64,000 nt of DNA, taken from NCBI RefSeq assembly GCF_008642355.1, contig NZ_CP029193.1, forward strand, positions 558,001 to 622,000, given 5' to 3'. This DNA is from Streptomyces venezuelae (GTDB lineage: Bacteria; Actinomycetota; Actinomycetes; Streptomycetales; Streptomycetaceae). Shown piece by piece: positions 1 through 64,000 of the stretch. Below the pieces are notes generated by a model. It searched no databases. It worked only from the letters and a program-made list of their open reading frames with translations, and was not told the origin of the DNA. Within the stretch, counting starts at the first letter, position 1. Each line of letters opens with the position of its first letter. Both the position numbers and the translations under genes were made by a program.

Positions 1-1347
1 ACCGGGCGCGGCGCGGCGGGGCTGCTCCTGGAGAACACCCCGGACTCCGTCGTCGCGCTTCTCGCCGCGGCCCGGCTCGGGGTGCGCCTGGTCCCTCTGG
101 AACCCGGCACCACACGTACACAACTCGGTTCCGTGCGCGAGGCGTTGGGGCCGCTGTCCGTCATGGGCCACACCGCGAGGCTCGCCGCGCTGGAGGGCGC
201 GGAGGGTCCGGACCCGCTCGACTGCGCGTTCATCCCCATCGAGGACCCGGGCGGCGACACCCCCTCCCGGGTGCCGGAAGGCGACGCGGCCGCCATGCCC
301 GACGCCCCCTTCCTCCACCAGTACACGTCCGGCTCGACCGGAGAGCCCAAGGTGGCCGTCCACACGCAGCGCAACCTCGTCAACGGCGGTGACATCTACG
401 CCCGTTCCTACGGGATCACCGAGGACGACCGCATCCTGGCCGCCGTCCCGCTGCTGCACTCCTTCGGCCTGGTGGCCGGACTGGTCACCGCGCTGCGCGC
501 CGGGGCGGAACTCGTCCTCCTCGGCCGCTTCACCCCCGCACGGCTCCTGCGCGCCCTGGAGGAGCACGCCTGCACGGTCCTGGTCGCCGCCCCCATGGCC
601 TACGACCTGACGACGCGCGCGGCCGGCGCGAGCCCGTCCGTGCCCCGTGCCCTCCGCCTGTGCCTGTCCTCGGGGGCCGCCCTGCCGCCCGCCGTGGCGC
701 GGCGGGCCAAGGAGCGGCTCGGTCTGGACATCCAGCAGGTGTACGGCTGCACGGAGGCCGGGGTCATCGCCGCGCGGCGCCCGGAGGACGGCTCGGCCGC
801 GGACCTCGGTGTGGGCCGCCCCATGCCCGGCGTGCGGATCCGTGTCGTCGACGAGCGGGGCGACGAGGTGGCACGCGGCGAGGAAGGGGCGCTGCTGGTG
901 CGCACACCCGCGATGTTCACGCACTATCTCGGGCACGCCGACGCCACGCGGGAGGCGTTCGCCGACGGCTGGTACCGGACCGGCGACGTGGCCCGCGTCG
1001 GCCCCGAGGGCCATCTGCACCTGGTCGGGCGCAAGGACTCCTTCATCAACGTGGGCGGCAAGAAGGTGAACCCCCTCGAAGTGGAGCAAGCCCTGCTGGC
1101 CCACCCCTCGGTCGTGGAGGCCGTGGTCTGGGGCGAGACGACCGACGACGGCGGCGAGCGCGTACGGGCGTCCGTGGTGGCGCGGCCTCCGCTGCCCGCG
1201 ACGGAGCTGACGTCCCACTGCCGCGCCCGGCTCCTCCCCCATCAGGTGCCCGCCGAGGTCGACTTCGTCGCCTCGCTGCCGAAGAGCTCGATGGGCAAGA
1301 TCAGACGCGCCGCGGTGCGGACCGCGGCGGCCGTCAGGCGGTCCTAG
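1..1347 (+). CDS. Class I adenylate-forming enzyme (acyl-CoA synthetase/AMP-ligase family), 5' end outside window
   Basis: The reading frame is open from base 1, so the true start lies upstream; the GTG at 82 is internal. The visible 448 residues cover most of an ANL-superfamily enzyme, which activates a carboxylate as acyl-AMP before transfer to CoA or a carrier protein. Seen: the A3 phosphate loop (YTSGSTGEPK, bases about 320-350), an A5-type YGCTEAG, the hinge GWYRTGDVARVG, GRKDSFINVGGKKV, and the C-terminal catalytic lysine in PKSSMGKIRR. The substrate cannot be read by eye. It is 47 kb from the carrier protein at 48610 and does not look like a dihydroxybenzoate ligase. Its stop codon overlaps the convergent STAS gene by 14 bp. 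Confidence 0.9.
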   Translation, partial: TGRGAAGLLLENTPDSVVALLAAARLGVRLVPLEPGTTRTQLGSVREALGPLSVMGHTARLAALEGAEGPDPLDCAFIPIEDPGGDTPSRVPEGDAAAMPDAPFLHQYTSGSTGEPKVAVHTQRNLVNGGDIYARSYGITEDDRILAAVPLLHSFGLVAGLVTALRAGAELVLLGRFTPARLLRALEEHACTVLVAAPMAYDLTTRAAGASPSVPRALRLCLSSGAALPPAVARRAKERLGLDIQQVYGCTEAGVIAARRPEDGSAADLGVGRPMPGVRIRVVDERGDEVARGEEGALLVRTPAMFTHYLGHADATREAFADGWYRTGDVARVGPEGHLHLVGRKDSFINVGGKKVNPLEVEQALLAHPSVVEAVVWGETTDDGGERVRASVVARPPLPATELTSHCRARLLPHQVPAEVDFVASLPKSSMGKIRRAAVRTAAAVRRS

Positions 1348-1735
1348 CCTGTTCGAGTGTGGGGTGGCAGGGGATGACGGCGTCGAGGCCGATGAGCTGG
1401 ATGACGCGCAGCACGGACTCGCGGGGGGCGGCGATCCGCAGCCACCCCTGTGCGTGCTTGACGGTGTGGTACGCGGTGATGAAGACGTTGATGCCGCTTG
1501 AGTCCATGAACGTCACGTCGCTGAGGTCGACGACGGTCCGGGGCGGCGGCGCGCCGTCCTCGGGGATCAGTGCCTGACTGAACTCGTCCTTGACGGCGTG
1601 GTCGATCTCGCCGTGCAGGGCGACGATGCGGACGCCGTCGACGGCGGAGCGGACGACGGAGAGCCGACCGTGCCCGGTCTGCCTGGTCTGTGGGTTCTGC
1701 CTGCCGTGTCGGCGGGGGTTCGGGGTGTCGGCCAC
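1334..1735 (-). CDS. STAS-domain anti-sigma factor antagonist
   Basis: This 133-residue protein is a single STAS domain (about residues 25-130) after a short basic N-terminus. The segment VVDLSDVTFMDSSGINVF matches the phosphorylation loop of SpoIIAA/RsbV/BldG proteins, and the first Ser of DSSG is the expected phosphosite. Family members bind an anti-sigma kinase when unphosphorylated and release a sigma factor. No anti-sigma kinase or sigma gene lies beside it, so its partner is elsewhere. The start is a GTG preceded by GAGGAGA. It converges on the adenylate-forming gene and overlaps its end. Confidence 0.9.
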   Translation of the reverse strand: MADTPNPRRHGRQNPQTRQTGHGRLSVVRSAVDGVRIVALHGEIDHAVKDEFSQALIPEDGAPPPRTVVDLSDVTFMDSSGINVFITAYHTVKHAQGWLRIAAPRESVLRVIQLIGLDAVIPCHPTLEQARTA

Positions 1736-1890
1736 GTTCTCCTCGACGGTGCCTAGGTCGTGCCACGTTGCGGGTGTGTCGTGCCGGACCGAGTCTGCCC
1801 CAATTCCACCGGTCGACGCGGGGAATCGGTTGGAAGTTCCCCCATGGGTATGCGTACCCGCGAAATGTCGTGCAGAAGGGAGGACCTCGT

Positions 1891-2853
1891 ATGACTGAGG
1901 AGACCGACGTATTCGCCGGGCGGCCGCTGTACGGGTGCATGGGGCTCGGCGGCACCTGGGACGACGCCCCGTACACCGCAGCGGACATCGCCCACGCCGA
2001 GGCCGCCGTGGAGGCCGCGCTGGACATCGGCATCACGGTGTTCGACCACGCCGACATCTACCGGCGCGGCAAGTCGGAGGCGGTCTTCGGCGAGCTGCTC
2101 GGCAGGGCGGCCGGGCTACGGGAGCGGATCGTCCTGCAGACCAAGTGCGGCATCCGGCAGGCCGACGGGCGCCGTCCCGGCATGTACGACCTGAGGTCCG
2201 GGCACATCGTTCGGTGCGTCGAGGAGAGCCTCACCCGGCTGCGGACCGACGTGATCGACGTACTGCTTCTGCACCGGCCCGATCCGCTGGCGGACCCTCA
2301 GGACACCGCGAAGGCACTGGCCTCGCTGCACGTGCAGGGGCTCGTGCGCCGCTTCGGCGTGTCCAACATGAGCGCCGCGCAGATCAAGGAGCTCCAGGAC
2401 CATCTCGACCTGCCGCTGGTCGCCGACCAGCTGGAGATGGGCCTCGGCAGCCGGGACTGGGTCGAGGCGGGCGTCCTCGTGAACACGCCGGCGGCAGCGG
2501 AGAACGGCTTTCCGCACGGGACCGTCGAGTACTGCCGGGCGCGCGGCATCCAGCTCCAGGCGTGGGGCGCTCTCGCCCAGGGCCGCTACACCGGCCCCCC
2601 GGGCACGGCCGGCCCCCTGGACGCGCCGGCCGCCGAGCTCGTCGCCGACCTGGCCGAGCGCAGACGGACGACCCCGGAGACGATCCTGCTGTGGTGGCTC
2701 CAGCGGCATCCGGCCCGTATCGCGCCGGTCATCGGCACCAGCCGTCCCGAGCGCATCCGCGCCTGCCGTGACGCCGTCGTCCGGGAACCCGAACTCACGC
2801 ACGAGGAGTGGTACGAGCTGTGGGTCGCCGCCCGCGGAGGCCCCCTGCCCTGA
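1891..2853 (+). CDS. Aldo/keto reductase
   Basis: A 320-residue (alpha/beta)8-barrel oxidoreductase that would reduce carbonyls with NADPH. The family tetrad is visible: Asp and Tyr in ITVFDHADIY (near residues 52 and 57), Lys in LQTKCGIR (near 84) and His in LLLHRPDPL (near 127). The C-terminal cofactor part includes IAPVIGTSRPERI. It resembles YdhF-type reductases; the substrate is unknown. The ATG at 1891 is chosen because AAGGGAGGA lies 7-15 bp upstream. The frame is open further back, but the upstream part is antisense to the STAS gene and does not fit the family. Confidence 0.9.
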   Translation: MTEETDVFAGRPLYGCMGLGGTWDDAPYTAADIAHAEAAVEAALDIGITVFDHADIYRRGKSEAVFGELLGRAAGLRERIVLQTKCGIRQADGRRPGMYDLRSGHIVRCVEESLTRLRTDVIDVLLLHRPDPLADPQDTAKALASLHVQGLVRRFGVSNMSAAQIKELQDHLDLPLVADQLEMGLGSRDWVEAGVLVNTPAAAENGFPHGTVEYCRARGIQLQAWGALAQGRYTGPPGTAGPLDAPAAELVADLAERRRTTPETILLWWLQRHPARIAPVIGTSRPERIRACRDAVVREPELTHEEWYELWVAARGGPLP

Positions 2854-2917
2854 CCGGCCGTGCCGCGAGGGCGGGTGGGCACGGGTGGGATCGGGTCCGC
2901 CGCGGTAGGCATGCACC

Positions 2918-3388
2918 GTGCAGACCTTCCTCCCGTACCCCGAATTCACGCGGTCCGCCGCGGCCCTCGACCAGGCCCGCCTGGGCAAACAGCGCGTCGA
3001 GGCCCTGCAAGTGCTGCGCGGTCTGACCGTGCCCGGCTACGGCTGGCGGCACCATCCCGCGGTCCGCATGTGGACCGGTTACGAGGAGGCCCTCGTCCGC
3101 TACGGCCTCGACGTGTGCGCGGTGTGGGTGGCGGAGGGCCGCACCGACACCTGCGCCACCACGCTGGTCACCGACTTCACCCGGCACCGCCCCGGCACCG
3201 CCGTGCGTCCTCAGGAGGAGCTCGCCGACGAGGGCGAGCTGCCGCCCTGGCTCGGCGACCCCGCCTTCCACCTCAGCCATCAGTCGGCGCTGGTGCGCAA
3301 GGCGCCGGAGGTCTACGCCCCGCTCTTCCCCGGCGTCCCCGACGACCTGCCCTACGTGTGGCCGTCCTCCGACCGGTCCGCCGCGTAG
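2918..3388 (+). CDS. MSMEG_6728-like protein with pyrimidine-dimer glycosylase (Pyr_excise) fold
   Basis: This 156-residue protein begins MQTFLPYPEFTRSAAALD, followed by LGKQRVEALQVLRGL and YGWRHHPAVRMWTGYE. I recognise this as the actinobacterial MSMEG_6728 family, related to T4 endonuclease V (Pyr_excise). A role in DNA repair is inferred from the family only. The start is GTG at 2918; the mature protein fits the family length. The 3' end overlaps the convergent molybdenum dehydrogenase gene by 37 bp. Confidence 0.8.
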   Translation: MQTFLPYPEFTRSAAALDQARLGKQRVEALQVLRGLTVPGYGWRHHPAVRMWTGYEEALVRYGLDVCAVWVAEGRTDTCATTLVTDFTRHRPGTAVRPQEELADEGELPPWLGDPAFHLSHQSALVRKAPEVYAPLFPGVPDDLPYVWPSSDRSAA

Positions 3389-6144
3389 CCCGCCGCCGCC
3401 TGCCGGTCCAGGGCCAGCCAGACTCGGTCGCGGGTCATCGGCGTCTCGGTGAAACGGATGCCGGTGGCGTCGCGCAGGGCGTTGGCGAAGGCGGGGGCCA
3501 CGGGGTTGAACGGGCTCTCGCTCATCGATTTGGCTCCGAGCGGGCCGATCGTGTCCGTCGTCCCCGCGAAGTGCACCTCGGTGCGGGGCACGTCGGCGAA
3601 GTGCGGGACGCGGTACCGGCGGAAGGCCGCCGTGGTGACCTCGCCGCGATCGTCGAGCAGTACGGCCTCGAAGAGCGTGGCGCCGAGCGCCTGGGCGACC
3701 GCGCCCTCGATCTGTCCGCGGCACTGCAGCGGGTTCAGGACCCGGCCCGCGTCCGCGGCGTGGACGCTGCGCAGGATCCGCGTCTCGCCGGTGTCCGGGT
3801 CGACGGCGATGCGGAACCACTGGGCGTTGAAGGCGACGGAACGGGGGCTGCCGTCCCAGTGCCCCTCCCCTGCCGTCTCGTGCCCCTCCCCCGTCGGCTC
3901 GTCCCGCTCGCTCTCGGCACGGGCCGCGTCGTACAACGCGCTCAGGGCGACGCGCCGGCCCGCGCAGTCCACCGCGTCCGCGGCGAGCCCGCACCGGTCA
4001 CGGGCCACGCCGGTGTGCCGTGCCGCGAAGGCCTCGATGCGCCCGGCCAGGTCCTCCGCTGCGAGCAGGACCGCCTTGCCCGCGACCACCGTGCCGGACG
4101 AACCGAAGACGCCGGTGTCGTGACGGACGATGTCGGTGTCCGACTGGCGGACTCCGATCCGGTCGACAGTCGTGCCGAGGGCCGCGGCGGCGATCTGTCC
4201 GTGGACGGTGGTGGTGCCGTTGCCGAGTTCCGTCGTGCCGACGGCCAGGTCGTACGTGCCGTCGGCGAGGAGGCGGACGCGCGCGTCGGCGTGGTGCCCG
4301 CCGGGCAGTCCGGTGGCGATCATCGAGACCGCCGCGCCCTGGCCGGTCAGCCACCCCTCCGGGACGTCGTCGGCGCTCCGGTCCTCGGCGGCGGCGCGGA
4401 CGACCGACAGGCACTCGCCGAGGCCGTAGGACCCGATGTGCAGGTCCTCGTCCTCACCGGTCGGGCAGGTCAGGCGGTCGTCGGGGCCGATGACGTTCTT
4501 CTCGCGGAAGTCGAGCGGGTCCATGCCCAGGAGACGCGCCGTCTCGTCCATGGCGGATTCGACGGCGAAGGTGACCTGCCCCAGGCCGTACCCCCTGAAG
4601 GCGCCCGAGGGAACGCTGTTGGTGTAGACGGCCCATGCGTCGACCTTCTTGTGCGGGGCCCGGTAGAGGGCGAACGGTTCCTTGACGCCGTGGAGCAGCA
4701 CCGCGGGCCCGTGGTTGCCGTACGCGCCGGTGTCGGAGACCACCCGCATCCGGAGGGCGGTCAGCGTGCCGTCGGCGCGGGCGCCCACCTTGACGCGGAC
4801 GGTGAAAGGGTGCCGGGTGGTGGCGCCGTGGAACTGCTCGGCGCGGGTGTGTTCGAGCTTGACGGGGCGGCGCAGCTTGAGCGCGGCGAGGACGACGACG
4901 TCCTCGGTCAGCATCTCCTGCTTGCCGCCGAAGCCACCGCCGACGCGTCCCGTGACGACGCGGACGCCGTCCTCGGGCAGACCGAACAGGGCGCACAGCG
5001 CGCGCCGCGTGAGGAACGGGGTCTGGGTGCTGGTCCGGACAATGAGGCGCCTGGCCCCGCCCTCCTCGAACCAGGCGACGCTGCCGTGCGTCTCCAGGCT
5101 CGCGTGCTGGACGCGCTGGGTGCGGTAGGTGCCCTCGTGGACGACGTCGGCCTCGGCGAATCCGGCGTCGACGCTGCCGGTCTCCGCGTGCACCTCCCCG
5201 GCGATGTTGTGCTCGGCGCGGGCGATCCGCGCCTCGGGCCCCTTCCCGGCGTGGAGGGCGGGTGCGCCCGGCCGCATGGCCTCCTCCGGGTCGGTGACGC
5301 AGGGCAGGTGCTCGTACGTCACGTCGACGCGCCGACAGGCTTCCTCCGCGGCCTGTTCGCTGTCGGCGACGACGGCGGCGACGCGCTGGCCGACGTACCG
5401 GACGGTGTCGTCCAGGACGCGGGTGTCGGCGGGGTCGTCGGTGGGGTCCTCGTGGCGGGCGGTGGAGTACAGCGTGGCGGGGGCGTCCTCATGGGTGAGC
5501 ACGGCGTGCACGCCGGGGACGGCGAGGGCCGCACGGGTGTCGATGGAGAGGATGCGGGCGTGCGGGTGCGGGGAGCGCAGCAGCTTCATGTGGAGCAGTC
5601 CGGGCACGTCGACGTCGAAGGTGTACCGGGCGGTGCCGGTGACGATGTCGCGGCCGACCGGGGCACCGGGGCTCGCGCCCAGCGTCTGGCCGGGGCCGGG
5701 GGTTTCGGTGTGGCGCACGCCGCGGACGGCGTCCTCGATGGCCCGGTATCCGGTGCAGCGGCAGATGTTGCCTTTGAGACGGTGCGGCAGGTCGTCCGGT
5801 TCGCCTTCGAGGGCGGCGGCGGTCATCAGGAATCCGGCGGTGCAGAACCCGCACTGGAAGCCCTGGGCGTCGAGGAACTTCCGCTGTACGGGATGGAGTC
5901 CGCCGTCGTCGGCCGCCAGGCCCTCCACCGTGGTGACCGACCGTCCCCGTGCCCGGACCGCCGGGTAGAGGCAGCTGTGGACCGGCTCGCCGTCCACATG
6001 GACGGTGCAGGCTCCGCAGTCCCCCGCGTCGCAGCCCTTCTTCACGCCGAACCAGCCGCGTTCGCGCAGGTAGGTGCGCAGACACTGGCCGGGGCGCGGC
6101 TCGGTGTCGTGGGGCCGCCCGTTGACCCGGACCGTGAACGTCAT
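3352..6144 (-). CDS. Xanthine-dehydrogenase-family oxidoreductase, fused 2Fe-2S and molybdopterin subunits
   Basis: A 930-residue protein joining two subunits that are usually separate. Residues about 1-155 form the iron-sulfur part: plant-type ferredoxin cysteines in KKGCDAGDCGACTVH, and the second cluster in QCGFCTAGF and GNICRCTGYR. Residues about 165-925 form the molybdopterin-binding part, with GRVGGGFGGKQ, VPSGAFRGYG and GPLGAKSMSESP near the active-site end. It should hydroxylate a purine or heterocyclic aldehyde; the substrate cannot be inferred. Its ATG overlaps the TGA of the upstream FAD-subunit remnant by 4 bp, so translation was coupled. Because that FAD subunit is broken, this enzyme may lack its electron acceptor. 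Confidence 0.9.
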   Translation of the reverse strand: MTFTVRVNGRPHDTEPRPGQCLRTYLRERGWFGVKKGCDAGDCGACTVHVDGEPVHSCLYPAVRARGRSVTTVEGLAADDGGLHPVQRKFLDAQGFQCGFCTAGFLMTAAALEGEPDDLPHRLKGNICRCTGYRAIEDAVRGVRHTETPGPGQTLGASPGAPVGRDIVTGTARYTFDVDVPGLLHMKLLRSPHPHARILSIDTRAALAVPGVHAVLTHEDAPATLYSTARHEDPTDDPADTRVLDDTVRYVGQRVAAVVADSEQAAEEACRRVDVTYEHLPCVTDPEEAMRPGAPALHAGKGPEARIARAEHNIAGEVHAETGSVDAGFAEADVVHEGTYRTQRVQHASLETHGSVAWFEEGGARRLIVRTSTQTPFLTRRALCALFGLPEDGVRVVTGRVGGGFGGKQEMLTEDVVVLAALKLRRPVKLEHTRAEQFHGATTRHPFTVRVKVGARADGTLTALRMRVVSDTGAYGNHGPAVLLHGVKEPFALYRAPHKKVDAWAVYTNSVPSGAFRGYGLGQVTFAVESAMDETARLLGMDPLDFREKNVIGPDDRLTCPTGEDEDLHIGSYGLGECLSVVRAAAEDRSADDVPEGWLTGQGAAVSMIATGLPGGHHADARVRLLADGTYDLAVGTTELGNGTTTVHGQIAAAALGTTVDRIGVRQSDTDIVRHDTGVFGSSGTVVAGKAVLLAAEDLAGRIEAFAARHTGVARDRCGLAADAVDCAGRRVALSALYDAARAESERDEPTGEGHETAGEGHWDGSPRSVAFNAQWFRIAVDPDTGETRILRSVHAADAGRVLNPLQCRGQIEGAVAQALGATLFEAVLLDDRGEVTTAAFRRYRVPHFADVPRTEVHFAGTTDTIGPLGAKSMSESPFNPVAPAFANALRDATGIRFTETPMTRDRVWLALDRQAAAGYAADRSEDGHT

Positions 6145-6565
6145 CGGCCGCCTTCCAGGGTGAGTTCACGGCGGATCTGCTCGGCGAGGCGGAGAGTCAT
6201 GTGCTGTCGCCACTCGGGCAGTCCGTGGATGTCGTCGAACCAGTCGGAGTCGGCGACGGCCGACGTGATCGCCGTGCGCAGCTCGGCCTCGCCCGGGGGA
6301 CGCGCGAACGACAGCCGGAAGGGACGGCGGGTCGCGGCCGTGATGGTCAGGGCCAGCGAGCCGTCCGCGGGGTCGAGCGTGCCGATGACGAGGGCACCGG
6401 AGCGTCCGAGGGCGTGCAGCGACGCTTGCCGGAACGCCGTGCGGCACCTCAGGGCGCGGCCGGGGAGTGTCACCGAACGCAGCAGCTCGCCCTCGGCGAG
6501 GTCCTTGCGGCCGTCCCCGGTGACGAAGTCCACCGTGCGCACCCGCCGCAGCGAACCGTCCTGGG
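6141..6565 (-). pseudogene. FAD-binding subunit of molybdenum dehydrogenase, N-terminal half missing
   Basis: The last roughly 140 residues of a CODH/XDH-type FAD subunit are present. They start near RTVDFVTGDG, continue through GELLRSVTLPG and ASLHALGRSGALVIG, and end RRELTLEGGR. The FAD-binding N-terminal domain (normally about 150 residues with GG-type motifs) is absent. Upstream of about 6565 the minus frame stays open but reads antisense to a plus-strand coding sequence and has no family similarity. The TGA stop overlaps the start of the fused dehydrogenase, as in an intact operon. I read this as a gene beheaded by a deletion or rearrangement; an assembly join is the other possibility. 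Confidence 0.75.
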
Positions 6566-6574
6566 CCTGACCGG

Positions 6575-7091
6575 CTTCACGACGGGCCGGGGCCACGGCG
6601 GCGGCAGTCGGCACGGCGACGGGGGTGGCGGCGGCGGTTGCAGCAACTCGAGCCAGGACCACGACAGTTCGTCGTCGAGCGGCTCGGGAGGCACGTCCGG
6701 TTCGTCGACGTCGGGTTCGGGCTACGACGACGATGACGACGTGTACGGCGGCGGCACGCACCGGCGGCTGCCGACCGACGACTCCGGCTCGTCGAGCTCT
6801 TCCGGGTCGGGCGGCAAGCGCACGGAGGACGCGACGGCGAAGCTGGTGCGCTGCGCGACGAAGGCCGCCCCGTACGCGACGGTCCAGGTCACGAACAAGA
6901 ACGACAAGGCAGGTCGCTTCTGGGTCTCGGTCACGTTCGTGGACGCCGACGGCATCACGGTCGTCGAGCAGTCCGAGAAGGTCAGGGTCCCCGGAGACGG
7001 CAAGGCGACGGCCCGGGTGGAGGTCGGCGGCGGCGGCCTCGTCGGCTCGGTGAAGCACTGCGAGGTGGACCCGCAGGCGCTGCCGGCCTGA
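6575..7091 (+). pseudogene. 3' part of a Ser/Gly/Asp-rich exported protein, N-terminus missing
   Basis: From about 6590 the plus strand encodes a low-complexity linker with GGGGGGCSNSSQ, serine runs and GYDDDDDVYGGG. A compact C-terminal domain follows (about 6835-7091), starting DATAKLVRCATKAAP and ending EVDPQALPA. This layout fits a Streptomyces cell-surface protein with a FxLYD-like C-terminal domain. No start codon, signal peptide or membrane segment precedes it: the frame runs back into the antisense of the FAD subunit. It is therefore the mirror partner of the truncated FAD gene at the same junction. Whether anything is expressed is unknown. Confidence 0.65.
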
Positions 7092-7124
7092 GCCGTCACC
7101 GCGCCGTCCTCACGTTTACGCGGA

Positions 7125-7340
7125 TCAGGCGCCGTCCAGCACGCGCTGGACCGCCTGCTGGGCCTCGTAGAAGTCCGCGTCGGAGACCTTCGGGTCGTCC
7201 TCTACGGTGTCGAGCCAGTCCGCGATCTCCTCGGGCGTCCAGAGGTCGAAACCCTTCGGAATGTCGAGCGTCGTGGTGGTGGCGCGCAGTTGCTCGGCGG
7301 CGGCTGCTTCCTTGACGCTGCGTGTACTCACTTCGATCAT
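7125..7340 (-). CDS. Small acidic hypothetical protein
   Basis: A 71-residue soluble protein of unknown function, starting MIEVSTRSVKEAAAAEQLR and containing WTPEEIADWLDTVEDDP. There is no signal peptide or membrane helix. A GGGGAGAA ribosome site sits 5-7 bases before the ATG, which supports it as a real gene. It is followed by, but converges with, the truncated secreted-protein remnant. Confidence 0.6.
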   Translation of the reverse strand: MIEVSTRSVKEAAAAEQLRATTTTLDIPKGFDLWTPEEIADWLDTVEDDPKVSDADFYEAQQAVQRVLDGA

Positions 7341-7436
7341 CGTGTTTCTCCCCTCGGGTCCGGGAACGGACGGGCGACGTTGCCAGAGGTGGGGCCGGGA
7401 TGTCCAACTGTTGCGTCTGTCGCGGCCGGGCCCGTG

Positions 7437-8336
7437 TCAGGAGGGCGGCAGGACTTGCCGCGCCACGTCCGTCAGGGCGCGGTCCAGGGGGAGGTCGACG
7501 CGGGTGGCGAGGCGGTCACCGCGGGTGGGGCCCTGGTTCACGATCAGGACCGGGGTGCCGGACTGTGCGGCCTGGCGCACGAAGCGCAGGCCCGACATGA
7601 CCGTCAGGGACGAGCCGAGGACCAGCACGGTGGTCGCTCCGTCGATGAGGCTCCGGCACACGGCCACCCGCTCGGGCGGGACGTTCTCGCCGAAGAACAC
7701 CACGTCCGGCTTGAGGACGCCCGTGCCGCAGGCCGTGCACGCCACCGTCCTGAAGCCGCTGACGGCCTCGTCGGGCAGGTCCACGTCGCCGTCCGGGTTC
7801 ACCCGCGCCGCGCGGTGCCGGGCGGCGGTCTCCTCGAAGCCGGGGTTGGCCCGGCGCAGCCGCTCGTCGAGCGTCGCGCGGTCGTACGCGGCACCGCAGT
7901 CCAGGCAGATGACGCGGCCGAGGGTGCCGTGCAGCTCCACCACGTTCGGTGCGCCGGCGGCCTGCTGCAGCCCGTCGACGTTCTGCGTGATCACCCCGGT
8001 GACGAGACCCGCCTCGGCCAGGGCCGCCACCGCGCGGTGGCCCGTGTTCGGGCGGGCCCCCGCCATGGACCGGCGGCCGAGCTGGCTGCGCGCCCAGTAC
8101 CGCCGCCGCGCGTCCTCGCTGCCGATGAACTCCTGGTACGTCATCGGCACGTGATTGCGGCGGAACGCGCCGTGCTCACCGCGGTAGTCCGGGATGCCGG
8201 ACTCCGTGGAGAGGCCCGCCCCGCTGAGCACGACGACGCCTCCCGCGCGCACCGCGGCGACGACCGCCGAGAGGTCGGTCGAGGCCGGAGGCAGGTCGCC
8301 CTGCGGCTCCCAGGTCAACGTGGGTCGCGTCCGCAT
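7437..8336 (-). CDS. Sir2-family NAD-dependent protein deacylase
   Basis: A 299-residue sirtuin. The NAD loop is GAGLSTESGIPDYRG, the NAD-binding and catalytic segment is ITQNVDGLQ, and the catalytic His is in VELHGTLG. Two zinc cysteine pairs are visible (CLDC and CTACG), and GSSLTVMSG and VNQGPTRGD complete the Rossmann part. Family role: removes acyl groups from protein lysines using NAD. The ATG at 8336 follows GAAGGA by a few bases. It lies 50 bp downstream of the FUSC gene on the same strand and may share its transcript. Confidence 0.93.
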   Translation of the reverse strand: MRTRPTLTWEPQGDLPPASTDLSAVVAAVRAGGVVVLSGAGLSTESGIPDYRGEHGAFRRNHVPMTYQEFIGSEDARRRYWARSQLGRRSMAGARPNTGHRAVAALAEAGLVTGVITQNVDGLQQAAGAPNVVELHGTLGRVICLDCGAAYDRATLDERLRRANPGFEETAARHRAARVNPDGDVDLPDEAVSGFRTVACTACGTGVLKPDVVFFGENVPPERVAVCRSLIDGATTVLVLGSSLTVMSGLRFVRQAAQSGTPVLIVNQGPTRGDRLATRVDLPLDRALTDVARQVLPPS

Positions 8337-8386
8337 GTCCTTCAGCTTAGGGCCGGACTGCGACAGTGCCGCGGTGACCGCCCGGC

Positions 8387-9550
8387 TCAGGCGTCCGCCG
8401 TGTCCTGGAGCACGTCGCAGGTGTTCTGGAACTCCTCCATCAGACGGGTGGCCTCGACGATGAGGACGCCGTACGGGCGGGACGCGTCGGCCAGCGGCAG
8501 CTTGTGCTCCTGCGCCGCTTCGAGCACCTTCTCCAGTGCCTCCTGGGCGGTGGTGGCGAGCCCGCACATCTCCTTGGCCTGCTCGGACAGCGTGTCGGAG
8601 TCGAGTTCGACGAGGACGTGCACGATGTCGCGCAGGCTCGCGGCGAAGTCGGCGTAGGCCTCCAGGGCGGGACCGTAGGTGTACGTGTCCTCCGTCTCGC
8701 TCCACCGGCCGAGACTGCGGGTCAGCGAGGCCAGCTGGTAGACGGCGCGTTCCATGGCGCCGAGTGCCTGCCGGAAGCGGTCGAAGCTGAGGTAGCCGCG
8801 GTGGGCGGGGAGCAGGCGGCGCGGGTTGAACGGCACGCTGTTCTCCGCCGTGCTCAGCCCGGTCCGCGCCTGGCCCACCGCGTCCTGCACGCGCTCGCCC
8901 GCCTTGCGCCACTGTTCGGCCCGGTCGGCGTCCACGTCACCGCTGCTCAGGCCCTCGGCCATGTCGTCCAGCAGGTACTCGATCTCCGCGGCGAGGACGC
9001 GCAGGCCCTGCTCGGCGCTGCGGTAGCGCAGCGGGGGCGCGATGCACAGGTTGACGACGAGACCGATGCCGCAGCCGATGAGGACGAGGAGGATGATCTG
9101 CCCGAGCTGGAGGGCCCGGTCGGCGTTCGTGGCGGCGGCGGAGTACGTCGAGAAGGCGAAGAACGCGGCGGTGGCGACCTGGGAGCGCTGCTCGCCCAGC
9201 GCCGTCCACTGGCCGAGGCTCAGCGCGATGGCGGCGACCACGACGAAGGCGAACAGGTCGGGTCCCGCGCTGAAGCCGATCGCGGCCTGCACCGCCACGC
9301 CGACGACGACCGCGGCGATGTAGCGGAGCGTCTGCCACACCGACTTCTGGAGCGTGACGTTCATGATCAGCACCGCGGAGAACGGTGCGAAGGCGGGGGA
9401 CGTGGCGTTCAGGAAGTCGTACGCGATCCACCACGACAGCGTCGCCGCGAGCACGCGCTTCGCGATGAGAAGCACCGTGTGACGTTCGTGCCCGGACGAG
9501 TTCCACGCCCGCGCGATCCACGCTCCAGCATTACGCAACCACTCCACCAC
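8387..9550 (-). CDS. FUSC-family (aromatic acid exporter-like) membrane protein
   Basis: About 387 residues. Hydrophobic helices in the first half (VLAATLSWWIAYDF, IAAVVVGVAVQAAIGF, FAFVVVAAIALSLG, IILLVLIGCGIGLVV) are followed by a long cytoplasmic helical region. This is the FUSC/ArAE layout seen in efflux proteins for aromatic acids. The frame is open to an ATG at 9700, but those residues look non-coding. A GTG at 9550 or 9547 preceded by GGAG fits better, so the start is uncertain by up to 50 codons. The substrate is unknown. Confidence 0.8.
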   Translation of the reverse strand: MVEWLRNAGAWIARAWNSSGHERHTVLLIAKRVLAATLSWWIAYDFLNATSPAFAPFSAVLIMNVTLQKSVWQTLRYIAAVVVGVAVQAAIGFSAGPDLFAFVVVAAIALSLGQWTALGEQRSQVATAAFFAFSTYSAAATNADRALQLGQIILLVLIGCGIGLVVNLCIAPPLRYRSAEQGLRVLAAEIEYLLDDMAEGLSSGDVDADRAEQWRKAGERVQDAVGQARTGLSTAENSVPFNPRRLLPAHRGYLSFDRFRQALGAMERAVYQLASLTRSLGRWSETEDTYTYGPALEAYADFAASLRDIVHVLVELDSDTLSEQAKEMCGLATTAQEALEKVLEAAQEHKLPLADASRPYGVLIVEATRLMEEFQNTCDVLQDTADA

Positions 9551-9700
9551 GCGCTCCGACCGTCCTTGTGTGCTCAGTCCCGGTCCTCGGGGACCTCGGA
9601 CGCTGTACAACCCGAGACACTGTGTAACCCGCATCGACCAGTTGAACCGGGAGCGCCGCCACCATTGCTGCATCCGGCGGGCGGCCACGCGCGGCGACAC

Positions 9701-9741
9701 GCGGAAGGCCCGGACGACCTCGCCGGTCGTCCGGGCCTCCG
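9701..9741 (-). terminator. Strong hairpin, probable terminator of the SRPBCC gene
   Basis: The arms GGCCCGGACGACC and GGTCGTCCGGGCC extend to about 19 bp with one mismatch around the loop TCGCC (9720-9724). It lies between the SRPBCC stop and the FUSC start, so it should separate the two transcripts. Confidence 0.7.
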
Positions 9742-9757
9742 CCGCGTCTCGTGCGGG

Positions 9758-10210
9758 TCACACCTCGCCGCGCCAGGCGCCCGTCTCCGCTCCGCCGCGC
9801 TTCTCGATGAACTTCTTGAACCGGCCCAGGTCACCGGTGACCTGGCGCTTGACGAAGCCGAGCTTGTCGCCGACCGTCTCGGCGAGACCCTCGGGGTCGT
9901 AGTGCATCTGCAGCATGACCTTGGTACGTGAGTCGTCCAGACGGTGGAAGGTGACGACGCCGGCCTGCTTGGCCTCGCCCTCCACCGTGGTCCAGGCCAC
10001 GCGCTCGTCCGGGATCTGCTCGGTGATCCTGGCGTCGAACGTGCGCTCCACGCCGTCGATCTTCGTCACCCAGTGGGTGAGCTTGTCGGTGCGCTGTTCG
10101 ATCCGCTCCACCCCTTGCATGAACTCGGGGAACGTCTCGAACTGGGTCCACTGGTTGTACGCGGCGCGAACCGGGACGTCGACCTCGATGGACTCTTCGA
10201 CTTGCGACAC
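9758..10210 (-). CDS. SRPBCC (START-like) family protein
   Basis: A 150-residue single-domain protein of the polyketide cyclase/START-like fold. Features: VEESIEVDVPVRAAYNQW, FPEFMQGVERIEQR, DGVERTFDARITEQIPD and the C-terminal helix around DLGRFKKFIEKRGG. Such proteins bind hydrophobic ligands; many Streptomyces copies are of unknown function. The GTG at 10210 is preferred over the upstream ATG because AGGAAAGG lies 8 bases before it. It is followed by a strong terminator hairpin and is divergent from the Mrr-like gene. Confidence 0.85.
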   Translation of the reverse strand: MSQVEESIEVDVPVRAAYNQWTQFETFPEFMQGVERIEQRTDKLTHWVTKIDGVERTFDARITEQIPDERVAWTTVEGEAKQAGVVTFHRLDDSRTKVMLQMHYDPEGLAETVGDKLGFVKRQVTGDLGRFKKFIEKRGGAETGAWRGEV

Positions 10211-10416
10211 GGATGACACCTTTCCTCGCGTACGTCCTGGCGCAGCCACGCGGCCGGTCTCGTGCGGTGCGGCCGGGCGGTTGCACCTCTCTCTGCACTC
10301 GCGAGTGCCCGGGACATCCGGTTTCACTCACGGCCTCCCCGGTGCTCTTTTGGCCGTGCCGATCTTGGGCAACCGGGGGAAGTGATCTTCATATCCGTCC
10401 ACCGCCAGGGGGAGCA

Positions 10417-11277
10417 ATGACCGTATCCTCGCGCCCGGTTCGGCGGACGAACCGCGAGCGGCGCTTCGATCTGCGCACGACCGCCCTGTTCTTCGTGTTC
10501 GTCGCGATCCTGCTCGTCGGCGGGGCGGCCCTGGTGCGCGCCGCGGCCCACATGGTCGAGAGCCGCCCGCTGTGGATCGGCTCGCTCGCCGTCGTGGGCC
10601 TTGCGGCCGCCTGCCTCGGCGGGTCCCGGTGGCGGCGCTTCTCAGCGGTGAGGTACGCGCGGCGCGCGGCCGAGGCGCTGGAGGAAGCGGCCGAGCGGGC
10701 GTCCGAGAGCCTGGAGGGCACGGGGATGCCGGCGGCCGCCGCGACGGTCACCGCTCCGGTGGCACCCGTCTACGCGGGGGACGGTTTCGCCCCGGAACCC
10801 GCCCCCGGCACGGAACCCACCCTCGTACTGGACCCGGAGGAGACCACGACCGTCGTCGTCGACCCGCCGGTCGTGTACGTCGACTACACCGAACTCGACG
10901 CCGACGCCTTCGAGCAGGCCGTGGCCGACCTCTGCGCCCGCGACGCGTGCCAGGGCGTGGAAGTCGTGGGCGGGGCCTGCGACTTGGGCGCGGACGTCGT
11001 GGCGGTGGCGCCGGACGGCCGCAGGATCGTCATCCAGTGCAAGCGCTACGGCGAGGACAACAAGGTCGGCTCGCAGGACCTGCAGCGCTTCGGGGGCACG
11101 TGCTTCACGGTCCACGAGGCGGATGTCGCCGCGCTGGTGACGACGAGCGAGTTCACCGCTCCCGCCCTGGAGTACGCGGAGCAGTGCGGCATAGTCTGCG
11201 TGAACGGCGCGGAGCTGCAGGCGTGGTGCGACGGTACGGGTCCGAGCCCGTGGGACCTGGTGGTCGCCGACGCCTGA
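10417..11277 (+). CDS. Membrane-anchored Mrr-like restriction endonuclease-fold protein
   Basis: 286 residues. Two transmembrane helices lie near residues 20-45 (ALFFVFVAILLVGGAAL) and 50-65. An alanine-rich linker and an acidic segment with VVVDPPVVYVDY follow, then a C-terminal Mrr_cat-type nuclease domain (about 165-280). The nuclease motif is visible as GADVVAVAPDGRRIVIQCKR, giving the Asp...Gln-x-Lys arrangement of the PD-(D/E)xK fold. Family members cut (often methylated) DNA; a membrane-tethered copy could instead act on incoming DNA. The ATG follows GGGGGAG by 3-4 bases. It stands alone, with no methylase nearby. Confidence 0.85.
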   Translation: MTVSSRPVRRTNRERRFDLRTTALFFVFVAILLVGGAALVRAAAHMVESRPLWIGSLAVVGLAAACLGGSRWRRFSAVRYARRAAEALEEAAERASESLEGTGMPAAAATVTAPVAPVYAGDGFAPEPAPGTEPTLVLDPEETTTVVVDPPVVYVDYTELDADAFEQAVADLCARDACQGVEVVGGACDLGADVVAVAPDGRRIVIQCKRYGEDNKVGSQDLQRFGGTCFTVHEADVAALVTTSEFTAPALEYAEQCGIVCVNGAELQAWCDGTGPSPWDLVVADA

Positions 11278-11311
11278 CCCGCACCGGCACGGCACCGGCG
11301 CCGGAGACGCG

Positions 11312-13531
11312 TCAGACCTTCGCCGCGACCTGCTGCGCCGCGGGCACCGGGCCGTCCTCGCTCAGGCCGAACCGCGCGTGGAACCGGCGCAGCGGCCCCG
11401 GCGCGTACCAGGCGGAGCGGCCGAGCAGCCGCATCGCGGCCGGTACGAGGATGCCACGCACGGCGACCGCGTCGATGAGGATGGCGAGACCGCTGCCGAG
11501 TCCGAAGAGCTGCATGAAGCTGATCTCGGCCGTGCCGAAGGCGAAGAAGCTGACCGCGATCAGGGCCGCCGCCGCGCTGACGATGCCTCCGGTGTGCCCG
11601 AGGCCGCCCGTGACCGCGGACTCGTTGTCCTCGCCGAGGTCGTGGAGTTCTTTGATGCGGCTGGTGACGAACACCTCGTAGTCCATGGAGAGGCCGAAGG
11701 CGACGCAGAACATCAGCACCGTCATCGACGTCTCCATCGGCTGCGCGGTGAAGCCGAGCACCCCGGAGAGGTTGCCGTCCTGGAAGATCCAGGTCATCAC
11801 GCCGATGGTCGCGCCCAGGCTGACCGCGTTGAGGACGAGGGCGCGCAGTGGCTGCACGACGCTGCCGGTGAAGAGGAAGAGCAGCATGAACGTGGTGACG
11901 ACGATGAGACCCACGGCGAGCGGAAGCCGGCCGGCGATGGAGTCGTTGGAGTCGACGAGTTCGGCGTCGCCGCCGCCGACGAGCGGGTGTGTCCCGGCGG
12001 GCGGAGCGGTGGCCCTGACTTTTCCGACCAGGTCCTTCGCCGCGTCGGACTTGGGCGTCAGGGTGCTGACGACGTTGAGCTGCTGCGCCGTGGGGCGGCC
12101 GAGGGCCGGGTTTCCGGGGCCGGTCCTGCCGTCGGCGTAGGTGCCGGTGCTGGTCTCGACGCGGGCGACACCGTCGAGCCCGGACAGGCGTGCCGCGTAC
12201 GACGCCAGCGGTGCCCTGTTCACGTTCTCGTCGATGACGACGCGCAGGGCCGCCGCGTCGTTTCCGCGGAAGTTCTCCCGCAGCGACACGGAGACCTCGC
12301 GGCTCTCGGCGTCCTCGGGCAGGACGCGTTCGTCGGCCGTGCCGAAGGTGATGCCGAGGAGCGGGCTCGCCGCGAGGAGCAGGACCGCGAGCACAGGCAG
12401 GGCGGTGAGCGCGGGGCGGCGCATGGCGGTGCGGGCGAGGCGGCCCCACACCGACGTCCGGATGCCCGGCGCCGGTGCCGGGGTCCCGGTGCGTGCCCGC
12501 TTCGCCCACGGCATCCGCCCTTTGTTCACGCGGTGCCCCAGGACGTTGAGCAGCGCGGGCATCACGAACAGGGAGGCGAGGGCCGCGATGACGACGACGC
12601 CGACGCCGGAGTAGCCGAACGAGCGGAGGAAGTACTGCGGGAACACCATGAGCGCGGCGAGGGCGGCGGCCACGGTCGCCGCGGAGAACGCGACGGTGCG
12701 GCCCGCCGTGCTCATCGTCCTGCGGACGGCGTCCTCGACGCTCGCTCCCGCCGCGAGCTGTTCCCGGAACCGGCTGATCATCAACAAGGCGTAGTCCACG
12801 CCGAGTCCGAGGCCGAGTGCCGTGGTCAGGTTGATCGCGAAGATGGAGACGTCGGTGACTCCGCCGACCACGTACAGTTCCGCGAAGACCCCCACGATGG
12901 CGATGAGCGCGACGGCGAGCGGCAGCAGCGCGGAGACGACGGTGCCGAAGACGACCAGGAGCAGCAGGAGGATGAGCGGGACGGCTATGGTCTCGGCGAG
13001 GACGAGGTCCTTCTCGGTCTGCGGCCCCATCTCGTGGCTCACGCCGGCGCTGCCGCCCGCCTTGACGGTGAGCGTGTCCTCGTACGTTCCCGCGTAGTCG
13101 TCGATGACGCCCTTGGCGTTCTCCTGCTGCTGCGCGTCGTGGCCCTTGACGCGGGCCAGCACGAGGGCCTCGCGGCCGTCCTCGGAGCGCAGGTCGGGGC
13201 TTTCGGTGTCCCAGTACGAGACGACGTTCTCCAGGTCCGGCTCCTTCTTCAGGTCCGCGATCAGCGACTCGCCGTCGCGCCGTGCGGCGGGGGCGTCGAT
13301 CCTGCCGTCGGTGGCGCGGACGAGGAGTACCAGGTTCGTCTCTCCGCCGAGCTTCTCGTCGATGACGTTCCTGGCCCGGGAGGACGGGGAGGCCGGATCG
13401 TCGAACCCGCCCCCCAGCAGCTTCCCGAACGCACCGGCTCCCAGGACGCCCATGAGAGCCACGATCACTGCGGCGACGACGAGTACCAGCCGCGACCGGC
13501 GGATCGCCAGCTCGGCCATGCGTTCGAACAC
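11312..13531 (-). CDS. MMPL-family RND transporter
   Basis: A 739-residue membrane protein with the two-halves RND layout: one N-terminal helix, a periplasmic loop, a helix bundle, then a repeat. The halves contain ALGLGLGVDYALLMISRFRE (first) and AFGLSMDYEVFVTSRIKE (second), the conserved MMPL proton-relay segments. Such transporters export lipids or hydrophobic compounds. The GTG start follows GAAGGAGA by 5 bases. The divergent TetR gene at 13689 shares a 157-bp promoter region and is the likely regulator. The substrate is unknown. Confidence 0.93.
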   Translation of the reverse strand: MFERMAELAIRRSRLVLVVAAVIVALMGVLGAGAFGKLLGGGFDDPASPSSRARNVIDEKLGGETNLVLLVRATDGRIDAPAARRDGESLIADLKKEPDLENVVSYWDTESPDLRSEDGREALVLARVKGHDAQQQENAKGVIDDYAGTYEDTLTVKAGGSAGVSHEMGPQTEKDLVLAETIAVPLILLLLLVVFGTVVSALLPLAVALIAIVGVFAELYVVGGVTDVSIFAINLTTALGLGLGVDYALLMISRFREQLAAGASVEDAVRRTMSTAGRTVAFSAATVAAALAALMVFPQYFLRSFGYSGVGVVVIAALASLFVMPALLNVLGHRVNKGRMPWAKRARTGTPAPAPGIRTSVWGRLARTAMRRPALTALPVLAVLLLAASPLLGITFGTADERVLPEDAESREVSVSLRENFRGNDAAALRVVIDENVNRAPLASYAARLSGLDGVARVETSTGTYADGRTGPGNPALGRPTAQQLNVVSTLTPKSDAAKDLVGKVRATAPPAGTHPLVGGGDAELVDSNDSIAGRLPLAVGLIVVTTFMLLFLFTGSVVQPLRALVLNAVSLGATIGVMTWIFQDGNLSGVLGFTAQPMETSMTVLMFCVAFGLSMDYEVFVTSRIKELHDLGEDNESAVTGGLGHTGGIVSAAAALIAVSFFAFGTAEISFMQLFGLGSGLAILIDAVAVRGILVPAAMRLLGRSAWYAPGPLRRFHARFGLSEDGPVPAAQQVAAKV

Positions 13532-13607
13532 GCGCTGTCTCCTTCATGTACGGGTTGGTGTACGGGTGTTGTGGTGACGGGCGCAGCCGACGCTAGCGGG
13601 GTACAAC

Positions 13608-13629
13608 AAATTTGAGCAGTGTCAGATTT
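13608..13629. promoter_or_regulatory. Candidate TetR operator between the MMPL and tetR genes
   Basis: The half-sites AAATTTGA and TCAGATTT form an inverted repeat (7 of 8 positions) around a 6-base spacer, in the AT-richest part of the divergent intergenic region. Position and symmetry suit an autoregulated TetR/exporter pair; this is inference. Confidence 0.4.
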
Positions 13630-13688
13630 TCTTCACGGGATGCCGGATTACGGCCCCGGGGAGTGGCAGAGCGACGTACGGTCGCGGT

Positions 13689-14423
13689 ATGTCCACCCAC
13701 GAAATCCCCACGCCCAGGCCGTCGTTGCGCGAGCGCCGACGTGCGGTCGCCGTCGACGAGATCGTGAGCACGGCCGAGGCGCACATCGCCGAACACGGCC
13801 CGCACGCCCTGTCGTTGCGCGCGGTGGCCCGCGGCCTCGGCATGACCGTGCAGGCGCTCTACCACTACTTCCCGAGCCGGGACGATCTCGTGACGGCCCT
13901 CGTCACGAAGGCGTACGACGACTTGGCGGACGCGGTGCGGGCCGCGGCGGAGACCGCGCCGGACGACCCGGACGTGCCGGGAATGGTCGTTGCCGCGGAG
14001 GGTTACCGGCGATGGGCGATCGACCATCCCGAGCGGTTCCAACTCCTCTACGGAGCACCGCTCAGGCACTACCACGCACCCGTCGACGGCCCCACGACGG
14101 AGGCGAACCGGCGGATGAGCGCGGTCTTCGAACGGGAGCTGTTCCGGGGGTTCACACCGGAGCAGCTGGCGGCGGCCGACACCCGGTCCCTGTCCCCCGC
14201 GTTCCTCGGCCACCTGGCTCGGCAGGCGCCCCCGAGCGGCACCGCCCTGCCGCCGTCGGCGACGGCCCTGCTGCTCAGCGTGTGGGGCTATCTGCACGGC
14301 ATGGTCGCCCTGGAGGTGTTCGGGCACACCGGCTTCCTCGGCGTCCACCAGGGCGAGCTCTACCGCATGGCGATGCGGAACCTGTACGAGGACGTGCGAC
14401 GGCGGGTCCCGCGGCAACCGTGA
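13689..14423 (+). CDS. TetR-family transcriptional regulator
   Basis: 244 residues. The N-terminal helix-turn-helix (about residues 18-65) contains ALSLRAVARGLGMTVQALYH and YHYFPSRDDLV, the TetR signature. The rest is a ligand-binding domain of the kind found in Streptomyces TetR_C_13-like proteins (WAIDHPERFQLLYG). It is divergent from the MMPL exporter and probably represses it until a ligand binds. The 3' end lies in a perfect 16-bp hairpin shared with the convergent catalase gene. Confidence 0.9.
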   Translation: MSTHEIPTPRPSLRERRRAVAVDEIVSTAEAHIAEHGPHALSLRAVARGLGMTVQALYHYFPSRDDLVTALVTKAYDDLADAVRAAAETAPDDPDVPGMVVAAEGYRRWAIDHPERFQLLYGAPLRHYHAPVDGPTTEANRRMSAVFERELFRGFTPEQLAAADTRSLSPAFLGHLARQAPPSGTALPPSATALLLSVWGYLHGMVALEVFGHTGFLGVHQGELYRMAMRNLYEDVRRRVPRQP

Positions 14424-14440
14424 CCCGCGGGACCCGCCGT
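14399..14440. terminator. Bidirectional terminator between tetR and catalase
   Basis: A perfect 16-bp inverted repeat (14399-14414 and 14425-14440, arm ACGGCGGGTCCCGCGG) surrounds a 10-base loop. It overlaps the last codons of the TetR gene and lies 11 bp from the catalase stop. Its placement between converging genes suits termination of both. Confidence 0.75.
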
Positions 14441-14450
14441 AGAGCGTCGG

Positions 14451-16109
14451 TCAGCGTTTGACCACGTGGCGTTCGTTCGGGACGCAGTGCGTCATCGTCA
14501 GGCCGGAGACGTCGCGCGGCGGGTTGTTCCCCAGCCGTACGAGGCGGCTGCGGTCCTCGTCCGTCATGGTCTGGCCCTGCAGCGGTTCGAGGTGGGACAC
14601 GTCGTCGGGGCCGATGCCGAGCCCCTTGCCGACGCGCAGCCCGAGGTCGTTCTCGACCAGCAGGAAGTGCCAGACCATGCGCTCCTGCACCTTCCGGTCG
14701 CACTGGGAGATGAGGGTCACGAAGTTGTGCACGAGGTCGTCGCGCTCCCAGTCCTCCAGGAGCAGATAGCGCTGTCCGGCCTGGAGGTAGTCGTTGGTGC
14801 GCGGGATGCGCTTGCGGGTGAGCCGGCCGCGGACCTCGGGGCCCTGCTCGTCGTGCGTGGGGTACTGGCCCTCGCGCAGGCCGCCCGTGATCGACGGCTC
14901 GTAGTTGACCTCGGGGTTCTCGTTCGCCGCGCGGTTGTCGTACGCCATCGCACCGTCGCGCTGGTTGGTGCGCACGGTCGCGTTCTTGGCCCGGTTCACC
15001 GGCAGCTGCAGATAGTTCGGGCCGACGCGGTAGCGCTGGGTGTCGCTGTACGAGAAGGTCCGCCCTACCAGCATCTTGTCGTCGGAGAAGTCGAGGCCGT
15101 CGACCAGGACGCCGGTGCCGAACGCGATCTGCTCGTTCTCGCCGAAGTAGTCGTCGACCGTGCGGTCGAGGACCATGCGGCCGACGGCCTTGGGCGGGAA
15201 GTCCTGCTCCGGCCAGGTCTTGGTGTCGTCCAGCGGGTCGAAGTCGAGCTCCGGGTGGTCGCCGTCCTCCATGACCTGCACGAGCAGCTCCCACTCGGGG
15301 TAGTCGCCCCGGCGGATCGCCTCGTACAGGTCCTTGGTGGCATGGCCGAGCTCGCCGGCCTGCACGTTCGCCGCGTCCTCCTCGGTCATGCTGCGCACGC
15401 CCTGCTTGGGCATCCAGTGGTACTTGACGAGGACGGTGCCCCCCTCGGCGTCGACCCACTTGTAGGTGTTCACACCGAAGCCCTGCATGTGCCGGTAGTC
15501 GGCGGGGATGCCGCGGGGGCTGAACAGGTTGACCAGCATGTGCATGCTCTCCGGGGTCTGCGACATGAAGTCGAAGATCCGGGCGGGCTTCTGCTCGTGC
15601 GAGACCGGGTCGGGCTTCAGCGCGTGGATGACGTCGGGGAACTTCACGGCGTCCCGGATGAAGAAGACACCGAGGTTGTTGCCGACCAGGTCCCAGTTGC
15701 CGTCCTCCGTGTAGAACTTCACGGCGAAACCGCGCGGGTCGCGGGCGGCCTCGGAGGAGTCGCGGCCTCCGATGACGGTGGAGAAGCGCAGGGCGACGTC
15801 GGTGCGCTTGCCGCTCTCCTGGAACAGCTTGGCCCGGGTGTAGCGGCTGATGGGTTCGTCGCCCCACTTCCCGTACGCCTCGAAGTATCCGAAGGCGGTG
15901 ACGCCCCGGGCGTGGACGACGCGCTCCGGGATGCGCTCGCGGTCGAAGTGGCTGATCTTCTCCAGGAAGTGGTAGTTCTCCAGCGTGGCCGGGCCTCGCG
16001 CGCCGACCGTGCGCTGGTTCTGGTTGTCGTAGATGGGGTGACCCTGTCGGTCGGTGAGCACCGGCCGGGAGTCGTCCGCGGGTGAACCCATGCTCGATAC
16101 GTCCGTCAT
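14451..16109 (-). CDS. Monofunctional haem catalase
   Basis: A 552-residue catalase that converts hydrogen peroxide to water and oxygen. The distal His is in [15 protein letters not shown] (near residue 64), the catalytic Asn in [14 protein letters not shown], and the haem-ligand Tyr in [14 protein letters not shown]. The core is of normal length, with a C-terminal extension of some 60 residues beyond the shortest clade-3 enzymes. The ATG at 16109 follows AAGGAG by 9 bases; the longer open frame upstream does not fit the family. The DUF4383 gene lies 177 bp upstream in the same direction. Confidence 0.95.
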
Positions 16110-16286
16110 GACCGTCGGCTCCTTGACGAGTGACCGCGTGCGCGGACCTGCGTTCCGGCACGCGTGCGGGCCGGACGGTGGAACCCCGGTGCCCGGCCCG
16201 TCCACGATCACACAGATGGGCCGGGGGCGCCGCGCCAGACGCCCGGGGTTCCGCCGTTCAGCTGTCGGGTTGGATTTTGGTGCCCG

Positions 16287-16745
16287 TCACGTCCGTGCCG
16301 TGGTGGTGGCGGGGCGGCGGGTCAGCAGCGCGCCCAGGGCGATCATGCCGATGCCGAGGGCGAAGTGCAGCCAGTCGTCCGCGTTGTTCAGCGGCACGAA
16401 GTTGGCACTGCTGTGGTGGCCGACGAACAGGCCGTACAGCCACAGCACGAGATAGACGGCTCCTCCGGCCATCAGATAGGTGCGGGCGGCGGAAGCGGTC
16501 CGGGCCATCACCAGACCCGCGACGCCGAACGCCAGGTGGACGAGGTTGTGCAGGACGGAGATCTGGAAGATTCCGAGCAGCTCGGCACCGGAGTCGTGCG
16601 AGGCGAACTCCATGGTGTCGTAGTCCGTGGTGACGCCCGGGACAAAGCCGAGCACCCCCACCAGCAGGAACACGGCTCCGACCAGCAGGGCGGCCTGCTG
16701 GACCGGGGACCGGGCGTCGCGCGTCGCACGGGTGTGCGTAGTCAT
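16287..16745 (-). CDS. DUF4383 membrane protein
   Basis: A 152-residue integral membrane protein with four predicted helices (ALLVGAVFLLVGVLGFVPGV, the LVHLAFGVAGLVMA region, YLMAGGAVYLVLWLYGLF and LHFALGIGMIALGALL). VLHNLVHLAFGVAG is characteristic of DUF4383. Function is unknown. The ATG at 16745 follows AGAAGG by 8 bases. It is upstream of the catalase gene on the same strand. Confidence 0.85.
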   Translation of the reverse strand: MTTHTRATRDARSPVQQAALLVGAVFLLVGVLGFVPGVTTDYDTMEFASHDSGAELLGIFQISVLHNLVHLAFGVAGLVMARTASAARTYLMAGGAVYLVLWLYGLFVGHHSSANFVPLNNADDWLHFALGIGMIALGALLTRRPATTTART

Positions 16746-16954
16746 GATGGCGACCTTCTTCCTGAGCGCTCCGGATGAGCGCCTGGCCGCGGCGAGTACC
16801 CCGCGCCCCGCGCGCCTACCACCGCACGGTGGAGAGACCATCGGGCATCGGTCCGTTTCCGGCCGCGCGGAAGGGTTACCTGGTGCGCAGGCTCGCCTGG
16901 GTGGATCCGCCCCTGAGGCGCGAAAGCCTGCGACACGCTTCAGTGGAGGTTGCG

Positions 16955-17500
16955 GTGGTTCAGGACAGTCGTGAGAAGGGCGCCGGCGTGCGACGGATCA
17001 GGGGAGCCTTTCGGCGTGCGGGCAGGGCCTACTCCTCGGGAGAGGAACACCGGCTCGGTGGGCACGCCGGAGCCGTGGCCGCGTTCGGCGCGTACACGGC
17101 GGCCTGGGGTGCGGCCGTCCGGCTCCGGAAAGCCCCTCTCCCGGAGCGCCCCGAGCCCTGGGACGTGCTGTTCGCGGCGGCGGCCACCTTCCGGCTCGGC
17201 CGGCTCCTCAGCAAGGGGTCGGTGACGAGCCCGCTGCGGGCGCCGTTCACCCGCTACGAGGAGGCGTCCGGGCCCGCCGAGGTGAGCGAGAGCCCTCGCG
17301 GAAACGGCGTGCGGGCGACCGTGGGCGAGCTCGTCACCTGCCCGTTCTGCCTGAGCGTCTGGCTGACCGCCACCGCCACCGGGGCCGCCCTGCTGTGGCC
17401 GAGGGCCACGCGCACGGTGACGGGCGGCCTTTCCGTGCTGGCTGCTGCCGACGCGATGCAGCTCGGTTACGACTGCCTGGCGCAGAAGAACGGCGAGTAG
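16955..17500 (+). CDS. DUF1360 family protein
   Basis: 181 residues. The DUF1360 hallmarks are WDVLFAAAATFRLGRLLSKG and, later, ELVTCPFCLSVW, with a hydrophobic C-terminal part that may enter the membrane. Function is unknown; relatives in Bacillus are spore-associated. The GTG at 16955 is chosen because GGAGG lies 5 bases before it. The first 60 codons of the longer open frame look non-coding. Confidence 0.75.
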   Translation: MVQDSREKGAGVRRIRGAFRRAGRAYSSGEEHRLGGHAGAVAAFGAYTAAWGAAVRLRKAPLPERPEPWDVLFAAAATFRLGRLLSKGSVTSPLRAPFTRYEEASGPAEVSESPRGNGVRATVGELVTCPFCLSVWLTATATGAALLWPRATRTVTGGLSVLAAADAMQLGYDCLAQKNGE

Positions 17501-17661
17501 GCCGGGGCAGAGAGCGTCGCGCGGGTCGAGGAGAAGAGCGGAAGCGGAAGACAGTGGTGTCCTTGGTCTACACCAGGCGCCCGTGTCCCAGTACTCTCGT
17601 CCGTGGCCAGCAGCACACCATGGTGACCTCCCCCCCCCTCGCCGCCTCCAGGAGGATCACG

Positions 17662-18792
17662 GTGAACGTTCGCACCAGAAGCTCTGCGATCATCGGCGCT
17701 CTCTGCCTCGTCACGTCCGTCGCCTTCACCTCGGCGTCCGCCTCCCCCCGCGAAGACGCGGCGAAGGTCGCGCTCACCAAGGTGGCCACGGCCAAGAACC
17801 CGTCCGCAGGCACCGCGGGTCCCGGCGGCGCCGTCTGGATCGCCGAACGCGCGGGAACCGTACGCGTGTTGGGCAAGCAGGGGCTCGGTGAGCCCGTGCT
17901 CGACATCTCCGCCGAGACCACCACTGACGGCGAACGCGGCCTGCTCGGCATCGCGTTCGCCAACGACTTCAAGCACTTCTACATCTCGTACACGGACCTC
18001 GAAGGCACCAGCACCATCGACGAGTTCGCCGTGCGCAAGGGCAAGCTGCGGCCGGAGACCCGGCGCACCGTCCTGACACAGACGCAGCCGTACGCGAACC
18101 ACAACGGCGGCGACATCAAGTTCGGCCGCGACGGCTACCTCTACATCGCGTTCGGCGACGGCGGCTCAGGCGGCGACCCGCACGGCAACGGGCAGAACCT
18201 CGACACGCTCCTCGGCAAGCTGCTGCGGATCGACCCGCGGGGCGGCAAGCCGTACGCGATCCCGAAGGACAACCCGTTCGTCGGCGACCCGAAGGCGAAG
18301 GACGAGATCTGGGCGTACGGACTGCGCAACCCGTGGCGGTTCTCCTTCGACAAGGGCACCGGCGACCTGTTCATCGGTGACGTCGGGCAGAGCGCCTGGG
18401 AGGAGATCGACCGGGCGCCCGCGGCCGGCAAGGGCGGTGAGAACTACGGCTGGTCGCAGATGGAGGGCACCCACCCCTTCCGTGACGGCACCGAGCCCGC
18501 CAACCATGTGCCGCCCGTCCACGAGTACGACCGCACCGGCCTCGGCTGCTCCGTGACCGGCGGGTTCGTGTACCGGGGGAAGGCGATCCCCGGGCTCAGG
18601 GGCCAGTACCTGTTCAGCGACTACTGCGACGGCACCGTCCGCGCCCTGAAGCTGAAGGACGGCAAGGTGACCGGGGTGAGCGATCTGGGCGTCAACGGCG
18701 GCGAGGTCGTCTCGTTCGTCCAGGGCGGAAACGGCGAGCTGTACGTGCTCGACCTGGGCGGCCCGGTGTCCCGCATCGACCCCGCGGCGTAA
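17662..18792 (+). CDS. Secreted PQQ-dependent sugar dehydrogenase (glucose/sorbosone dehydrogenase family)
   Basis: 376 residues with an N-terminal signal peptide (RSSAIIGALCLVTSVAFTSA then SASPRED). The rest is a six-bladed propeller of the soluble glucose dehydrogenase type: TDGERGLLGIAFAND, NHNGGDIKFGRDGYLYI, GDGGSGGDP, YGLRNPWRFSFD and GENYGW are the family motifs. It should oxidise a sugar outside the cell, but the substrate is not evident. The GTG at 17662 follows AGGAGG by 6 bases. A related propeller forms part of the 1000-residue protein 1 kb downstream. Confidence 0.92.
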   Translation: MNVRTRSSAIIGALCLVTSVAFTSASASPREDAAKVALTKVATAKNPSAGTAGPGGAVWIAERAGTVRVLGKQGLGEPVLDISAETTTDGERGLLGIAFANDFKHFYISYTDLEGTSTIDEFAVRKGKLRPETRRTVLTQTQPYANHNGGDIKFGRDGYLYIAFGDGGSGGDPHGNGQNLDTLLGKLLRIDPRGGKPYAIPKDNPFVGDPKAKDEIWAYGLRNPWRFSFDKGTGDLFIGDVGQSAWEEIDRAPAAGKGGENYGWSQMEGTHPFRDGTEPANHVPPVHEYDRTGLGCSVTGGFVYRGKAIPGLRGQYLFSDYCDGTVRALKLKDGKVTGVSDLGVNGGEVVSFVQGGNGELYVLDLGGPVSRIDPAA

Positions 18793-18828
18793 GGCCCGCG
18801 GGGCGGGTCCGGCGGCGCACGGGCACTC

Positions 18829-19521
18829 TCACCGTCCGTTGGCCGAGAAGTGCTGGTAGTCCGGTGCGGGCCAGCGCCCACCCCACTGCCAGCCCACCTC
18901 GCGCATCGCCGTCGTGATGACGTCACCGTTCTTGATCATGCCCTTGGAGGTGCGTCGCCTGTCCAGATAGGCGACGCCCGCCGCGGGGTAGACGCGCCCG
19001 TTCCTGTCCACGTACGGGTTCTCCAGCGTGTTGATGTCCACCGCGTCCCCGTACGAGTGCTGCGACAGGCGCGACGGATCGCCGGTGACGGCACGGCAGT
19101 TGAACGCCGAGGTGTTGTCCGCCTTCATCGCCGCGACGTCGCTGCCGCCGTACGCCGCCATGGTCCGCATCCGGCGGACGGGGAACCGGGCGTCGAACGC
19201 CCGGCCGAAGACGTACAGCATCGGCCGCACGGCCCGCTCGCGCACGACGAGCTCACCGGCGTGGACGCGGCCGTCGAAGCCCCAGTGGTTCATGCGGATG
19301 AGGCGCAGGCCGGAGGGCGCGACGGGGCACCCCGGATGCCAGCTGCGGCCGAGGTCGCGCGCCGAGACGGCGCTGACCCGCGCGTCCAGGGCGGGCTCCC
19401 GTGTGTCCAACGCGGGCTCCCGCTGCGTGTCCGCCGCGGCGGACGGCGGGCCGAGGGCGGTGAGGAGAAGTGCGGCCGGAACGGTGAGTGCGAGGAACGC
19501 ACGGGCTCGAAGCGTGATCAC
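18829..19521 (-). CDS. Secreted M15-family (VanY-like) peptidase
   Basis: About 230 residues with a signal peptide (AFLALTVPAALLLTALG then PPSAAAD). A short spacer contains a duplicated EPALD element before the catalytic domain. Zinc-binding residues fit the M15 pattern: SQHSYGDAVDIN (His and Asp) and the C-terminal PDYQHFSANGR (His). Family role: D-alanyl-D-alanine carboxypeptidase or related peptidoglycan hydrolase. The GTG at 19521 is the first start next to the signal peptide, though its ribosome site is weak. It converges with the sugar dehydrogenase. Confidence 0.85.
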   Translation of the reverse strand: MITLRARAFLALTVPAALLLTALGPPSAAADTQREPALDTREPALDARVSAVSARDLGRSWHPGCPVAPSGLRLIRMNHWGFDGRVHAGELVVRERAVRPMLYVFGRAFDARFPVRRMRTMAAYGGSDVAAMKADNTSAFNCRAVTGDPSRLSQHSYGDAVDINTLENPYVDRNGRVYPAAGVAYLDRRRTSKGMIKNGDVITTAMREVGWQWGGRWPAPDYQHFSANGR

Positions 19522-19659
19522 CCCCCAGACATAACGCTCCCCGCGGCCACGCCCGGCCCGCACAGCCGACCGCAGACCGCCGTTCGCCCGATTGGTGGGG
19601 CCCCCGGGCCGCTCCGGTCTCCCACCGCGCCCTCGTTTTTCCTTTTCCTGGACAAAGTG

Positions 19660-19688
19660 TGGACGTCCCCCGGCACCATCCCTACGCT
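19660..19688 (+). promoter_or_regulatory. Sigma-70-type promoter for the four-domain sugar enzyme
   Basis: TGGACG (-35, 19660-19665) and TACGCT (-10, 19683-19688) are separated by exactly 17 bp. They lie about 60 bp before the GTG start at 19748. A second TGGACA lies 11 bp upstream. Confidence 0.5.
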
Positions 19689-19747
19689 GAGCGTCGCTCT
19701 GCCACAGAGATCTGCGTAACCCACGACGGAACCACGCAGGAGGACGA

Positions 19748-22700
19748 GTGAAGCCTCACCGCAAAGCCCGAAGATCCACGGGACTGCTGCTCACCGCCTT
19801 TCTCGGAGCGGGTCTGCTCGCGCCCGGCGCGGCCGCGGACGACGACAAGCGGCCGTTCGCGGACTTGCCGCCCCAGGAACCCGGCGTCACCCTGCGCGTG
19901 TTCGACGTGCGGACGCCGCTGGAGAAGCTGTGCGACCTCAAGCCGGCCCAGACGCCCAACGTCGACAAGCTGATCCCGACGGCCGACTGGACGTCGACCG
20001 ACGGCTTCGGCTTCAGCGACAACTTCGTGTCGCAGATCATCGGGAACCTGAACGTGCCGGAGGCGGGCGCGTACGACTTCCGGCTGATCAGCGACGACGG
20101 TTCGCGGCTCTTCCTCGGCGGTCAGCAGGTCATCGACCACGACGGGCTGCACGGCGCCGAGCCGAAGGACGGGAGCATCACCCTCAACGCGGGCCACCAG
20201 TCCCTGCGCATCGACCACTTCGACCGGGGCGGCGGCCAGCAGGTGACCCTCCAGTGGAAGCCACCGGGTGCGAGCGAGTTCACGACCGTGCCGAACTCCG
20301 TGCTGAGCACGGACGCCGACGTCGTACGGGTCACCGCGCCCGGCCGCAAGGAGTGCGAGGGAACGCACGACACGCCCGGTGACGGGCTGCCGCTCAGCGA
20401 GGTCAACCCCGGCTACAAGCTCACAGACCTGCGCCCCAAGGGCTTCGAGCCGCAGGTCTCCGCGATGGACTGGCTGCCCGACGGGCGGCTCGCGATATCG
20501 ACGTGGGGCGGCAGCGACGAGACCAAGGGCGAGGTGTACCTCCTCGACCACGTCGCCGGTGACACGAGCCCCGAGAAGGTCACGTACAAGAAGATCGCCG
20601 ACGGTCTCAGGGAGCCGATGGGCATCAAGTACGTGGACGGGAAGCTGTACGTGTCGGAGAAGCACCAGCTCACCGAGTTGAACGACACGAACAGGGACGA
20701 CGTCACCGACGAGAAGCGGAGGGTCGCCGAGTGGCCGTGGGGCAAGAACTTCCACGAGTTCGCCTTCGGACTGCTCTACGAGAAGGGCGACTTCTATCTG
20801 AACCTCTCCGTCGCCATCAACTACGGCGGCGCGACGACCGACCCGCAGCCCGCCCCGAACCGCGGCACCACCATCAAGGTCAACAAGGCGACCGGCAAGG
20901 TGAGTTACCTCGCCGGAGGTCTGCGCACCCCGAACGGCATCGGACGCGGTCCGGGCAACGACCTGTTCGTCACGGACAACCAGGGCGGCTGGCTGCCCGC
21001 CTCCAAACTCGTCCACATCAAGCAGGACCGGTTCTTCAACCACTACACGAACCCCGACGGGCCCTACGACGACAAGCCCGTCACCAAGCCCGTGCTGTGG
21101 TTGCCGCAGAACGAGATCGCCAACTCCCCCAGCACGCCGATGCGGTTGAAGAAGGGGCCGTTCGCCGGGCAGATGGTGTTCGGCGATGTCACGTACGGCG
21201 GACTGCAGCGCGCGGACCTGGAGAAGGTCGCCGGTGAGTACCAGGGCGCGGTGTTCCGCCACACGCAGGGCCTGGAGGCCGGCATCTCGCGGATCAGCGA
21301 GGGCCCCGACGGCGCCATCTACACCGGCGGTCTGGGTGCGGACGGCAACTGGGGTCAGGAGGGCAAGCTCCGCTTCGGCCTGCAGAAACTGACGCCGAAC
21401 GGGAAGACCGCCTTCGACATCAAGACGATGCGCGCCACGCGTGACGGCTTCGACCTCACCTACACGAAGCCCCTCTCCGAAGAGACCGCGGCCAAGCTCG
21501 CCGAGGGCGCGTACGCGGTCGAGCAGTGGCGTTACGTTCCGACGCCGGACTACGGCGGTCCGAAGGTCGACGAGGAGTCGCTGCCGGTCGCGTCGGCGAA
21601 GCTCTCGGACGACCGGCGCACGGTGCGGCTCACCATCCCCGGCCTGAAGCCGGACCGGGTCGTGCACGTCCGCTCGCCCCGCCCGTTCTCTTCCGCGGGC
21701 GGCGAGGAGCTGTGGTCCACCGAGGCCTGGTACACCCTGAACGCCAAGCCGGGCCCGCAGGAGCCCGTCACGACGTACGACGCCGAGTCCGCGAAGCTGT
21801 CGGGTGGCGCGGACATCGACAACGAGCACGCCGGGTTCACCGGGGGCGGCTTCGTCGACGGCTTCGGCGACAAGGGCGCGAAGGCGACCTTCGACGTCGT
21901 CGTCGACAAGAACGGCACGTACGACGTGGGGCTGCGCTACGCGAACGGCCCGCACCCCGCCCCCGGCACCAAGACGGTCGGCGTCAGCGTCAACGGCGGC
22001 GCGGCGAAACAGACGAGCCTGCCGTCCACGGTCGCGTGGAACCGCTGGTCGACGAAGACCGAGCGGCTCTCCCTGCGCAAGGGCCACAACACCATCACGT
22101 ACGCCGTCGGCGCCGACGACACCGGTCACGTGAACCTCGACGCGCTCGACGTACGCAGACCCGGCACGCGCATCGACCTGTTCTCCGGCGGCAGTGTCTC
22201 CACCGCCTGGCAGCACAGTGACGGCCGCAGCGCGGAGTGGCCGCACAAGGCCGAGAAGTCCATGGAGGTGTGCTGCGGCGACCTGCGCACGAAGCAGCAC
22301 TTCGGGGACTTCAAGCTGCATGTCGAGTTCCGGGTGCCGAAGCTGCCCGACGACGTGACGGGGCAGGACCGCGGCAACAGCGGGGTCTACCTCCAGGAGC
22401 GGTACGAGGTGCAGATCCTGGACTCGTACGGCGTGGCGAAGCTCGCGGACAACGAGGCGGGGGCGATCTACCAGAAGAAGGCCGCCGACCTGAACGCGTC
22501 GAAGCCGCCGGAGACGTGGCAGACGTACGACATCACCTTCCGTGCCGCCCGGTTCGACGCGGACGGCAAGAAGACGTCGGACGCCCGGGTCACCGTCGTC
22601 TGGAACGGCGAGAAGGTCCACGACGACGTGGCCGTGGACGGTCCGACCGGTGCGGGTGACGCCGAGTCCGCGGCGGCCGGCGCGATCCGGCTGCAGGACC

Positions 22701-22750
22701 ACGGCAACAAGGTCCGCTTCCGGAATGTGTGGGTGGAGCCGGTGTCCTGA
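19748..22750 (+). CDS. Secreted four-domain protein: PA14, sugar-dehydrogenase-like propeller, CBM6/35-like, DUF1080 (3-keto-glycoside hydrolase-like)
   Basis: A 1000-residue exported protein. Signal peptide: GLLLTAFLGAGLLAPGAAA. A PA14 domain (about 45-190) contains DFRLISDDGSRLFLGG. A beta-propeller resembling the PQQ dehydrogenases (about 215-560) contains GLREPMGIKYVDGKLYVSE, GRGPGNDLFVTDNQGGW and GPDGAIYTGG. A carbohydrate-binding module (about 670-795) follows. The C-terminal DUF1080 domain (about 800-1000) contains GNSGVYLQERYEVQILDSYG and VRFRNVWVEP. Family knowledge suggests binding of a polysaccharide, oxidation of a sugar, and hydrolysis of the keto-glycoside. The GTG start follows GGAGGA. 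It pairs naturally with the smaller dehydrogenase upstream. Confidence 0.85.
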   Translation: MKPHRKARRSTGLLLTAFLGAGLLAPGAAADDDKRPFADLPPQEPGVTLRVFDVRTPLEKLCDLKPAQTPNVDKLIPTADWTSTDGFGFSDNFVSQIIGNLNVPEAGAYDFRLISDDGSRLFLGGQQVIDHDGLHGAEPKDGSITLNAGHQSLRIDHFDRGGGQQVTLQWKPPGASEFTTVPNSVLSTDADVVRVTAPGRKECEGTHDTPGDGLPLSEVNPGYKLTDLRPKGFEPQVSAMDWLPDGRLAISTWGGSDETKGEVYLLDHVAGDTSPEKVTYKKIADGLREPMGIKYVDGKLYVSEKHQLTELNDTNRDDVTDEKRRVAEWPWGKNFHEFAFGLLYEKGDFYLNLSVAINYGGATTDPQPAPNRGTTIKVNKATGKVSYLAGGLRTPNGIGRGPGNDLFVTDNQGGWLPASKLVHIKQDRFFNHYTNPDGPYDDKPVTKPVLWLPQNEIANSPSTPMRLKKGPFAGQMVFGDVTYGGLQRADLEKVAGEYQGAVFRHTQGLEAGISRISEGPDGAIYTGGLGADGNWGQEGKLRFGLQKLTPNGKTAFDIKTMRATRDGFDLTYTKPLSEETAAKLAEGAYAVEQWRYVPTPDYGGPKVDEESLPVASAKLSDDRRTVRLTIPGLKPDRVVHVRSPRPFSSAGGEELWSTEAWYTLNAKPGPQEPVTTYDAESAKLSGGADIDNEHAGFTGGGFVDGFGDKGAKATFDVVVDKNGTYDVGLRYANGPHPAPGTKTVGVSVNGGAAKQTSLPSTVAWNRWSTKTERLSLRKGHNTITYAVGADDTGHVNLDALDVRRPGTRIDLFSGGSVSTAWQHSDGRSAEWPHKAEKSMEVCCGDLRTKQHFGDFKLHVEFRVPKLPDDVTGQDRGNSGVYLQERYEVQILDSYGVAKLADNEAGAIYQKKAADLNASKPPETWQTYDITFRAARFDADGKKTSDARVTVVWNGEKVHDDVAVDGPTGAGDAESAAAGAIRLQDHGNKVRFRNVWVEPVS

Positions 22751-22757
22751 CCGGCCG

Positions 22758-23198
22758 TCACCCCCCGGCGAACAGGGTCGTCCCGTCGGGGCCGAGTGCC
22801 TCGACGCGGGCGCCGTGTTCGACGGTACGGCTGACCGTGCAGTACTTCTCGTGGGTCAGCCGGATGGCGCGCTCCAGTGCCTCGGCGGCGCGGGTGTCGC
22901 CCTCGGGCAGATCGAGTTCGTAGGAGACCCGGACGACGCCGACCCGGCCGTCGTCCTCGGTCCTGGACACCGACTCGACGGTGACGCGCAGCGCGTCGTG
23001 CTCGACGGCGCGTGCCGTGCGGTCCACGACGAGTCCGCCGCAGCCGCCGAGTGCGGCGAGGAGGAGTTCGACGGGGGTGAAGGAGGGCTGGGCGTCGGGG
23101 TTGTCGGCGGCGGCGATGCGGACCTCGGCGCCGCGGTCGTTGCGGGCGGTCCAGTCGCGCTCGCCGTTGCGTACGGTCTCGATGCGGTAGTCGGCCAT
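22758..23198 (-). CDS. OsmC-family protein
   Basis: 146 residues with the OsmC layout: FTPVELLLAALGGCGGLVVD in the middle and KYCTVSRTV near the C-terminus. The two cysteines (GGCGG and KYCTV) are the family's redox pair, used to reduce organic hydroperoxides or to sense thiols. The ATG at 23198 is the first after the upstream non-coding stretch. It converges with the four-domain enzyme (7-bp gap) and has no obvious operon partner. Confidence 0.88.
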   Translation of the reverse strand: MADYRIETVRNGERDWTARNDRGAEVRIAAADNPDAQPSFTPVELLLAALGGCGGLVVDRTARAVEHDALRVTVESVSRTEDDGRVGVVRVSYELDLPEGDTRAAEALERAIRLTHEKYCTVSRTVEHGARVEALGPDGTTLFAGG

Positions 23199-23299
23199 GG
23201 CGGAACGGTATCCAGGGCGGGACCCGGTACGGCACAGACTCTCGGGCGCCCGCTGGACGTCTCCCCGGGTGGCGGCGGGCACGGTGCCGTCGGCACGGC

Positions 23300-25345
23300 T
23301 CAGGCGTCCGCTACGGCGAAGTCGCACCATACGGCCTTGCCCTCGCCGCGTGGCTCGACGCCCCAGCAGGAGGCGACGGCCTCCACGAGGAGCAGCCCGC
23401 GCCCGGACGTGGCGGTCTCGGCGGGCGATCTCCTGCGGGGGCGGTCGCTGGAGCGGTCCTTGACCCAGAGGCGGACGCGGCGTGGTGGCCCGGAGAGCAC
23501 CTCCAGGGTGAGGATGGCGCCGCCGTCGGTGTGGACGAGGGCGTTGACGAGGAGCTCACCGGCCGCCACTTCCACGTCGTCGGCGACGGCGCCGAACCCC
23601 CACGAGGCGAGGTGTTCGCGCAGCGCTGCCCGCGCGTCGGCGAGCCCTTCGGGGTCGGCCTGGTGGACGTACCGGTGGATGCGCGGCTCCTGGGGCGTCC
23701 CGGGGTCGGGCATTCTGCGCAGGACGAGGAGGGCCACGTCGTCGCTCGTGCCCCACCGCTGCCACAGCGCCTGGGAGAGGTGGTCCGCCAGGGCCTCGGC
23801 GCGTTCGGGGCCCTCGCGCATCACGTCGGCGAGGTTGGCCATGCCGGTGTCGACGTCGAGGGCGGCGTCCTCCACGAGTCCGTCGGTGCAGAGCACCATG
23901 GTCTCGCCCGGCACCAGGTCGAGCCGCACCTCGGGGAAGTCCTCCATGCCGAACTCGGTGGCCAGGCCGAGGGGCAGTCCGCCGGGGACCCGGGGCACGC
24001 CGACCCGGCCGTCCACGTGGCGCAGGAGGGGCGGCAGGTGCCCGGCGCGGACGGCGCGCACGATGCCGGTGGCGGGGTCGAACTGGGCGTACGTGCAGGT
24101 GGCGAACCGCTCCGTGTCGAGTTCGGCGAGGAAGCGGGAGGCACGCGAGAGGACCGTGCTCGGCGGATGGCCCTCCCCCGCGAAGGCGCGCAGGGCGATG
24201 CGGAGTTGGCCCATGATGGCCGCGGCGTGCGTGTCGTGTCCTTGTACGTCGCCCACGACCAGGCCGATGCGGCCGCGGGGCAGGGCGACGACGTCGTAGA
24301 AGTCGCCGCCGACGTCGCGGCCGCCCCACGCGGCGTGGTAGCGCACGGCGACCTCGCAGTCCGCGACGGCGGGCACGCCGCGCGGGAGCATGGTGGCCTG
24401 CAGGCTCCTGGCGAGGTCCCGCTCCTCGTCGAAGAGCATGGCGCGCTGCAGCGACTGGGCGACGATGCCGGAGAGCCCGATGCACAGGTTGCGGTCCGCG
24501 TCGGTGAAGTCCTTGCGGCCCCGGTAGAAGAGGCCGAGCCCGCCGATGGCACGGTCCTGGGCGACCAGCGGCAGGAACGCCGCCGAGTCGAGCCGCATGT
24601 GCTCGATGTAGGGCCGCAGGCGGGTGAAGCGGCGTGCCAGGTCGGGCAGTGAGGCGACGAAGCGGGGCTGCCGCGTCATGACGGCCTCGGCCAGCGGCTG
24701 GGACTCGTCGAACTTGTGCAGCTTGAGTTCGTCGAGGGCCTGCATCGTCTGGCCGACCAGGGCGATCAGCTTCAGTTTGTCGCCCTCGACGAGACCGAGG
24801 ACGAGTCCGTCGGCGGCGAACCGGTCGAGGCCGCTCGCACCGGACAGGACGGCGACCACGTCGTCGACCGTGACGGCCCGCGAGAGGGCCTGTGTGGTGC
24901 CCTGCACCATCAGGGCGATGCCCTGGCGGCGTTCCTCCCTGGGGTCGATGGCGGCGAGTTCCGCCCCGTCGTCCGACGCCGACCGCAGGACGCCGAGGAC
25001 GCGGACGGCCCGGCCCTCGCCGTCGCGCACGATGCGTCCGCGCGCGTGGCCGAGGTGGATCGTGCCGTCCCTGCGCCGGGCCCGGAAGTAGACGCCGTAC
25101 CGGTCCGTGCCGGAGGCGACGGCCTCGGTGACGGCGTAGTTGATGCGCACGGCCTCCTCGGGCGGGATGCGCCTCGTCAGGCAGGTCACCCGGCCGTTGA
25201 ATTCCTCGGGGCGCAGGTCGAGCACCGCGAGGGAGCCGGCGTCGAGACCGAGCGCGCCGGTCCTCAGGTCCCAGTCGAAACCGCCCACGCCGGTGAGGAG
25301 CAGGCACTGTTCCACATCGACGGATGTCTTCTTCGCTGACGTCAT
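23300..25345 (-). CDS. PP2C/SpoIIE-type phosphatase with PAS-like, GAF and HATPase_c domains
   Basis: 681 residues. An N-terminal PAS-like sensor (about 10-125) is followed by a GAF domain (about 150-305). The SpoIIE phosphatase domain (about 330-545) shows the metal motifs GGDFYDVVALP, VVGDVQGHD, AGHLPPLL and CTDGLVED, and TSDDVALLVL. A C-terminal anti-sigma-type ATPase domain (about 560-680) contains GELLVNALVHTDGGAI and TSGRGLLLVEA. Such proteins dephosphorylate STAS antagonists and can also act as anti-sigma kinases. The STAS protein at 1334 is a formal candidate substrate but is 22 kb away. The ATG follows GGAG. Confidence 0.93.
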   Translation of the reverse strand: MTSAKKTSVDVEQCLLLTGVGGFDWDLRTGALGLDAGSLAVLDLRPEEFNGRVTCLTRRIPPEEAVRINYAVTEAVASGTDRYGVYFRARRRDGTIHLGHARGRIVRDGEGRAVRVLGVLRSASDDGAELAAIDPREERRQGIALMVQGTTQALSRAVTVDDVVAVLSGASGLDRFAADGLVLGLVEGDKLKLIALVGQTMQALDELKLHKFDESQPLAEAVMTRQPRFVASLPDLARRFTRLRPYIEHMRLDSAAFLPLVAQDRAIGGLGLFYRGRKDFTDADRNLCIGLSGIVAQSLQRAMLFDEERDLARSLQATMLPRGVPAVADCEVAVRYHAAWGGRDVGGDFYDVVALPRGRIGLVVGDVQGHDTHAAAIMGQLRIALRAFAGEGHPPSTVLSRASRFLAELDTERFATCTYAQFDPATGIVRAVRAGHLPPLLRHVDGRVGVPRVPGGLPLGLATEFGMEDFPEVRLDLVPGETMVLCTDGLVEDAALDVDTGMANLADVMREGPERAEALADHLSQALWQRWGTSDDVALLVLRRMPDPGTPQEPRIHRYVHQADPEGLADARAALREHLASWGFGAVADDVEVAAGELLVNALVHTDGGAILTLEVLSGPPRRVRLWVKDRSSDRPRRRSPAETATSGRGLLLVEAVASCWGVEPRGEGKAVWCDFAVADA

Positions 25346-25532
25346 GGTGGTCTCCGGTATGCCGCTCGGCCACCATATGCCGCTCGCGCATCACCCGCCC
25401 GCCGGAGTCCGGGGTGCCGTTGGTCCCGCCAAACGTGACCTTGGTCCTGTGTGACTCGTCGTTGTCGGGACATTCGCTCTGTGTCGGCCTGGGGATCCAG
25501 GCCGGCCCGAGCACAAAGAGAGGAACGTTCTC

Positions 25533-25793
25533 GTGGGCATCATCGCCTGGATCCTGATCGGTCTCATCGCGGGAGCCATCGCCAAGGCCCTCACCCCCGG
25601 CAAGGATCCGGGAGGCTGCCTGGTGACCATGGTGATCGGCATCGTGGGCGGGCTGCTCGGCGGCTGGCTGGGCAAGGTGATCTTCGGCGTCCACTCGATC
25701 AACGGGTTCTTCCACCTGTCGACGTGGATCGCCGCCATCATCGGCTCCGTGATCGTTCTGTTCGCCTACCGGATGATCACGGGCAAGCGGTAG
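25533..25793 (+). CDS. GlsB/YeaQ/YmgE-family stress membrane protein
   Basis: An 86-residue hydrophobic protein with three helices and glycine-rich signature pieces (WILIGLIAGAIAKALTPG, GIVGGLLGGWLGKVIFG). It matches the small stress-associated 'transglycosylase-associated' membrane family; precise function is unknown. The GTG start follows AGAGAGGA by 8 bases. A perfect hairpin terminator follows it. Confidence 0.88.
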   Translation: MGIIAWILIGLIAGAIAKALTPGKDPGGCLVTMVIGIVGGLLGGWLGKVIFGVHSINGFFHLSTWIAAIIGSVIVLFAYRMITGKR

Positions 25794-25811
25794 GACCCAC
25801 CTGTAGGGCCT

Positions 25812-25850
25812 CTCGGGGGCGCGCATCCGACGCGGATGCGCGCCCCCGAG
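25812..25850 (+). terminator. Perfect 17-bp hairpin terminator after the GlsB-family gene
   Basis: The arms CTCGGGGGCGCGCATCC (25812-25828) and its exact complement (25834-25850) flank the loop GACGC. It lies 18 bp after the stop codon. No T-run follows, which is usual in Streptomyces. Confidence 0.8.
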
Positions 25851-25883
25851 GCGTTGCCGGGCTCCGCATATTAGCTCGCCTGT

Positions 25884-25901
25884 TCGAATCCTGGTTACAC
25901 T
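25884..25901 (+). promoter_or_regulatory. Leaderless promoter of the AlkB-like gene with LexA-box-like inverted repeat
   Basis: TACACT (25896-25901) ends 6 bases before the ATG at 25908, the spacing of leaderless actinobacterial transcripts; no ribosome site is present. Overlapping it, TCGAAT-CCTG-GTTACA (25884-25899) matches the actinobacterial SOS box TCGAAC-N4-GTTCGA at 9 of 12 fixed positions. LexA control is an inference. Confidence 0.4.
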
Positions 25902-25907
25902 GCCCGT

Positions 25908-26537
25908 ATGGCAACCCACCAGCTCCAGGGATCGCTCTTCGACCAGAGCGACGACGTACGCCTGGGCTCCCTCGCCGGAATCCGCCGGACCGTCCTCGGC
26001 GACGGCGCGTGGATCGATCTGCTGCCGGGCTGGCTGAGCGGCGCCGACGCCCTGTTCGAACAGCTGGCCACGGAGGTCCCCTGGAAGGCGGAACGCCGCC
26101 AGATGTACGAACGGGTCGTGGACGTGCCCCGCCTCCTCGCCTTCTACGGCACCGGTGAAACGCTCCCCCACCCCGTCCTCGACGAGGCCCGCCGAGCCCT
26201 CTCCGAGCACTACGCCGACGAGCTCGGCGAGGCGTTCACAACGGCGGGCCTGTGCCACTACCGGGACGGGCGCGACAGCGTGGCCTGGCACGGCGACCGG
26301 ATCGGCAGGGGCGCCCGCGAGAACACGATGGTCGCCATCCTCTCCGTGGGAGCCGCGCGCGACCTCCTGCTCCGCCCCCGCCGCGGCGGCGCGACCGTCC
26401 GGCAGCCCCTCGGACACGGCGACCTGATCGTGATGGGCGGCTCCTGCCAGCGCACCTGGGAGCACGCCGTCCCCAAGTCGACGCGCGCCTCCGGCGGACG
26501 CATCAGCATCCAGTTCCGGCCGCACGGCGTGCGGTGA
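25908..26537 (+). CDS. AlkB-like Fe(II)/2-oxoglutarate-dependent dioxygenase
   Basis: 209 residues. The iron ligands fit the AlkB pattern: His and Asp in VAWHGDRIG (near 125-127) and the distal His in TWEHAVPK (near 185). RISIQFRPH carries the 2-oxoglutarate-binding Arg. MYERVVDVPRLLAFYG is the usual substrate-lid segment. Family role: oxidative removal of alkyl groups from DNA or RNA bases. The gene appears leaderless and has a possible LexA box. It is followed by a non-coding stretch. Confidence 0.9.
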   Translation: MATHQLQGSLFDQSDDVRLGSLAGIRRTVLGDGAWIDLLPGWLSGADALFEQLATEVPWKAERRQMYERVVDVPRLLAFYGTGETLPHPVLDEARRALSEHYADELGEAFTTAGLCHYRDGRDSVAWHGDRIGRGARENTMVAILSVGAARDLLLRPRRGGATVRQPLGHGDLIVMGGSCQRTWEHAVPKSTRASGGRISIQFRPHGVR

Positions 26538-27084
26538 GGGCCTGTGTCACAACCCCGGTCGGATTCAGTGGGCGCCGTCTGGTGCGTGCGGTCGCAAGGC
26601 GCCGGAGCGTCCTGGGTGGGAGTCCCCCCTTGACCCCTCAGGCCTTGGGAAGCGCGTGCCGGACGGGGGCGACCCGGCCGGGGTCATGACACAGGCGCCG
26701 AGGAAGCGGAGCAGGACGACGGCGGGCGGGACGGGGTGCTCGTCGCGGGGTGAGCCGCGCGGGTCGGCGTGGAGCAGTCCGTCGGGGAACCGCTCGGCGA
26801 CCCTGCGCCGTCCTTCCCTGCCGCGCCCGTCCGGCCGCGTCACGGTCCCGGTCCTCCACGACAGTGGCCGCACGCAGCTCGAGGACGGCGACGGGCCCGC
26901 TCTCCCGGGGGCGCAGTCCCGTCCGTACGAGAATCTGTGCCCCGAACACGGTGAGCGCGGTTCGGCATGCCCGCCTCCGCGACCGTGCCCCGCCGTTGGG
27001 GGGCCCGATGCGCACAGAGGAGGCAGATGGCCGGGTGACGGCCCCGGGCGCGGCCGGACGGTGCCGGTCGGGGGCGGGTCTCCG
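26538..27084. other. 547-bp stretch without an intact gene
   Basis: Between the AlkB-like gene and the FAD monooxygenase no frame has a start, ribosome site and recognisable product. The minus strand carries short protein-like segments in two frames (one is the SARP remnant at 26664-26801; another reads FGAQILVRTGLRPRESGP near 26880-26960). This suggests decayed coding DNA rather than a regulatory region. Confidence 0.6.
26664..26801 (-). pseudogene. Remnant of an AfsR/SARP-type regulator (NB-ARC region)
   Basis: About 46 codons read VAERFPDGLLHADPRG then PVPPAVVLLRFLGACVM. Intact SARP/AfsR proteins carry a similar segment after the P-loop, of the form RFPDGQLYVDLRG followed by PPAEALARFLRALGV. 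The helix-turn-helix, bacterial activator domain and P-loop are missing, and neighbouring frames are disrupted. I interpret it as a decayed fragment. The match is by memory of the family and rests on one segment. Confidence 0.45.
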
Positions 27085-28449
27085 TCAGCTCGTGCGGCGG
27101 GTGAGTGCGTGGCGTACCACTTTGGCCAGCACGGCAGGGCGGAAGAGGAGTGCGGGCGGTGCCGTCATGTTCAGGACCCGTACGAAACGTGCCCAGACGC
27201 TCGGGTCGTGCACGGCGAGCGCGAAGACGTGCTGGTTGTACCAGTGGGCGAAGCGGGCGGGGAGCGGGTGGCCGGTGGGCGCCCACATGAGGTCCGAGCT
27301 GGTGGCCATGGTCCACGGGACCTGGATGACGCGGGCCGCGGCACGCTGGTAGGCGCGGCTGAGCCCGTCCAGGCCGCCGGTCCTGTGCCGGTCGAGGAGG
27401 CGGCCGAGCAGCTGCGCTTCGAGCGCGGCGACGGTGAGTCCCTGTCCGTACACGGGGTTGAAGACGCAGAGCGCGTCGCCGACCGCGACGAGGCGTTCGG
27501 GCCAGTGCGCGTTCTTGTGGTGCAGGCGCCATTCGTTGCCGGTGTTCGTGTAGCGCCGGATCTCTCCTTCGCGGGTGCCGCGCTTGATCTGTTCGGCGAG
27601 GCGGGGGGTGCCGAGGCTGTGGGCGAAGTCGAGGTAGCCCTCGTCGTCGGTGGGCGGCACCTGCTCGTCGACGCCGAACAGCGAGCACATCCAGCGGTCG
27701 CGTTCCACGGCGAGGACCACTCCGCCGCGCGGTACGTCCGGAGCGAAGGCCATCTGGTAGGCGACGTCGAAGTCCTGCCGGTCCTTCGGCGGGCGTACGT
27801 AGCACGCGGAGGTGTAGGTGATCTTGGCCTTGATGACGTTCTTCGGTGAGACGGGCAGGTGTGCGTCGCCGAGCCAGCGGTCGACGGACGTGGTGCGGCC
27901 CGACGCGTCGACGACGAGGTCGGCGGTGATCTCGGTGACGTCTTCTCCCTCGGTGCGGTACCGCACCCGGTCCAGGCGTCCCGGCGCGCTCGCGGTGACC
28001 GTCTCGCAGTGGGCCGCGGGGACGAGGCGCACCGCGGTGAGCGCCGAGACGCGCTGCCGCAGCCGACGCTCCAGTTCGTCGCGTGTGAAGGTCTGGATGC
28101 GGACGCCCACCGGGTCGGTCGGCGCGTACCCGGTGGGCAGCAGGAAGCTGATCCGTTCGCCGTAGTCGAAGACGGGCGCGCCCTCGTCGGCGAGCTCCGC
28201 CCGCAGCCCGGGGAAGAGGGTTTCCAGGACCTCGCCGCCGCGGGCGAGCAGGGCGTGCGCGTGGTGGCCCTGCGGGACGTGCGGGTGGACGCCGGTGTCC
28301 GGCGACACCGGATCGCGTTCCAGGACCAGCACCTCGGAGAAGTGGTCGGCGAGGACCCGTGCGGTCACGAGACCGGCGTACCCGCCCCCGACGACGACGG
28401 CCCGCTCCCAGCGGGCGGCGGGCGGCGAGCTGTGCTGGTCCTCCGGCAT
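27085..28449 (-). CDS. FAD-dependent monooxygenase/oxidoreductase
   Basis: 454 residues. The N-terminal FAD motif is VVVGGGYAGLVTARVLAD, followed by VLVLERDP. ADLVVDASGRTTSVDRWLG is the second-nucleotide/DG-type segment, and LVAVGDALCVFNPVYGQG is the FAD ribityl-binding GD motif with a Pro-Gly stretch. These identify the PHBH-like flavoprotein superfamily; the HVPQGHHAHALLARG segment is typical of the actinobacterial group of unknown substrate. The ATG at 28449 follows GGAGGGG by 7 bases. Confidence 0.85.
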   Translation of the reverse strand: MPEDQHSSPPAARWERAVVVGGGYAGLVTARVLADHFSEVLVLERDPVSPDTGVHPHVPQGHHAHALLARGGEVLETLFPGLRAELADEGAPVFDYGERISFLLPTGYAPTDPVGVRIQTFTRDELERRLRQRVSALTAVRLVPAAHCETVTASAPGRLDRVRYRTEGEDVTEITADLVVDASGRTTSVDRWLGDAHLPVSPKNVIKAKITYTSACYVRPPKDRQDFDVAYQMAFAPDVPRGGVVLAVERDRWMCSLFGVDEQVPPTDDEGYLDFAHSLGTPRLAEQIKRGTREGEIRRYTNTGNEWRLHHKNAHWPERLVAVGDALCVFNPVYGQGLTVAALEAQLLGRLLDRHRTGGLDGLSRAYQRAAARVIQVPWTMATSSDLMWAPTGHPLPARFAHWYNQHVFALAVHDPSVWARFVRVLNMTAPPALLFRPAVLAKVVRHALTRRTS

Positions 28450-28685
28450 GGCCGGTCCCCTCCCTGACGGCGCAACGTCCCCCCACTCCACCGTCCGGCG
28501 CCCCGGTTCTCAAGACCCCCCGGGGAGCGCACGGAAGCACTTGATCTTCCGCCTCACGTCTCACGCCGGGGATCTCGGGTACTCGGCACAGGCCGCGATC
28601 GCCCGTGTGGCGGACCGGCGGACTGTGTGAGCACCGTGGGAGGGGCCCACACCGGCCGGACACGACCCAGTCGAAAGAGCAGATC

Positions 28686-29012
28686 ATGCCCGCAGGATCG
28701 AATCGCAAGAGGGAACGGCAGTACGAGCACATCAAGGAGAGCGCGGAGGACCGCGGCGAGTCCAAGGCCCGCGCGAAGGAGATCGCCGCCCGCACGGTCA
28801 ACAAGGAACGTGCGCGTTCCGGCGAGTCCCGCACGGCGAGCCGCACGTCCACGAAGGACCCGAAGTCCGCGTCGCAGCGTGGCGGTGAGCGCTCCCACCA
28901 GGGCGCGCAGGGCCCGACGAAGGACCAGCTCTACGCCGAGGCGAAGAAGAAGAACGTCAAGGGCCGCTCGTCGATGAACAAGTCGGAGCTGGCCCGCGCC
29001 GTCGGGCGCTGA
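28686..29012 (+). CDS. Basic protein of the plasmid-stabilisation/Rho N-terminal-like family
   Basis: A 108-residue, Lys/Arg/Ser-rich protein starting MPAGSNRKRERQYEHIKES. The centre is low in hydrophobics; the C-terminus (PTKDQLYAEAKKKNVKGRSS then MNKSELARAVGR) resembles a Rho-N/SAP-like helical domain that binds nucleic acid. Streptomyces homologues are usually labelled plasmid stabilization protein. A nucleic-acid-binding role is inference. A hairpin follows the stop codon. Confidence 0.75.
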   Translation: MPAGSNRKRERQYEHIKESAEDRGESKARAKEIAARTVNKERARSGESRTASRTSTKDPKSASQRGGERSHQGAQGPTKDQLYAEAKKKNVKGRSSMNKSELARAVGR

Positions 29013-29028
29013 GCAGGCTGCCCGTTCA

Positions 29029-29058
29029 CCCGCACGGGCCCGGTGGGGCCCGTGCGGG
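29029..29058 (+). terminator. Hairpin between the basic protein and the alcohol dehydrogenase operon
   Basis: The arms CCCGCACGGGCCC (29029-29041) and GGGCCCGTGCGGG (29046-29058) flank a 4-base loop. It ends 23 bp before the dehydrogenase ATG, which leaves no room for a promoter after it. It may therefore act as an attenuator or mRNA-stability element instead of a plain terminator. Confidence 0.55.
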
Positions 29059-29081
29059 CCGAGCAAGAAAGGTGCGTCATC

Positions 29082-30266
29082 ATGCGTGCTCTGACATGGC
29101 AAGGCAAGCGCGACGTGCGCGTCGACGAGGTGCCCGACCCCCGCATCGAGAAGCCCGACGACGTGATCGTCCAGGTGACGTCGACCGGTATCTGCGGCTC
29201 CGACCTGCACCTCTACGAAGTCTTCGGGCCCTACCTGGAGGTGGGCGACATCCTCGGCCACGAGGCCATGGGTGTCATCGCGGAGACGGGTCCCGAGGTC
29301 ACCGAGGTGGCCGTGGGCGACCGTGTGGTGATTCCGTTCAACGTCTCGTGCAACACCTGCTGGATGTGCGGGCAGGGCCTGCAGTCGCAGTGCGAGACAA
29401 CCCAGGTCAAGTCGATGGGCAGCGGCGCCTCGCTGTTCGGGTACACCAAGCTGTACGGACAGGTGCCCGGCGGGCAGGCCGAGCTGCTGCGGGTGCCCTT
29501 CGGCAACACGCTGCCCATCAAGGTGCCGCACGGCCCGCCGGACGACCGCTTCGTGTACCTGTCCGACGTGCTGCCCACGGCGTGGCAGGCGGTGGAGTAC
29601 GCCGACATCCCGCGGGGCGGCAGCGTCACGGTCCTCGGTCTCGGGCCCATCGGCGACATGGCCACCCGCATCGCGCGGCTGCGCGGCGCGGAGCTCGTCA
29701 TCGGTGTCGACCTCGTCGACGCCCGCCTGGAGCGCGCACGCCGCAACGGCACCACCGTGCTCGACCTGCGCGAACACGGCAAGGACCTGGGCGATGCCAT
29801 CCGTGACCTCACGGACGGCCGCGGCACGGACGCCGTGATCGACGCGGTAGGCCTGGAGGCACACGGCTCACCGGTGGCGACGGCCGCCCAGCGCGCCACC
29901 GCGCTCCTGCCCGACAAGCTGGCCCGCCCCCTGATGGAGAAGGCGGGCGTCGACCGTGTCAGCGCCCTCCTCGCGGGCATCGACGCGGTCCGGCGCGGCG
30001 GCACCCTGTCCATCAGCGGTGTCTACGGCGGAGCCGCGAGCCCGCTGCCGCTCCTGACCATGTTCGACAAGCAGATCCAGGTGCGCATGGGCCAGGCCAA
30101 CGTGTGGCGCTGGGTCGAGGACATCCGCCCGCACCTGACGGACGACGACCCGCTGGGCGTCGACACGTTCGCCACGCACCACCTGCCGCTCAAGGACGCC
30201 CCGTCGGCCTACGCCACCTTCCAGGCCAAGGAGGACGGCATGATCAAGACGCTTCTGCGGCCATGA
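29082..30266 (+). CDS. Zinc-dependent alcohol dehydrogenase
   Basis: 394 residues of the medium-chain dehydrogenase family. The catalytic zinc region is GICGSDLHLYE and DILGHEAMGVI. The structural zinc cysteines are in CNTCWMCGQGLQSQC. The NAD Rossmann motif is VTVLGLGPIGDMATRIA, followed by VIGVDLVDARL. It should interconvert an alcohol and an aldehyde or ketone; relatives act on formaldehyde or other aldehydes. The ATG at 29082 follows AAGAAAGG. It is the first gene of a coupled three-gene operon: its TGA overlaps the next ATG. Confidence 0.92.
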   Translation: MRALTWQGKRDVRVDEVPDPRIEKPDDVIVQVTSTGICGSDLHLYEVFGPYLEVGDILGHEAMGVIAETGPEVTEVAVGDRVVIPFNVSCNTCWMCGQGLQSQCETTQVKSMGSGASLFGYTKLYGQVPGGQAELLRVPFGNTLPIKVPHGPPDDRFVYLSDVLPTAWQAVEYADIPRGGSVTVLGLGPIGDMATRIARLRGAELVIGVDLVDARLERARRNGTTVLDLREHGKDLGDAIRDLTDGRGTDAVIDAVGLEAHGSPVATAAQRATALLPDKLARPLMEKAGVDRVSALLAGIDAVRRGGTLSISGVYGGAASPLPLLTMFDKQIQVRMGQANVWRWVEDIRPHLTDDDPLGVDTFATHHLPLKDAPSAYATFQAKEDGMIKTLLRP

Positions 30267-30838
30267 GCGCACGGCACGGCGACGACCCCGGCGCCCTGAT
30301 CGTGATCGACATGATCAACACGTACGAGCACAAGGACGCCGAGCAGCTCCTGCCGTCGGTGCGCGAGGTCGTGCCGGTGATCACGGACCTCCTCGCCGCC
30401 GCCCGCGGGAGCGGGGCACCGGTGATCTACGTCAACGACAACTTCGGCCAGTGGCGCTCCCACCACGGGGAACTGGTCGAGGCCGCCATGGCGGGGCCGC
30501 ACGCGGACCTGGTGGGTCCGGTGCGGCCGGACGACGACTCGCTGTTCGTCGTGAAGGCACGGCACTCGATCTTCTACGAGACGCCGCTGACCTATCTGCT
30601 GTGGGAGCTGGGCGTCCGCAAGGTGACGCTGTGCGGTCAGGTGACCGAGCAGTGCGTGCTGTACTCGGCGCTGGACGCCCACATCCGGCACCTGGACGTG
30701 ACCGTGGTCGCCGACGCGGTCGCCCACATCCACCCGCACCTCGCCGAAGCTGCCCTGGAGATGATGCGCATCAACCTCGGGGCCCGCATCACCAACGGCA
30801 AGGACATCGGGTTCGGCGGAGGCGTCGCGACATCATGA
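30263..30838 (+). CDS. Isochorismatase-family cysteine hydrolase
   Basis: 191 residues. The catalytic triad is recognisable: Asp in ALIVIDMINTYEH, Lys in DDSLFVVKARHS, and Cys in LCGQVTEQCVLYSALDA. It has the length and motifs of general cysteine hydrolases (nicotinamidase-like) and lacks an aryl-carrier domain, so it is not an EntB-type siderophore enzyme. It is translationally coupled on both sides (ATGA overlaps). The substrate, possibly an amide or N-carbamoyl compound, is unknown. Confidence 0.9.
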   Translation: MSARHGDDPGALIVIDMINTYEHKDAEQLLPSVREVVPVITDLLAAARGSGAPVIYVNDNFGQWRSHHGELVEAAMAGPHADLVGPVRPDDDSLFVVKARHSIFYETPLTYLLWELGVRKVTLCGQVTEQCVLYSALDAHIRHLDVTVVADAVAHIHPHLAEAALEMMRINLGARITNGKDIGFGGGVATS

Positions 30839-32418
30839 CGCGTTTCGTGACGGTGGGCGCGCTGCTGGCCTGCGCGGTCGGCGGCATGGTGCTCGCCCTG
30901 CTGACGTCGCCCTGGTGGTGGGCGGCAGCCGCGCCACTCCTGGCCGTGGCACTCACCGGTGTGTACGACCTCGTACAGCCCCGGCACTCCGTGCTGCGGA
31001 ACTATCCCGTCCTGGGTCATCTGCGGTTCCTGATGGAGAGCCTGCGGCCGGAGCTGCAGCAGTACTTCGTGGAGCGCAACTACGACGGCAGGCCCTTCGA
31101 CCGCGACACCCGCAGCATCGTCTACGAGCGGGCGAAGGGGGTCGCGGCCGAGGAGCCGTTCGGCAGCGAGCGCGACATGGACGACCGGGGGTACGAGTTC
31201 CTCGTGCCGTCCATGGCGCCCGCGCCGGTGCCGAAGGAGCCGCCCCGCGTACGGGTCGGCGGGCCCGACTGCACACAGCCGTACGACATGGCCCTCCTCA
31301 ACGTCTCGGCGATGAGTTTCGGCTCCCTCTCCGCCCACGCGATCCTGGCCCTGAACACCGGGGCGGCCCGGGGCGGGTTCGCGCACGACACCGGCGAGGG
31401 CGGCCTGTCCGACCACCACCTGCGGCCCGGCGGCGACCTCGTCTGGGAGATCGGGACGGGCTACTTCGGCTGCCGCAACCGGGACGGGGAGTTCGACGCC
31501 CGGCAGTTCGCCGAGAAGGCCGCCCACCCCGCCGTGCGCTGTGTGTCGCTCAAGCTGTCCCAGGGCGCGAAGCCGGGCATCGGCGGCGTGCTGCCCGGCA
31601 GCAAGGTCAACGCCGAGATCGCCTCCGTACGCGGCGTGCCACAGGGCGAGACCGTCGTCTCGCCGCCGTACCACCGGGTCTTCTCCACACCCCGCGAACT
31701 CGTCCATTTCCTGGCCCGGATGCGGGAGCTCGCACACGGCAAGCCGGTCGGGTTCAAACTCTGTCCCGGGTCGCGGACCCAGTTCCTCGCCGTGTGCAAG
31801 GCCATGGCGGCGGAGGGCATCACGCCGGACTTCGTCATCGTCGACGGCGCCGAGGGCGGGACCGGCGCGGCGCCGCTGGAGTTCGCCGATCACCTCGGCA
31901 TGCCGCTCACCGAAGGGCTCATCACCGTGCACAGCGCCCTGACGGGCGCGGGGCTGCGGGACCGTATCCGCATCGGGGCGAGCGGCAAGGTGGCGACGGG
32001 CTCCGACATCGTCAAGCGCCTGGCCATGGGCGCCGACTACACCAACGCGGCCCGCGCGATGATGTTCGCCGTCGGCTGCATCCAGGCCCAGCGCTGCCAC
32101 ACCAACCGCTGCCCGACCGGCGTCACCACGGTGGACCCGCGCCGTGCCCGTGCCCTCGACGTCGTCGACAAGTCGGCGCGCGTGGAACGGTTCCAGAAGG
32201 CCACGGTCCACAGCGCGCTGCAGATCATGGCCGCGATGGGCGTGCGCGACGCCGCCGATCTGGGCCCGCACCTCGTGCGGCGCCGGGAGGACAACGGCAG
32301 GTTCCGGTCCTACGCCGAGCTGTACGACTGGCTCTCCCCCGGCGAGCTGATCGCCGGGCCGCCCGCGAGCTGGGCCGCCGACTGGCACGCGGCGGACCCG
32401 GACAGCTTCGCCCCCTGA
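30835..32418 (+). CDS. Membrane-anchored FMN-binding glutamate synthase-like protein
   Basis: 527 residues. Two N-terminal membrane helices (VGALLACAVGGMVLALL and WWWAAAAPLLAVALTGV) precede a glutamate-synthase-type FMN barrel. Family segments include NVSAMSFGSLSAHAILALN, GTGYFGCRNRDG, KLSQGAKPGIGGVLPG, VDGAEGGTGAAPLEF and QRCHTNRCPTGV. The last resembles the 3Fe-4S cysteine region. It lacks the amidotransferase domain, so ammonia or another acceptor must be used; such proteins are uncharacterised. It is the last gene of the coupled operon with the dehydrogenase and hydrolase. Confidence 0.88.
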   Translation: MTRFVTVGALLACAVGGMVLALLTSPWWWAAAAPLLAVALTGVYDLVQPRHSVLRNYPVLGHLRFLMESLRPELQQYFVERNYDGRPFDRDTRSIVYERAKGVAAEEPFGSERDMDDRGYEFLVPSMAPAPVPKEPPRVRVGGPDCTQPYDMALLNVSAMSFGSLSAHAILALNTGAARGGFAHDTGEGGLSDHHLRPGGDLVWEIGTGYFGCRNRDGEFDARQFAEKAAHPAVRCVSLKLSQGAKPGIGGVLPGSKVNAEIASVRGVPQGETVVSPPYHRVFSTPRELVHFLARMRELAHGKPVGFKLCPGSRTQFLAVCKAMAAEGITPDFVIVDGAEGGTGAAPLEFADHLGMPLTEGLITVHSALTGAGLRDRIRIGASGKVATGSDIVKRLAMGADYTNAARAMMFAVGCIQAQRCHTNRCPTGVTTVDPRRARALDVVDKSARVERFQKATVHSALQIMAAMGVRDAADLGPHLVRRREDNGRFRSYAELYDWLSPGELIAGPPASWAADWHAADPDSFAP

Positions 32419-32428
32419 CGACGAGCCC

Positions 32429-33846
32429 TCATTTCCCGGGCCGGGTCCTCGGCAGCCTCGTCGCTCCCGCCGCGGCGAGCAGGCAGAAGCCGAGGACCCA
32501 CCAGAAGGTGTCGCCGAACGCCGCGGAGACGTCGGGGCCCCGGGCCGCGAGCCGGTTCTCCAGGACCACGGCGAGGGCGGCCGTGCCGACCGAACCGCCC
32601 ACCGTGTTCAGCAGGTTGAGCGCTCCCGCCGCACGCGGAAGGTGTGCCGGCTCGATGCGGCTGTAGACGATGTTCATCACGGGCGCGCCGATCATCGCCA
32701 TGCCGATGCCGCGGACCGCGAGCGCCGCGATGATCACCGCGTCCGGCGGTTCGTGGCCGAGCAGGGTGAACGGGACCGTCCCCGCGAGGATCAGGGCGAT
32801 GCCGGTGACGACGAGGGTCCGCGGTGCGACCTTGTCGATGGTGCGGTTGACCAGGACGGATCCGGCCGCCGCGCCGAGGCCCTGCGGGGCGAGCAGCAGC
32901 CCGGCCTCCCACGCGGAGAGGCCGCGGCCGCTCTGGAAGTACAGCGGGAGCAGGAACGTCGTGCCGAACACCGACGCGCCGAGGACGAGCAGCGCGAGGG
33001 CCGCCGCCCCGAAGGGCGGCCGGGCGAACAGCCGGGGGTCTACCAGCGGGGTGGCGCGGGTGCGCAGCCCGTGCACGGCGAAGCCCGCCAGCATCGTGAG
33101 GCCCGCCGTCACACCCAGCGCCGCGGGCACGTCACGGCCGTGGGCGACCTCGGTCAGCCCGTACACGAGGACGGCGAGGCCGGGCGACAGCAGCACGGCG
33201 CCCCGCAGGTCGAACGCGGTGCGCCGCTCCGCGGGGGGCACCGCGGGCACGTAGCGGCGGGCGAGGACGGCCGCGACGGCGCCGATCGGCAGGTTGACGA
33301 GGAACAGCCACGGCCAGGACGCCGTGCTGAGGATGGCGCCGCCGACGAGCGGGCCGAACACCGGGGAGAGCAGCGGGACGACGGCCACGACGCTGATCAC
33401 GCGGCCGGTGCGGTTGCGTCCCGCGACGCGCGCGAGCAGCGCCTGCCCGGTCGCGGGCAGCAGCCCGCCGCCGAGCCCCTGGACCACCCGGAACACGATC
33501 AGACTGGCCGCCGACCAGGCGAGGGCGCACAGCACCGAGCCGAGCAGGAACACGCCCACGGCGGCGAGCCAGGTGCGTCGGCCGCCGAAGCGGTCGGCCA
33601 GCCAGCCGGAGGCGGGGACGGCCGCGACGACGGCCAGGAGGTAGGCGGTGCTGACCCACTGGATGTCGGCGACCGACGCGTCGAACTCCTCGGTGAGGCG
33701 GTCGATGCCGACGCTGACGATGGTGGCGTCCAGCGTGGCCATGAAGGTGCCGAGGACCAGGATGAACGCGATGCGCAGCAGCTGTCCGTCGACCCGGTCG
33801 GCCGGTGGTGGCGCGGTCTCCGTCGTCCGTCCTCCGGGAGCGCTGG

Positions 33847-33850
<4 letters not shown>
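32429..33850 (-). CDS. MFS drug:H+ antiporter-2 family transporter, probable siderophore exporter
   Basis: A 473-residue, roughly 14-helix transporter. It has the antiporter motif C-like GWLADRFGGRRTWLAAVG (motif A) and begins ILVLGTFMATLDATIVSVG, typical of EmrB/QacA proteins. The ATG overlaps the NRPS TGA by 4 bp, making it the last gene of the siderophore operon. Export of the NRPS product is inferred from position. It converges with the FMN enzyme, with a 10-bp gap. Confidence 0.9.
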
Positions 33851-43836
<9,986 letters not shown>

Positions 43837-43837
43837 C

Positions 43838-44623
43838 TTACTCTCCTTGCAGGGTGGGGACGACCATCGGCGTGGCGGTGACCGGGTCGGGGACGATGAC
43901 GCTCGGCAGGTCGAAGACGTCCTTGATCAGCGCGGCGTCCACGATGTCCCCGGGGTCGCCCTCGGCGACGACCCGGCCGTCCTTCATGGCGACGAGGTGA
44001 TCGGCGAAGCGGCACGCCTGGTTGATGTCGTGGAGCACGGCGATGACGGTGCGGCCCTCGTCGCGCAACCTGGCGAGCAGGCCGAGCAGTTGGTACTGGT
44101 GCGTGATGTCGAGGAACGACGTCGGCTCGTCGAGCAGGAGGTAGGGCGTCTCCTGGGCCAGGACCATCGCCATCCACACGCGCTGGCGCTGTCCGCCGGA
44201 CAGCTGCTGCGCGGGCCGGTCACCGAGGTCCTCGACGCCCGCGGCCACCATCGCCTCGTCGATGGCCGCGTCGTCGTCGGGCGACCGCAGGGCGAGCAGC
44301 GACTGGTGCGGGAAGCGGCCCCTGGCCACGAGCTGGCGGACCTTGATGTCCTCGGGTGCGAGGGGGTCCTGCGGCAGGAAGCCGAGCTGCTTGGCGAGGG
44401 CCTTGGCGGGGTAGCCGCCGACTTCGCGGCCGTCGAACTCGACGCGCCCCTCGTGGGGGCGCAGCAGCCGCACGAGGGCGCGCAACAGGGTGGACTTGCC
44501 GCAGGCGTTGGGGCCCACGATGGCGGTGAACGCGCCGTCGGGGACGTCCAGGTTCAGCCGTGTGGAGACCACCCGGTCTCCGTAGCGCAGGGTGATGTCC
44601 CGCGCGGTCAGGCGTGCGGTCAC
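43838..44623 (-). CDS. Iron-siderophore ABC transporter ATP-binding protein
   Basis: 261 residues. Walker A is GPNACGKSTLLRAL, the signature is QLSGGQRQRVWMAM, Walker B is YLLLDEPTSFLD and the switch His is in AVLHDINQA. Close in style to FepC/FecE. The GTG start overlaps the permease TGA by 4 bp (GTGA), and its TAA lies 1 bp before the NRPS start, so uptake and biosynthesis are co-translated. The longer upstream frame is antisense-like and rejected. Confidence 0.95.
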   Translation of the reverse strand: MTARLTARDITLRYGDRVVSTRLNLDVPDGAFTAIVGPNACGKSTLLRALVRLLRPHEGRVEFDGREVGGYPAKALAKQLGFLPQDPLAPEDIKVRQLVARGRFPHQSLLALRSPDDDAAIDEAMVAAGVEDLGDRPAQQLSGGQRQRVWMAMVLAQETPYLLLDEPTSFLDITHQYQLLGLLARLRDEGRTVIAVLHDINQACRFADHLVAMKDGRVVAEGDPGDIVDAALIKDVFDLPSVIVPDPVTATPMVVPTLQGE

Positions 44624-45642
44624 GCGCGCGCCACCTCCTTGCTGAGCAGCCAAATCAAGTAGCAGCCGCCGATGGCGGTGCTCACCACGCCGACCGGCAG
44701 GGCGACGGGTGCGAGGAGCATCTGGGCGATCAGGTCGGCGCCCTGGAGCAGCACCGCGCCGGTCAGCGCGGCGGGGAGCAGCGGTACGCCGGCGGCGCCC
44801 GCGAGCCTGCGGCCGATCTGCGGGGCGGCGAGGGCGATGAACGCGATCGGTCCGGCGACGGCGGTCACCGTGGCGGTGCAGCCGACACCGACGAGCACCA
44901 TGAGCAGCCGGAGCCTGCCCAGGCCGACGCCGGTGGTCACGGCGATCGCGTCGCCGAGTGCCGCCTGGTGCATGGCGTGTGCCCGCGACGCCATGAGGGC
45001 GAGGAGCACGGCGATGACCGTGAAGGGGATGCCGAGGTCCTCCCAGCCGACGCCGGCGAGGGAGCCCGCGCTCCAGCCGACGGCGGCGATCGCGACTTCC
45101 AGGTCGGCGCGGAGCACGATCCACGAGTTGATCGCGGTCACCATCGCGTTGACGGCGATGCCGATCACGACGAGGCGGAGGCCGGAGAAGCCGCGGTCGA
45201 ACGAGAGCAGGTAGATCACGGCGGCGATGATCAGTCCGCCGACCACCGATCCGGTGGCCAGTTGGGCGGAGGTGCCCGAGAGGACCGTGAGGGCGAAGAG
45301 GGCGCCGGTGTAGGCGCCCGCGTCGAGTCCGATCACGTCGGGACTGCCCAGCGGGTTGCGGGTGAGGTTCTGGAAGAGGGCGCCCGCGACGCCGAGGGCG
45401 GCTCCGAAGACCAGTCCGGCGAGGACGCGGGGCAGCCGCCAGTCGGAGATGACGACGGAGTGGTCGGTGCCGGTCAGCGAGGCGAACACCTCGCCGGGGG
45501 TGGACCATGACGTGCCGTAGCAGAGTCCGAGCAGGCCGAGGCCGAGCATCAGGACGGTCATGACGGCGACGAGGACCACCGTGCGGCGTTCGGTTCTCGG
45601 CAGGAGTGTGTGCACGGCTCTTTTCGTCACGAGTGTGTTCAC
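44620..45642 (-). CDS. FecCD-family iron-siderophore permease, second subunit
   Basis: 340 residues, about ten membrane helices. Family segments: LPRVLAGLVFGAALGVAGAL, QNLTRNPLGSPDVIGLDAGA, and VAGPIAFIALAAPQIGRRL near the coupling loop. It forms the channel with the upstream permease. The GTG at 45642 overlaps the preceding TGA by 4 bp. A longer open frame to 45810 lies inside the upstream permease and is discarded. Confidence 0.94.
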   Translation of the reverse strand: MNTLVTKRAVHTLLPRTERRTVVLVAVMTVLMLGLGLLGLCYGTSWSTPGEVFASLTGTDHSVVISDWRLPRVLAGLVFGAALGVAGALFQNLTRNPLGSPDVIGLDAGAYTGALFALTVLSGTSAQLATGSVVGGLIIAAVIYLLSFDRGFSGLRLVVIGIAVNAMVTAINSWIVLRADLEVAIAAVGWSAGSLAGVGWEDLGIPFTVIAVLLALMASRAHAMHQAALGDAIAVTTGVGLGRLRLLMVLVGVGCTATVTAVAGPIAFIALAAPQIGRRLAGAAGVPLLPAALTGAVLLQGADLIAQMLLAPVALPVGVVSTAIGGCYLIWLLSKEVARA

Positions 45643-46664
45643 AGCGACCCCGCCCCGTAGCGGCGCACGGCCCAGATGAGCATGGGGCCGCCGAGGAACG
45701 CGGTCACGATGGCCACCGGCACCTCGCCGGTGGGCAGCAGGACGCGCGAGCCGATGTCGGCGACGAGGAGCAGGATCGGGCCGAGCACCATCGTGTAGAG
45801 GACCAGCCACGGCACGGAGCCGCCCGCGGGCCTGCGGACCAGGTGCGGCACGATCAGACCGACGAACAGGATGGGTCCCGCCACCGCGGTCGCCGCGCCG
45901 CTGAGCACGGTGATCAGTACGAGGGCGGCGATCCGCACCCGTCCGACGTTCGCGCCCAGGGTGTGCGCGACGCTCTCGCCGAGCGACAGGGCGTTCAGCG
46001 CCCGGCTCAGGAGCAGCGCGCCGGTCAGGGCGAGGGCGATGACCGTCATGGGCAGCGCCATGGGGGCCTGTTCGCGCGCCGCGAGCGAGCCGACCGACCA
46101 GAACCGGTACGCGTCGAAGGTGTCGGGAAGCATCAGCCGCAGACCCAGGGCGACGCCGTTCAGGACGGCGGTCAGGGCGACGCCCGCGAGCACCAGGCGC
46201 AGCGGCGAATGCCGTCCGACCGCGACGACGAGGAGCGCGGCGACGACCGAGCCGACGACCGCGAAGCCCAGCTCACCGGCTTGATTGACCGTCAGCCCGA
46301 GGGCCGAGCCGATGGTGACGGAGAATCCGGCGCCCGCGGTGACCCCGAGGATGCCGGGTTCCGCGAGCGGGTTGCGGGCCAGCGTCTGGATGAGGGCGCC
46401 CGCCACCGCGAGGGCCGCGCCCACCGCGATGGCGAGCAGGGCGCGCGGTGCGCGGACATCCCGCACGATGACGTGGTCGTCGTGGGAGCCCTGGTAGTCG
46501 AACAGGGCCCGTACGACCTCACCGGGCGCGACCGAGCGGGCACCGATGCCGATGCTGAGCACGGCGACGACGGCGAGCAGGACGAGGCCGCCGACGAGCA
46601 GGCCGGTCCGCGACACGGCCTTTCTGGTTCCGGCCGCCTCACAGGCGCGGCCCGCGACGGTCAC
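45639..46664 (-). CDS. FecCD-family iron-siderophore permease, first subunit
   Basis: 341 residues, about ten membrane helices. APRALLAIAVGAALAVAGAL, QTLARNPLAEPGILGVTAGA and VAGPILFVGLIVPHLVRR are the FecCD hallmarks. The GTG start overlaps the receptor TGA (GTGA). Together with the second permease and the ATPase it would import the ferric siderophore delivered by the lipoprotein encoded just upstream. Confidence 0.94.
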   Translation of the reverse strand: MTVAGRACEAAGTRKAVSRTGLLVGGLVLLAVVAVLSIGIGARSVAPGEVVRALFDYQGSHDDHVIVRDVRAPRALLAIAVGAALAVAGALIQTLARNPLAEPGILGVTAGAGFSVTIGSALGLTVNQAGELGFAVVGSVVAALLVVAVGRHSPLRLVLAGVALTAVLNGVALGLRLMLPDTFDAYRFWSVGSLAAREQAPMALPMTVIALALTGALLLSRALNALSLGESVAHTLGANVGRVRIAALVLITVLSGAATAVAGPILFVGLIVPHLVRRPAGGSVPWLVLYTMVLGPILLLVADIGSRVLLPTGEVPVAIVTAFLGGPMLIWAVRRYGAGSL

Positions 46665-47656
46665 CGCTTCAGGAGCGGAGCGAACGACGTGTCGATCGCG
46701 CCCAGGGTCTGCATGGCCTGCCCGTACGTCGCGGCCTCGGTGTAGCGGATCGGGAAGGTCTTGCCCGCCTTGACGGCGGGCAGGTTCTTCCAGAGCTTGG
46801 AGTCCATGACGTACTTGACCGGCTTCGGGACGCTGCCGTCGGGGTTGACGGAGTAGGTGATGGCGTCGGCCTTGCCGAGGGCGTCCGGCAGTTCCTCGAT
46901 GGAGGGGTACTCACTGACGGCCTTCGAGCCGGGGCCGGGCTTCTTGACCTTGCCGTAGTACTTGGCGCCGACGTCCTCGGCGATGTTGGTGCCCCACGAG
47001 CCGCCGAACTCCCGCTGGAACGTGCCCTTCGCGGTCTCGCCGTACGCGCCGACGTGGCCGAGCTTCAGCTTGGGCAGCACGTCCTCGTACTTCTTGGACA
47101 GCTTGTCGGCCTCGGCCTCGTACTTCTCCTTCGCGGCGTCGAACTTCTTCAGCGCGCCGGCCGCGTCGGACTGCTTGTGGGCCAGATCGCGCCAGGCGGA
47201 CGGCACGGTCGGGCCGATCGCGACGACGGGGGCGATGCCTTCGAGCCGCTTGACGTCGATGTCGCCGAGGACCGGGGCGGGGACACCGATGACGATCAGG
47301 TCGGGCTCGGCCTCGGCGATGGCCTCGTAGTTGGTCTCGGTCGCGAGCTCGCCCGCCACCTTGGGCGTCTTCTTGTACGTGGCGAGGTCCTGCTTGCTCA
47401 TCATCGACTCGCCCCGCTTCCAGGACGAGATGCCGACGAGGGGGGCGCCGCCCTCGATGAGGGCCGGGACCGCGTAACCCGTGGCCACCACGCGCTTCGG
47501 GTTCGACGGGATCTTGATCTTGCCGTTGTCCGCGGCGAACGTCCGGGTCTTCCCCTTGCCCGAGTCGTCCGATCCGCCGTCCGACGAACCGCACCCGGTC
47601 ACCAACAGTGCCAGCGCCACGGCACCGACGAGGCCCGACGATCTGCGTATGGACAT
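46661..47656 (-). CDS. Iron-siderophore ABC transporter substrate-binding lipoprotein
   Basis: 331 residues. The N-terminus is a lipoprotein signal (GLVGAVALALLVTGCGSSDG) with lipobox LVTGC and Cys near residue 22. The mature part is a class III binding protein: KRVVATGYAVPALIEGGAPL, then NYEAIAEAEPDLIVIG. It captures the ferric siderophore at the cell surface. It is the first gene after the second iron box, with CCAAGGAG before the ATG, and is coupled to the permeases by 4-bp overlap. Confidence 0.95.
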   Translation of the reverse strand: MSIRRSSGLVGAVALALLVTGCGSSDGGSDDSGKGKTRTFAADNGKIKIPSNPKRVVATGYAVPALIEGGAPLVGISSWKRGESMMSKQDLATYKKTPKVAGELATETNYEAIAEAEPDLIVIGVPAPVLGDIDVKRLEGIAPVVAIGPTVPSAWRDLAHKQSDAAGALKKFDAAKEKYEAEADKLSKKYEDVLPKLKLGHVGAYGETAKGTFQREFGGSWGTNIAEDVGAKYYGKVKKPGPGSKAVSEYPSIEELPDALGKADAITYSVNPDGSVPKPVKYVMDSKLWKNLPAVKAGKTFPIRYTEAATYGQAMQTLGAIDTSFAPLLKR

Positions 47657-47674
47657 GTTTTCGCTCCTTGGTAC

Positions 47675-47693
47675 TTAGGTAAGGCTCACCTTA
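47675..47693 (-). promoter_or_regulatory. Iron box (DmdR/IdeR-type operator) upstream of the receptor gene
   Basis: On the plus strand the site reads TTAGGTAAGGCTCACCTTA, close to the consensus TTAGGTTAGGCTAACCTAA (16 of 19). It lies 19-37 bp before the receptor start, so iron-bound regulator should shut off the whole six-gene run. Confidence 0.9.
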
Positions 47694-47761
47694 ATAGATG
47701 GCCCTCTCGGCAGGTCGATCGGGGCGCGTGACGATGTCGCGCGCCCTGTCCGGCCGGTGGA

Positions 47762-48613
47762 TCAGTGGTCGTCCTCGTCGAAGTCGGCGACGCCGCGCTT
47801 CCAGTACCCGGTGATGTCGTGGTCCGCTTTGCCGAGCCCCAACTCGTCGCGGACCCAGCGGCGCAGTGGCTTGATCTGCCCCGCCTCGCCGGCGACCCAC
47901 ACGTAGACGCGCTCCCCCGCGGGCACGGTCACGGCGGTCACGGCCCGCTCCAGCGCGCCGCCCGTGCCCGCGGGCAGTCCGCCTCGGTGCAGCCAGTGCA
48001 CCTCGAAGCCCTCGGGCGCGGACAGCTCGATCTCCTCGTCGGCGTCGGCCACTTCGACGAACGCCCAGCCCTTCGCGGTCCGCGGCAGTTCCTCCAGCCG
48101 ACGCGCGATGGCGGGCAGCGCCGTGATGTCGCCGGCGAGCAGGTAGCGGTCGTAGGCGTGCGGGACGATCAGGCCGCCGGGCGGGCCCGCGACGTGCACG
48201 ACGGCGCCGGGCTCGACCGTGTGCGCCCAGTCCGACGCGAGGCCGCCCTCGTGCGGGACGATGTCGATGTCGAGTTCGCCCGTGACGGGGTCGTAGCGGC
48301 GCACGGTGTACTCACGCGAGGTGGGCGCGGGCCGGGGCCAGCGCAGCATCGCGCCGTTGCGCTCGGGCAGCCGCAGCTCGCCGTCCGGTTCGGGGAAGAT
48401 GAGCTTCACGTGCTCGTCGGGAGCGTGTGCCTCGAACCCCTCGGTGCCGGGTCCGCCCAGGGTCAGCCGCAGCAGGCCTTCGCCGACCTTGACGGTGCGT
48501 ACGATCTCGGCCTCGCGGATGCCGATCGGATAGCCCACCTTCTCGGCGTGCCGTCCCGCGCGGACCTCGGCGATCCGGTCCAGGTGGCGGTGGCGGTGGT
48601 CGACCCGGGTCAT
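47762..48613 (-). CDS. Siderophore-interacting protein (ferric-siderophore reductase)
   Basis: 283 residues of the SIP/ViuB family. The FAD segment is SREYTVRRYDPVTGELDID, followed by HEGGLASDWAHTVEPG. The C-terminal NAD(P)H part includes VYVWVAGEAGQIKPLRRW and DITGYWKRGVADFDEDDH. It reduces ferric siderophore in the cytoplasm to release iron. Its ATG overlaps the carrier-protein TGA by 4 bp. A 105-bp gap with an iron box separates it from the receptor gene. Confidence 0.94.
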   Translation of the reverse strand: MTRVDHRHRHLDRIAEVRAGRHAEKVGYPIGIREAEIVRTVKVGEGLLRLTLGGPGTEGFEAHAPDEHVKLIFPEPDGELRLPERNGAMLRWPRPAPTSREYTVRRYDPVTGELDIDIVPHEGGLASDWAHTVEPGAVVHVAGPPGGLIVPHAYDRYLLAGDITALPAIARRLEELPRTAKGWAFVEVADADEEIELSAPEGFEVHWLHRGGLPAGTGGALERAVTAVTVPAGERVYVWVAGEAGQIKPLRRWVRDELGLGKADHDITGYWKRGVADFDEDDH

Positions 48614-48849
48614 GCGGCACGCTCCGTCAGGAGTGCCGTCCAGTGGCCCAGTTCGGGCTGCTCGGCCAGGTCGGGGAATTCGAGCGTGGTCGCTCCCGCG
48701 GCACGCCACCGCTGAACCAGGGTCATGATCCGCACCGAGTCCAGACCGAGGTCGAACAGGTCCTCGTCCGGCGCGATCTCGGCGGGGTCGCAGTCGAGCA
48801 GCTCCGCGATGTCGGCGCGGACGCGCTCGGGCGACAGGGTCTGGTTCAT
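48610..48849 (-). CDS. Stand-alone acyl/aryl carrier protein
   Basis: 79 residues, one carrier domain. The phosphopantetheine Ser is in DLFDLGLDSVRIMTL. The GLDSVR sequence followed by VQRWRAAGATTLEFPDLAEQ resembles the aryl-carrier domain of EntB/DhbB (GLDSVRMMALAARW), so it probably holds dihydroxybenzoate, salicylate or a similar starter for C1 of the NRPS. The ATG at 48849 follows AAGGAG by 7 bases. It is the first gene after an iron box. No aryl-acid genes or activating ligase are nearby. Confidence 0.88.
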   Translation of the reverse strand: MNQTLSPERVRADIAELLDCDPAEIAPDEDLFDLGLDSVRIMTLVQRWRAAGATTLEFPDLAEQPELGHWTALLTERAA

Positions 48850-48901
48850 CGGACGGCTCCTTCGAAACACGCAGCACGGACTCTCTTCCCCCGGTCCGCA
48901 C

Positions 48902-48920
48902 TCAGGGAAGGCTAACCTAA
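48902..48920 (-). promoter_or_regulatory. Iron box upstream of the carrier-protein gene
   Basis: On the plus strand the site reads TCAGGGAAGGCTAACCTAA. The right half is a perfect match to the DmdR/IdeR consensus and the whole site matches at 16 of 19 positions. A further CCTAG extends it. It lies 53-71 bp before the start codon. Confidence 0.88.
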
Positions 48921-48943
48921 CCTAGCCGGGATGATCACGTGAA

Positions 48944-48973
48944 AACGGGAGGCCTGTGCGAAGACCTCCCGTT
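48944..48973 (-). terminator. Hairpin terminator of the mycothione reductase gene
   Basis: The arms AACGGGAGG (48944-48952) and CCTCCCGTT (48965-48973) flank a 12-base loop, and read on the minus strand the hairpin is followed by TTTCAC. It separates the reductase transcript from the iron-box promoter 24 bp further on. Confidence 0.75.
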
Positions 48974-48996
48974 GTTCCGTGCCGCGTGCCGAGATG

Positions 48997-50361
48997 TCAC
49001 ATGGCGTCGCGCAGGGCGTTCTCGACCACTTCGGTCAGGGCCGGATGGATCCACAGCGGACGCTCGGCGACGTCCCGCGCCGTCAGCCCGAAGGTCATCG
49101 CGAGGACGAGCGGTTGGACGAGGGTGGCGGCCTGCGGCCCCAGCACGTGGGCGCCGAGCAGGCGGCCGGTCCCTCGATCCACCAACACCTTGCAGAATCC
49201 CCGGGTTTCCTCCAGCGACCAGCCGTACGCCACGTCCTCGTATGCGCGCGTGCCGACCACGAACTCCTTGCCCTGCTCCCGGGCCTCCTGCTCGGTGAGG
49301 CCCACCTGGGCGATCTGGGGGCGCGTGAACACGGCCGCGGGCACCACGTCGTACGACATCGTGCGCGGCGCGTCGGGGTGCAGGAGATTGTGGGCCACGA
49401 CTTCGGCCTCGCGGTTGGCCACGTGCTTCAGGGGCGGCCCGGGGACGATGTCGCCGAGCGCCCAGACGCCGGTGGCGCCGGTGCGCAACTGCGCGTCGAC
49501 CTCGATCATGCCGTTGTCGTCGCACGTGATGCCCGCCTTGTCCAGGTCGAGCGTGTCGCTGTTGGGCTTGCGGCCCACGGCGACGAGCAGCGCGTCGGCC
49601 TCGATGACCGAGTCGTCGTCGAGGGTGATGCGCAGCTGTCCGGGGCTTCCCTCCACGCGGACGAGCTCGCGACCGAGCCGCAGGTCGTACTGGTCGCGGA
49701 CGGCGTCGGTGAAGGCCGACGCGACCGATTCGTCCTGCTCGGCGAGGAGCGTCTCCTTCTTCTCGACGACCGTGACGGAGGTGCCCGCCGCGTGGAAGAC
49801 GTGGGCGAGTTCGGCCGCGATGTAGCCGCCGCCGAGAACCACCATCCGCTCGGGCACCTCGTCCAGCCGCATCACGGTGTCGGACGTCTCGTAGGGCAGA
49901 CCGGAGTCGGCCACCGGGGGCGGGACGACGGGTCGGCCGCCCGCCGCGACGACGATACGGTCCGCGTGCAGCGTCTCGGGCCCGTCGTCCGTCTCGACCA
50001 GGAGCTCGCGCTCTCCGGTGAACCGGGCGTGACCCCGGTACACGGTCACGAAGTCCGAGGCGCGACGGTCGTCCTCGCCGTCCCGCGCCACGGCGTCGAG
50101 GCGGCCGAAGACGCGCTCCTGGACGGCCGGCCAGTCGATGCCGTCCGACGTCGCCCGCACGTTGTGCCGGCCCGCTTCCCGCACGCCGTCGGCCACCTCG
50201 GCCGTCACGGCGAGCATCTTGCTGGGGATGCAGCCCGCGTTGAGGCAGGTGCCGCCGAAGGGGCCCTCCGCCACGACGGCGACGTCCAGATGGGAGAAGC
50301 GGTCGTCGATCAGCACGTTTCCGGAGCCGACGCCGAGGACGAGGAGATCATGGTGTCGCAT
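48997..50361 (-). CDS. mtr: Mycothione reductase
   Basis: A 454-residue flavoprotein disulfide reductase. The redox cysteines are in FGGTCLNAGCIPSKML, the FAD start is LLVLGVGSGN, the NAD(P)H motif is VVLGGGYIAAELAHVF, and the C-terminal HPALTEVVENAL holds the His-Glu base pair. The short N-terminus and LGVGSGN are typical of actinobacterial mycothione reductases, which keep mycothiol reduced. The ATG appears leaderless (TACTCT 6 bases upstream). It is not part of the siderophore operon: a terminator lies between. Confidence 0.85.
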   Translation of the reverse strand: MRHHDLLVLGVGSGNVLIDDRFSHLDVAVVAEGPFGGTCLNAGCIPSKMLAVTAEVADGVREAGRHNVRATSDGIDWPAVQERVFGRLDAVARDGEDDRRASDFVTVYRGHARFTGERELLVETDDGPETLHADRIVVAAGGRPVVPPPVADSGLPYETSDTVMRLDEVPERMVVLGGGYIAAELAHVFHAAGTSVTVVEKKETLLAEQDESVASAFTDAVRDQYDLRLGRELVRVEGSPGQLRITLDDDSVIEADALLVAVGRKPNSDTLDLDKAGITCDDNGMIEVDAQLRTGATGVWALGDIVPGPPLKHVANREAEVVAHNLLHPDAPRTMSYDVVPAAVFTRPQIAQVGLTEQEAREQGKEFVVGTRAYEDVAYGWSLEETRGFCKVLVDRGTGRLLGAHVLGPQAATLVQPLVLAMTFGLTARDVAERPLWIHPALTEVVENALRDAM

Positions 50362-50367
50362 ATACGG

Positions 50368-50373
50368 AGAGTA
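50368..50373 (-). promoter_or_regulatory. -10 element of a leaderless mtr promoter
   Basis: On the minus strand TACTCT ends 6 bases before the ATG of the mycothione reductase gene and no ribosome site is seen. This is the spacing of leaderless transcripts in actinobacteria. No clear -35 was recognised. Confidence 0.4.
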
Positions 50374-50451
50374 TCCACATATGGTCTCGGCACACCTCCG
50401 GAGCGGTGCCCACGCCCGCCTGCGTCGGCACCCACGCCCAGTCCGTGCGCG

Positions 50452-50724
50452 TCACAGGTGCCGCGGCGGGCTGTTGCGGACGGCCGAGCGGCGCGCCCAC
50501 AGCGCGAGCGCCAGCAGGGCGACCCCGGGGATGAAGTACGCCCACGCGTTGGCCGTGCCCCTGGCGGCGCCCACACCCCAGGCCACGGACCACACGGCGA
50601 GCAGGATGCACAGGGCGCCCCAGGCCAGGGTCCGCATGCGCTGCCGCGCCTCGAGTCTCTGCTGGGTGCCGCGCTCCATCTCACCCATTCCGTACGCGCC
50701 GCTGTGCTCATCACGTGTCGTCAT
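50452..50724 (-). CDS. Small membrane protein of unknown function
   Basis: 90 residues: a hydrophilic N-terminus (about 1-30, rich in Glu and Arg), then two membrane helices, LAWGALCILLAVWSVAWGVG and AYFIPGVALLALALWA. No family was recognised. The ribosome site is weak. It lies between the mycothione reductase and the secreted lyase-like gene on the same strand. Confidence 0.6.
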   Translation of the reverse strand: MTTRDEHSGAYGMGEMERGTQQRLEARQRMRTLAWGALCILLAVWSVAWGVGAARGTANAWAYFIPGVALLALALWARRSAVRNSPPRHL

Positions 50725-50775
50725 ACCGGCCGGATGCCCGCAACCCCGCGGCCGAACCAGTCCCGCGCGAGGGAC

Positions 50776-51570
50776 TCAGTCGACGTCGGCCCGGGACTCC
50801 CCCATCGCAAGGCCGTCGATCCAGTTGATGGCCGCCGTACTGGAGTCGGTGCCCCAATAGGTGCCCCACCGCGGCTTGTTGCCGAGATCGTCCCAGGTGC
50901 GGGCACCGGTGCGGGAGGCGATCTCCTTGCCGTCCATGTACACGGAGAGCTTCCCCGAGCCGCCGGAGCTCGTGGTGATGCCGAGCTGGACGGAGTGCCA
51001 GGCACCGGCCGACCACGGGGCCGAGCCGATGGCGATCCACTCCTCGCCGGGGGCGACGTACCAGACCTTCAGCCTGCCGTCCTCGACCTTCATGATGACG
51101 GGATAGTTCTGGCTGTGCTGGTCGTTGGTGCCGTTGGACTTCCACTGGAAGACGGTCTGCGCCTCCCCCGTCTTCGTCATCGAGTCCCACCCGAACCAGT
51201 ACGTCCGGCCGTCGCGGAAGGCGTACTCACCGCTTGCGGTCCGCACGTTGTGCGCCTCGCAGCGCGGCACACCGATGGGCTTGTTGAACTTGAAGAAGTC
51301 ACCGCGGGCCGTGCCCCAGTTGTCGACGGTGACACTGCCGGGAGCGTCGCACAGCGTGGTCCCGAAGACACCGAGCCCATGGGACGCGTCACCGTCCCAC
51401 AGCACGCTCTTGGCGTTGTCGGCGTTCTGGGCGCTCCTGGCCCGCTCGATGGGCTTGCCCTTGTCGTGCGCCGCGGCACCGCCGCCGTGCGGCGCGGCGA
51501 CGGCCCACGCCAGAACTCCGGCCACGACCATGCCGCCTGCCGAGGTCAGTGTCTTCGCGGTCCGGTTCAC
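50776..51570 (-). CDS. Secreted polysaccharide-lyase-like protein (concanavalin-type fold)
   Basis: 264 residues. The signal peptide is SAGGMVVAGVLAWAVAAPHG then GGAAAHD. The mature domain resembles the heparin-lyase-I-like family: VLWDGDASHGLGVFG, RTYWFGWDSM, TVFQWKSNG, and KLSVYMDGKEIASRTG then WGTYWG. It would bind or cleave an acidic polysaccharide; the substrate is unknown. The GTG at 51570 follows AGGAG by 6 bases. A LacI-type operator lies about 65 bp upstream, implying control by a sugar-responsive repressor. Confidence 0.75.
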   Translation of the reverse strand: MNRTAKTLTSAGGMVVAGVLAWAVAAPHGGGAAAHDKGKPIERARSAQNADNAKSVLWDGDASHGLGVFGTTLCDAPGSVTVDNWGTARGDFFKFNKPIGVPRCEAHNVRTASGEYAFRDGRTYWFGWDSMTKTGEAQTVFQWKSNGTNDQHSQNYPVIMKVEDGRLKVWYVAPGEEWIAIGSAPWSAGAWHSVQLGITTSSGGSGKLSVYMDGKEIASRTGARTWDDLGNKPRWGTYWGTDSSTAAINWIDGLAMGESRADVD

Positions 51571-51632
51571 GGCGTACTCCTGCGAGGTGGGGGGTGGGGC
51601 GGCCACGAGGGTGCCACTCCCCCACCTTGGCA

Positions 51633-51644
51633 GCAAGCGCTTTC
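51633..51644 (-). promoter_or_regulatory. LacI-family operator-like palindrome
   Basis: GCAAGCGCTTTC contains the perfect core AAGCGCTT (51635-51642) with the central CG typical of LacI/GalR sites; on the minus strand it reads TGAAAGCGCTTGC. It lies about 65-75 bp before the lyase-like gene start. Confidence 0.5.
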
Positions 51645-51680
51645 ACATCAGAGGTCTGAACCTTTCACGACCTCACCGCG

Positions 51681-52268
51681 TCAGAAACGGCGCGCCACAG
51701 CCTTCTGTTGGCGGGCGACCGATTTCTGCGCGCTCCCGGTCAGCGACCGGACCGTCCCCTTCGCGTTCCCCGCCGCTCCGCTCAGCGCCTTCGTGGCGTC
51801 GCGGCGGGTGCGGCGGGCCGCCTTGCGACCGGTCGCGGCCGCGGTGCGGGTGCGGTAGGCGACGGACGGCTTGCCATGGGTGTCGGCCGCCGCGACGAGG
51901 AGGCCGCCGAACAGTGAGAGGTTCTTGGTGAACTGGGTACGCTGGGCGGCCCGTTGCTCCGGGTCCTTCTCCTTCCACCACGCGTGCCCCGCCAGGGTCG
52001 TCGGCACCAGCGTGCCGGCGAGCGCGAGGGCCGCGACGCGCGGGACGCGGCCGGTCGCCAGCATCAGGCCGGCGCCCAGTTGGACCGCGCCGTTGATGCG
52101 GACGAGCCGCTCGGGGTCCTCGGTGAGCCAGGGAATCCGGGAGGCCACGGGCGCGACCACGGGCTCGGCGGCGGGGGCCGCGCGTCGAGGGTCCCGTAGG
52201 GTCTGCAGCCCGCCCGTGACGAAGACGGAGGCGAGCATCGGACGTGCGCATTTCCTGAGAACAGCCAT
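51681..52268 (-). CDS. DoxX-family membrane protein
   Basis: 195 residues. The DoxX domain (about 1-135) starts MAVLRKCARPMLASVFVTGG and contains LVRINGAVQLGAGLMLATGR and FTKNLSLFGGLLVAAAD. A long Lys/Arg/Ala-rich C-terminal tail follows, ending VARQQKAVARRF, which is probably cytoplasmic. Redox or small-molecule roles are reported for some relatives; this one is unassigned. An upstream ATG at 52310 is possible, but the family N-terminus favours 52268. Confidence 0.82.
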   Translation of the reverse strand: MAVLRKCARPMLASVFVTGGLQTLRDPRRAAPAAEPVVAPVASRIPWLTEDPERLVRINGAVQLGAGLMLATGRVPRVAALALAGTLVPTTLAGHAWWKEKDPEQRAAQRTQFTKNLSLFGGLLVAAADTHGKPSVAYRTRTAAATGRKAARRTRRDATKALSGAAGNAKGTVRSLTGSAQKSVARQQKAVARRF

Positions 52269-52465
52269 GCCCTTCGGCTGCCCGTATTGCGCGCGGTCAG
52301 TCGCGGTCATCCGGTCCCGTCATACGGCCCCGGCCGTCCAGCCCCGGTCTCCGGTCCTCGGTCGGGCGGCATCAGGCGGCCCGCTCCGGGTACGGGGACA
52401 CGGAGCGGACACCGACCGACCACACACCACCCGCCGTGACGGCGGGCCGAACCAGGGAGGACCTC

Positions 52466-52612
52466 ATGGCCGGACTGATCTCACGCCTCCGGGCCTACAG
52501 CCGCACCCCGCAGGGCCGACGCACCATGGCGTCGGCGCGCCGCGCAGCCTCCGACCCGCGCAAGCGCGCCCAGGCCCGCTCGCTCCTCTCCCGGCTGCGG
52601 GGCCGCCGCTGA
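52466..52612 (+). CDS. 48-residue arginine-rich small protein
   Basis: The frame reads MAGLISRLRAYSRTPQGRRT, then MASARRAASDPRKRAQ, and ends RLRGRR. GGGAGG lies 5 bases before the ATG, a strong ribosome site, which argues for a real gene although it is short. About a quarter of residues are Arg, so it probably binds nucleic acid or an acidic partner. No family was recognised beyond similar small Streptomyces proteins. Confidence 0.65.
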   Translation: MAGLISRLRAYSRTPQGRRTMASARRAASDPRKRAQARSLLSRLRGRR

Positions 52613-52701
52613 ACCGGCGGCCGGGACAGCGATGAGTTCTCGCGCGTGCGGCAGTCTTCAGAGATGGTTGCCGCAGATCCGACATTGCCGGGAGAACTCA
52701 C

Positions 52702-53274
52702 ATGCGTACCTTGATCAGCACCGCTTTCGTCTCACTCGACGGCGTCGTGGAGGCTCCGGGCGGTGAGCCCGGCTACCGGAACTCCGGCTGGACGTTCAAG
52801 GACATCGACTTCCTCCCGGAGGCGTACGAGATCAAGGGCCGGGAGCAGCAGGAGGCCGCCGCGCTGATGATGGGCCGGGTCAGCTACGAGGCGTTCAGCG
52901 CCGTCTGGCCGGACATGGAGGACTTCGCGGACTACAAGGTGATGCCGAAGTACGTCGTCTCCACCACCCTCGGCGAGGGCGACCTGGTCGACAACTGGGG
53001 CGAGACCACGATCCTGCGCTCGCTCGACGACGTCGCCGCGCTGAAGAAGACCGAGGGCGGCCCGATCATCGTCCACGGCAGCGCCACCCTCAACCGGAGC
53101 CTCTCGGACGCCGGTCTGATCGACCGCTACCACCTGCTCGTCTTCCCGCTCCTCCTCGGAGCGGGCAAGCGCCTGTTCAGCGACGCGGACAAGGACGCCC
53201 AGAAGCTGCGGCTCGTCGAGCACGAGGCCTACGCCAACGGCCTGCAGAAGAATGTGTTCGACGTGCTGCACTGA
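52702..53274 (+). CDS. Dihydrofolate reductase-family (RibD C-terminal) protein
   Basis: 190 residues. It begins MRTLISTAFVSLDGVVEAPG, with MMGRVSYEAFSAVWP, GGPIIVHGSATLNRSL and HLLVFPLLLGAGKRLF, all typical of the RibD_C/DHFR-like group common in actinobacteria. These are NADPH-dependent reductases of uncertain substrate and not the housekeeping DHFR. The ATG follows GGGAGAA. The YdcF gene starts 9 bp after its stop and may be co-transcribed. Confidence 0.9.
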   Translation: MRTLISTAFVSLDGVVEAPGGEPGYRNSGWTFKDIDFLPEAYEIKGREQQEAAALMMGRVSYEAFSAVWPDMEDFADYKVMPKYVVSTTLGEGDLVDNWGETTILRSLDDVAALKKTEGGPIIVHGSATLNRSLSDAGLIDRYHLLVFPLLLGAGKRLFSDADKDAQKLRLVEHEAYANGLQKNVFDVLH

Positions 53275-53283
53275 CTCTAATCT

Positions 53284-54294
53284 GTGCGGATGTTGCTCTA
53301 CGCCCCGGCGGCCCTGCTCTTCCTCGTTTTCTGTTGGCGGATGGTGCGCGAGCGCCGCCGGTTCGGCAATGCGGTGCTCCTCGGCCTCGCCGTGCTCTGC
53401 GCGCTCGCGGCCTGGATGTACCGGCTGGTCTCGTCCGGCTCGACGGCCGGGCTCGTCATCGCCGCCACACTGCTCGCCCTCGGGGCGGTGGGCATCCTCG
53501 TGCTCGTGGGCCTGCTCTTCCTCAACGGGCTGCAGATGGTGCGCAAGGAGGGCAGAAGCCCGTCCAATCTGCTGTCCCTGATGGGTGCGTTGTGCGTCAT
53601 CGGCGTCGTGGCCCTCGGGGTCACGGCGGCGGTGCTGCGTACGCCGGTGCTGATCGGCGTGGGGACGGCGGCACTCGGCCTCACCTGCTACCTCTCGTTC
53701 CTGTTCCTCAGCTTCGTCGTGTACGCGTTTCTCTACGGCCGCATGCGGATCCGCCGCAAGGCGGACTACGTGGTCGTCCTCGGCTCCGGCCTCGTCGGCG
53801 GGTCGACGGTGCCGCCGCTCCTCGCGAGCCGACTGGAGCGGGCGCGTGAGGTGCACGCGCAGCTCGGCAGGCGCGGCGCCGCACCGGTGCTGATCACCTC
53901 GGGCGGGCAGGGCCCGGACGAGGACCTGCCGGAATCGCACGCCATGGCGGACTACCTGGTGGAGCGCGGCTTCCCGGCCGACCTCATCGAGCGGGAGGAC
54001 CGGTCGACGACGACGGAGGAGAACCTCCGGTTCAGCAAGGCGATCATGGAGAAGACCGGCGCGGACTACCGGTGCGTCGTCGTCACGAACAACTACCACG
54101 CCTTCCGTGCGGCGCTCATGGCGCGCCGGGCCGGCGTCAGGGGACAGGTGGTCGGCTCGACCACGGCGGCGTACTTCTGGCCCAACGCGACGATCCGCGA
54201 GTTCGTGGCCGTCCTCGTCGCCTACAAGCGCACCAACATCGCGATGTGCCTGCTGTTCGTCCTGGGCGGCGTCCTGGCGTGGGCGGCACGCTAG
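53284..54294 (+). CDS. YdcF/DUF218 family membrane protein
   Basis: 336 residues (335 if the ATG at 53290 is used). Five or so hydrophobic helices occupy residues 1-155. The DUF218 domain (about 158-310) contains ADYVVVLGSGLVGGSTVP, VLITSGGQGPDEDLPES, DRSTTTEENLRFSK and VVTNNYHAFRAALMARR. A C-terminal helix ends the protein. Relatives such as SanA and ElyC act in envelope biogenesis; the function here is unassigned. It follows the DHFR-like gene closely and is followed by a hairpin terminator. Confidence 0.88.
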   Translation: MRMLLYAPAALLFLVFCWRMVRERRRFGNAVLLGLAVLCALAAWMYRLVSSGSTAGLVIAATLLALGAVGILVLVGLLFLNGLQMVRKEGRSPSNLLSLMGALCVIGVVALGVTAAVLRTPVLIGVGTAALGLTCYLSFLFLSFVVYAFLYGRMRIRRKADYVVVLGSGLVGGSTVPPLLASRLERAREVHAQLGRRGAAPVLITSGGQGPDEDLPESHAMADYLVERGFPADLIEREDRSTTTEENLRFSKAIMEKTGADYRCVVVTNNYHAFRAALMARRAGVRGQVVGSTTAAYFWPNATIREFVAVLVAYKRTNIAMCLLFVLGGVLAWAAR

Positions 54295-54314
54295 AGCCTG
54301 TGCCCCGAAACGCA

Positions 54315-54357
54315 TGAGCGGCCGCGTCCCTGTCCCACGAAGGCGCGCGGCCGCTCA
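54315..54357. terminator. Hairpin between converging YdcF and small hypothetical genes
   Basis: The arms TGAGCGGCCGCG (54315-54326) and CGCGGCCGCTCA (54346-54357) form a perfect 12-bp stem. It overlaps the stop codon of the minus-strand gene and lies 20 bp after the YdcF stop, so it may serve both. Confidence 0.65.
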
Positions 54358-54591
54358 GCTCGGAGGTGGAGCCGCCCACTGACCGGTCAGCGGCCCCGTC
54401 AGGATGTCACCCCTGCACCGGTCGCGTGCCCACGGCGCGGGCGAGTACACACGTTCGCGCCCATTCGTGTCCGCCCCGTCGCGGTCGGGGTGCCCGGCCA
54501 GGAGTTCCGCCACCGCCGCCGCGCTCTCGGCGACCAGGAGGACCGGGCGCGTGGAGCACGGCCACGGGAAGCCGACCACACCGCTGATCAC
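54355..54591 (-). CDS. Small hypothetical protein
   Basis: 78 residues starting (GTG) MISGVVGFPWPCSTRPVLLV, then AESAAAVAELLAGHPDRDG and RVYSPAPWARDRCRGDIL. Codon positions have the high third-base GC of a real gene and the frame starts 15 bp after the DUF4190 stop on the same strand. No family was recognised and no ribosome site is visible, so it may depend on translational coupling. Confidence 0.55.
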   Translation of the reverse strand: MISGVVGFPWPCSTRPVLLVAESAAAVAELLAGHPDRDGADTNGRERVYSPAPWARDRCRGDILTGPLTGQWAAPPPS

Positions 54592-54606
54592 GCGGTCGCG
54601 AAGCGG

Positions 54607-55065
54607 TCAGTTCCCGACTTCCCGGTCCCAGTCCTTCTCGAAGTCCTTCTTGAACTTCTTCTCGCAGTCGCGGCGGTCGTCCTGGCCGTCGGCGTCCTTC
54701 ATGCACTCCTTGAAGGTCTGCGCCGAGTCCGAATTCAGGATCGACACGCCCAGGGCGATGATCAGCGCCGACGCGATCAGCCCGAGCAGACCGAGCACCG
54801 CCCCCGCGATGGCCATGCCCCGCCCGCCGGCCCGCCCGCGACGCGCGCGCACCGCGGCGACGATGCCGAGGATCACGGCGAGCAGCCCCAGCAGGACGCC
54901 GCCCACGACCGTCCAGAACAGCACGCAGGCCAGGATGCCGAGGACGAGTGCCGCGACGGCGAGGCCCCGGCCGGGTGCCGCTCCGGACGGGGGCTGCTGC
55001 GGCGGCTGCCCACCTCCCTGGGGCTGCTGCCATCCCTGCGGGTGCGAACCGTCGTAAGCCGTCAT
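54607..55065 (-). CDS. DUF4190 membrane protein
   Basis: 152 residues. A Pro/Gln/Gly-rich N-terminus (about 1-35) precedes two membrane hairpins: LAVAALVLGILACVLFWTVV and GMAIAGAVLGLLGLIASALI. The C-terminus is a charged extracytoplasmic tail with two cysteines (FKECMKDADG and RRDCEKKFKKD). The duplicated AxxxLGIL/LGLLG pattern is DUF4190. Function is unknown. The ATG at 55065 begins MTAYDGSHPQGW. Confidence 0.85.
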   Translation of the reverse strand: MTAYDGSHPQGWQQPQGGGQPPQQPPSGAAPGRGLAVAALVLGILACVLFWTVVGGVLLGLLAVILGIVAAVRARRGRAGGRGMAIAGAVLGLLGLIASALIIALGVSILNSDSAQTFKECMKDADGQDDRRDCEKKFKKDFEKDWDREVGN

Positions 55066-55122
55066 ACCGCTGACCTCGCCTTTCCTGGTCCCCGAGCCGA
55101 CGATCACGACTTTTGGTCATCC

Positions 55123-56322
55123 TCACATCGAGGAGAACGCCCCGCACCCGGTGTAGGCCTCGGCGAGGTACGTGGACCCGGCGGCGGAGTCCGTCACGGC
55201 CGCCAGTTCGCCGAGCTGGCGGTGCGTGTCGAAGTCGCCGGTGTCGGGGTGCCGGTGCAGCATCGACGTCATCCAGTAGGAGAAGTGCTGGGCCCGCCAC
55301 ACGCGGCGCAGTGCCCGGGGTCCGTACGTGTCGAGGACGGCGCGGTCACGGGTGCGGACGGCGGCCTCCACCGCTTCGGCGAGCACCCGTACGTCGGCCA
55401 GTGCGAGGTTGAGCCCTTTGGCGCCGGTGGGCGGGACGGTGTGGGCCGCGTCCCCGGCCAGCAGCATGTTGCCGTATCGCATCGGGTCGCACACCAGGCT
55501 GCGGAACCTGAGGACCGAGCGGTCCGTGACCGGTCCCTCCTTGAGGGCGAAGCCGTCCGGTCCTGCCACTCTGGCCTGAAGTTCCGTCCAGATCCGGTCC
55601 TCGGACCAGTCCGCCGGGTTCTCGTCGGGGTCGCACTGGAAGTACATGCGCTGGACGGTGTCGGTGCGTCGGCTGATGAGGGCGAAGCCGCGTTCGGAGT
55701 GGGTGTAGACGAGTTCGGCGGCGCTGGGCGGTGCCTCGACGAGGATGCCGAACCAGGCGAACGGGTACGCGCGGAAGTAGTGCGTACGGGATGCCTCGGG
55801 CACCGCGGTCCTGGACACGCCGTGCGCCCCGTCGGCGCCGACCAGGATGTCGCACCGCACTTCGCAGGGCCGCCCGTCGGCGCCGTCGAACAGGATGCCG
55901 GGGGACTCCGTCGTCAGGTCGACGACCCGGGTGCCTGTGATACCGAAGCGCACGTCCGCACCGTCGCGCTCGCGGGCGTCGGCGAGGTCGGTGAACACGT
56001 CGGTCTGCGGATAGAGCCACACGCTCTCGCCGACGAGTCCCCGGAAGTCGACGCGGTGACCGGCGCCCCGGAAGCGCAGCTCGATGCCGTCGTGCCGCTC
56101 CCCGTCGCGCAGCACGCGGTCGGAGACTCCGGTGTCGGTCAGCAGCCGGACACTGTCCGCCTCCAGGATGCCCGCCCGGCTGGTGCCCTCTATCTGCGCC
56201 CGGGTGCGGTGGTCGACCACGACGGAACGGATGCCCTCGCGGGCGAGGAGGTGGGAGAGCATGAGGCCGGCCGGGCCCGCGCCGACGATGCCGACCGTGG
56301 TGCGCGTGAGGTCTCGGGGCAT
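55123..56322 (-). CDS. pobA: 4-Hydroxybenzoate 3-monooxygenase
   Basis: A 399-residue flavin hydroxylase that converts 4-hydroxybenzoate to protocatechuate with NAD(P)H and oxygen. The FAD motif is VGIVGAGPAGLMLSHLLARE, then CDILVGADGAHGVSR (DG motif) and LLAGDAAHTVPPTGAKGLNL (GD motif). The substrate-binding pattern RAGILEADSVRLL and FAWFGILVEAPPS is characteristic of PobA. Length matches the family (about 390). No protocatechuate pathway genes lie in the window. The kinase gene 12 bp upstream is probably co-transcribed. Confidence 0.92.
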   Translation of the reverse strand: MPRDLTRTTVGIVGAGPAGLMLSHLLAREGIRSVVVDHRTRAQIEGTSRAGILEADSVRLLTDTGVSDRVLRDGERHDGIELRFRGAGHRVDFRGLVGESVWLYPQTDVFTDLADARERDGADVRFGITGTRVVDLTTESPGILFDGADGRPCEVRCDILVGADGAHGVSRTAVPEASRTHYFRAYPFAWFGILVEAPPSAAELVYTHSERGFALISRRTDTVQRMYFQCDPDENPADWSEDRIWTELQARVAGPDGFALKEGPVTDRSVLRFRSLVCDPMRYGNMLLAGDAAHTVPPTGAKGLNLALADVRVLAEAVEAAVRTRDRAVLDTYGPRALRRVWRAQHFSYWMTSMLHRHPDTGDFDTHRQLGELAAVTDSAAGSTYLAEAYTGCGAFSSM

Positions 56323-56334
56323 GGGCCGTCCCTA

Positions 56335-56883
56335 TCAGGTGGCCAGGATGGCGTCGACCGTCTCGTCCAGTGTCAGTCCGGAGCTGTCGAACCACTCGCC
56401 CTCGCCGCGGAGTTCGGCGCGCAGCGCGTCGTCCAGGAACGACCAGTCGTCGGCGAGGACCTTGTCGCGCGCGGTGAGCCGCCGCGACACGACGTCGATG
56501 GAGGGGGCCAGCACGATCAGGCGCAGCGGCAGGTCCTTGAGGTGTTCCCGGTAGAACTCCAGGTGTGCGCGGCGGACGACCACGTCGTCGATGACCGGTA
56601 CGACTCCGGCGGCGTGGAAGCTGCGGGCGAGGACCGCCGCGTTGCGTGCGCGCAGGAGGAGTTGGCGGTCCGCTTCGAGGTCCTCCTCGGGGCTGGGGAG
56701 GTGACCGCCCGAGACGATCAGGTCCTGGAGGTGGTCGCCCTCGATGTGCGCGCCGAGGGGGAACCTGCGGGCGAGGCCGTCCGAGACGGAGCTCTTTCCC
56801 GACCCCGGAATGCCGACGACGAGGAACACGTGCGGGGCGGGTTCCGTGTCGACGATCTGCCCCTGGAACGAGGTGTCCGGCAT
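56335..56883 (-). CDS. P-loop small-molecule kinase / AAA-family ATPase
   Basis: 182 residues. Walker A is VVGIPGSGKSSVSDGLARR near residue 25. AHIEGDHLQDLIVSGG and VPVIDDVVVRRAHLEFYREH follow, giving the layout of adenylate/chloramphenicol-kinase-like proteins that phosphorylate small molecules. The substrate is unknown. The ATG at 56883 follows GGGGAG by 8 bases. The pobA gene starts 12 bp downstream. Confidence 0.8.
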   Translation of the reverse strand: MPDTSFQGQIVDTEPAPHVFLVVGIPGSGKSSVSDGLARRFPLGAHIEGDHLQDLIVSGGHLPSPEEDLEADRQLLLRARNAAVLARSFHAAGVVPVIDDVVVRRAHLEFYREHLKDLPLRLIVLAPSIDVVSRRLTARDKVLADDWSFLDDALRAELRGEGEWFDSSGLTLDETVDAILAT

Positions 56884-57274
56884 GTTTCCCACTCCCCACG
56901 TTCACGACCTGTGCGACCGCGTCAGCCTATGCGCCGGGGGCTCAGGGTTCACCCTGTATTCGGTGCGACTGCAACGCGGCGCGAACAGAAGTACTTCACA
57001 TCGCCTCCACACTCCCCCTCTCGATCTTTACCCAACGGTTGATTGATGTACCAATTCCCAGCTCAGGGGCGGTAATTACTCATTTTTTGGCAGGATTTTG
57101 CTCTGTCATCTGTCGGTAATGCGATGGCAAAGTGTTGGTCACGACGGCCGCCCAGGCTGTTCTCAGGGCGGCTGGCGCCCACCGTCACGGCGGGCCAGTG
57201 CTGCCCCGCCGTCACCCTCGACCCGACCACACCGCGTCCCAGCCCCGCTTGAGCGACGCAGGAGGCAGGCCACC
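56884..57274. other. 391-bp divergent intergenic region, unusually AT-rich
   Basis: No gene is seen between the kinase and carbonic anhydrase starts. The middle (about 56990-57130) has far more A and T than its surroundings, with runs such as CTCATTTTTTGG and GTACCAATTCCC, as expected for promoters of two divergent transcripts. I found no convincing -35/-10 pair, riboswitch or repeat. Confidence 0.6.
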
Positions 57275-57916
57275 TTGAAGTCCCTGATCGACAACGCCCG
57301 TTCGTTCGCCGCGACGCACGTGGCGGACCCCCACAACGAAGCGGCCTTCCGTGCTCTCGAAGCCGGACAGTCACCCGAAGCCCTGTTCGTCACCTGTTCC
57401 GACTCGCGCGTCGTCCCGGCCCTGATCACCGGAGCACGACCGGGCGAGCTCTTCGAACTCCGCACGGCGGGCAACGTCGTACCGCCGTACCCCGCGGCCG
57501 GCATCGACGGCCGCGCCGATGGCCCCATGAGCGAGGCCGCCACCATCGAGTACGCGGTGTGCGTGCTCGGCGTCCGCGACATCGTCGTCTGCGGACACTC
57601 CCACTGCGGTGCCGTCGGCGCGCTGGTGCGGCGCGAGGATCTGTCGGCGGTACCGGCCGTACGTGACTGGCTGGAGCACTCCGTCGGCCCCGACGCCGCC
57701 CTTCGCTCCCTGGCCGCGACCTCGCCCGACGTGGCGGAGGCCGTCCAGACCCACGTGCTGGCGCAGGTGGAGCGGCTGCACACGTACCCCTGTGTGCGCG
57801 AGCGCGTCGCCGACAACTCCCTGACACTGCACGCCTGGTACTACGAAGTGCACACGGGCACCGTCAGCGCCCACCGGCCGTCGGACACCGGCCGGGCGTC
57901 GTTCAGTCCGCTGTGA
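57275..57916 (+). CDS. Beta-class carbonic anhydrase
   Basis: 213 residues. Zinc ligands are visible in FVTCSDSRVVP (Cys, with the Asp-Arg dyad) and CGHSHCGAVGAL (His and Cys). RPGELFELRTAGNVVPPY is the family signature. It interconverts CO2 and bicarbonate. The start is a TTG at 57275 with GGAGG 9 bases upstream; no ATG or GTG fits the family N-terminus. The SulP transporter follows 53 bp downstream, a pairing that suggests bicarbonate transport and hydration together. Confidence 0.92.
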   Translation: MKSLIDNARSFAATHVADPHNEAAFRALEAGQSPEALFVTCSDSRVVPALITGARPGELFELRTAGNVVPPYPAAGIDGRADGPMSEAATIEYAVCVLGVRDIVVCGHSHCGAVGALVRREDLSAVPAVRDWLEHSVGPDAALRSLAATSPDVAEAVQTHVLAQVERLHTYPCVRERVADNSLTLHAWYYEVHTGTVSAHRPSDTGRASFSPL

Positions 57917-57969
57917 GCACCGCCGTTCCTTTCTGACCGGCCCGCTCCCACGACAGGACCCCCACCCTC

Positions 57970-59556
57970 ATGTCCTCCCTTTCCCCTTCTTCCTCCCCCT
58001 GGCGTTCGCCCTACCGCGCTCTGCGCGAACCGGGCGTGCTGCGACGGGACATCCTCGCCTCACTCGTCGTCTTCCTCGTCGCCCTGCCGCTGTGCGTCGG
58101 CGTGGCGGTCGCCTCCGGCGTTCCGGCCGAACTCGGTTTGGTCACCGGCATCGTCGGCGGCCTGGTCGTCGGCTGTCTGCCGGGCAGCGCACTGCAGGTG
58201 AGCGGCCCGGCCGCCGGTCTCACCGTGCTCGTCTTCGAAGCCGTGCGCGAGTTCGGACTGAGCATGCTCGGCGCGATCGTGCTGCTCACCGGCGCGCTCC
58301 AGATCGCCCTCGGCCTGCTCCGCTGTGGCCGGTGGTTCCGCGCGATATCGGTCTCCGTCGTCCAGGGCATGCTGGCCGGCATCGGCCTCGTACTGATCTT
58401 CGGCCAGCTCTACACCATGGCCGGGGCGAAGCAGCCGCTGTCCGGCATGGACAAGATCACCGGCGTGCCGGGGCTCCTCGCCGACACGGTCGGGGACACC
58501 ACGGCGCTGACCGCGGCGGCCGTCGGACTCGGCACGATCGCCGTCCTCGTGCTGTGGCCGAAGCTGCCCTCCGCGGCGCGTGTGGTGCCCGCCCCGCTGG
58601 CCGCCGTGGCCCTCGCCACGGCCGTGACCGCCGGGTTCGGCCTCGACGTGGCGAACGTGTCGGTGCGCGGCATGGTCGACGCCATCCAGCCGCCCGGCTT
58701 CGGCGACCTCGCGGACCTGGGCAGCGTCGCGGTGCTCGGCACCGTCCTCGCGTTCACCCTGATCGCCTCGGCGGAGTCGCTGTTCAGCGCGGCAGCGGTG
58801 GACCGCATGCACGACGGTCCCCGCACGCACTACGACAAGGAGCTCGTCGCCCAGGGTGTCGGCAACACGGTGTGCGGTGTGCTCGGCGCCCTGCCGATGA
58901 CCGCGGTGATCGTGCGCAGCTCCGCCAATGTCAACGCCGGGGCCCGCACACCGCTCTCCCGGATCCTGCACGGCGCGTGGCTGCTGCTGTTCGCGGTGCT
59001 CCTGCCGGCCGCGCTCGGCATCATCCCTCTCGCCGCGCTCGCCGGCGTCCTGGTGCACGCGGGCTGCAAGCTGATCCCCGTCAAGGAGATCGTCCCGCTC
59101 GCCCGCACCCACCGCGGCGAGGCCGTCGTCCTCGCCGTCACGGCGATCGCCATCGTGGTGACCAACATGTTCGAGGGCGTCATCCTCGGCCTGGTCCTCG
59201 CGGTGGCCAAGTCCGCCTGGGACACCTCCCATGTCCACGTCGACGTACGGGAGTTGACCGACGGGCGCATGGTGGTGACCCTCACCGGCAACGCCACGTT
59301 CCTGCGGCTCCCGCGCATCCTGGAGACCCTGGAGGCCATGCCGCAGGACCGCCCCATCGAGCTGGACCTGACGGCCGTGCGCCATCTGGACCACGCCTGC
59401 CGCACGACACTGGAGAACTGGGCGCTGCGGCACAACGACAGCGGCACGGAAGCCGTACGGATGAAGATGCTTCCGACTGTCGAGGTCAAGAGCAAGAGCG
59501 AGACCGGGGACGACGCCAGGAGCGAGACCAGGGCCACGGCCAAGGCCGAGGCCTGA
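57970..59556 (+). CDS. SulP-family anion (probable bicarbonate) transporter
   Basis: 528 residues. About 10-12 membrane helices are visible, including the SulP signature region GLVTGIVGGLVVGCLPGSAL and QVSGPAAGLTVLVFEAV. A conserved SANVNAGARTPLSRILHGAW segment follows. The C-terminal cytoplasmic part (about 430-510) is a STAS domain (RPIELDLTAVRHLDHACRTT). Because the partner is a carbonic anhydrase, bicarbonate rather than sulfate is the likely substrate, as in BicA-type systems. A hairpin terminator follows. Confidence 0.9.
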   Translation: MSSLSPSSSPWRSPYRALREPGVLRRDILASLVVFLVALPLCVGVAVASGVPAELGLVTGIVGGLVVGCLPGSALQVSGPAAGLTVLVFEAVREFGLSMLGAIVLLTGALQIALGLLRCGRWFRAISVSVVQGMLAGIGLVLIFGQLYTMAGAKQPLSGMDKITGVPGLLADTVGDTTALTAAAVGLGTIAVLVLWPKLPSAARVVPAPLAAVALATAVTAGFGLDVANVSVRGMVDAIQPPGFGDLADLGSVAVLGTVLAFTLIASAESLFSAAAVDRMHDGPRTHYDKELVAQGVGNTVCGVLGALPMTAVIVRSSANVNAGARTPLSRILHGAWLLLFAVLLPAALGIIPLAALAGVLVHAGCKLIPVKEIVPLARTHRGEAVVLAVTAIAIVVTNMFEGVILGLVLAVAKSAWDTSHVHVDVRELTDGRMVVTLTGNATFLRLPRILETLEAMPQDRPIELDLTAVRHLDHACRTTLENWALRHNDSGTEAVRMKMLPTVEVKSKSETGDDARSETRATAKAEA

Positions 59557-59600
59557 CGAGGCTCCTTCCGTCCTCCGCCGCTCGCACTCTCCCCTCTGCT

Positions 59601-59639
59601 CCGGGGGCCGGACCCAGCACATCGAGGCCCGGTCCCCGG
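59601..59639 (+). terminator. Hairpin terminator after the SulP gene
   Basis: The arms CCGGGGGCCGG (59601-59611) and CCGGTCCCCGG (59629-59639) pair at 10 of 11 positions. It separates the carbonate operon from the peptide locus that starts 54 bp later. Confidence 0.65.
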
Positions 59640-59692
59640 TGTCCCACCCAACCCTCGGCACGGCGTGCCGATCAGCCATGGAGGTTTTCACC

Positions 59693-59851
59693 GTGCAACA
59701 ACTCATCAAGCGCATGACGCAGGAGTCCGTCTGGCAGAAGTGGGTCGCGGTCAACTCGGCCCAGGGCACGGGCTCCAAGGAGGGCTGCATCAGCGCGACG
59801 CCGAAGAGCGGCTGCATCAGCGCCACCGGCAAGACCGGCTGCATCTCCTAG
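59693..59851 (+). CDS. Putative RiPP precursor peptide with three xKxGCISAT repeats
   Basis: 52 residues. The N-terminal part (1-27) starts MQQLIKRMTQESVWQKWVAV and looks like a leader. The C-terminal 25 residues are three tandem 9-residue units: SKEGCISAT (28-36), PKSGCISAT (37-45) and GKTGCIS (46-52). Cysteines are at 32, 41 and 50, exactly 9 apart, and the peptide ends CIS. No signal peptide or membrane helix is present. GGAGG lies 8 bases before the GTG at 59693; an in-frame ATG at 59678 is the alternative. Downstream genes encode an adenylate-forming enzyme, a DEIWH-motif protein and aminopeptidase P. A modified, multi-core peptide is inferred; a cysteine-based metal-binding peptide is possible. 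Confidence 0.75.
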   Translation: MQQLIKRMTQESVWQKWVAVNSAQGTGSKEGCISATPKSGCISATGKTGCIS

Positions 59852-59876
59852 CAGCGCCGCCGACGCGGCGGGCGGT

Positions 59877-59913
59877 GGCGGTGACGGCGGCGACACGAGC
59901 CGCGGTCACCGCC
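59877..59913 (+). terminator. Hairpin between precursor peptide and first biosynthetic gene
   Basis: The arms GGCGGTGAC (59877-59885) and GTCACCGCC (59905-59913) form a perfect 9-bp stem within a C/G-rich context. Its position, 26 bp after the precursor stop, suits a partial terminator that would give more peptide mRNA than enzyme mRNA. Confidence 0.45.
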
Positions 59914-59995
59914 CCGCCCCGCCCCGCCATCCACCCGTACGCCCCGCCCGCACGCCCCCGTGCCCACTTCCACCCCGCCCAGCACCGGAGCCCCT

Positions 59996-61216
59996 TTGAA
60001 CCGCCTGCCGAGCGCCGACGTCCTGGACAAGGTCCGGGACATCCCCCTGTACCGCGCGTCCGTCGAGCGCGGCGACTTCCCCGTCCTGGAGAAGCCGGAG
60101 ATCGCCCGGGACTTCCCCGCCAACTGGATGACCCCCGAACTGGAACGGGCGCTGGAGACGGGCGACGCCGAGTTCGTGCTGTCCACCGGGACCAATCACG
60201 CCCGCATGCAGCTCATCCGGCCGCCCTACTTCCTGCTCCGCTCCTACTACCGCCTGTGGAGCGAGCACCCCGAACTCGGCCCCCTCTGGCACGGAGGGGC
60301 CCGGCGCGTCTCGCTGACCACCGTCCTCGCCACCGAGCACGTCGCCCGTGTCAACGCCCGCAAACCCGGCGCGACGCCCGGTGAACGCTGGCTGGACGAC
60401 CGGACGCTGTACCTCAACCGGGAACTGGATCCGAGCGGTTGGGGCCGCGCCGAGGTGGAGCGGATGCTCTCCGAGATCCGCGAGGTGAGCGCCGCGCATC
60501 CCACGGGCGCGTACCTCCTCGACTGCTCGAGCTACCATCTCGCGCACCTGGCCGGGAAGGTCACCGAGTGGGACCTGTGGGACCGCTTCCCGCGGCCCGC
60601 CGGGATCATCCACGCCTACGAGTACACGCCGCTGAACGTACGCGCGTACCTGCGCACCCACTTCGACTGCCCCATCGTCGACCTCTTCGGCAGCACGGAA
60701 CTGGGCTACCTCTTCTACAGCGAGGGCGAAGGGCGCTACCGCCCCTACCTCCACGACATGAGCGTGGAACTGATCCCGGTCGAGCCGGGCAGCGGCATCC
60801 ACAGCCTCATCGTCACCAGCGTCCGCAACCCGTACATGCCGCTGGTCCGCTACCGCTCCGGCGACTGCGTCCGCACCTCCGACGGCAGCACCGACCCGGA
60901 GCGGATCGTCTCCTTCTGCGGCCGTGAGAAGGAACTGCTCGCCACGCCCGAAGGTCCGGTCGCCCAGGCCGACCTCGACGCCCGGGTCTCCGCGGGCTCG
61001 CCCCGCGTCTTCCTGCACCAGTTGCACCTCGACGGCGAGGACCGATGCGCCCTGTGGTGCACGACGTTCGACGGGCAACCGCTCGAAGCCGGGGAGGCCG
61101 CCGAACTCGCGGCGGCTGTAGGGGCTTTGACCGGACGCGCCTGTCACGTGGAGCACCGCGCCCACGTGCCGATCGGGCGCTCCGGCAAGTACGCCTGGCT
61201 TGCCGCGCCCCAGTGA
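59996..61216 (+). CDS. PaaK/LuxE-like adenylate-forming enzyme
   Basis: About 406 residues, shorter than most ANL enzymes and in the size range of PaaK-type ligases. The ATP-binding segment is EFVLSTGTNHARMQLIRPP, a variant of the usual TSGTTG loop. DLFGSTELGYLFYSEGEG is the A5-like motif and PLVRYRSGDCVRT the A7-like motif. It should adenylate a carboxylate; in this context the substrate could be a small acid added to the peptide or the peptide C-terminus. The start chosen is TTG at 59996 with GGAG 5 bases upstream; GTG at 59960 lacks a ribosome site. The next gene begins 32 bp after its stop with a near-identical CCGGAGCCC leader. Confidence 0.78.
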   Translation: MNRLPSADVLDKVRDIPLYRASVERGDFPVLEKPEIARDFPANWMTPELERALETGDAEFVLSTGTNHARMQLIRPPYFLLRSYYRLWSEHPELGPLWHGGARRVSLTTVLATEHVARVNARKPGATPGERWLDDRTLYLNRELDPSGWGRAEVERMLSEIREVSAAHPTGAYLLDCSSYHLAHLAGKVTEWDLWDRFPRPAGIIHAYEYTPLNVRAYLRTHFDCPIVDLFGSTELGYLFYSEGEGRYRPYLHDMSVELIPVEPGSGIHSLIVTSVRNPYMPLVRYRSGDCVRTSDGSTDPERIVSFCGREKELLATPEGPVAQADLDARVSAGSPRVFLHQLHLDGEDRCALWCTTFDGQPLEAGEAAELAAAVGALTGRACHVEHRAHVPIGRSGKYAWLAAPQ

Positions 61217-61248
61217 CCGCCGCCTCGACCCACCGGACCGGAGCCCTC

Positions 61249-61761
61249 ATGCACACTTCTGTCTCGCATGCCCCCACCGCCGAGGAACTGCTCGGCGCCG
61301 ACCTGCACGGCGAGGTCGTACGGCACTTCGCGGCGAAGCCCGACGCCCCGGACCTCGCGTACATCACCCACCAGGTCCGCGAGTGCCTCCGCTACCTCTA
61401 CCTGGTCTCCCGCCACCCCGACCGCCTCGCCGGCCTCTTCCTCCCCGTCGAGCAGGACATCGACGAGATCTGGCACTACCTGATCCTGCAGACGCGGGAG
61501 TACCGGGAACTGTGCGAACAGCGGCTTCCCGGCGGCCACTTCATCCACCACCGGAGCGTGTCGTACGACACCTACCAGCAGGAGCCGGGGCGCGAGACGG
61601 CGGCGGAGGAGGCGCTGCGCTGGATCCCCCTCTACACGGCGGCGTTCGGCCCGTACGACGAGGACGCACTGCCGCACTGGACGGTCGTGCGGTTCCTGCA
61701 CGAGGTGCTCGAGCTGTCCCTGACGGAGATCGCGGCGCTGGCGGACGGCTCTGAGGGCTGA
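61249..61761 (+). CDS. DEIWH-motif protein (glycine-rich-domain-protein-like family)
   Basis: 170 residues, soluble and acidic. The central segment LPVEQDIDEIWHYLILQTRE is followed by YRELCEQRLPGGHFIHHRSV. The D-x-x-W-H pattern with later His residues resembles the catalytically uncharacterised part of glycine-rich domain proteins (DxxWHTH-type), as I recall them. The conserved His could bind a metal, which is inference. The ATG at 61249 follows GGAG by 5 bases. It lies 32 bp behind the adenylate-forming gene and is probably co-transcribed. Confidence 0.6.
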   Translation: MHTSVSHAPTAEELLGADLHGEVVRHFAAKPDAPDLAYITHQVRECLRYLYLVSRHPDRLAGLFLPVEQDIDEIWHYLILQTREYRELCEQRLPGGHFIHHRSVSYDTYQQEPGRETAAEEALRWIPLYTAAFGPYDEDALPHWTVVRFLHEVLELSLTEIAALADGSEG

Positions 61762-61814
61762 GCCGCGGCCACCAACTTGGCCGCACCGCAACGGATTTGA
61801 CGACGCACGACGGA

Positions 61815-61848
61815 TTGCCCATGGACCGCGCCATAGTAATGTGACATT
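61815..61848 (+). promoter_or_regulatory. Promoter with overlapping palindrome upstream of pepP
   Basis: TTGCCC (61815-61820) and TAATGT (61837-61842) are 16 bp apart. Overlapping the -10, AATGTGACATT (61838-61848) is a perfect 11-bp palindrome flanked by GT and TTTACT, in an AT-rich patch. This fits a regulated promoter for the peptidase gene 57 bp downstream. Confidence 0.5.
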
Positions 61849-61904
61849 TTACTGACCGGCTTCCGCACCCCCGTCCGTCCGTGCGTCGTCCTCAGGGAGT
61901 CCTC

Positions 61905-63296
61905 GTGACCGCATCCGGCATGCCGCAAACCGTCTCCCCGCTCCACACCGGCAGCCACGACCTGCCCGCCTCCGCCGAGCTCTCCCGCTTCATGACGGAG
62001 TCCTGGGCACCGTCCGCCCCGCCCGAGTCCGCACGGGTCCCCGCGCACGCCGTCACCCCGGCCCGTCGGGCGCGGCTCTCGGACCGCTTCCCCGGCGAGC
62101 GGCTCCTCGTGCCCGCGGGCGAGCTCACCGTCCGGTCGAACGACTGCGACCACCGCTTCCGGCCGCACAGCGCGTACGCCTGGCTGACCGGGCTCACCGG
62201 TGAGGACCAGGCCGGCGCCGTACTGGTCATGGAACCCTCGGGACCGCACGCGCACGAAGCGGTGCTGTATCTGCGGCCGCGCTCCCCGCGCGTCGACGGC
62301 GACGAGGAGTTCTACCGGGACCGGCGCCACGGCGAGTTCTGGGTGGGCCGCCGCCCCGACCTCGCCGAGGCGGAACGGCTCACCGGCATCCGCTGCGCCC
62401 ACCTGGACGCGCTGGGGACACCGACAGGCCGCAACGCCGCCACCGACCCCGAACTGGCTTCCGCCCTCTCCGAGTTGCGGCTCGTCAAGGACGCCTGGGA
62501 GATCGAGCAGCTGCAGCTGGCCGTCGACCACACCACCGCGGGGTTCGAGGACGTGGTCCGAGCGCTGCCGCGCGCGCTCGCGCATCCGCGCGGGGAACGG
62601 TGGATCGAGGGGGTCTTCGGCCTGCGTGCCCGCGCCGAGGGCAACGGCACCGGCTACGAGACCATCGCGGCCTCCGGAGCCCACGCCTGCGTGCTCCACT
62701 GGATCCGCAACGACGGGCGTCTGCACCGCGACGACCTCCTGCTCCTGGACGCGGGCGTGGAGACCGACAGCCTCTACACCGCGGACATCACCCGCACCCT
62801 GCCGCTCTCCGGCCGCTTCTCCCCCGTCCAGCGCCAGGTGTACGAGCTGGTGCTCGCCGCCCAGGAAGCGGGCATCGCGGCGCTGCGTCCCGGTGCGCGC
62901 TTCCGTGACTTCCACCGCGCGGCGATGGGGGTCATCTCGGAGGGGCTCGTCGAGTGGGGTGTGCTGAAGGGCGCGCGGGGCGACCTGCACCGCCGCTACA
63001 CCCTGTGCGGCAGCGGCCACATGCTCGGGCTCGACGTGCACGACTGCGCCACGGCGCGCGCCGAGACCTACCTGGACGGCGTCCTGGAGGAAGGCCAGGT
63101 CCTCACCGTGGAGCCGGGCCTCTACCTCCAGCCCGACGACAAGACGCTCCCCGCCGAGCTGCGCGGCATCGGCGTCCGGATCGAGGACGACCTGGTCGTC
63201 ACGGCGGAAGGTGCGCGCCTGATGTCGGGAGCGCTGCCGCGCACGGTCGCGGGCATCGAGGAGTGGATGGGCGCGCTGCTCGACACCCGCTCCTGA
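61905..63296 (+). CDS. pepP: Xaa-Pro aminopeptidase (aminopeptidase P, M24B)
   Basis: 463 residues. The N-terminal domain (about 50-180) has HSAYAWLTGLTGEDQAGAV. The pita-bread metal site is present: Asp in LLLLDAGVETDS and YTADITRTLPLSG, His in CGSGHMLGLDVHD, Glu in LTVEPGLYLQP and in GVRIEDDLVV. It removes N-terminal residues that precede proline using Mn. The GTG at 61905 follows AGGGAG. It lies next to the repeat peptide locus but has its own promoter. Homologues mature some RiPP leaders, and the peptide contains one Xaa-Pro bond (Thr36-Pro37); the link is inference. Confidence 0.93.
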   Translation: MTASGMPQTVSPLHTGSHDLPASAELSRFMTESWAPSAPPESARVPAHAVTPARRARLSDRFPGERLLVPAGELTVRSNDCDHRFRPHSAYAWLTGLTGEDQAGAVLVMEPSGPHAHEAVLYLRPRSPRVDGDEEFYRDRRHGEFWVGRRPDLAEAERLTGIRCAHLDALGTPTGRNAATDPELASALSELRLVKDAWEIEQLQLAVDHTTAGFEDVVRALPRALAHPRGERWIEGVFGLRARAEGNGTGYETIAASGAHACVLHWIRNDGRLHRDDLLLLDAGVETDSLYTADITRTLPLSGRFSPVQRQVYELVLAAQEAGIAALRPGARFRDFHRAAMGVISEGLVEWGVLKGARGDLHRRYTLCGSGHMLGLDVHDCATARAETYLDGVLEEGQVLTVEPGLYLQPDDKTLPAELRGIGVRIEDDLVVTAEGARLMSGALPRTVAGIEEWMGALLDTRS

Positions 63297-63339
63297 GCCG
63301 CTCCTGGCCGCGCGTTTCCCTTCCGCCCGGTCCATGGGG

Positions 63340-63505
63340 TACAGTCGATCATGTGCTCGACGCCGGAACGACGGCGCAGGGCCCGCGCGTTGGTGGTCCA
63401 AGGAAAGGCGCCCCACTTCCTGTGGGGAGATGCAGGTGCAAGGCCTGCCCAGCGCTCAAGGAGAGAAGGCCCCGGCCTCCGTCACGGAGACCGGGGCCTT
63501 CTCGC
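63340..63505 (+). ncRNA. Probable structured small RNA with tRNA-like hairpins
   Basis: TACAGT (63340-63345) is a good -10 element; transcription would start near 63352. No open frame fits the next 150 bp. Two perfect 5-bp stems with 7-base loops are seen: CCCCA-CTTCCTG-TGGGG (63411-63427), like an anticodon arm with TCC, and GCAGG-TGCAAGG-CCTGC (63432-63448), like a T arm with loop TGCAAGG. They are 4 bases apart, as in a tRNA. A partial acceptor-like pairing (GCGC at 63385 with GCGC at 63452) exists, but the D arm does not form. The RNA ends in a strong terminator. It is not a normal tRNA. Confidence 0.55.
63465..63501 (+). terminator. Strong terminator hairpin of the small RNA
   Basis: The arms GAAGGCCCCGG (63465-63475) and CCGGGGCCTTC (63491-63501) are perfect and continue inward with CTCCGT/ACGGAG, giving a stem of about 17 bp. 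It lies 30 bp before the next gene, whose ATG has no clear ribosome site. Confidence 0.8.
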
Positions 63506-63531
63506 GCAGGCGAGACTGGGACACTGGGACC

Positions 63532-64000
63532 ATGTTCGTCGACCGTCTTCTTCCCCCGCACTTCTACGGGCGTCTCCGCGTCGAGCGCGACGACCTGTCC
63601 CCCACCCGCTGGCTGGCACAACGCCCTGGGGACGCGGACGGGTTCGGGACGGTCGCCGCCGTGTGCGCCCCCGGGTTCGAGGCGTACGCGCGCATCCTGC
63701 ACCCCGCGCGGCTCGGCACCGCACCGGTGCGGTGGGACCGGGCCGCCGCCGCGTACGGCGCGACGGTCGGTGCGGCGACGCGCTGGCACGAACTGATCGG
63801 CGCCGAGGACCGTCTGCTCTACCGCAACGACGACACCCCGGCCGTCCCCGGCGTCTGGGACGAACACCCGCACGAAGGGCCGACGTCGGGCGATGTGGCC
63901 CGAACCCTGATCCCCGTCCTGGCCCGGCACACCGGGACGCCCGACCGGTGTTGGTACGGACTCTGGGCCGGTTATGGACACGTGGAATGGGACGGCGTGC
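63532..64000 (+). CDS. Hypothetical protein, 3' end outside window
   Basis: The frame from ATG 63532 stays open to the window edge (156 codons). It begins MFVDRLLPPHFYGRLRVERD and contains FEAYARILHPARLG and RWDRAAAAYGATVGAATRWH. The last visible residues are CWYGLWAGYGHVEWDG. Tryptophan- and His-rich blocks and high third-base GC argue for a real gene. I recognise it only as resembling hypothetical actinobacterial proteins; no function is assigned. No clear ribosome site precedes it. Confidence 0.7.
   Translation, partial: MFVDRLLPPHFYGRLRVERDDLSPTRWLAQRPGDADGFGTVAAVCAPGFEAYARILHPARLGTAPVRWDRAAAAYGATVGAATRWHELIGAEDRLLYRNDDTPAVPGVWDEHPHEGPTSGDVARTLIPVLARHTGTPDRCWYGLWAGYGHVEWDGV

Follow-up and report, generated by a model that had tools for sequence, protein, structure and literature searches.

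A conserved repeat peptide, PaaK-type ligase and DEIWH protein suggest a possible new route to peptide-derived compounds

What does a soil bacterium do with a short peptide that ends in three nearly identical cysteine units, and why is an adenylating enzyme encoded directly behind it? This question is raised by a locus of Streptomyces venezuelae, located in a window of 64,000 nucleotides (contig NZ_CP029193.1, positions 558,001 to 622,000; coordinates below count from the first base of the window). The original prediction took it for a candidate new RiPP-type locus made up of the peptide, a PaaK-like ligase, a DEIWH protein and an aminopeptidase P.

The peptide of 52 residues is encoded on the forward strand at 59693..59851, with a GTG start at 59693, a TAG stop at 59849-59851 and a GGAGG closely upstream of the start. 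Its translation, (V/M)QQLIKRMTQESVWQKWVAVNSAQGTGSKEGCISATPKSGCISATGKTGCIS, comprises a 22-residue leader (to ...VAVNS), a linker and then three K-x-G-C-I-S units, the cysteines being exactly nine residues apart. Frame, ribosome site and spacing confirm the triple-repeat peptide with its leader-like N-terminus as predicted. In a six-frame scan it was the sole open stretch of the window with at least two KxGC[IV]S motifs, and 200 shuffles of the window's triplets produced 0 such frames and 0.025 single matches per shuffle. Across the loci of 80 relatives (1.03 Mb), no frame other than the precursor held two motifs. The genome itself carries one true copy, the nine other matches (E up to 10) lying at E 0.087 or worse.

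How far does this arrangement extend? A scan with the window ligase yielded 93 loci, of which the best 80 were retained. They stem from Streptomyces, Kitasatospora, Kutzneria, Sciscionella, Amycolatopsis, Saccharopolyspora, Actinokineospora and Sorangium and thus span two phyla, and 21 of 150 sampled Streptomyces genomes contain the locus. In all 80 of these best loci a repeat peptide is encoded just upstream of the ligase, so that the predicted co-occurrence, whose failure would have spoken against the proposal, was found throughout. Counted together with the window, these are 81 peptides, one of which (L048) was missed by the regular expression for the leader and added by hand. Leader positions L4, W14, W17, N21 and S22 are invariant in 81/81, and the number of K-x-G-C-[IV]-S units ranges from two to six: 64 peptides have three, 11 have two, four have four, and one each has five and six. 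This is the pattern that the prediction had proposed to look for, a conserved leader with a varying repeat number, and it gives the peptide the conserved leader and separable core of a RiPP-type precursor. Among 241 units, the lysine is kept in 238 (replaced by two Arg and one Asp) and GC[IV]S likewise in 238; the lone degenerate units that lost their cysteine, GYIS in L055 and GRAS in L070, are what would be expected if units act independently. The reading frame is itself conserved, contrary to the other outcome that would have counted against the prediction, and is under purifying selection: of 21 hand-picked pairs, 19 had a defined dN/dS, with values between 0 and 0.69. Homologues upstream of the ligase, unit statistics and dN/dS all support calling the peptide precursor-like.

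The ligase frame covers 59960-61216 on the forward strand and allows 418 residues from GTG 59960 or 406 from an in-frame TTG at 59996. The latter, located behind CCGGAGCCC, is the likelier start and places the gene at 59996..61216. In an alignment of 48 sequences (47 of the 80 loci and the window), STGT, FGSTELG, YRSGD, GRE and K410 are invariant. In the window protein (418-residue numbering) they are found as STGTNHARM 75-83, FGSTELGY 243-250, YRSGD 298-302, GRE in the region 321-325 and Lys410 within a C-terminal GKYAW, which we take to be the motifs of adenylate-forming (ANL) enzymes and their C-terminal catalytic lysine. The Pfam library gave no match and NCBIfam NF045666 was hit below its cut-off (E 1.9e-7). 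Profile searches linked it weakly to PaaK-type ligases with solved structures, with a best E of 5.9e-8; PDB chains 6siw_A/B, presumably NatL2, are distant (E 1.7e-4). The protein is a divergent PaaK-type enzyme with intact motifs and a predicted adenylating activity, present once in its genome, and the PaaK-like ligase that had been predicted beside the peptide is adjacent to it in 80/80 loci.

Next in line is the DEIWH protein of 170 residues (61249..61761, forward strand), for which the predicted model is all-helical (mean pLDDT 85.2). No Pfam or NCBIfam family was assigned to the window protein by libraries that were used without PF27765, the family that its relatives carry in precomputed annotation. 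Its gene follows the ligase in 79/80 loci, the contig ending in the remaining one, and in L001 it is fused in frame to the ligase. The DEIWH protein hence travels with peptide and ligase, as proposed, and both enzyme genes are encoded together with the precursor, as is typical of RiPP-type loci. The alignment comprised 48 relatives' loci and the window; the DEIWH protein of L013 and the ligase of L019 were excluded from the clean references, as each is interrupted by a stop within its match. Neither ligase nor DEIWH protein matched a RiPP recognition element in Pfam or NCBIfam, elements that are often missed by sequence.

One proposed member has to be removed. The aminopeptidase P (frame 61905-63296) is absent from the fetched flanks of 80/80 relatives; where other genomes were tested, its closest relative is on a different contig or separated from the ligase by 17 kb or more. 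The proposed grouping is thus supported for the leader-repeat peptide, the ligase and the DEIWH protein, which travel together, and not for the aminopeptidase. Other genes recur instead: an exporter of the small-molecule MFS type lies within 6 kb in 61/80 loci and a flavin monooxygenase in 11/80. Relatives also share a conserved promoter motif, whose pattern had its single exact match at this locus in four of seven genomes searched. Exporter, monooxygenase and promoter motif, together with the carbonic anhydrase/SulP linkage described below, did not feature in the original prediction. MFS gene and promoter motif are both absent from the window locus and from L001-L003, and outside the locus the window strain's genome offers, as its closest MFS match, a sequence of 43% identity that is interrupted by a stop. 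The pathway may thus be altered or degraded in this strain.

What could such a gene set make? We give about an even chance to RiPP-type biosynthesis unmatched to any described class, in which every unit would receive an activated acid through the joint action of ligase and DEIWH protein. The precursor gene would supply a helical-looking leader, serving as recognition handle, and two to six near-identical K-x-G-C-[IV]-S units. Ligase and DEIWH protein, as the L001 fusion suggests, would work as one enzyme: the ligase would convert a carboxylic acid to an acyl-AMP, and the pair would transfer the acyl group onto the lysine amine or cysteine thiol of each unit. Ordinary cell proteases would then cleave the chain at the units and the MFS pump would export the resulting small products, which in some strains the flavin monooxygenase might tailor further. 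The conserved set includes no protease of its own, which weighs against this reading. The three lysine substitutions imply that lysine need not be the acceptor, and the sequence does not reveal which acid is used. We infer the existence of a modified peptide product from these sequence patterns. A non-CoA acceptor would have a parallel among PaaK relatives, some of which form amides or esters; NatL2 makes an ester via an adenylate (PMC7204872).

The boldest rival turns the peptide from a substrate into a tool. Here the ligase would load its acid onto the cysteine thiols as thioesters, the tethered group would be processed by the monooxygenase or other enzymes, and the small molecule would be released and pumped out, the peptide being reused as a stand-in for an acyl carrier protein. 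We consider this unlikely, yet it accounts for several features: the unit motif is near-invariant across two phyla, whereas natural-product cores usually diversify, the unit number is free to vary, the one constant enzyme is an adenylating enzyme, and the exporter is of a small-molecule type. A regenerated ribosomal peptide scaffold also has a precedent in the pearlins (PMC9016710). It leaves the near-invariant lysine and serine unexplained, however, and sits poorly with the single cysteine losses in L055 and L070; moreover, the conserved set, as judged from BLAST neighbour clusters and a crude gene caller, includes no thioesterase or condensing enzyme. The specific version of a multi-arm carrier is quite unlikely as well: the K-x-G-C-[IV]-S units would each act as a swinging thiol, thioester-loaded by the ligase and DEIWH protein, and small molecules would be built on them and exported before the peptide is recycled. 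If true, fewer than 200 bases would encode a thioester carrier that does without phosphopantetheine.

Improbable in our view is a ring closure, in which the ligase would activate the peptide's own carboxylate, at a chain end after cleavage, and link it to cysteine or lysine in a small ring, as a thiolactone or an isopeptide. ANL chemistry could in principle do so, and 72/81 precursors have the last GC[IV]S, intact or degenerate, as their very C-terminus, but the other nine continue for one to seven residues beyond the last unit. Internal units would need prior cutting, yet the conserved set contains no protease.

Upstream of the peptide lie, on the same strand, a beta-carbonic anhydrase (57230..57916 within an ORF of 57098-57916, true start uncertain; Pfam Pro_CA, E 1.3e-42) and a SulP-family anion transporter (57970..59556; Sulfate_transp, E 2.4e-60) that ends 137 bp before the peptide. 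One or both occur in the fetched flanks of 46/81 loci, in four arrangements, all in Streptomyces; this count leaves out a match to carbonic anhydrase in L073 that reached 32% identity. In 14 of the 21 ligase-bearing Streptomyces genomes a carbonic anhydrase lies within 5 kb of the ligase, against about 0.1 expected. The two genes, with a putative part in the system, are thus linked to the locus in many Streptomyces, a linkage that suggests either a bicarbonate link or a self-protection gene. That the locus makes no natural product and encodes a small metal- or thiol-buffering peptide serving carbonic anhydrase and bicarbonate or anion uptake would fit this linkage, but is very improbable, since the pair is missing near 35/81 loci including all 11 non-Streptomyces ones, occurs without the ligase in many Streptomyces, and leaves ligase and exporter unexplained.

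Should the ligase indeed modify the peptide, as in the acyl-transfer reading we prefer, it would add a ribosomal peptide pathway defined by an ANL enzyme, whose partner has no assigned fold family. The repeated units would be attractive as a peptide-tagging system, and with the frequency of the locus in Streptomyces and its reach to Sorangium the idea is testable in many culturable strains.

How does the locus compare with known systems? Searches of open-access literature turned up no published description. None of the four window proteins matched genes of the described RiPP classes (lanthipeptide, YcaO, radical SAM, graspetide, lasso) in Pfam or NCBIfam, which weighs against the preferred reading and is also what makes the locus new; neighbours further out were clustered by BLAST and ten representatives run against Pfam. 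Similar in part are the pearlins, where a ribosomal peptide of about 50 residues (TglA-type) is a scaffold for ATP-driven attachment, as might be the case here; they are defined by a LanB-related peptide aminoacyl-tRNA ligase working at the chain end (PMC9016710). Here the enzyme is a PaaK-type ligase, the proposed sites are internal repeats, and no LanB-related ligase domain was detected in the four window proteins (Pfam, NCBIfam). The NatL2/BomJ-type enzymes of benzoxazole pathways share the family and the joining of an acyl-AMP to a non-CoA acceptor, which is proposed here, but act on small aromatic substrates and, in the sections of PMC7204872 that cover them, without a peptide gene. Some relatives of the DEIWH protein bear the NCBI name 'glycine-rich domain-containing protein', a likeness to GRDP-like proteins (PF07173), yet only 3/49 family members touch that model (best E 0.12); a genome search with the family gave zero matches, its controls being unmatched too. 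Selidamides and other acylated RiPPs carry acyl groups on side-chain amines of a ribosomal peptide, one of the options proposed here, but they are made by GNAT-type acyltransferases and not by an adenylating ligase. RiPPs with repeated cores, finally, are a general class that shows the same plan of a leader and repeated short units, co-encoded with tailoring enzymes and an exporter; what differs here is the constant enzyme, an adenylating ligase of PaaK type, and its partner without an assigned family.

On the forward strand of the window (C1:558001-622000 of G000, a single-contig genome of 8.0 Mb), a 52-residue peptide is encoded at 59693-59851. It is the sole frame in the window with at least two KxGC[IV]S units, and no such frame arose in 200 triplet shuffles of the window, which confirms the repeat cysteine peptide of the original prediction. 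On the same strand follow a PaaK-type ligase, starting at 59960 or, more likely, at 59996 and ending at 61216, and the DEIWH protein (61249-61761). Scanning genome contigs with the ligase gave 93 relatives. The best 80 of these 93, kept as loci with L numbers, belong mostly to Streptomyces and also to Kitasatospora, Kutzneria, Sciscionella, Amycolatopsis, Saccharopolyspora, Actinokineospora and two Sorangium. A protein search with the Sorangium ligase as query (best 120 of 315) added Melittangium and Cystobacter at the ligase level. The ligase is present in 21 of 150 sampled genomes of the window's genus and, in a phylum-wide sample, in one of 396, namely its own genome.

Each of the 80 loci encodes, shortly upstream of its ligase and in the same direction, a peptide built like that of the window (that of L048 was taken from its unmatched row). 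Across the 81 peptides, window included, the leader residues L4, W14, W17, N21 and S22 are invariant. Three units are found in 64 peptides, two in 11, four in four, and five and six in one each. Among the 241 units the core reads GCIS in 227 and GCVS in 11, the other three being degenerate, and a lysine stands two residues before the glycine in 238, the remainder being two arginines and one aspartate. Of 160 steps between units, 113 span nine residues, 27 eight and 15 seven. The last unit ends the peptide in 72 of 81 cases, while one to seven further residues follow in nine. The Sorangium peptides (L073:5680 onward, L077:5634 onward) carry five or six KKAGCIS-like units, and the first unit of L077 looks degenerate (AGGVAR). 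Among 21 hand-picked peptide pairs, dN/dS ranges from 0 to 0.69 in the 19 where it is computable, two pairs having no synonymous difference; the window's four pairs give 0.10 to 0.49. The peptide is therefore translated and under selection, and it is the motif K-x-G-C-[IV]-S that this selection maintains.

In Pfam the ligase matches nothing, and in NCBIfam it reaches a family of AMP-dependent CoA ligases only below threshold. A profile of 48 relatives finds PaaK-type ligases of known structure as its best, weak hits (E 5.9e-8 and worse); the adenylation motifs and the C-terminal K410 are invariant in the alignment. The DEIWH protein matched nothing in Pfam (in a library without PF27765), NCBIfam or PDB sequences, and its relatives carry the precomputed accession PF27765. 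AlphaFold predicts an all-helical protein with good confidence (pLDDT 85.2, pTM 0.83), for which structural comparison returned no clear neighbour. Its gene comes after the ligase in 79 of 80 loci; in L005, the exception, the contig stops 27 bases further on. Both genes form one open frame without a stop in Streptomyces sp. WAC 01529 (L001:6001-7719), a fusion that speaks for joint action of the two proteins, and the genome search lists a 601-residue frame at the 87%-identical G093. Stop codons within the ligase match of L019:6001-7263 and the DEIWH match of L013:7340-7831 reflect decay or sequencing error.

Aminopeptidase P (61905-63296, forward strand), formerly counted into the locus, shows no linkage to it in the other genomes tested and was dropped from the set. 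The ribosomal-peptide reading of the original prediction is supported in part.

In 68 of 81 sequences the region before the peptide contains a promoter-like site resembling CATTGACA-N4-CTTGGC-N4-CTTTTACCTTCGG, scored as present at 17 or more of 27 fixed letters. It comprises two TTG-type repeats 11 bases apart and then a -10-like element, about 90-110 bases before the peptide in most relatives (for example L049:5573-5607). The spacing presumably resembles that of direct repeats read by SARP-type regulators. The site was not found in the window or L001-L003, where SulP lies directly upstream of the peptide instead. Of the seven genomes searched with the core pattern, four match it exactly once, at this locus, and two not at all; the genome of L001 has a single match, with one mismatch, at another place. 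The reversed pattern matched nowhere.

An MFS transporter was detected by tblastn within the fetched flanks of 61 of 80 loci, the main type in 53 and a second in nine (L037 has both; in L010 the second-type gene reaches just 38% identity and sits about 4 kb away). None was found in the flanks of 19, including L001-L003, the window's closest kin, and L005 and L008, which contig ends cut; the best relative in the window's own genome lies elsewhere, is 43% identical and has a stop in the matched stretch. A flavin monooxygenase of FMO/Baeyer-Villiger look occurs in the flanks of 11 of 80 loci by tblastn, in Streptomyces, Amycolatopsis, Saccharopolyspora, Actinokineospora and both Sorangium.

Carbonic anhydrase (57098-57916) and the SulP transporter (57970-59556), both on the forward strand, form a pair in the window (57098-59556) that recurs within Streptomyces in four arrangements. 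The two genes lie inside the flanks of 46 of 81 loci: upstream on the same strand in 12, downstream on the same in 23, upstream opposite in nine and downstream opposite in two. The 35 loci with none include all 11 outside Streptomyces, the Kitasatospora locus L019 among them, and the ligase tree requires no fewer than 18 changes between these five states. By our reading, 13 of 21 ligase-bearing genomes have SulP no more than 6 kb from the ligase. Carbonic anhydrase lies within 5 kb in 14 of the 21, where copy number alone would predict about 0.1, a contrast that is not a probability because the genomes are related. SulP relatives also occur in ten ligase-free genomes. The linkage is thus real, yet neither universal nor exclusive; it may reflect bicarbonate supply, shared regulation, or protection of the producing cell from a product that acts on carbonic anhydrase.

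Read most simply, the peptide is a ribosomal precursor bearing several cores. Ligase and DEIWH protein would activate an acid and acylate the lysine or cysteine of each unit, the cell's own proteases would release the units, and the MFS pump would export them. Single units have been lost in L055 (GYIS) and L070 (GRAS), as would fit units that act independently. More boldly, the peptide may be a ribosomal acyl carrier. Nine peptides continue beyond their last unit, which makes ring closure at the chain end less likely. A buffering peptide serving carbonic anhydrase leaves the ligase unexplained.

Our search of the open-access literature found no paper linking a RiPP precursor to a ligase of PaaK type, and the locus is a well-conserved and apparently undescribed ribosomal-peptide type. 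Among known systems, NatL2 is a PaaK-family enzyme with a non-CoA acceptor that forms an ester via an adenylate (PMC7204872), and the pearlins show that a reusable ribosomal peptide scaffold exists (PMC9016710).
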